From the IMG/VR virus record IMGVR_UViG_3300003690_000425, positions 1 through 23,082 of that record: 23,082 nt of DNA; one strand, written 5' to 3'. The position numbers and the translations under genes are program-made. Each line of letters begins with the position of its first letter. Position 1 is the stretch's first letter. Below are positions 1 through 23,082 of the stretch, piece by piece. Source of the DNA: a virus. The notes under the pieces were generated by a model. The model did no database searches and had not been told where the DNA came from. It saw only the letters and a program-made list of their open reading frames with translations.

Positions 1-2
1 AA

Positions 3-521
3 GAGGGCTTTGTAGCGCTAACAGGAAGTTGGAATTTAACATCTTCTGCGCACAAAGAAGAATATGTTGAAGGCGCCCAATCTTTGCCGCAATGGGTTCA
101 TTTTGGAGTAGGAATGAATGATAAATCAGGATCCCTTGCCCATTCAGCATCGAGTTTTCATATGGCTTTTTCAGGCACTAATTATATCCCAACAATGACA
201 ATGCTGGCACACGCAAAAAGAGGCGAATTGAATCATTCAAACAATCCAACATATATTAAATATGGACAGCAGACAGGTTCTGTTTCTGTAAGCGGTAGTG
301 ACGGCGGCTATTATAAAGAACCAGATAATATCGAACTAAAAAATACAATTAGTAGCTCTTATGGATGTGATTTCACTGGTAGCTTTAAAAAGCAAACGTT
401 TATTAATAAAATAGGTTTATATGATGAAAATAAAAACCTCATCGCAATTGCAAAAGTGGCCACTCCTGTAAGAAAACTTGAAACAGATGAATATACTTTT
501 AAATTAAAACTAGATTTTTAA
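3..521 (+). CDS. Virion structural protein, C-terminal part (5' end outside window)
   Basis: The frame is open from the left edge, so the start lies upstream; 172 codons are visible. The visible part is rich in Ser, Gly, Asn and aromatic residues, like a beta-rich virion protein, and ends in a segment reading IGLYDENKNLIAIAKVATPV followed by an alternating Thr/Lys/Leu tail ending KLKLDF. I associate this ending with structural proteins of marine T4-like phages (recalled family resemblance, not a search). A TTG at 84 could serve as a start, but the sequence before it reads as coding in the same frame, so I treat the gene as truncated by the window. The next gene begins 5 bases after the stop, so they are probably co-transcribed. 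The exact virion position (tail, neck or baseplate) cannot be told. Confidence 0.7.
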   Translation, partial: EGFVALTGSWNLTSSAHKEEYVEGAQSLPQWVHFGVGMNDKSGSLAHSASSFHMAFSGTNYIPTMTMLAHAKRGELNHSNNPTYIKYGQQTGSVSVSGSDGGYYKEPDNIELKNTISSSYGCDFTGSFKKQTFINKIGLYDENKNLIAIAKVATPVRKLETDEYTFKLKLDF

Positions 522-525
522 AAAA

Positions 526-1083
526 ATGATATTAGGATTAGACGTAAGCACCTCTATTACAGGTGTTTCTATTGTAGATAAATATGGTGATTTGATATAT
601 TGCCAAGCGTGGAGAACTGACAAAAAAGGCTTGTCTTTTTACAAGAAACTTGATATTATTAAGGAGAATGTATTATTTATGAGGGCACAATATCCAATTG
701 AAATGGTTTATGTTGAAGAGCCGTTGGGAATGTTTGCATCTGGCAGAAGTTCAGCACAAATTATTTCTAAGATTCAAAGATTTAATGGTGCAACATGTTG
801 GATTTTAAATCAAGCCTTTAAATTAGAACCACAATATATTAATACTTTTACAGCAAGGAAAAAATGTGGGATATCAGTTAAAAGAGGGCAGAACTCCAAA
901 GAAATAGTTTTGAAAAATATTCTAGAAAGTCATGAAAACTTTAAGGCCGCATATACCAAAAAAGGAAATCCAGTAAAAGGAACTTATGATCGAGCAGATT
1001 CAGTAGTAATTGCTAAAGCTGGACACTACTTATTTGAAGAAGGGAAACAACATACTTGTTATAACAAGGACTTGAATAAGTGA
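526..1083 (+). CDS. RuvC-like Holliday junction resolvase / RNase H-fold nuclease
   Basis: 185 residues. The N-terminus MILGLDVSTSITGVSIVD is the first strand of the RuvC/RNase H fold, with catalytic Asp6. The second acidic site is in VYVEEP (Glu64/Glu65), and the last is the Asp pair in YDRADSVVIA (Asp155, Asp158). The length fits RuvC. In the family these carboxylates bind two metal ions and cut branched DNA. In a phage the likely role is to resolve recombination or replication branches before packaging, working with the SbcDC-type protein and primase downstream (inference). No good Shine-Dalgarno site precedes the ATG, only an A-run, so translation may be coupled to the gene ending 5 bases upstream. 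Its stop overlaps the next start as GTGA. Confidence 0.85.
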   Translation: MILGLDVSTSITGVSIVDKYGDLIYCQAWRTDKKGLSFYKKLDIIKENVLFMRAQYPIEMVYVEEPLGMFASGRSSAQIISKIQRFNGATCWILNQAFKLEPQYINTFTARKKCGISVKRGQNSKEIVLKNILESHENFKAAYTKKGNPVKGTYDRADSVVIAKAGHYLFEEGKQHTCYNKDLNK

Positions 1084-1682
1084 ACATTAATCAAATCATC
1101 CAAGAAGAACTACAAGGAATGTTAAATGAACAAAGCTATGATGTCCAAGGTCAGAAACAAAAAAAACTACCATCGCCTAAAAAGTGGGCGCGCATGCCTT
1201 TTTCAGGCCTAGGCGCGGCCCAGGGCAGCCTCGCGGGAGGCATCACAGGTACCACTTCTGGTCTCGGTCCGGGGTCGGGTTTGGCGGGCGGTACTGGTCA
1301 GGCTGGGCACAAAACGACTCGCGCGACAGCACAACAATACAAACGCGATAAAGGTGAAGAAAACATAACCATTCCCGAACCAGAAGATGCTTCACAGCCG
1401 CTTATCGGCCACGAAACTGCACATGTTAAGCAGCAACAACGGCAACGTGAAGGCGCGCCTGTTAGTTTACAAGAAATCATTAAAGAAGAATACACAAAAA
1501 TGTTAAATGAAAAAATACAAGAAAAACAATTACCTGTAATATATCGCATTCCAGGATTTATAAGTTGGCTAGACAGCAAAGATGCTGAATTAGTAGGAGA
1601 CAACAAAGTTAAATGGGAGCACGTTACAAGACCGCTCGCCTCTGCCTTTCAAATGTACAAAAAAGAAAAATTTAATCTTTAA
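1080..1682 (+). CDS. Small virion-associated candidate with GC-rich Gly cassette and HExxH motif
   Basis: 200 residues, function unknown. The GTG start overlaps the previous stop (GTGA), and an AAGGA site lies near 1066. Residues 4-17 (NQIIQEELQGMLNE) and 130-144 (LQEIIKEEYTKMLNE) are two copies of one amphipathic helix motif. Between them, about 1180-1460 is strikingly GC-rich and encodes a Gly/Thr/Ser-rich low-complexity stretch, then charged sequence, then PLIGHETAHVKQQQ. HETAH fits the zinc-protease HExxH pattern, and the following VKQQQ recalls the HELTHVVQQ motif of DUF4157 proteins. However, the segment before it is far shorter than in that family, so activity is doubtful. The flanks are AT-rich like the rest of the genome, so the middle may be a later insertion. 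A packaged internal protein is possible but only inferred. Confidence 0.65.
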   Translation: MNINQIIQEELQGMLNEQSYDVQGQKQKKLPSPKKWARMPFSGLGAAQGSLAGGITGTTSGLGPGSGLAGGTGQAGHKTTRATAQQYKRDKGEENITIPEPEDASQPLIGHETAHVKQQQRQREGAPVSLQEIIKEEYTKMLNEKIQEKQLPVIYRIPGFISWLDSKDAELVGDNKVKWEHVTRPLASAFQMYKKEKFNL

Positions 1683-1690
1683 ATAATTCC

Positions 1691-1718
1691 TTGACTTTTA
1701 ATTTACATATGATATTAT
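1691..1718 (+). promoter_or_regulatory. Sigma70-like promoter with start point at the primase ATG
   Basis: TTGACT at 1691-1696 and TATTAT at 1713-1718 are 16 bases apart. The expected start point, about 7 bases after the -10 box, is base 1725, which is the A of the primase ATG. No Shine-Dalgarno sequence precedes that ATG. The site lies in the gap after the preceding gene. Confidence 0.6.
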
Positions 1719-1724
1719 TAATCT

Positions 1725-2657
1725 ATGCATTCTGAGAAGCTTAAGATACTTGTAGAACTGCTTGGAGAGTGTTATCGATCAAATGATGAATATCTTTTCT
1801 CTTGTCCGTTTTGTAAACACTATAAGCGCAAATTATCTATAAACATAGCCAAAGGCAAATTTAAATGTTGGATTTGCGATTCATATGGAAAGAGCATATA
1901 TTATTTAATCAAAAGATTTGGAAATTATTCACAGAAACAACAATGGCAAAGCTTTGAAAATTATGTCGAGATCTCAGAGTTCGATAATATTTTTCAAGAA
2001 AAAGTAGAAGAAGAACAAATACAACAAATTAAGCTCCCAAAAGAATACATTTGCCTAGCAAAAAAGAATCTTCCATTAGATTCTAGATTGGCAATGAACT
2101 ATTTAAAAGAACGTAAAATTTTCAAAGAAGATATTTTGAGGTGGAAAATTGGATATTGTACAGATGGGGAATATAGAAATCGCATTATTATTCCCTCATT
2201 TAATAGGGATGGGTATTGCGATTATTTCGTTGCGAGGACGCATACGAAAGACTGGCTAAAATATAAAAACCCACCAGTATCAAAAAATATTGTTTTTAAT
2301 GAATTAATGATTGATTGGGATGAACCAATTACTTTGGTAGAAGGCATCTTTGATGCCATAAATGCAGAGAATTCAATCCCTTTATTAGGCTCTACTTTAA
2401 ACACCCATTCTAAGCTGTTTAGAGCCATTCTGACGCACTCTAAGCGAATATACGTAGCTCTTGACCATGACGCAGAAAAGAAGGCTTTAAACATCATTAA
2501 TACGCTTATTTCGCACGGTGTCGAAGTTTGCAAAATTGATACACCCGATCATGAAGATGTTGGAGAAATGACAAAAGAAGAGTTTAAAGAGAGAAAAGAA
2601 GTAGCAACACTTTTTGATTCAAATGCACTTTTAATTCAAAAAATATCACAAGCTTGA
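1725..2657 (+). CDS. DnaG-type phage DNA primase (CHC2 zinc finger plus Toprim)
   Basis: 310 residues. A zinc finger is formed by Cys27, Cys30, Cys48 and Cys51, with basic and aromatic residues between, as in CHC2 primase domains. The catalytic Toprim signature follows: Glu206 in TLVEGIFDA and the DHD pair Asp247/Asp249 in YVALDHDAEKKA. No helicase domain follows, so this is a stand-alone primase of short phage length that would need a separate replicative helicase, which is not in this window. It makes RNA primers at the fork in the cytoplasm. The ATG has no Shine-Dalgarno site and sits at the predicted start point of the promoter just upstream, so the message may be leaderless. Only 36 bases separate it from the next gene, and a second promoter lies there, beginning 2 bases after the stop. 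Confidence 0.88.
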   Translation: MHSEKLKILVELLGECYRSNDEYLFSCPFCKHYKRKLSINIAKGKFKCWICDSYGKSIYYLIKRFGNYSQKQQWQSFENYVEISEFDNIFQEKVEEEQIQQIKLPKEYICLAKKNLPLDSRLAMNYLKERKIFKEDILRWKIGYCTDGEYRNRIIIPSFNRDGYCDYFVARTHTKDWLKYKNPPVSKNIVFNELMIDWDEPITLVEGIFDAINAENSIPLLGSTLNTHSKLFRAILTHSKRIYVALDHDAEKKALNIINTLISHGVEVCKIDTPDHEDVGEMTKEEFKERKEVATLFDSNALLIQKISQA

Positions 2658-2658
2658 C

Positions 2659-2687
2659 TTGACAAACAACACAGAAAAAGGTATATA
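2659..2687 (+). promoter_or_regulatory. Sigma70-like promoter with start point at the next ATG
   Basis: A perfect TTGACA at 2659-2664 is followed after 17 bases by TATATA at 2682-2687; a second -10 choice, TATAAT at 2686-2691, has a poor 21-base spacer. With the first choice the start point falls at about 2694, the A of the ATG of the small basic protein. No Shine-Dalgarno sequence is present. Confidence 0.6.
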
Positions 2688-2693
2688 TAATAT

Positions 2694-2915
2694 ATGAGCG
2701 TTATATTACGACACATGAAATTTCCTTTTATGATCATATATAAAGACCCCCAAAAGAATTGGGATAACATTGTGAAGGATCACCTCATTGAAGAAATAAA
2801 AAATGATGGGTTTGATAACTTTACAGTGCTAGATTGGAAAAAAGCTACTTCCTTTTTGGGAATTTCCACCCCCAAAAAGAAAACAAAAAAGAAAAAAAAG
2901 AGTAACAAGAAATGA
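2694..2915 (+). CDS. Small basic protein with lysine-rich tail, unknown function
   Basis: 73 residues. The first 55 or so look like a small folded domain (hydrophobic start, then charged and aromatic residues), and the last 15 are almost all Lys with a few Thr, Ser and Asn. Such a tail could bind nucleic acid (inference from composition). I recognise no family. It has its own strong promoter placed so that the transcript would begin at the ATG, and it lies between primase and the SbcDC-type gene, so an early role in DNA metabolism or host takeover is plausible. The A-rich 3' end runs into an AT-only hairpin and T-run that may end the transcript. Confidence 0.6.
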   Translation: MSVILRHMKFPFMIIYKDPQKNWDNIVKDHLIEEIKNDGFDNFTVLDWKKATSFLGISTPKKKTKKKKKSNKK

Positions 2916-2939
2916 ATGAAAAATATATGTAAAGCAGTT

Positions 2940-2958
2940 AAAATTAGTTAATTTTTTT
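2940..2958 (+). terminator. Weak AT-only terminator-like hairpin with T-run
   Basis: AAAATT (2940-2945) can pair with AATTTT (2950-2955) around a four-base loop, and seven T follow at 2952-2958. The stem has no GC pairs, so it would be weak. It lies after the small basic protein and directly before the next promoter. Confidence 0.3.
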
Positions 2959-2959
2959 A

Positions 2960-2988
2960 TTGACATCTGTTAAAATGGATGTTACGAT
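2960..2988 (+). promoter_or_regulatory. Sigma70-like promoter of the SbcDC-type gene
   Basis: TTGACA at 2960-2965 and TACGAT at 2983-2988 are 17 bases apart. The expected start point is near 2995, giving a leader of roughly 38 bases before the ATG at 3033. Unlike the two promoters upstream, this one does not give a leaderless message. Confidence 0.55.
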
Positions 2989-2994
2989 GAAGCT

Positions 2995-3018
2995 CGACTA
3001 GTATCCATATATTAGTCG
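2995..3018 (+). repeat. Inverted repeat at the start of the SbcDC-type leader
   Basis: CGACTA (2995-3000) and TAGTCG (3013-3018) form a 6-bp stem with a 12-base loop. It begins at the predicted start point of the promoter, so it could be a 5' stabilising hairpin in the RNA or a dyad operator in the DNA. Confidence 0.4.
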
Positions 3019-3032
3019 GATTTACTTAAAAT

Positions 3033-6000
3033 ATGAAATTTGCCCACATAGCCGACACGCACATCAAAAATCTTAAATATCACTATGAGTATCGAATTGT
3101 TTTCGAAAAACTTTATGAAAAATTAAGAAAAGAAAAAGTAGATTGCATTGTGCATTGCGGAGATATTGCGCATACAAAAACTCAATTATCTCCAGAATTT
3201 GTAGAAATGTGTACTGATTTTTTTAAGGGCTTGGCGGACATAGCACCAACATATATAATATTAGGAAATCACGATGGCAATTTAAAAAATTCAAGTCGAC
3301 AAGATGCTTTAACTCCAATTGCTAAAGCATTAAATCATCCATCACTTTTTTTACTAAAAAATTCTGGGGAGGTACAACTAAATGATAGATTTTCTCTCAA
3401 CGTTCTTTCTGTGTTTGATCGCGATAATTGGATTTCTCCTAGCGACTCATCCCGTATTAACATTGCTCTTTACCATGGGTCTGTTTCAAATTGTGAAACA
3501 GATTTAGGGTGGGTAATGGAACATGGCGAAGATGATATATCAATTTTTGAAGGACACGACTTCGCTTTTCTTGGAGATATCCACAAAACAAACCAAGTTT
3601 TAGACACTGAAGGTCGCGTAAGATATGCTGGCTCAACCATTCAGCAAAATCATGGCGAGACCAATGACAAAGGTTTTTTAATTTGGGACATCAAAGATAA
3701 ATTTTCTTTCACCAGCAAGCACATTGAGCTTAAAAATCCCAAACCATTCATCACCATTGAATTAACACCAAAAGGAAGATTGCCAAATAAATTTGAAGCA
3801 CCATGCGGTGCTAGATTAAGATTGGTTTCAAACAATAATCTTCCTTTAAGTTCGATGAAGAAAGCGGTTGAAGTTGCCAAGCATCGCTTTAAGCCAGAAT
3901 CAATTACGTTTTTAAATCGCGCTGCGGGACAAAGAGGAAATATTGATGAACTAGCTGAAGGCTTAGCAAATGATAATTTAAGAGATGTGGCTGTTCAAAA
4001 AGAATTAATCGAAGAATATCTGAAAGATTTTCAACCAGACGATGAACTTTTGCAAAGAGTTTTAAAATTAAATTCAAAATACAACGCAACGGTAGAGGAA
4101 GATGAAGAAGTTGATCGCAATATTAATTGGAAATTAGAATCTATCGAGTGGGACAATTTATTTAACTATGGAGAAGAAAATAAAATTGATTTTAGTAAAC
4201 TTTCTGGAATCGTAGGAGTCTTTGGAAAGAATTTCTCAGGAAAATCGAGTATTATTGATAGCGTACTTTATACTCTTTTTAACTCTACTAGCAAAAATGA
4301 AAGAAAAAACCTTAATATTATTAATCAAAACAAAAACAAGGGTGCCGGTAATTTAAAAATTTCAATTGGCAATAAAAAATATTTCATTGAGAGAGTCACT
4401 GAGAAATATATTAAAAAATTAAAAGGCGAAGAAACCTTAGAAGCAAAAACAGATTTAAATTTTGAATGTTATGATGAAGCCACAGAAGAAAGAACTAGTT
4501 TAAATGGTTTAACGCGGACAGAGACAGATAGAAACATACGAAAGCATTTTGGAACTCTCGAAGATTTTCTTTTAACATCAATGTCTTCTCAGCTTGGAGC
4601 CTTGCAATTTATCAGCGAAGGCTCAACAAGGCGAAAAGAAATTCTTGCCAAGTTTCTTGATCTTGAAATGTTTGAAAAGAAATTTAAAATGGCCAAAGAA
4701 GATGCGACTGACTTAAGAGGAGCTTTAAAAAGATTGGAAGGAAAAGAGTTTGAAGAAAGCATCTTTGAGGCTGAGAAAGAATTAATATTTAATGAAAAAG
4801 AAACAAAAGAACAAACGAGAAAATGCCAAAAGCTTAGAGTAACATTGGCTAATTCCATATCAGAATTAAATGATTTAAATAAAGAGATTGAACTAATTCC
4901 TACAGAAATCATTAATATTAATAATGTTTCACGCGCGACGAGCACTAAAGAAAAAGAAATTGCAAATGTAATTGTAAGCAATATTGAACTAAGCGAAGAG
5001 TTGTTTGAGAACAGAGAGCTTCTAGCAAAAATTATTAATTTTATTTCTGAGTTTGATGTTGACGAGCTACAAGAAAAGAAAGAAATACTGGCAGAAAAGC
5101 AAAGAAATCTTAATCAATTAGCCAATGATATTAGAGGCGAAGAGATAAGGCTCCAAAATCAGAATAAAAAAGCACAATTACTCAAAGAAGTTCCTTGTGG
5201 CTCTGAATTCTCACATTGTAAATTTATAAAAGATGCTTATGCCGCTGTAGATAAGCTTTCAATAACAAAAAGAACATGTGAAAAACTAACAGAAGAAAAG
5301 AAAACAATTTCCAGAGAGATTATAGAGTTAAATCCTGAAAAGATCACAGAGCATATGCAAAAATATAATCAATTGCTCAACAAACAGACAAATTTAGAAT
5401 CAACTATTAAAAACAAAAAGCTTATGATAGAGAAAAATGATATTACTTATAAATCCCTGGAGAAAGAAATTGAAGATTTACGCGAGAAGAGTGATGAATA
5501 CTATAAAAACAAAGAGATCATTGAAAATAAAGAGAATTTAGTTCGAGAATCACAAACAATCGAAGAAAATATTAAAAACGAACAAGAAATTCTTCAAGAG
5601 TGTGAAAATCAAAAGCTTGAACTCTATAAAGAACACGGCTCTTTAGAACAAAAGTTAAGTTCTCTTCGAGAACAAAAAGAAGAATTAGCAAATCTTCGAG
5701 AAGACTACGCAGCATACGATCTTTTTACGCGCTGCATGCATTCTAGCGGGATATCTTATGATATTATTAAGAAAAAGCTCCCAGTAATCAACAATGAAGT
5801 TGCTAAAGTCTTAGCAAATATTGTTAATTTTGAGGTTTTCTTTGAAGATGACGGAAAACATTTAAAAATCTTTATTAAACACCCAAGCCATGAGCCGAGA
5901 CCAATAGAAATGGGCTCCGGAGCAGAAAAAACAATTGCCGCAATGGCAATTCGTTTGGCATTGTTATCAGTTTCAAGTCTACCAAAATCTGATATTTTTA

Positions 6001-6188
6001 TTCTTGACGAACCAGGAACAGCTTTGGACGCTGACAATATGGATGGATTTATTACTATCTTAGAATTGATTAAAAACTATTTTAAGATTGTTTTGCTTAT
6101 TTCACACTTAGATTCTCTTAAAGATTGCGTGGATGTACAAATAACGATTGATAAAAAGGATGGTTTTGCACATGTAATGGATTTTTAA
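3033..6188 (+). CDS. SbcD-SbcC (Mre11-Rad50 / gp47-gp46 type) single-chain recombination nuclease-ATPase
   Basis: 1051 residues. Residues 1 to about 340 are an SbcD/Mre11-like metallophosphoesterase: DTH at 8-10, GD at 43-44, GNHD at 78-81, His148 and GDIH at 181-184. From about 370 an SbcC/Rad50-like half begins: Walker A GKNFSGKS at 398-405, a Lys/Glu-rich coiled coil from about 540 to 900, signature MGSGAEK at 960-966, Walker B FILDEP with Asp992/Glu993, and H-loop His1025. Halfway along the coil is a Cys pair, Cys722 and Cys729, where Rad50 has its zinc hook; here the spacing is C-x6-C, not CxxC. In T4 the two subunits are separate proteins. The complex resects DNA ends for recombination-dependent replication. 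No stop, start or intergenic gap separates the halves. The ATG has no strong Shine-Dalgarno site. Confidence 0.93.
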   Translation: MKFAHIADTHIKNLKYHYEYRIVFEKLYEKLRKEKVDCIVHCGDIAHTKTQLSPEFVEMCTDFFKGLADIAPTYIILGNHDGNLKNSSRQDALTPIAKALNHPSLFLLKNSGEVQLNDRFSLNVLSVFDRDNWISPSDSSRINIALYHGSVSNCETDLGWVMEHGEDDISIFEGHDFAFLGDIHKTNQVLDTEGRVRYAGSTIQQNHGETNDKGFLIWDIKDKFSFTSKHIELKNPKPFITIELTPKGRLPNKFEAPCGARLRLVSNNNLPLSSMKKAVEVAKHRFKPESITFLNRAAGQRGNIDELAEGLANDNLRDVAVQKELIEEYLKDFQPDDELLQRVLKLNSKYNATVEEDEEVDRNINWKLESIEWDNLFNYGEENKIDFSKLSGIVGVFGKNFSGKSSIIDSVLYTLFNSTSKNERKNLNIINQNKNKGAGNLKISIGNKKYFIERVTEKYIKKLKGEETLEAKTDLNFECYDEATEERTSLNGLTRTETDRNIRKHFGTLEDFLLTSMSSQLGALQFISEGSTRRKEILAKFLDLEMFEKKFKMAKEDATDLRGALKRLEGKEFEESIFEAEKELIFNEKETKEQTRKCQKLRVTLANSISELNDLNKEIELIPTEIININNVSRATSTKEKEIANVIVSNIELSEELFENRELLAKIINFISEFDVDELQEKKEILAEKQRNLNQLANDIRGEEIRLQNQNKKAQLLKEVPCGSEFSHCKFIKDAYAAVDKLSITKRTCEKLTEEKKTISREIIELNPEKITEHMQKYNQLLNKQTNLESTIKNKKLMIEKNDITYKSLEKEIEDLREKSDEYYKNKEIIENKENLVRESQTIEENIKNEQEILQECENQKLELYKEHGSLEQKLSSLREQKEELANLREDYAAYDLFTRCMHSSGISYDIIKKKLPVINNEVAKVLANIVNFEVFFEDDGKHLKIFIKHPSHEPRPIEMGSGAEKTIAAMAIRLALLSVSSLPKSDIFILDEPGTALDADNMDGFITILELIKNYFKIVLLISHLDSLKDCVDVQITIDKKDGFAHVMDF

Positions 6189-6230
6189 TTATGAATTAGC
6201 TATTTATAGTGTGTTTTAGGAGATTGATAA

Positions 6231-6680
6231 ATGGCAACTTTTCGCCTTCCTCCCCCGGATGTTGGATATGACGATCATAAAGAGGAATTAAAAGAGAGAA
6301 TAAGCGCGGATTTTACAATCAATGCATTTAAAAACGCAGCTACAAATTTTAAGAGAAAATTACTTAGCTGCACTCAAAATCAAAGTATTACAATCAGCCC
6401 TAGTTCTGATCCGCATGTAAATGTAATAATCTTACCGCCTTCTTCAGCTTGCCCCGAAGATATTGACAGTGACGGCACTTTTGATACTATAATATGTTAT
6501 TCACCAAAGCTTTTGATTGGCCCAAATAGAACATATGGCCCGGGCTGCGGAGGCCCTCTTAGCCCAGAACAACCTCCTTTTGCATTGTTATCTAAAGGAA
6601 TACTTTTTAGAAATCGAAATGTGCCTTATTTAGTATCTGCGGGTGGTACAAAAACATTTATGGATGAAGTTATAAGTTAA
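6231..6680 (+). CDS. Unknown protein, Pro/Cys-containing C-terminal part
   Basis: 149 residues, not recognised. The N-terminus reads MATFRLPPPDVGYDDHKEEL, followed by a charged helical stretch. From about residue 50 it becomes rich in Pro, Ser and Gly with several Cys (CPEDIDSDG, GPGCGGP), which suggests a compact beta-rich domain. No signal peptide or membrane segment is seen. A clear AGGAG site lies a few bases before the ATG. It is the first gene after the recombination block and stands before the lysis-like genes, so a structural role is possible but unproven. No convincing + strand promoter was found in the 42-base gap before it. Confidence 0.6.
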   Translation: MATFRLPPPDVGYDDHKEELKERISADFTINAFKNAATNFKRKLLSCTQNQSITISPSSDPHVNVIILPPSSACPEDIDSDGTFDTIICYSPKLLIGPNRTYGPGCGGPLSPEQPPFALLSKGILFRNRNVPYLVSAGGTKTFMDEVIS

Positions 6681-6683
6681 TTT

Positions 6684-6688
6684 GGAGG
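6684..6688 (+). promoter_or_regulatory. Shine-Dalgarno site fixing the holin-like start
   Basis: GGAGG lies 11 bases before ATG 6700. An in-frame TTG at 6682 overlaps this site and is therefore unlikely to be the start. Confidence 0.6.
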
Positions 6689-6699
6689 ATAAAATAATA

Positions 6700-6891
6700 A
6701 TGAGATACTTTATAGATAAAACTTTAAATAAATTAATGTCAAGAAAATTGATGGTTTGGTTGACAGCAACTAGTTTTATGCTACTTGATGTTGTACCCCT
6801 GGAATCTTCAGATTGGGTAGCAATATCTTTGGCTTATATTGGCATTGAAGGCTTAGCTGACATTGCTACCAGATGGAGACACGGAAAATGA
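6700..6891 (+). CDS. Holin-like small membrane protein
   Basis: 63 residues from ATG 6700. A basic N-terminus (Arg2, Lys7, Lys11, Arg15, Lys16) leads to a hydrophobic stretch at about 17-33 (LMVWLTATSFMLLDVVPL). A short linker with SSDW follows, then a second hydrophobic stretch at about 39-55, and a basic end WRHGK. Two membrane segments and a charged tail in about 60 residues fit small phage holins, and a linker with Ser-Asp-Trp before the second segment is common in such proteins (recalled resemblance). A holin would permeabilise the inner membrane at the end of infection. The neighbours fit a lysis group, but no endolysin is in the window. The stop overlaps the next gene as ATGA. Confidence 0.55.
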   Translation: MRYFIDKTLNKLMSRKLMVWLTATSFMLLDVVPLESSDWVAISLAYIGIEGLADIATRWRHGK

Positions 6892-7058
6892 ATGTAACAA
6901 AAGGCAAACTGCGACAAATTGTTAATGAAGAGCTTAAAAGAATTTATGAGAATAAAGAATTAACTTTAAACGATGAGGAAAAAGAAGACCTAGGCCGTTG
7001 CTTGGCAACACTTAGATCACATTCGCGCCTTTCTAGAGAACCAGATGTTGTACGCTGA
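6888..7058 (+). CDS. Small protein with KLRQIVNEELKRIYE helix motif
   Basis: 56 residues from ATG 6888, which overlaps the upstream stop as ATGA and has GGAG 9 bases upstream; an earlier in-frame ATG at 6873 lacks such a site. Residues 7-21 carry the amphipathic helix KLRQIVNEELKRIYE, related to the motifs in the gene at 1080 and, more loosely, the scaffold candidate at 17487. The rest is charged and reads DLGRCLATLRSHSRLSREPD. The frame ends at TGA 7056-7058, yet the next 12 codons (HVAKIEELFDLV, then TAA 7095) also read like protein, so the natural gene may be 12 residues longer with a mutated or leaky stop. Function unknown. Confidence 0.6.
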   Translation: MNVTKGKLRQIVNEELKRIYENKELTLNDEEKEDLGRCLATLRSHSRLSREPDVVR

Positions 7059-7101
7059 CATGTGGCAAAAATAGAAGAATTATTTGATTTGGTTTAATAA
7101 G

Positions 7102-7500
7102 ATGCTTATTATTAAAACATTTTTAAAAAAGACTTGGACATGGCTTAAACATAATTGGTATGTCCCGGCAGTTGTTATATATACATTAGTTCTTTGGCTT
7201 ATTTTTAGACGAAAAGACGCAGCATATAAAGTATTAGAAACTCGTAATGAAAGCTATAAAGCACAAATTGATGTAATCAACAAATTACATGAAGAAGAAA
7301 TAAAAAAAAGAAATGAAATACTTGAAAAATATGTTAAAATTGTTGATGAGATTGAAAAGAAATATGCCGAAGATGAAAAAGAACTAGACAATAAGAAAAA
7401 GAAAGAAATTAAAAAAATTGTTGAAAAATATAATGATGACCCAGATGGTCTAGCAAAATTAATTGCTGATAAATTTGGGTTTAAATACACAGAGGAGTAA
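7102..7500 (+). CDS. Membrane-anchored coiled-coil protein, Rz/i-spanin-like candidate
   Basis: 132 residues from ATG 7102. A basic start (KTFLKKTWTWLKHN) leads to one membrane segment at about 20-35 (YVPAVVIYTLVLWLIF), then RRK and a long Lys/Glu-rich helical region to the end, with a coiled-coil look between about 40 and 115. One N-terminal anchor plus a periplasmic coiled coil is the layout of inner-membrane spanins, which join the inner and outer membranes during lysis of Gram-negative hosts. The position next to a holin-like gene and before a signal-peptide protein supports that, but sequence alone cannot exclude another membrane role. No good Shine-Dalgarno site was found. An in-frame TTG at 7084 is a less likely start. 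Confidence 0.5.
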   Translation: MLIIKTFLKKTWTWLKHNWYVPAVVIYTLVLWLIFRRKDAAYKVLETRNESYKAQIDVINKLHEEEIKKRNEILEKYVKIVDEIEKKYAEDEKELDNKKKKEIKKIVEKYNDDPDGLAKLIADKFGFKYTEE

Positions 7501-7501
7501 A

Positions 7502-7954
7502 ATGAAATTTATAATACCACTATTAATAATCGCGTTTATTCTTCCAGTGCCTTTGTTGGCAAACCCACCAGAAACAACTCCGCAGCCAAAAGTAACTGGA
7601 ATACAAAAAGGCGAAAAAGCTCCATATTCTGGTGTGCTGTTGAATCCATTGGCGGCAGCTAGAATTTTTTCTGAAAAAAAATATTTTAGCGAAGAATGCC
7701 AACTTCGAATTGATTTTAATGTTCAAAAAGAAATAGCCAAAATGAATTTATTGCTGGAGAGCGCAAAGTCTAGTTTAGATTTTGCTGAGAAGAAATACAT
7801 TTCTATTTTATTAATAAAAGATGTAGAGATTGAAAGACTAAGTAAAATTGCTAGCAAAAGACCAAATGATTACTCAATGTGGTGGTTAGCTGGGGGCGCT
7901 GTAGCGGGCATTGGATTAACTATCGCATTATTATTTGCTGTAAAGGAGATCTAA
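7502..7954 (+). CDS. Signal-peptide protein with C-terminal membrane segment
   Basis: 150 residues from ATG 7502, one base after the previous stop and preceded by AGAGGAG at 7491-7497. Residues 1-20 form a typical signal peptide with likely cleavage after LLA, before NPPETTPQP. There is no lipobox Cys, so it is not an obvious o-spanin lipoprotein. A Pro-rich linker, a conserved-looking APYSGVLLNPLAAARI segment and a helical region with one Cys (FSEECQLRI) follow. One membrane segment near the C-terminus contains WWLAGGAVAGIGLTIALLF. I have a sense of similar proteins near phage lysis genes, but no named family. It probably acts in the envelope with the spanin-like neighbour. Confidence 0.6.
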   Translation: MKFIIPLLIIAFILPVPLLANPPETTPQPKVTGIQKGEKAPYSGVLLNPLAAARIFSEKKYFSEECQLRIDFNVQKEIAKMNLLLESAKSSLDFAEKKYISILLIKDVEIERLSKIASKRPNDYSMWWLAGGAVAGIGLTIALLFAVKEI

Positions 7955-7955
7955 T

Positions 7956-9028
7956 GTGGCCCAAAAGCTTGGGAATATGTCACTCAATCAATTGTCCAAA
8001 ATTTTAAAAGGGCAATTCGAATCTATAATTTCAAATAGAAATAGCGGACTTGAGTTAAATGAAGGCGACATTACAGGAGTTGGTTCTCTTTATGTAACTA
8101 GTGATTTATTTGTTTCTGGAAATCTTTATCTCGGTGATGCATCGGCCGATACTATATTATTAACTGTTCTGAAGGTGCGCAATTTGGCGGCGATATAGTC
8201 ATTGTTGATGATAAAAGATTATACTTCGGTACCGGCAAAGACGCTTCCATTGAATATGATGAAAATGGCACCAATGAACTTATTATCTCTGGCGCTGTGG
8301 GTGGCATAGATATTCAGATACCAGCGGCCCAACTTGATGCTCTGACGATTAGTGGCAATTCCACTTCCTACATAACTGTTGATACAATTGCTCAAACAAC
8401 TATATTTAATAAATCAACGCAAATAGCAGATGATAAAAAGATATATTTTGGTACCAATAGCGATGCTTACATCGAATATAATGAAGATGGCGATGATTAT
8501 TTAATTATTTCTGGATCAACAAATGGCGTAGCTATATCTGGCTCCAGTATTGCTTTCGATGGTAACGTTAAAATTGGAAGTAACTATCACACAACGACAT
8601 TTGAAAATCAACTGGCTGATGGAGATATGGGTTCTGGCGAAATACTTTATTATGGACCCAGTGCAGACACTACTTTGACAAAGGGCCGGTTATATTATTT
8701 AAAGTCAGATGGTGTTTGGACTGAGACCAATGCAGCTGCTGCTACCACTGCAACATCTTTAATTGCAATAGCGCTAGGGACGTCTGCAAGAACTCACGGC
8801 ATGCTAATACGCGGTTTTGTTAAAATTCCCTCAACTGAAGTATTAAGACTTCCGGCAGCTGCAGATGGCTTGCCTGTTTATGTTGCTACAACTGCTGGTC
8901 ATTTAGATTTTAATGCCCCTTCTGCAAGTAGTGAAATTGTAAGAGTAGTTGGCTATTGTATTGACGATGATAGTAGTGATATTTTATTATATTTCAAGCC
9001 CGACAATACTTGGGTTGAAATAGCGTAA
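7956..9028 (+). pseudogene. Fibre-like structural protein split by a one-base frameshift
   Basis: GTG at 7956, with GGAG about 8 bases upstream, opens a frame that ends at 8198 (80 residues). The homologous sequence continues in another frame without a start until TAA 9028. Adding one G near 8166 (GTT to GGTT) would give a continuous protein of about 357 residues reading SADTILLTGSEGAQFGGD at the join. Two copies of the DDK..YFG..EY(D/N)E..LIISG module follow, at about 8207-8311 and 8429-8533, then a beta-rich C-terminal domain (about 8580-9028) that I do not recognise. The repeats are shared with the fibre-like genes at 18835 and 20760. A fibre, baseplate or decoration role is likely. Whether the break is real or an error is open. 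Confidence 0.7.
8207..8533 (+). repeat. DDK..YFG..EY(D/N)E..LIISG modules, first locus (two copies)
   Basis: Copy A at about 8207-8311 reads DDKRLYFGTGKDASIEYDEN and LIISGAVGG. Copy B at about 8429-8533 reads DDKKIYFGTNSDAYIEYNED and LIISGSTNG. The same module occurs at 19738, 21903 and 22170. Confidence 0.85.
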
Positions 9029-9054
9029 ATGAATTTTGTCTATGAGAATAAAAT

Positions 9055-10261
9055 ATGGTAACTAAATACGTTTCAGTTACAACTGGCAATGATAGTACTG
9101 GCAATGGTAGCGCCGGGAGTCCTTATTTTAGCATTGAGAAAGCTAGGGATGTTATTGATGGAACTTCTGGCGGCTCAAACAGTATATTCCGCGAGTTATG
9201 GCATGCCTTCCGGCTTTGAACAAGAATTGTGGGTTGGAGATTATGATTATGGAGTTATTGTTTCTGGCGCTCACGGTCAAGATATAATAGTTGATGGCAA
9301 CGGAGCCACGGATAAAAGTGCTTTTGAATTATTTGGTTCTGGCTCTGGCGTACACAACTTGACAATCAGAAATATTGGCGTACACTCACTTGCTGGCGCT
9401 GGAGCAATTGTTGGCAATAAGAGACCTTACGACATTAGAGGAGTTACGATTACATCTTCTTTTTGTGGCGGTATCACTGGTTTAGGCGATTATAGTAGCA
9501 CAGATGCTTGGACTATAGTTGATAGCTGTCGAATACATGTGGGTATCGGCTCTGGTGGACAACTTCCATATGGTATTAGCTTCAAAGACGATTCTAGAAA
9601 TGCTTTAATAAACAATTGTTTAATTATTTTTAGTGGAACAACTTCTCACACACCCACCAGAGCCATTTATGCTGCAGCAGGCGGAATTGACCGCGCAACT
9701 GCCAGTTTTTGCACTGTTATAGCGAGAGTCGCTGACACTAATCATGCTGATGCCAACTTTGGAATTACAGTGCCACGCGTAGAAAATTGCATCGTTAGCA
9801 TGAGTCTCGATTCTGACACAAATCTTAATTTTCCTTTTATTAGATCTGACACTGCCACAAATAATCTTTACGCTGGGTTTCGAACTTCTATTGTTAGCAA
9901 TGGTGTGCGCAGAGATTTTGATAGCACAAGCGCCTCATTCCATTCAACTGAATTGTCTTATCATCATGCAGATTCGTTGACACTTTTTAATGATCCGGAT
10001 TTAATTTTTACAGGATTGCACGCAGATTGGAGTCTTGCTAGCGGCGCGCCCGCTCTCAATGTTGGAACTGCCTTAAGTTATTTTGAAGTAACATCAGTTG
10101 ATTTAAGTGGTACTGTGCGCGCCGATCCACCTGATATAGGTGCTTTTGAATTTGTTTCTGTGGGATATGGCAATATAATAATAGGCGTTGCTGCAGGAAG
10201 TTTGGGTAAAATAATAGATATAGCAAGAGCAGACGTTACAAAAGTTATAGGCGTAGAATAA
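9055..10261 (+). pseudogene. Beta-helix adhesin/tailspike-like protein split by a one-base frameshift
   Basis: ATG 9055 begins KYVSVTTGNDSTGNGSAGSP, the usual opening of right-handed beta-helix proteins, and stays open to TGA near 9220. From about 9190 the family-like sequence moves to the next frame (GFEQELWVGDYDYG) and runs to TAA 10261. Removing one C from TTCC at 9187-9190 joins them into about 401 residues. The body has repeated short strands (LTIRNIGVHSL, RGVTITSSF, ALINNCLIIF) typical of pectate-lyase-like helices. The end, GTVRADPPDIGAFEF, matches the C-terminal DIGAFE signature of such proteins. An ATG at 9089 lies in the second frame but gives an unnatural hydrophobic start. A receptor-binding or polysaccharide-binding role is likely. 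Confidence 0.7.
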
Positions 10262-10650
10262 TGAAAGAAGACCCAGATTACATTGTCAAAGTTGAAAAAG
10301 CAATTGCTAAAAAATATGGTCACGATACTATAGCAAACCCAAAATCTTTATGGACAGATGAAAAAGAAAAAAAATATTTAGAACAAATTAAAGAATTTTA
10401 TAAAAAAGAATATTTTAGAAAAGAAGAAACCGAGAAAGTTGAGAAAGACGGTTTTTTCCTCCCTAAGAATCTAATTACTAAGAAAAGCAAAAGAAAATGT
10501 CCAATATGTGATATTTATTCTTTTAGCATGAAAGACGATCTTTATATGAATAAATTTGAATGTTGCTGGAATTGTTACATTCAATGGATAGAAGGTCGCG
10601 AAGAACGGTGGAAAACTGGCTGGAGACCGGATAAAAAGGAGAATAAATAA
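10261..10650 (+). CDS. Small zinc-ribbon protein upstream of terminase
   Basis: 129 residues. ATG shares one base with the previous stop (TAATG). The first 75 residues are Lys/Glu-rich and helical. A zinc-ribbon-like site follows: Cys80 and Cys83 in CPIC, and Cys101/Cys102 and Cys105 in CCWNC. The C-terminus is basic, with Trp and Arg. The four cysteines could bind one zinc, and the basic flanks suggest nucleic acid or protein contacts. Its place just before the terminase genes suggests a part in packaging or late-gene control, but nothing identifies the function. The next ATG begins on the last base of its stop region, with AAGGAG upstream inside this gene. Confidence 0.65.
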   Translation: MKEDPDYIVKVEKAIAKKYGHDTIANPKSLWTDEKEKKYLEQIKEFYKKEYFRKEETEKVEKDGFFLPKNLITKKSKRKCPICDIYSFSMKDDLYMNKFECCWNCYIQWIEGREERWKTGWRPDKKENK

Positions 10651-11207
10651 TGGCTACTGTGTATGACATAGTTCAGGGAATTAATCAAGCTGCCGCAAAT
10701 TCATATGATGGCGCGCACGATGAAAGATTTACGCGCAAAGGCGAAGATAAAAAAGTTGGATTAAAAAGAGAAGAGGGATGTCCTATAATTGACTCTCGCG
10801 TTATGGATGGTTTTAACGTGAGAATGCAAGGAGATAGGTTAATTCTTTCATACCACTCAGAAATCTCTTTGAAAGATTTTCATAATAATAAATTTGAAGA
10901 CGAGGTTGAAGCAACAATTAATGATATTGTTAAATATCTTAAAAAAGAATATAAATCTATAACAGGAAGTGCTTTAACTTTGACAGCGGACGGTGAAACA
11001 AGTATGCACGCTCAAAGTGTTTCGAGAGTAAAAACTTGGGTACAAGCAACTAAATCTTTTAAAATTGGCAACATGGGAGAAACTGAAGAAGTTGGAGTAC
11101 CCTCGGAAGATCGACTAGATAATTCTATAAAAAAATGGTTGGCTATCGGAAAAGATAAATATCCTGGCGCCAAGAAACCAAAGAATGTAACAGCAAAAGG
11201 TTCTTAA
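10650..11207 (+). CDS. Conserved head-module protein directly upstream of TerL
   Basis: 185 residues, starting at ATG 10650 after a strong AAGGAG site. The sequence is mixed alpha/beta and looks conserved, with phrases such as GCPIIDSRVMDGFNVRMQGD and VSRVKTWVQATKSFKIG. I recall similar proteins next to terminase in marine T4-like phages but know no function. It stands where many phages have the small terminase subunit. It lacks the obvious coiled-coil plus DNA-binding layout of T4 gp16, so I do not assign that role. The C-terminus is Lys/Pro-rich (PGAKKPKNVTAKG). Only two bases separate its stop from the TerL start. Confidence 0.6.
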   Translation: MATVYDIVQGINQAAANSYDGAHDERFTRKGEDKKVGLKREEGCPIIDSRVMDGFNVRMQGDRLILSYHSEISLKDFHNNKFEDEVEATINDIVKYLKKEYKSITGSALTLTADGETSMHAQSVSRVKTWVQATKSFKIGNMGETEEVGVPSEDRLDNSIKKWLAIGKDKYPGAKKPKNVTAKGS

Positions 11208-11209
11208 AA

Positions 11210-12781
11210 TTGGGACATAAATTAACCAAAAAAGAAATGATGAAAGAGATCCTTAAATGTGGTAAGGATCCAGTATATTTTATTAATAATTATGCAAGAA
11301 TTTCTCACCCATTGGAAGGCTTGGTACCATTTAAGACTTATGACTACCAGTCTGAATTAATTAATATTTTCAATGCCCATCGATTCTCAGTTATCCTCAA
11401 AGCAAGACAGTTGGGAATATCAACAATCACAGCAGCTTATGTTATATGGATGATGTTGTTTCATAGAGATAAAAATATTCTTGTCATGGCTACAAAGTAT
11501 ACTACAGCTTCAAATCTCGTTAAAAAAGTTAAAAGTATGCTTAGAAATCTCCCTGAATGGATTCAAATTGCTCAAGTGGATGTTAACAATAGAAATTCTT
11601 TTGAATTAAGTAATGGATCACAAATTAAAGCTTCATCGACTTCTGTTGATGCGGGCCGTTCAGAAGCATTATCTCTTTTGGTTATTGATGAAGCCGCCCA
11701 CGTTGAAAATTTAGAAGAATTGTGGACTGGTTTATATCCAACACTTTCAACAGGTGGTCGTTGTATCGCCCTTTCTACACCAAATGGTGTAGGTAATTGG
11801 TTTCATAAAGCATATATTGATGCAGATTCCGGGAAAAGCAATTTTTATCCAATTAAATTATTGTGGGATGCACACCCGGATCGCAATCAAGAGTGGTTTG
11901 AACGCGAAACTAAAAATATGTCACATCGTCAAATAGCTCAGGAGTTAGAATGTAATTTCAATGCTTCGGGGGAGACAGTAATTCACTCTGATGATATTGT
12001 GAAAATTGATAAGCAAGTGATGCCACCTAAATATAGAACTGGTTTTGATAGAAATTTTTGGATCTGGGAGGAGTTCAGTCCTGAAAATAGCTATCTGTTA
12101 TCTGCAGATGTGGCACGCGGAGATGGTAATGACTATTCAGTTTTCCATATTTTTAAGCTGGAAACAATGGAAATCATCGGAGAATATCAAGGAAAAGTCA
12201 CTCCAGATATATTTTCTGATATAGTATTTAACGCGGGAAAAGAATATGGAAATTGCATGATTGTTGTTGAGAACAACACAGTTGGATTTTCAGTTTTGGA
12301 AAAACTTAAAGAAAATAATTATCCAAATGTATATCACTCGATTAAATCAAACCATGAATATATTGATCAATTGACCGCAGAAAGTATGAATTCTGCTGTA
12401 GCCGGATTCACAACATCTCTTAAAACTCGTCCTCTTTTGGTCGCAAAATTTGAAGAATTTATTAGAAATAAAATATTAACAATCTATTCTTCTAGATTAA
12501 GAGCCGAATTAGATACTTTTATATGGAACAATGGAAGACCAGAAGCACAAAGAGGCTATAATGATGATTTAGTTATGGCGTGTGCGATTGGATGCTGGGT
12601 AAGAGATACTGCAATTGTTGAAAATCAAAGAGATTCTGAGTATAAAAAAGCCATATTAGGTGCTATAATAAAAAGTAATTCTGTTTTGGATACGTCCATT
12701 CCTGGGATGATAAAAAACCGCGAAGATTATACCAGAAAAGAAAATGAATGGAAAGAGCATTTGTGGTTAATAAAAGGATAA
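11210..12781 (+). CDS. terL: Terminase large subunit (T4 gp17-like)
   Basis: 523 residues from TTG 11210; an AAAGG lies about 9 bases upstream, and ATG codons at 11237 and 11240 are alternatives. The ATPase half has the deviant Walker A KARQLGIST at 64-72, Walker B LLVIDEAA with Asp160/Glu161, and the coupling motif ALSTPNG at 187-193. The nuclease half has the RNase H-fold carboxylates: Asp300 in SADVARGDGNDYS, Glu354 in IVVENNTVG, and Asp452/Asp453 in YNDDLVMA. The length and order match T4-type motors, which pump DNA into the prohead through the portal and cut it at the end. The portal gene follows after three bases. Headful packaging is expected by family but cannot be shown here. Confidence 0.95.
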   Translation: MGHKLTKKEMMKEILKCGKDPVYFINNYARISHPLEGLVPFKTYDYQSELINIFNAHRFSVILKARQLGISTITAAYVIWMMLFHRDKNILVMATKYTTASNLVKKVKSMLRNLPEWIQIAQVDVNNRNSFELSNGSQIKASSTSVDAGRSEALSLLVIDEAAHVENLEELWTGLYPTLSTGGRCIALSTPNGVGNWFHKAYIDADSGKSNFYPIKLLWDAHPDRNQEWFERETKNMSHRQIAQELECNFNASGETVIHSDDIVKIDKQVMPPKYRTGFDRNFWIWEEFSPENSYLLSADVARGDGNDYSVFHIFKLETMEIIGEYQGKVTPDIFSDIVFNAGKEYGNCMIVVENNTVGFSVLEKLKENNYPNVYHSIKSNHEYIDQLTAESMNSAVAGFTTSLKTRPLLVAKFEEFIRNKILTIYSSRLRAELDTFIWNNGRPEAQRGYNDDLVMACAIGCWVRDTAIVENQRDSEYKKAILGAIIKSNSVLDTSIPGMIKNREDYTRKENEWKEHLWLIKG

Positions 12782-12784
12782 AAA

Positions 12785-14803
12785 ATGGCAGGCAAAAAAA
12801 ATAACAACCCAAAAGATTCATCTTGGCCCTTATTTAAAAAACTAACAAGATTATTTTCTGGCCCAATTATAAATTATCGTTCTCAAAGCACACGACAGCT
12901 TTCGCGTAGACGGTTGGATAAATATAGTTCACGATTCAAAGATGTTGCGGGACAAAATTTTCAAAGACTATCATATAATCCATTTGATAATCTTTCTGCC
13001 AACATCATGTCGCAACAGAATAGAACGCAGCGATATGTAGATTTTGATCAAATGGAATATACTCCTGAAATCGCTTCAGCTTTAGATATCTATGCTGATG
13101 AGATGACAACATCTAACAACATACGAAAAATGATGGAGATTAAATGTCGGAACGAAGAGATCAAAGGCATATTAGATACATTATATTATAACGTTTTAAA
13201 TATTGAGTTCAATTTATTTGGCTGGTCTCGCACGATGTGTAAATACGGTGACTTTTTTCTTTATTTAGATTTAAATCCTGAAGTTGGTATTGTTAATGCC
13301 ATTGGTCTTCCAACGCCAGAAGTTGAAAGACTAGAAGGCGAAGATAAAACTAATCCAAATTATGTACAATACCAATGGAATACAGGAGGAATAACTTTAG
13401 AGAATTGGCAAATGGGCCATTTTCGTATTTTAGGAAACGACAAGTATGCACCTTATGGCACTTCTGTTTTGGAGCCCGCGAGAAGAATTTGGAGACAATT
13501 GACGCTCCTGGAAGATGCAATGATGGCTTATCGTATCGTTCGTTCACCAGAAAGAAGAGTTTTTTATGTTGATGTTGGGAATATTAATCCAGCAGATGTC
13601 GAACAATACATGCAAAAAGTCATAACTTCGATGAAACGAAATCAGATTATTGATCCAGATACAGGACGTGTTGATCTTCGTTATAATCCAATGAGTGTTG
13701 ATGAAGATTATTTTATTCCTGTGCGAGGCGGGCAGAAAACAGAAATTGTTTCTCTCCCTGGTGGAACTTATACTGGCGATATTGATGATGTTAAATATCT
13801 TCGAGATAAGTTATTCTCAGCTTTAAAAGTCCCTCAATCTTATTTAGCTCGCGGCGAAGGTGCCGAAGAAGATAAAACAACTTTGGCTCAAAAAGATATT
13901 CGTTTCGCAAGAACGATTCAAAGATTGCAGAGATCTATTATTTCAGAGCTTGAAAAAATTGGTGTTGTTCATCTTTATACGCTAGGATTTAGAGGGGATG
14001 ATTTAGTTTCATTTAAATTGGCATTAAATAATCCTTCTAAGTTGGCAGAAATGCAAGAACTTGAACATTGGAGAATGAAATTTGATACTGCAGGCTCAGC
14101 AACTGAAGGATACTTCAGCCGACGATGGGTCTGGGAAAAAATTCTTGGCGTTTCAGACGAAGAAGCTATTCGCGTACAAAGAGAAATGTTCTTTGACGCT
14201 AAATTCGCACAAGCTCTAGAGACAGTGGGAGAAGCGTTTATGGCTCAAATGGGCGGCGCCGCCCAAGCTGGTGCGGGGGAATTAGGATTGGGCGGGCCCG
14301 GAGAATTGCCACCTGGCGAAGCGCCAATGCCGGAAGCAGAAGCTGGTGCAGAAGGCGCCGAAGAAACTCCAGAAGAAGAAAAAGCCGAAGGCGAAGAGGT
14401 GCCAGAAGAAGGCGAAGAAGAAAGCGCACTCGCAATTACACCACCAGGAAAACGTGATGAAGAAGATTGGTATAAAATAGAGAAAAAGGATGTATTTGAT
14501 AGGCCAGAACAAACGTTGACTTCAGGATCTAAAGGAAAATGGTATAATCCTGTAACCTACGACAGAAGAGATATGGGAGCAAGAAGAAGGCACTACAAAG
14601 GACAATGGGCAGCTGAAGTTGGCACCGCTGCTCAAAGAAATTTACATAAGGGCTATTTAGAATTAGCCAACATGGGAAAAAATGCGATTTATGAAGGAGG
14701 AAACACTAATTATGACAAGGAAGAAGAAAAGCTTTTCGAAATGAATAAACAGATTGAAGATTTAATAAAAGAAATGGAGTCCACCGATGCGCTTAAGACA
14801 TAA
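12785..14803 (+). CDS. Portal protein (T4 gp20-like)
   Basis: 672 residues. The ATG follows an AAAGGA site. Core segments typical of gp20-type portals are visible: YVDFDQMEYTPEIASALDIY near residue 80, the ERRVFYVDVGNINPADVEQY stem region near 255, LPGGTYTGDIDDVKYLRDK and KVPQSYLARG near 350. The protein forms the dodecameric ring at the capsid vertex through which TerL drives DNA. After the core, residues of about 487-555 are an Ala/Gly/Pro/Glu-rich acidic tract, GC-rich at the DNA level, and a charged C-terminal region follows. That tract is unlike the compact end of T4 gp20 and may be a flexible extension. The last 17 bases overlap the next gene. Confidence 0.93.
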   Translation: MAGKKNNNPKDSSWPLFKKLTRLFSGPIINYRSQSTRQLSRRRLDKYSSRFKDVAGQNFQRLSYNPFDNLSANIMSQQNRTQRYVDFDQMEYTPEIASALDIYADEMTTSNNIRKMMEIKCRNEEIKGILDTLYYNVLNIEFNLFGWSRTMCKYGDFFLYLDLNPEVGIVNAIGLPTPEVERLEGEDKTNPNYVQYQWNTGGITLENWQMGHFRILGNDKYAPYGTSVLEPARRIWRQLTLLEDAMMAYRIVRSPERRVFYVDVGNINPADVEQYMQKVITSMKRNQIIDPDTGRVDLRYNPMSVDEDYFIPVRGGQKTEIVSLPGGTYTGDIDDVKYLRDKLFSALKVPQSYLARGEGAEEDKTTLAQKDIRFARTIQRLQRSIISELEKIGVVHLYTLGFRGDDLVSFKLALNNPSKLAEMQELEHWRMKFDTAGSATEGYFSRRWVWEKILGVSDEEAIRVQREMFFDAKFAQALETVGEAFMAQMGGAAQAGAGELGLGGPGELPPGEAPMPEAEAGAEGAEETPEEEKAEGEEVPEEGEEESALAITPPGKRDEEDWYKIEKKDVFDRPEQTLTSGSKGKWYNPVTYDRRDMGARRRHYKGQWAAEVGTAAQRNLHKGYLELANMGKNAIYEGGNTNYDKEEEKLFEMNKQIEDLIKEMESTDALKT

Positions 14804-15608
14804 TAAAAAGAGAAATACAGCTTTTTTGTATGAAATATTAGTTCGCGCAGCTGCAAAAACTGTCATAAATAAAGATTTTAAAAGAAAGGCTCAAATTGTT
14901 TCTCTCATGAGAGAACATTTTAAAAAAAATACCGAACTGGCAAAAGAAATGGAATTATATAAAGCACTTCATCAGTCTAACGGGATGGATACATATACTG
15001 GAGAAAAATTAATTCAAGAAGTTAAAAAAGAATATAAGAAACTTGATCAAGATAAAATATTTTTTGAACAAAGCAGGCTGATATCAAAAATAAATAAAAT
15101 ATTATCAAAAAATGTGTTTTCTAATTTTGTTCCCAACTATAAAAATCTCGCAACAATATCACAAATTTTCAACGTAGACGTTTCAGCCAAGCAGCGTGTT
15201 TTGCTAGAGACAAAACTTCTCAAGAGAATTATCAGCGAGAAAAAGAAAGAAGAAACAAAAATAAAGCCAATTTCAAAATTGGCCTTTAATATTTTTGTTA
15301 AAAAATTTAATGAAACATATGGAAAAAGTTTATTACAAGAACAAAAAGAACTTTTAAGCAATTATATTATATCTTTTTCCGATAATGGCCTTGGTCTTAA
15401 AATTTTCCTCACAAAAGAAATTGATAGACTTAGAGAGGGTGTGCAAAAATCACTAAAAATGGGTGAAATTAAATCGGATTTTAATATGTTAGAAAAAACT
15501 AAAAACGTTTTAAATCTTATTGAAGAGTTTAAAAATAAACCATTCGATAAAGAAATGGTTAATCAAATATTAAAAATACAAAATTTATTAAAAGAGATTG
15601 AAAACTAA
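14787..15608 (+). CDS. Conserved head-assembly candidate following portal
   Basis: 273 residues. The ATG lies inside the end of the portal gene, with GGAG 8 bases upstream, so translation is probably coupled. The protein is strongly helical, Lys/Glu/Leu-rich, starting RLRHNKKRNTAFLYEILVRA and including NFVPNYKNLATISQIFNVDV. I recall similar proteins after portal in marine T4-like phages, without a known function. The position between portal and protease is where T4 carries small prohead core genes, so a core or assembly role is plausible. No enzyme motif, signal peptide or membrane segment is seen. Confidence 0.6.
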   Translation: MRLRHNKKRNTAFLYEILVRAAAKTVINKDFKRKAQIVSLMREHFKKNTELAKEMELYKALHQSNGMDTYTGEKLIQEVKKEYKKLDQDKIFFEQSRLISKINKILSKNVFSNFVPNYKNLATISQIFNVDVSAKQRVLLETKLLKRIISEKKKEETKIKPISKLAFNIFVKKFNETYGKSLLQEQKELLSNYIISFSDNGLGLKIFLTKEIDRLREGVQKSLKMGEIKSDFNMLEKTKNVLNLIEEFKNKPFDKEMVNQILKIQNLLKEIEN

Positions 15609-16195
15609 TGGCGGATATTACGGTACATATTGGAGATGAAGAACAAGAAACTCCATTAGGCATGCCCGGATTAAAGCCACCAGAGCCACCAGAGCCAAAA
15701 CCGCAAGCTAAAATTAGTTTGCAAATTCGCAAAACACTAGATGGAAGTTTTGCAATAAACGATCATCCAGACATTGATATTGTGCTTATGCCGCATATGT
15801 TAAAAATTGTTACATTCCCGAAAGAAGAACACGGAGATCATGTATATGCAGCGCAATCTAGACTTTTTGATTTTCTAACTAAAAAAGGAGTCACCGTATT
15901 GGACTCAGTAACTGGTGGAAATTTATATGGTTCCTTGGAAGCAAATTTGCCACCTCCATTTGAAAAGGACATAGATCCGGTTGAAGTTGCATTGTATGTA
16001 ATATCAAAATTTGTTGATGAGGAATTGCCACACTATAGTAAAGAAAAAGAATATGAAGATGAGTTAGATAAATGGTTACTTGAACCGGATGAAGAAAATT
16101 CTACTGATTTGGATTGGGCAGCCAAAACACATGAACCAAGAAAAGGCGTACAAAATCGTTGGCCTGGAAGCAAACCTTATCCGAATGGGATGTAG
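15608..16195 (+). CDS. Head-module protein; may be the N-terminal part of a frameshifted gene
   Basis: 195 residues. ATG shares a base with the upstream stop (TAATG). A Pro-rich stretch at about 17-33 (GMPGLKPPEPPEPKPQ) is followed by an alpha/beta domain containing HPDIDIVLMPHMLKIVTFPK, then an acidic region. No family is recognised. The last residues (GSKPYPNGM) look unlike the rest, while the overlapping frame carries on with SEWDVDPEEEASQEYDG to 16356. Adding one A to the AAA at 16172-16174 would join both into about 249 residues. Either this gene is complete and a small gene overlaps its end, or one base is missing. Confidence 0.6.
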   Translation: MADITVHIGDEEQETPLGMPGLKPPEPPEPKPQAKISLQIRKTLDGSFAINDHPDIDIVLMPHMLKIVTFPKEEHGDHVYAAQSRLFDFLTKKGVTVLDSVTGGNLYGSLEANLPPPFEKDIDPVEVALYVISKFVDEELPHYSKEKEYEDELDKWLLEPDEENSTDLDWAAKTHEPRKGVQNRWPGSKPYPNGM

Positions 16196-16356
16196 ACCCC
16201 GAAGAAGAAGCTAGCCAGGAGTATGACGGTTTATATTCTCAAATCGATGCCTGGACAAAAGAGCTTCTTGAGCGCGGCGATATCGATGAAATGAGAGAAT
16301 TAAATGGTTTTCTAGAAAACTTGCTGCGCAAGTCGGAAGATCCATATAGAAGGTAA
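16159..16356 (+). CDS. Acidic helical segment: small overlapping gene or displaced C-terminus
   Basis: 65 residues if TTG 16159 is the start; it overlaps the previous gene by 37 bases in another frame. The sequence is acidic and helical (DPEEEASQEY, then DAWTKELLERGDIDEMRELN). No strong Shine-Dalgarno site precedes the TTG; the nearest is AAAAGG 13 bases away, and no ATG occurs before 16289. The poor start and the fit to a one-base deletion in the upstream gene make a displaced C-terminus at least as likely as a separate gene. Confidence 0.45.
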   Translation: MAWKQTLSEWDVDPEEEASQEYDGLYSQIDAWTKELLERGDIDEMRELNGFLENLLRKSEDPYRR

Positions 16357-16361
16357 ATAAA

Positions 16362-16460
16362 ATGAAACTAACAAAATCAAATTCAAAAATGCAACTTGCC
16401 AAAATTTCGCCCCAAAAAAAAACGCCAGATTTTAAAACCGAAGAGGAAACATGGATCTAA
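16362..16460 (+). CDS. 32-residue small ORF
   Basis: ATG 16362 follows GAAGG by 8 bases and gives MKLTKSNSKMQLAKISPQ and a charged end, stopping at TAA 16458-16460. It overlaps the next gene's start by 10 bases, so it could be a leader that couples translation. The MKLTKS opening recalls the start of KLRQII-motif proteins, but the helix itself is absent. Weak evidence for a real peptide. Confidence 0.35.
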   Translation: MKLTKSNSKMQLAKISPQKKTPDFKTEEETWI

Positions 16461-16780
16461 TATATTTTATTCTCACCGCATATGGTTTAACTCAAATCTT
16501 AGTTTTTGGTACAATATTCAATAAAATACGCCCCTCTAAAAAATGGTTAAATGGTTTCGGAAAACTATTTCATTGCCCAATGTGTATGGGTTTCTGGGTT
16601 GGTATGTTTTTATTCGGAATAAACGGATGGACAGAACTATTTACATTTGAATATAATTTAGCCAACGCGCTTATTTTAGGGTGGCTTAGTTCTGGAACTT
16701 GTTATCTTTTGGGAGTCTTGGTTAATGATTTTGGTTTTAAAATAACATCTAAAAACGAAGGAGATTGTCATGTTGACTAA
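16451..16780 (+). CDS. DUF1360-like small membrane protein with HCPMCMGFWVG motif
   Basis: 109 residues. ATG follows GAGGAA at a good distance. A hydrophobic N-terminus (residues 3-20) leads to a basic stretch, then the distinctive HCPMCMGFWVG (His41, Cys42, Cys45), which runs straight into a membrane segment at about 46-58. Another membrane segment spans about 69-90. The CPxC..GFW motif at a membrane edge is the mark of DUF1360-type proteins in bacteria and phages (recalled family; function unknown). A membrane protein inside a head-assembly operon is unusual. It may act in host takeover or anchor assembly. Its end overlaps the start of a 27-residue ORF. Confidence 0.6.
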   Translation: MDLIYFILTAYGLTQILVFGTIFNKIRPSKKWLNGFGKLFHCPMCMGFWVGMFLFGINGWTELFTFEYNLANALILGWLSSGTCYLLGVLVNDFGFKITSKNEGDCHVD

Positions 16781-16853
16781 AAAATGGAAACTTCAACCCG
16801 TTCGTCGATGTTGCAGCGGCTCTAAATTCATGCGGGTAGCGCCCGCAGCTTAA
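16770..16853 (+). CDS. 27-residue cysteine/arginine-containing microprotein candidate
   Basis: ATG 16770 is preceded by an ideal AAGGAG at 16758-16763 with a 6-base spacer, stronger than that of most genes here. The peptide reads MLTKKWKLQPVRRCCSGSKF and ends MRVAPAA. It overlaps the upstream gene's end and stops 13 bases before the protease ATG. The second half is GC-rich, unlike its neighbours, and contains a hairpin (16831-16847). It may be a real small protein or a leader peptide that couples protease translation. No family is known to me. Confidence 0.45.
   Translation: MLTKKWKLQPVRRCCSGSKFMRVAPAA
16831..16847 (+). repeat. GC-rich hairpin ahead of the prohead protease
   Basis: TGCGGG (16831-16836) pairs with CCCGCA (16842-16847) around the loop TAGCG. 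No T-run follows, so a simple terminator is unlikely. It lies 20 bases before the protease ATG and just before its AAGGAAAG site, where it could influence translation. Confidence 0.45.
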
Positions 16854-16866
16854 AAGGAAAGAATCA

Positions 16867-17475
16867 ATGGCCAAGAAAAGACTTTTAAGAGAATACTACG
16901 AACTTTGCGATGGCGGTGTCTGTCATGATTTATTGACAGAACAAGAAAAGAAATTAGCTAAAGAAGGAAAAGCCACTTTTTTAACTGGTGTTATGCAAAA
17001 GTGTGATACCGTCAACGGCAACGGCAGAATATACCCTCGTAGTATTCTAGAAAAAGAAATCAAAAATTATAAAAAAATAGTTGACGAGCGCAGAGCTTTA
17101 GGCGAATTAGACCACCCAGACGATTCTGTTATTAATTTAAAAAATGCTTCTCATATAGTAATTGATATTTGGATGGATGGTGATAGCGTAATGGGCAAAA
17201 TACAAGTTTTAGGTACCCCCGCGGGACAAGTTTTAAAAGCCTTAGTTGATGCGGGAGTCAAATTAGGAATTTCTTCCAGAGGCTTGGGATCTACAAAAGA
17301 AAAAGATGGCAAAACTATGGTCGAAGACGATTTTCAATTAATTTGTTTTGACTTTGTTTCTGAGGCTTCAACTCCTGGTGCCTATTTAGATATCAGCGAA
17401 GGCCTAGAAAAACAATTAAACAATGTCGTTACAAAGAGCGATCGGATTAATCGCGCTTTAAATGAATTATTTTAA
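16867..17475 (+). CDS. Prohead maturation protease (T4 gp21-like serine protease)
   Basis: 202 residues. The ATG follows AAGGAAAG. The early segment MQKCDTVNGNGRIYPRSIL is typical of phage prohead proteases. The catalytic residues are His83 in GELDHPDD and Ser136 or Ser137 in LGISSRGLGS, with acidic residues near FDFVSEASTPGAY that may complete the site. The fold is that of herpesvirus-assemblin-like proteases, to which gp21 belongs. It cuts scaffold and capsid proteins inside the prohead before DNA packaging. The short length equals gp21. The next gene, a helical protein, is its most likely scaffold substrate. Confidence 0.92.
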   Translation: MAKKRLLREYYELCDGGVCHDLLTEQEKKLAKEGKATFLTGVMQKCDTVNGNGRIYPRSILEKEIKNYKKIVDERRALGELDHPDDSVINLKNASHIVIDIWMDGDSVMGKIQVLGTPAGQVLKALVDAGVKLGISSRGLGSTKEKDGKTMVEDDFQLICFDFVSEASTPGAYLDISEGLEKQLNNVVTKSDRINRALNELF

Positions 17476-17486
17476 GTTGAGAGAAA

Positions 17487-17939
17487 ATGAAAAGATCAGA
17501 ATTAAAAAAAATACTTAAACCACTTATTAAAGAATGTATTAAAGATATCTTATTTGAAGAAGGTGTTTTATCAAGTATAATTTCAGAAGTTGTTCGAGGC
17601 GTTCAACCACAAACAATTGTTAATCAACCTTCGCAAGATTTTACGCACTTAAAAGAACAAAAAACTCTTGAAAAAAATAGAAAACAAATGCTTGAGCAAC
17701 GCCACAGGGCAGAAAAAGAACGAAGAAAAAAATTACTTGATGCAACGGGCTTCAAAGACTTCGATGTTTTTGAAGGAACGGAGCCAATGTCCGCAGCCGG
17801 TGATATTAGAGAATCAGCATCTCCACGAGTTCAAGGTCCATTATCTGGCGTTGCTCCAGGTGATGCAGGAATTGATATTAGTGGAATTTTAGCAGTTGGC
17901 AATAGCCATAATTGGAAAAAATTAGTAAAAAGAAAATAA
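17487..17939 (+). CDS. Prohead core/scaffold candidate
   Basis: 150 residues. Position right after the protease matches T4 gp22. The N-terminal 40 residues form strong amphipathic helices (ELKKILKPLIKECIKDILFE), then a Gln/Lys/Arg/Glu-rich helix at about 55-85, then a less ordered end. In T4 gp21 cuts after Glu in sites such as L/I-x-E; ILFEEG and DVFEG are possible sites here (inference). It is shorter than T4 gp22 and has a basic rather than acidic middle. An alternative is an internal packaged protein. The Shine-Dalgarno site (GAGAG) is weak. The stop shares a base with the next ATG (TAATG). Confidence 0.55.
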   Translation: MKRSELKKILKPLIKECIKDILFEEGVLSSIISEVVRGVQPQTIVNQPSQDFTHLKEQKTLEKNRKQMLEQRHRAEKERRKKLLDATGFKDFDVFEGTEPMSAAGDIRESASPRVQGPLSGVAPGDAGIDISGILAVGNSHNWKKLVKRK

Positions 17940-18172
17940 TGTCAAGAAGGTCAATAAATATAGAAGTACAGCCAAAATATAAGGATGAGCCTTTTGAGAG
18001 AATGGCAAGACGCTTCATGAAGAAGGTCAAAAAAGAAAGAATTGTAGAAAATTATCGAGACCGTATGTATTATGAAAAACCTTCTATGAAAAGAAAAAGA
18101 GAAAGAGCGCGCCGAAAAAAGGTTCTAGAAAAATTAAGATCGAAAAGAGAAAATACATTAAATAAACACTAA
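17939..18172 (+). CDS. Ribosomal protein bS21 homologue encoded by the phage
   Basis: 77 residues from ATG 17939, which overlaps the previous stop; an earlier in-frame TTG at 17912 lies inside the neighbour and is unlikely. The pattern follows bacterial bS21: basic start, EPFERMARRFMKKVKKE (17-33) matching the EPFDVALRRFKR region, RMYYEKPSMKRKR (42-54) matching the FYEKPTTERKR region, and a long Arg/Lys-rich helix to the end. Bacterial bS21 is about 70 residues, so the length fits. bS21 sits near the 3' end of 16S rRNA, where the Shine-Dalgarno helix forms, so a phage copy could favour phage messages. bS21 genes are known in aquatic tailed phages. It is in the head operon, which would make it a late product. 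Confidence 0.75.
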   Translation: MSRRSINIEVQPKYKDEPFERMARRFMKKVKKERIVENYRDRMYYEKPSMKRKRERARRKKVLEKLRSKRENTLNKH

Positions 18173-18196
18173 TTACAAGGAGACTAGGAGTTTAAT

Positions 18197-18701
18197 ATGC
18201 CAACAGATGCAAAAACAGGACAGCCAATATTTGGACATCACGCCTCTTTATATAGTAGGAATAGACGCCCATTTGGCCTCCAAGACAATAAGGTAATCGG
18301 CAGCAAACAATCAGCAACAACAGTGACGCCGGTTGCAGCTGCTGCTTTAAATGATAGTCTTGATGATACCACTCTAGCTGAAAATGGTTATGCTGCGGGC
18401 AACGCCAGATACCTTCATCTTCAAATTGAAAATGATGGCACTGGAGATACATTAACACTATATGCATACAACTATGCCTTTGGGGCATGGTCGCAACTTT
18501 ATTTACCTTATGGTAGTCCCGCCAACAATGTTGGAGACATCTCTGAGGATAGTGTAGAAACGCAAGCGGCTGGAACAACCAACCAAGCTTGGGTTGTAGC
18601 TACGTGGACAACAATTAATGGAAAGTATTGATAGAATCGGGTTTGTTCACGATGGCTCTCTGGGGAACATGGTTGTCCGCGCCGCAACGAGTACTTTTTA
18701 A
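18197..18701 (+). pseudogene. Capsid decoration-like protein with an apparent one-base frameshift
   Basis: ATG 18197 has two upstream Shine-Dalgarno-like sites (AAGGAG, GGAG). The direct frame gives 144 residues ending TTINGKY at 18631. The next frame carries on with SIDRIGFVHDGSLGNMVVRAATSTF to TAA 18699-18701, which reads as the natural end. Taking one A from the AAA at 18622-18624 joins them into about 167 residues (TTINGSIDRIGF). The protein is beta-rich and small, with an Ala/Thr region and LTLYAYNYAFGAWSQLYLPY. Its place after the scaffold and bS21 genes suggests a capsid surface or stabilising protein, but this is inferred from position and size. It could still function in the short form. 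Confidence 0.6.
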
Positions 18702-18782
18702 AAATAGTTCTATAAACTTGCTTATGTCATCCAACCTGAGAAATAATATCATTTTATTCATTAAAAAAATAAATTCACTATT

Positions 18783-18790
18783 TATAAATA
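18783..18790 (+). promoter_or_regulatory. T4-type late promoter-like TATAAATA
   Basis: An exact TATAAATA, the T4 late promoter box read by the gp55/gp33/gp45 system, lies in the AT-rich gap (18702-18834) 44 bases before the fibre-like gene. I found no second exact + strand copy in front of another gene, and chance matches are likely in such AT-rich DNA. Confidence 0.35.
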
Positions 18791-18834
18791 ACAAGAACAT
18801 ATCACTTATTGGTAGCTATAAGGAAGGCAAATAA

Positions 18835-20484
18835 ATGACTGCAGGGTACATGTCCAATGATTCGGCTCTTTATGTAACGGGCTCCTGTGCATTTTCATCG
18901 AGCCTTTATGTTAGTTGGGGCGCTTCAACCGGTTCAGCAACTACTGTTGGGATTAGACAAAATGATATTGGTACATTAGAATTTAAAGACAACGCCACTG
19001 GAAGCTGGACCGAGTTTGGGAATTCTCGTGATCTTACGTCTGTCCGTAATGCGCACTTGGTGTTAACCGACGACGATGTGGCACATGGAATAACAAATGT
19101 GGCTCAGACCAATGCTTATGGTGATTTTGGCCCGATTCATTCAACTCGCGGCGGCCTACTGATCAACGGGATGTCAGATCAGGAAAGTGCAGCTGCTCGT
19201 TCACTAGCTTTGAGAGGCATTTCTAACGATACCCACACAGATACGGTTGCAACCGTTGAAATCATTGGAGCAAAAAGAAGTGGAACAACAGTTCAAGCCT
19301 TAGCTTCTGCTGAAACTGTTTTGGAGGTTGCAAATCACACTACCGCATTAGTGACGGTACTTGGCGACGGCGCCGTCGGAATCGGAGTGGTAGACCCAGA
19401 TTCGCCGCTTGAGATTTTAGATACAAGCACTCAACAAAAATGGTCATACGATTCTGATAGTTTTGCGACAATGACCGTTGCAGCTAGTAGCAATACAACT
19501 ATTGCAACTGGAGAATCAGGCAACTTGACTCTTGATTCTGCTGGAGATATTACCTTCGATGCCGATGGCGCCGATGTTTCTTTAAAAGACGCAGGCACTC
19601 AATTCTTAAAATTTACAAATAATAGTGGCGACTGTGAGATTTACAATGGTGTTGCAGATACAGACATAATATTTAAAGATCTTGGTGGTAACACGATTGT
19701 AACAATTGATGGCGGTGACGAAGCGGTTGTAGTTGCTGACGACAAAAAGCTTTATTTTGGTACTGGCAAAGATGCCTCTATAGAATACGATGAAGATGGA
19801 ACTAATAGGCTTATCATTTCTGGCTCAGCACAGGGCGTAGAAGTTACTGGCAAAATGTTCCTCAGTGGCAATACGCCCGGGCAAGCGGCTTTATATATTA
19901 GCGGCAGCGGCCCATATGGAACTAGCGGACAAGCCACGGTTATAATTGATGCAGATAAAGATGCTTCAATCATTGTGGGCGAAGCTTTCATGGGCAACGG
20001 TGGAAGTTCAGGATTAGCATATTTTGGGCACAAAGATTCAATTGGCATTACCAATGCAGCTGTTATACAAAAAGCCAATGGTTCAACTTATTTAAACGCA
20101 AAAAGCGGCCAAAAGTTGCAACTCACCATTAATGGTGGTACTAGACTGATGATAGACTCTGCTGGAAATGTTGGAATTGGCGCTGGTTATGATCCCACTT
20201 ATCTGCTAGACGTTTCTGGATCTACAAGATTCGGCATGGATCATGCCGATACACATCACTTTTCCGGAAGCTTAGATGTTTCAGGGAGCATTCTCCCATC
20301 CAGCGACAATGTACACAATTTAGGTTCATCTGGCAAACGCTGGGCGAATTTATACACAGCCGACTTACATCTTAAAAATAACAAAGGAGATTGGACGATT
20401 CTTGAGGAAGAAGACTATTTATGTGTAGTGAACAATAAGACGAATAAGAGATATAAAATGATGTTAGAGGAAATTGAAGATTAA
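18835..20484 (+). CDS. Fibre-like structural protein with repeated beta modules
   Basis: 549 residues. ATG follows AAGGAAGG. The chain is Ser/Thr/Gly/Asp-rich and beta-predicted. It contains NLTLDSAGDITFDADGADVS, then the shared block from about 19606 to 19843 (KFTNNSGDCEIYNG, IIFKDLGGNTI, DDKKLYFGTGKDASIEYDED, RLIISGSAQG). The C-terminal part has LGSSGKRWANLYTADLHLKN followed by GDWTILEEEDYL, a typical end of phage fibre proteins often found before or in place of an endosialidase-type chaperone domain. The shared block is nearly the same as one in the gene at 20760. A head fibre or tail fibre is likely; the position within the head operon favours the former. One base overlaps the next gene. 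Confidence 0.75.
   Translation: MTAGYMSNDSALYVTGSCAFSSSLYVSWGASTGSATTVGIRQNDIGTLEFKDNATGSWTEFGNSRDLTSVRNAHLVLTDDDVAHGITNVAQTNAYGDFGPIHSTRGGLLINGMSDQESAAARSLALRGISNDTHTDTVATVEIIGAKRSGTTVQALASAETVLEVANHTTALVTVLGDGAVGIGVVDPDSPLEILDTSTQQKWSYDSDSFATMTVAASSNTTIATGESGNLTLDSAGDITFDADGADVSLKDAGTQFLKFTNNSGDCEIYNGVADTDIIFKDLGGNTIVTIDGGDEAVVVADDKKLYFGTGKDASIEYDEDGTNRLIISGSAQGVEVTGKMFLSGNTPGQAALYISGSGPYGTSGQATVIIDADKDASIIVGEAFMGNGGSSGLAYFGHKDSIGITNAAVIQKANGSTYLNAKSGQKLQLTINGGTRLMIDSAGNVGIGAGYDPTYLLDVSGSTRFGMDHADTHHFSGSLDVSGSILPSSDNVHNLGSSGKRWANLYTADLHLKNNKGDWTILEEEDYLCVVNNKTNKRYKMMLEEIED
19606..19843 (+). repeat. Shared fibre block, copy in the 18835 gene
   Basis: The block LKFTN.SGDC..YNG, DIIFK.LG, TIDGG, DDKKLYFG, EYDEDGTNRLIISGS appears here and again from 21768 to about 22008 with many identical bases. 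Its second half is the DDK..YFG module also found near 8207. Confidence 0.8.
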
Positions 20485-20732
20485 TGCCTGTTTTTACCAC
20501 TGCAATAACCGGCTCGGGCGAAAGTGGAGTGGTAGCACTTAGTGGCTCAATAGAGACTGAAGGTTTTATTTCGAGCCTGGGCGTGGGAAACGCTACAACT
20601 ATAGGCGTAGCAGTCGCAGTCCCAGCAAATTATAATTCCATTCTCTATGGGCCAATAACAATAGGCACCGCTGGCACATTAACAATTAATAGTGATTCTG
20701 CCGTTAAAATTATAGATATTGAGAATGTCTAG
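20484..20732 (+). CDS. Small fibre/decoration-like beta protein
   Basis: 82 residues. ATG shares a base with the upstream stop (TAATG). The sequence is beta-rich and Gly/Ser/Thr-rich, with ALSGSIETEGFISSLGVGNA and YNSILYGPITIGTAGTLTIN, ending VKIIDIENV. The LYGPITIG...LTI pattern resembles short repeats at fibre ends and in small decoration proteins of marine phages (recalled). It may be a trimeric tip or a partner of the fibre upstream. No signal peptide, Cys or enzyme motif is present. Confidence 0.65.
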   Translation: MPVFTTAITGSGESGVVALSGSIETEGFISSLGVGNATTIGVAVAVPANYNSILYGPITIGTAGTLTINSDSAVKIIDIENV

Positions 20733-20759
20733 GTATTCTCCTTAAAGAGGAATAAGAAA

Positions 20760-23082
20760 TTGAGCAAGCTATATGTAAACACAATCTATCCACAATCAGG
20801 AAATGATGTTTTTGTTTCTGGAAACTTAGATGTTTCTGGCACATTAAAGGCATATCGTTTTCAAACTAATATTGAAGAAAAAACTGTATATTTAGGTACA
20901 AATAACTTCGGTAATAGTAACGACGATAGACATCACTTTACTGGCAGTGTGTATATTACTGGGTCTACACTTGAATTGCGCGCCGGAGAAGCTACTGCTG
21001 CCACCATAAGTCTCATAGCAGACCAGGGCGATGATGTCGCAGATACAACTACGATCTCCGTCGCTGACGGCGGCACTTTAACTGTTGATTGCGCTTTAGA
21101 CATCACTCTCGATGCTGATGGTGGCGAAGTCTATTTTAAAGATGCTGGAGTACAGCAAGGTGTCCTCAAAATGGACACTTCAAATAAATTTATATTGTCT
21201 TCAAGTGTATCAACAAACGACCTTTATTTAATGTCTGGTAGAGACATTGTTCTCGATGCCGATGGTGCTGATATAGTGTTTGCCGATGGTGGAGCTACAA
21301 AAGCAACTTTTACAATGGGTTCGTCTTTAGAAATTGATGTTCCATCTGGTGATTTGACTCTTGATGTTAATGGCGATATTATTCTCGATGCTGATGGCGG
21401 CGAAGTTTTCTTTAAAGATGCTGGAGTACAACAAGGCGTCCTCAAGATGGACACTTCAAATAAATTTGTATTGTCTTCAAGCATTCCTGTTAATGATTTT
21501 TATCTGATGTCTGGACGAAATATGGTTCTTGATACCGGCGATTTAACTTGCGATGCCGGAGGCGATATCAATCTCGACGCAGACGGTGGAGAAATTTATT
21601 TTAAAGATGCTGGAGTTCAACAGGGCGTCCTTAAAATGGACACTGCAAACAAATTCATATTGTCTTCAAGCGTTTCCGTTAATGATGTTTATGTAATGTC
21701 CGGACGAGATATTGTTTTAGATGCCTCCGCCGCTGATATTTCCTTGCAAGATGACGCTACACAGTACTTAAAATTTACAAATAGTAGCGGTGATTGCATA
21801 GTTTATAATGGTGCTGCAGATAAAGATATAATATTTAAAGAACTTGGTAGTGGTAACGTGATTGCAACAATTGATGGCGGCGAAGAAGCGATTATAGTTG
21901 CTGATGACAAAAAGATTTATTTTGGCGATAACAAAGAGTCTTCCATGGAATACGATGAAGATGGAACTAATAGACTTATTATTTCTGGTTCTGCTGCTGG
22001 CATTGATGTTACCGGTAGCACATACTTTAAAAATGATGTAATAATTGTAGGCAATCTTTACGGTGGATCCCCATTAGAAATCTCTGGATCCGTATCGCTT
22101 GGCACTGATTGCGTTGATTCTATTTATTTGTCCGGCTCTTTAACCGCAAGCTGCGATACAGTAATTCTTGATGATAAAAAGATTTATTTTGGCACTCAAA
22201 AAGATGCTTATCTTGAATATGATGAGGCTGGAACCGATCGACTTATACTTTCTGGCGCTAAGGGAGGTCTCAATATTAGTGGCAGCGCCATATACATAGG
22301 AACTTCAAGGAAAATGTATTTTGGCGATGGTGATTCTGCTTATATTTTCTATGGTAACCCGGGCGGCGGCAATGAATTTGCCATTAATTTAGGCGCCCAG
22401 GGCGGCGGAATTCAAATGCCAGATAACGATGGCGCCGCGTTTGAGATTAGAGAAGCTGGCAATACCTACATGAGATTTAATACTGGCGATAGCTATGCGG
22501 ATGTAAGGTGTCCCAAGCCGTTTGGAGTAATGGACGATGTAACATTAAATTTTGGTACACCAAGCGCTGCTGGCGTACCCGGCACAATGGAATATGATGC
22601 AAATGGGACAAGCCAAGTTGTTCTTTCTCCGCCCGCAGCTGGCTTCTCTATTGGCTCAGGCCTTCATAGAATCGCGGTAGATCTTTCTATCACTGGGTCA
22701 CACGGTGGAGATAATACTGTTGTTAATCAATTGTATGGCGTTAAAATTCCTAATGATGCATTCATTACAAGGGTTGTTGCCATCACAAAGACTCTTTCTA
22801 ATTTAAATGCAGCAATATTCAATATTCAATTATCTGCTACAAGTGGAACAGCCGAAGACACCGCAATATCATCAGGAACAGAGATTCTTGGTGCAGGAGC
22901 ATCTGGTACCATTGATTCAAACGGTGAAAATGCTGCAGATATCATAATGTCCAATGGAGGAAATAGCGGAATTGCGAATAGAGTTTGGATGAATACATCA
23001 GGCTCAGCGGGCTTCGTCCATAAAGCGACAGCAGATAATTTTGTCTATGTTTGTAATGCTGGTACTGCCAACGGCACATCTG
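20760..23082 (+). CDS. Large repeat-built fibre-like protein, 3' end outside window
   Basis: At least 774 residues, open to the right edge. TTG 20760 follows AGAGGA by 8 bases; the first in-frame ATG is near 21174 and would cut off conserved-looking sequence. Three copies of a 49-codon unit (21108, 21384, 21573) read LDADGGE(V/I)(Y/F)FKDAGVQQG, then LKMDT, LSSS and MSGR. Next comes the block shared with the 18835 gene (from 21768) and two full DDK..YFG..EYDE modules (21903, 22170), then decayed versions near 22317 and 22548. From about 22680 a different, non-repeat domain starts (HRIAVDLSITGSHGGDNTVV). Repeats suggest a fibrous trimer growing by module duplication. Confidence 0.75.
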   Translation, partial: MSKLYVNTIYPQSGNDVFVSGNLDVSGTLKAYRFQTNIEEKTVYLGTNNFGNSNDDRHHFTGSVYITGSTLELRAGEATAATISLIADQGDDVADTTTISVADGGTLTVDCALDITLDADGGEVYFKDAGVQQGVLKMDTSNKFILSSSVSTNDLYLMSGRDIVLDADGADIVFADGGATKATFTMGSSLEIDVPSGDLTLDVNGDIILDADGGEVFFKDAGVQQGVLKMDTSNKFVLSSSIPVNDFYLMSGRNMVLDTGDLTCDAGGDINLDADGGEIYFKDAGVQQGVLKMDTANKFILSSSVSVNDVYVMSGRDIVLDASAADISLQDDATQYLKFTNSSGDCIVYNGAADKDIIFKELGSGNVIATIDGGEEAIIVADDKKIYFGDNKESSMEYDEDGTNRLIISGSAAGIDVTGSTYFKNDVIIVGNLYGGSPLEISGSVSLGTDCVDSIYLSGSLTASCDTVILDDKKIYFGTQKDAYLEYDEAGTDRLILSGAKGGLNISGSAIYIGTSRKMYFGDGDSAYIFYGNPGGGNEFAINLGAQGGGIQMPDNDGAAFEIREAGNTYMRFNTGDSYADVRCPKPFGVMDDVTLNFGTPSAAGVPGTMEYDANGTSQVVLSPPAAGFSIGSGLHRIAVDLSITGSHGGDNTVVNQLYGVKIPNDAFITRVVAITKTLSNLNAAIFNIQLSATSGTAEDTAISSGTEILGAGASGTIDSNGENAADIIMSNGGNSGIANRVWMNTSGSAGFVHKATADNFVYVCNAGTANGTS
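21108..21719 (+). repeat. Three 147-base coding repeats in the large fibre gene
   Basis: Copies lie at 21108-21254, 21384-21530 and 21573-21719, each exactly 49 codons and clearly alike in DNA. The start-to-start distances are 276 and 189 bases, so the first spacer has 87 more bases (29 codons) than the second. They encode KDAGVQQG..LKMDT..NKF.LSSS segments. Confidence 0.85.
21768..22275 (+). repeat. Shared fibre block and DDK modules in the 20760 gene
   Basis: The segment 21768 to about 22008 matches the block at 19606-19843, including aligned DDKKIYFG and EYDEDGTNRLIISGS. A further DDKKIYFGTQKDAYLEYDEA module follows at 22170-22275. Confidence 0.8.

Follow-up and report, generated by a model that had tools for sequence, protein, structure and literature searches.

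The window analysed here, a stretch of 23,082 nt from IMG/VR virus record IMGVR_UViG_3300003690_000425, raises the question of whether a phage encodes the canonical SbcD/SbcC (Mre11/Rad50) pair as a genuine single chain and, if so, how the two halves are joined and what the product would do. Positions 3033-6188 (plus strand) were shown to constitute a single ORF of 1051 aa, extending from ATG to stop without an internal stop codon, as the initial annotation had proposed. Within this frame, an Mre11/SbcD-type nuclease at the N-terminus is followed by a Rad50/SbcC-type ATPase on the same chain, which supports the earlier claim of one polypeptide with nuclease-to-ATPase order and 1:1 stoichiometry by construction. 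Pfam comparison returned Metallophos (PF00149; 2.7e-13, residues 1-160) and AAA_23 (3.3e-8, residues 372-602), and comparison with the PHROGs returned phrog_77 (SbcC-like; 3.3e-48).

All previously quoted motifs were found at the positions given for them. The Rad50/SbcC set comprises Walker A (GKNFSGKS, 398-405), the signature (EMGSGAEK, 959-966), Walker B (DE, 992-993), the His switch (H1025) and a coiled coil with a Cys hook. The Mre11 set (DxH, GD, GNHD, H and GHxH), which had been described as complete, was so for four motifs (DTH 8-10, GD 43-44, GNHD 78-81 and H148), which are present and invariant in the window family; motif V reads GDxH in this family (GDIH 181-184 in the window), while the unfused phage SbcDs in the sample carry GHxH. 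Feature coordinates are listed in Table 1.

Table 1. Features of the fused gene and its upstream neighbours (positions in the window)
Feature	Position	Strand	Basis
RuvC-like Holliday junction resolvase	526..1083	+	PHROG 159, 2.1e-8
DnaG-like primase, upstream neighbour	1725..2657	+	PHROG 47, 1.8e-42
Fused SbcD-SbcC (Mre11-Rad50) gene, 1051 aa	3033..6188	+	ORF, Pfam, PHROG, motifs
Mre11/SbcD-type nuclease domain, residues 1-235	3033..3737	+	PF00149; hhalign to T4 gp47 profile
GDIH, residues 181-184; Asp182 at first-His place of canonical GHxH	3573..3584	+	Alignments
GSTIQQN motif, residues 200-206; hairpin directly before is the split site in relatives	3630..3650	+	
Capping region, residues 236-295, boundary approximate	3738..3917	+	AlphaFold2 secondary structure; profile alignment
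Helix-loop-helix, residues 319-356, place of the Rad50-binding element of Mre11	3987..4100	+	AlphaFold2 helices
Inter-domain linker, residues 357-364	4101..4124	+	AlphaFold2 coil; spacing in 80 relatives
Rad50/SbcC N-lobe, residues 365-544; Walker A 4224-4247	4125..4664	+	Pfam AAA_23, AlphaFold2
Ascending coiled coil, residues 545-718	4665..5186	+	AlphaFold2
Putative zinc hook CGSEFSHC, residues 722-729, C-X6-C	5196..5219	+	Motif, alignment
Descending coiled coil, residues 733-902	5229..5738	+	AlphaFold2
Rad50/SbcC C-lobe, residues 907-1051; signature 5907-5930, Walker B 5997-6011, His1025	5751..6188	+	Motifs, AlphaFold2

A scan of viral contigs yielded 385 relatives, the best 80 of which were fetched (L001-L080). 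A continuous fused frame of ~1020-1090 codons was present in all 80, and further scans revealed fused forms in nearly all of the more distant relatives (~170 contigs overall), the identity of related frames to the window protein ranging from 22 to 75%. In the 80-row alignment, residues D8, H10, D44, N79, H80, H148, D182, H184, K404, S962, G963, D992 and E993 are invariant, and agreement with the window amounts to 62-68% in the nuclease, cap and ATPase lobes versus 31-32% in the coiled coils. Cultured phages of Microcystis, Tenacibaculum, Chryseobacterium and Sphingomonas also carry the fused gene, under generic GenBank labels (metallo-phosphoesterase, DNA repair, AAA domain protein).

The novelty implied by the initial annotation did not hold, as these known phages and a 2011 study already display such fusions. 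Mre11/Rad50 fusions were described in Mimivirus, Bacillus phage 0305phi8-36, plasmids, bacteria and eukaryotes, together with plentiful aquatic homologues, ascribed to viruses including phages, on scaffolds with primase genes; overall, these fusions are not monophyletic (Yoshida, Claverie and Ogata 2011; PMC3175470). The kind of fusion is thus known since 2011, and the window gene adds one more example. It resembles the published fusions in its N-terminal Mre11 and C-terminal Rad50 parts, helix-loop-helix and short linker, Mimivirus R555 in its GDxxH/GDxH motifs, and the aquatic homologues in its proximity to a phage primase. It is smaller than R555, which is known here from its description (1051 versus 1351 aa), and, unlike in the 2011 aquatic data, whose short reads rarely permitted this, the fusion can be followed end to end on long phage contigs.

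The phage itself was placed by means of its terminase. A T4-type terminase, portal and prohead protease are encoded downstream of the fused gene, and among named terminases, those of Microcystis phage Mel-JY01, Flavobacterium phages vB_FspM_immuto and huge phage LR756508 come nearest (42-44% identity), followed by cyanophage terminases (34%). Based on these identities, the window phage is placed within the T4 superfamily, apart from both T4 and the marine cyanomyoviruses. Two long ORFs at 18835-23081, with repeated ISGS/VTGS/DDKKIYFG-type motifs and without a PHROG match, are probably tail-fibre-like structural proteins. Among relatives with enough upstream sequence, 106 of 120 carry a primase ahead of the fused gene and on its strand, and 82/105 carry a RuvC-like gene.

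It is very probable, given the conserved active sites, the sole copy in large relatives (see below) and the replication/recombination neighbours, that the gene encodes, in a phage of the T4 superfamily, a virus-type single-chain SbcDC with the function of T4 gp47/gp46 in recombination-dependent replication, a role taken here from the annotation of the T4 record. The window shares with T4 gp47/gp46 its domain content, probable role and nearby T4-type packaging and head genes, whereas the T4 proteins are encoded by separate genes with small ORFs between them and exhibit a GHFH motif, a C-X2-C hook and a shorter gp46. E. coli SbcCD, a homologous complex with the same domain chemistry, differs in its two genes, its longer SbcC and its deep branch in the tree described below.

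The Asp at motif V suggests another reading, namely a specialised enzyme (e.g. one biased towards endonuclease activity or preferring another metal) instead of a simple gp46/47 counterpart. D182, aligned with the first His of the T4 gp47 GHFH motif, is invariant in the 80 fused relatives, at a position where the unfused phage SbcDs retain the canonical metal-ligand His, and cleavage chemistry could differ as a consequence. The same replacement has been reported for Mimivirus R555 (Asp242 for His206), in which His also replaces the third Asp of the GDxxD motif (PMC3175470). By comparison with that published description, both R555-type substitutions, GDxxH and GDxH, occur in the window protein (GDIAH 43-47 and GDIH), and the other metal-ligand positions are all kept. 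However, the fused protein of phage PAU has GHIH, so Asp at motif V is not strictly tied to fusion. Moreover, Asp often serves as a metal ligand in calcineurin-like phosphoesterases, which also counts against specialisation. GDxxH, for its part, is the archaeal/eukaryotic Mre11 form as well. A specialised enzyme is considered rather unlikely.

To describe the joint between nuclease and ATPase, the fused protein was modelled as a monomer with AlphaFold2 (mean pLDDT 84.3, pTM 0.48), using an input alignment that left out two rows from annotated records. The predicted layout is nuclease-cap-helix-loop-helix-head-coil-hook-coil-head, and Foldseek matched the model to both Mre11 chains and Rad50 chains from solved complexes (7zr1, 7yzp, 3qg5, 3tho and 3av0). 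Among viral models, the best matches were DNA repair exonucleases of giant viruses (Tupanvirus, Harvfovirus, Yasminevirus and Catovirus), with Tenacibaculum phages slightly below; these giant-virus and phage homologues are close in length to the window protein. The putative zinc hook is variable even inside one close family, being mostly C-X6-C, C-X2-C in 19 of the 80 rows and C-X7-C in some; the unfused SbcC of a Moorella phage has C-X7-C.

C-terminal to the capping region, two helices (319-333 and 337-356) are predicted, followed by a coil of ~8 residues (357-364) and the first Rad50 strand at residue 365. N347 and W366 are 17-19 residues apart in 80/80 relatives, at identities down to 22%, and this near-fixed spacing argues for a constraint on the length of the joint, as opposed to a loose tether. 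The initial annotation had proposed that a linker near residues 340-370 replaces the normal Mre11-Rad50 interface; this was rejected on the basis of the predicted helix-loop-helix just N-terminal to it, the shortness of the linker and the near-constant spacing. Against a profile of four unfused gp47 proteins from phages, residues 1-347 aligned (hhalign Prob 98.6), the helix-loop-helix segment aligning solely as the end of this full-length match and being non-significant by itself against the gp47 profile (E 0.39). The capping region, retained helix-loop-helix and short linker of the fusion family are consequently present in the prediction, with the helix-loop-helix alone weak by sequence; this element is likewise kept in most other fusions (PMC3175470). 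The order of the fusion fits the canonical complex, because in that of T. maritima the Mre11 C-terminus lies ~28 Å from the Rad50 N-terminus, a gap bridgeable by 9-12 residues (PMC3175470).

The same measurements bear on the possibility that each nuclease docks in trans on the Rad50 part of the partner chain. Such a domain-swapped fused M2R2 complex is possible in principle, and the AlphaFold2 model is that of a monomer, but a coil of ~8 residues with near-constant spacing, close to the length calculated for T. maritima, makes this arrangement improbable.

A further alternative, in which the fused protein is an accessory to a separately encoded SbcC/SbcD pair, would parallel most cellular fusion carriers, which retain the canonical pair (PMC3175470). 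The window belongs to a fragment of 25.7 kb, and the evidence on copy number comes from large relatives: in 11 related contigs (177-204 kb), no SbcC match besides the fused gene is convincing, a marginal second one (2.8e-4) occurring in a single contig, and in 10 of them the Metallophos (SbcD-type) match is unique to the fused gene. With an extra 226-aa phosphoesterase in relative G008 as a further point in its favour, an accessory role is regarded as very improbable. Lastly, although the source is metagenomic, a merger of two neighbouring genes through a missing stop/start is practically excluded by the continuous frame in independent contigs (all of L001-L080) and in distant cultured phages, and by the constant linker spacing of 17-19 residues. 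The fusion is genuine and common among related phages.

Searches for plasmid homologues returned partial weak matches only. Those for cellular copies returned a fused gene on one MAG contig (L086, PBOB01000007.1), binned as Acidiferrobacteraceae, which is probably a phage contig in a MAG bin, since its length and match position agree with those of viral contig L057.

For the single-chain SbcDC with a gp47/gp46-like role, we infer activity, dimer geometry and function during infection as follows. Two fused chains would pair via their nuclease domains and ATP-bound Rad50 heads, rebuilding the M2R2 head, with each nuclease docking through its helix-loop-helix onto the coiled-coil root of the same chain and the short linker bridging the little distance that is left before the first Rad50 strand. 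Hydrolysis of ATP would open the clamp, allowing the nuclease to trim DNA ends; the resulting 3' single strands would serve recombination-dependent replication, and the nuclease may also contribute to host DNA degradation.

The history of the fusion was examined in a tree of 33 rows, covering sampled phages and E. coli, with cellular and giant-virus fusions left out. Fused and split phage forms were separated from T4, Cr30, S-SSM7, AG-345-L05, MTATph1 and E. coli by a branch with support 100/99, so that the fused forms, whose clade status the initial annotation had proposed to check, lie together with secondarily split rows on one side. Nuclease-only and ATPase-only trees displayed the same separation with weaker support (94 and 81, respectively). 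These trees fit a single fusion event within the sampled phages. The Mel-JY01 protein (WWT39521.1) is fused, shares ~31% identity with the window protein over 99% of the length, and is accompanied by a primase just upstream and a related terminase; unlike the window protein, it is annotated only as an AAA domain protein, has a C-X2-C hook and carries Ala for the first Walker A Gly. The fusions of Tenacibaculum pT24/PTm1, Chryseobacterium MA9V-1/2, Sphingomonas PAU and LR756501 have the same order and form the sister side of the fused group. They are longer than the window protein (1200-1330 aa), and the motif I His is Gln in pT24, PAU and MA9V-1 (Tenacibaculum, Sphingomonas and Chryseobacterium phages; L168, L169 and L170: ADFQ, SDIQ and ADVQ).

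In four relatives (L106:3304-6544, L173:2301-5553, L174:2443-5695 and L178:3474-6755), the gene consists of two adjacent or overlapping frames, broken between GDIHK and YPGSxxQQN, within the nuclease domain, so that the pieces measure ~225 and ~860 aa. The second piece is in the +1 frame in L106 and L173, and in the same frame after a stop in L178; the first pieces share a conserved E-x-DL-x-x-YPGA-like tail, which makes sequencing errors less likely. In LR756508, a 484-kb phage (L082:4944-9166), the gene is cut at the same hairpin with a 305-aa ORF in between, which has a weak TnsA-like endonuclease match (PF08722, 5.8e-6). Rfam returned no match in LR756508, L131 or L112, whether to a group I intron or to another known RNA. 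L131 (3977-7171) is fused; its nuclease has 8 residues inserted at the very hairpin that is the split site in other lineages. The two split groups lie apart in the trees, each nested among fused forms. On balance, we lean towards a scenario in which SbcD and SbcC were fused once, long ago, in tailed phages, and no fewer than two lineages have since re-split inside the nuclease domain at the GDIHK/YPGSxxQQN hairpin. Literature searches found none on Mel-JY01 or on a split SbcD nuclease domain, and the Far-T4 paper mentions neither gp46, gp47 nor the fusion.

Long contigs confirm the hint, previously derived from short marine reads, that many T4-superfamily phages use a single-chain Mre11-Rad50. 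As a natural single-chain complex with a near-fixed linker, in which stoichiometry and docking are pre-set, the protein would be useful for structural work. The secondary splits inside the nuclease domain of relatives are the most unusual by-product and one that may surprise specialists. If the re-splitting is true, the relatives concerned would produce two pieces, one of ~225 residues that carries the five metal motifs and one of ~860 residues that carries the nuclease remainder and the ATPase; the subunit boundary would have moved into a folded catalytic domain, and the window gene would represent the unsplit state.
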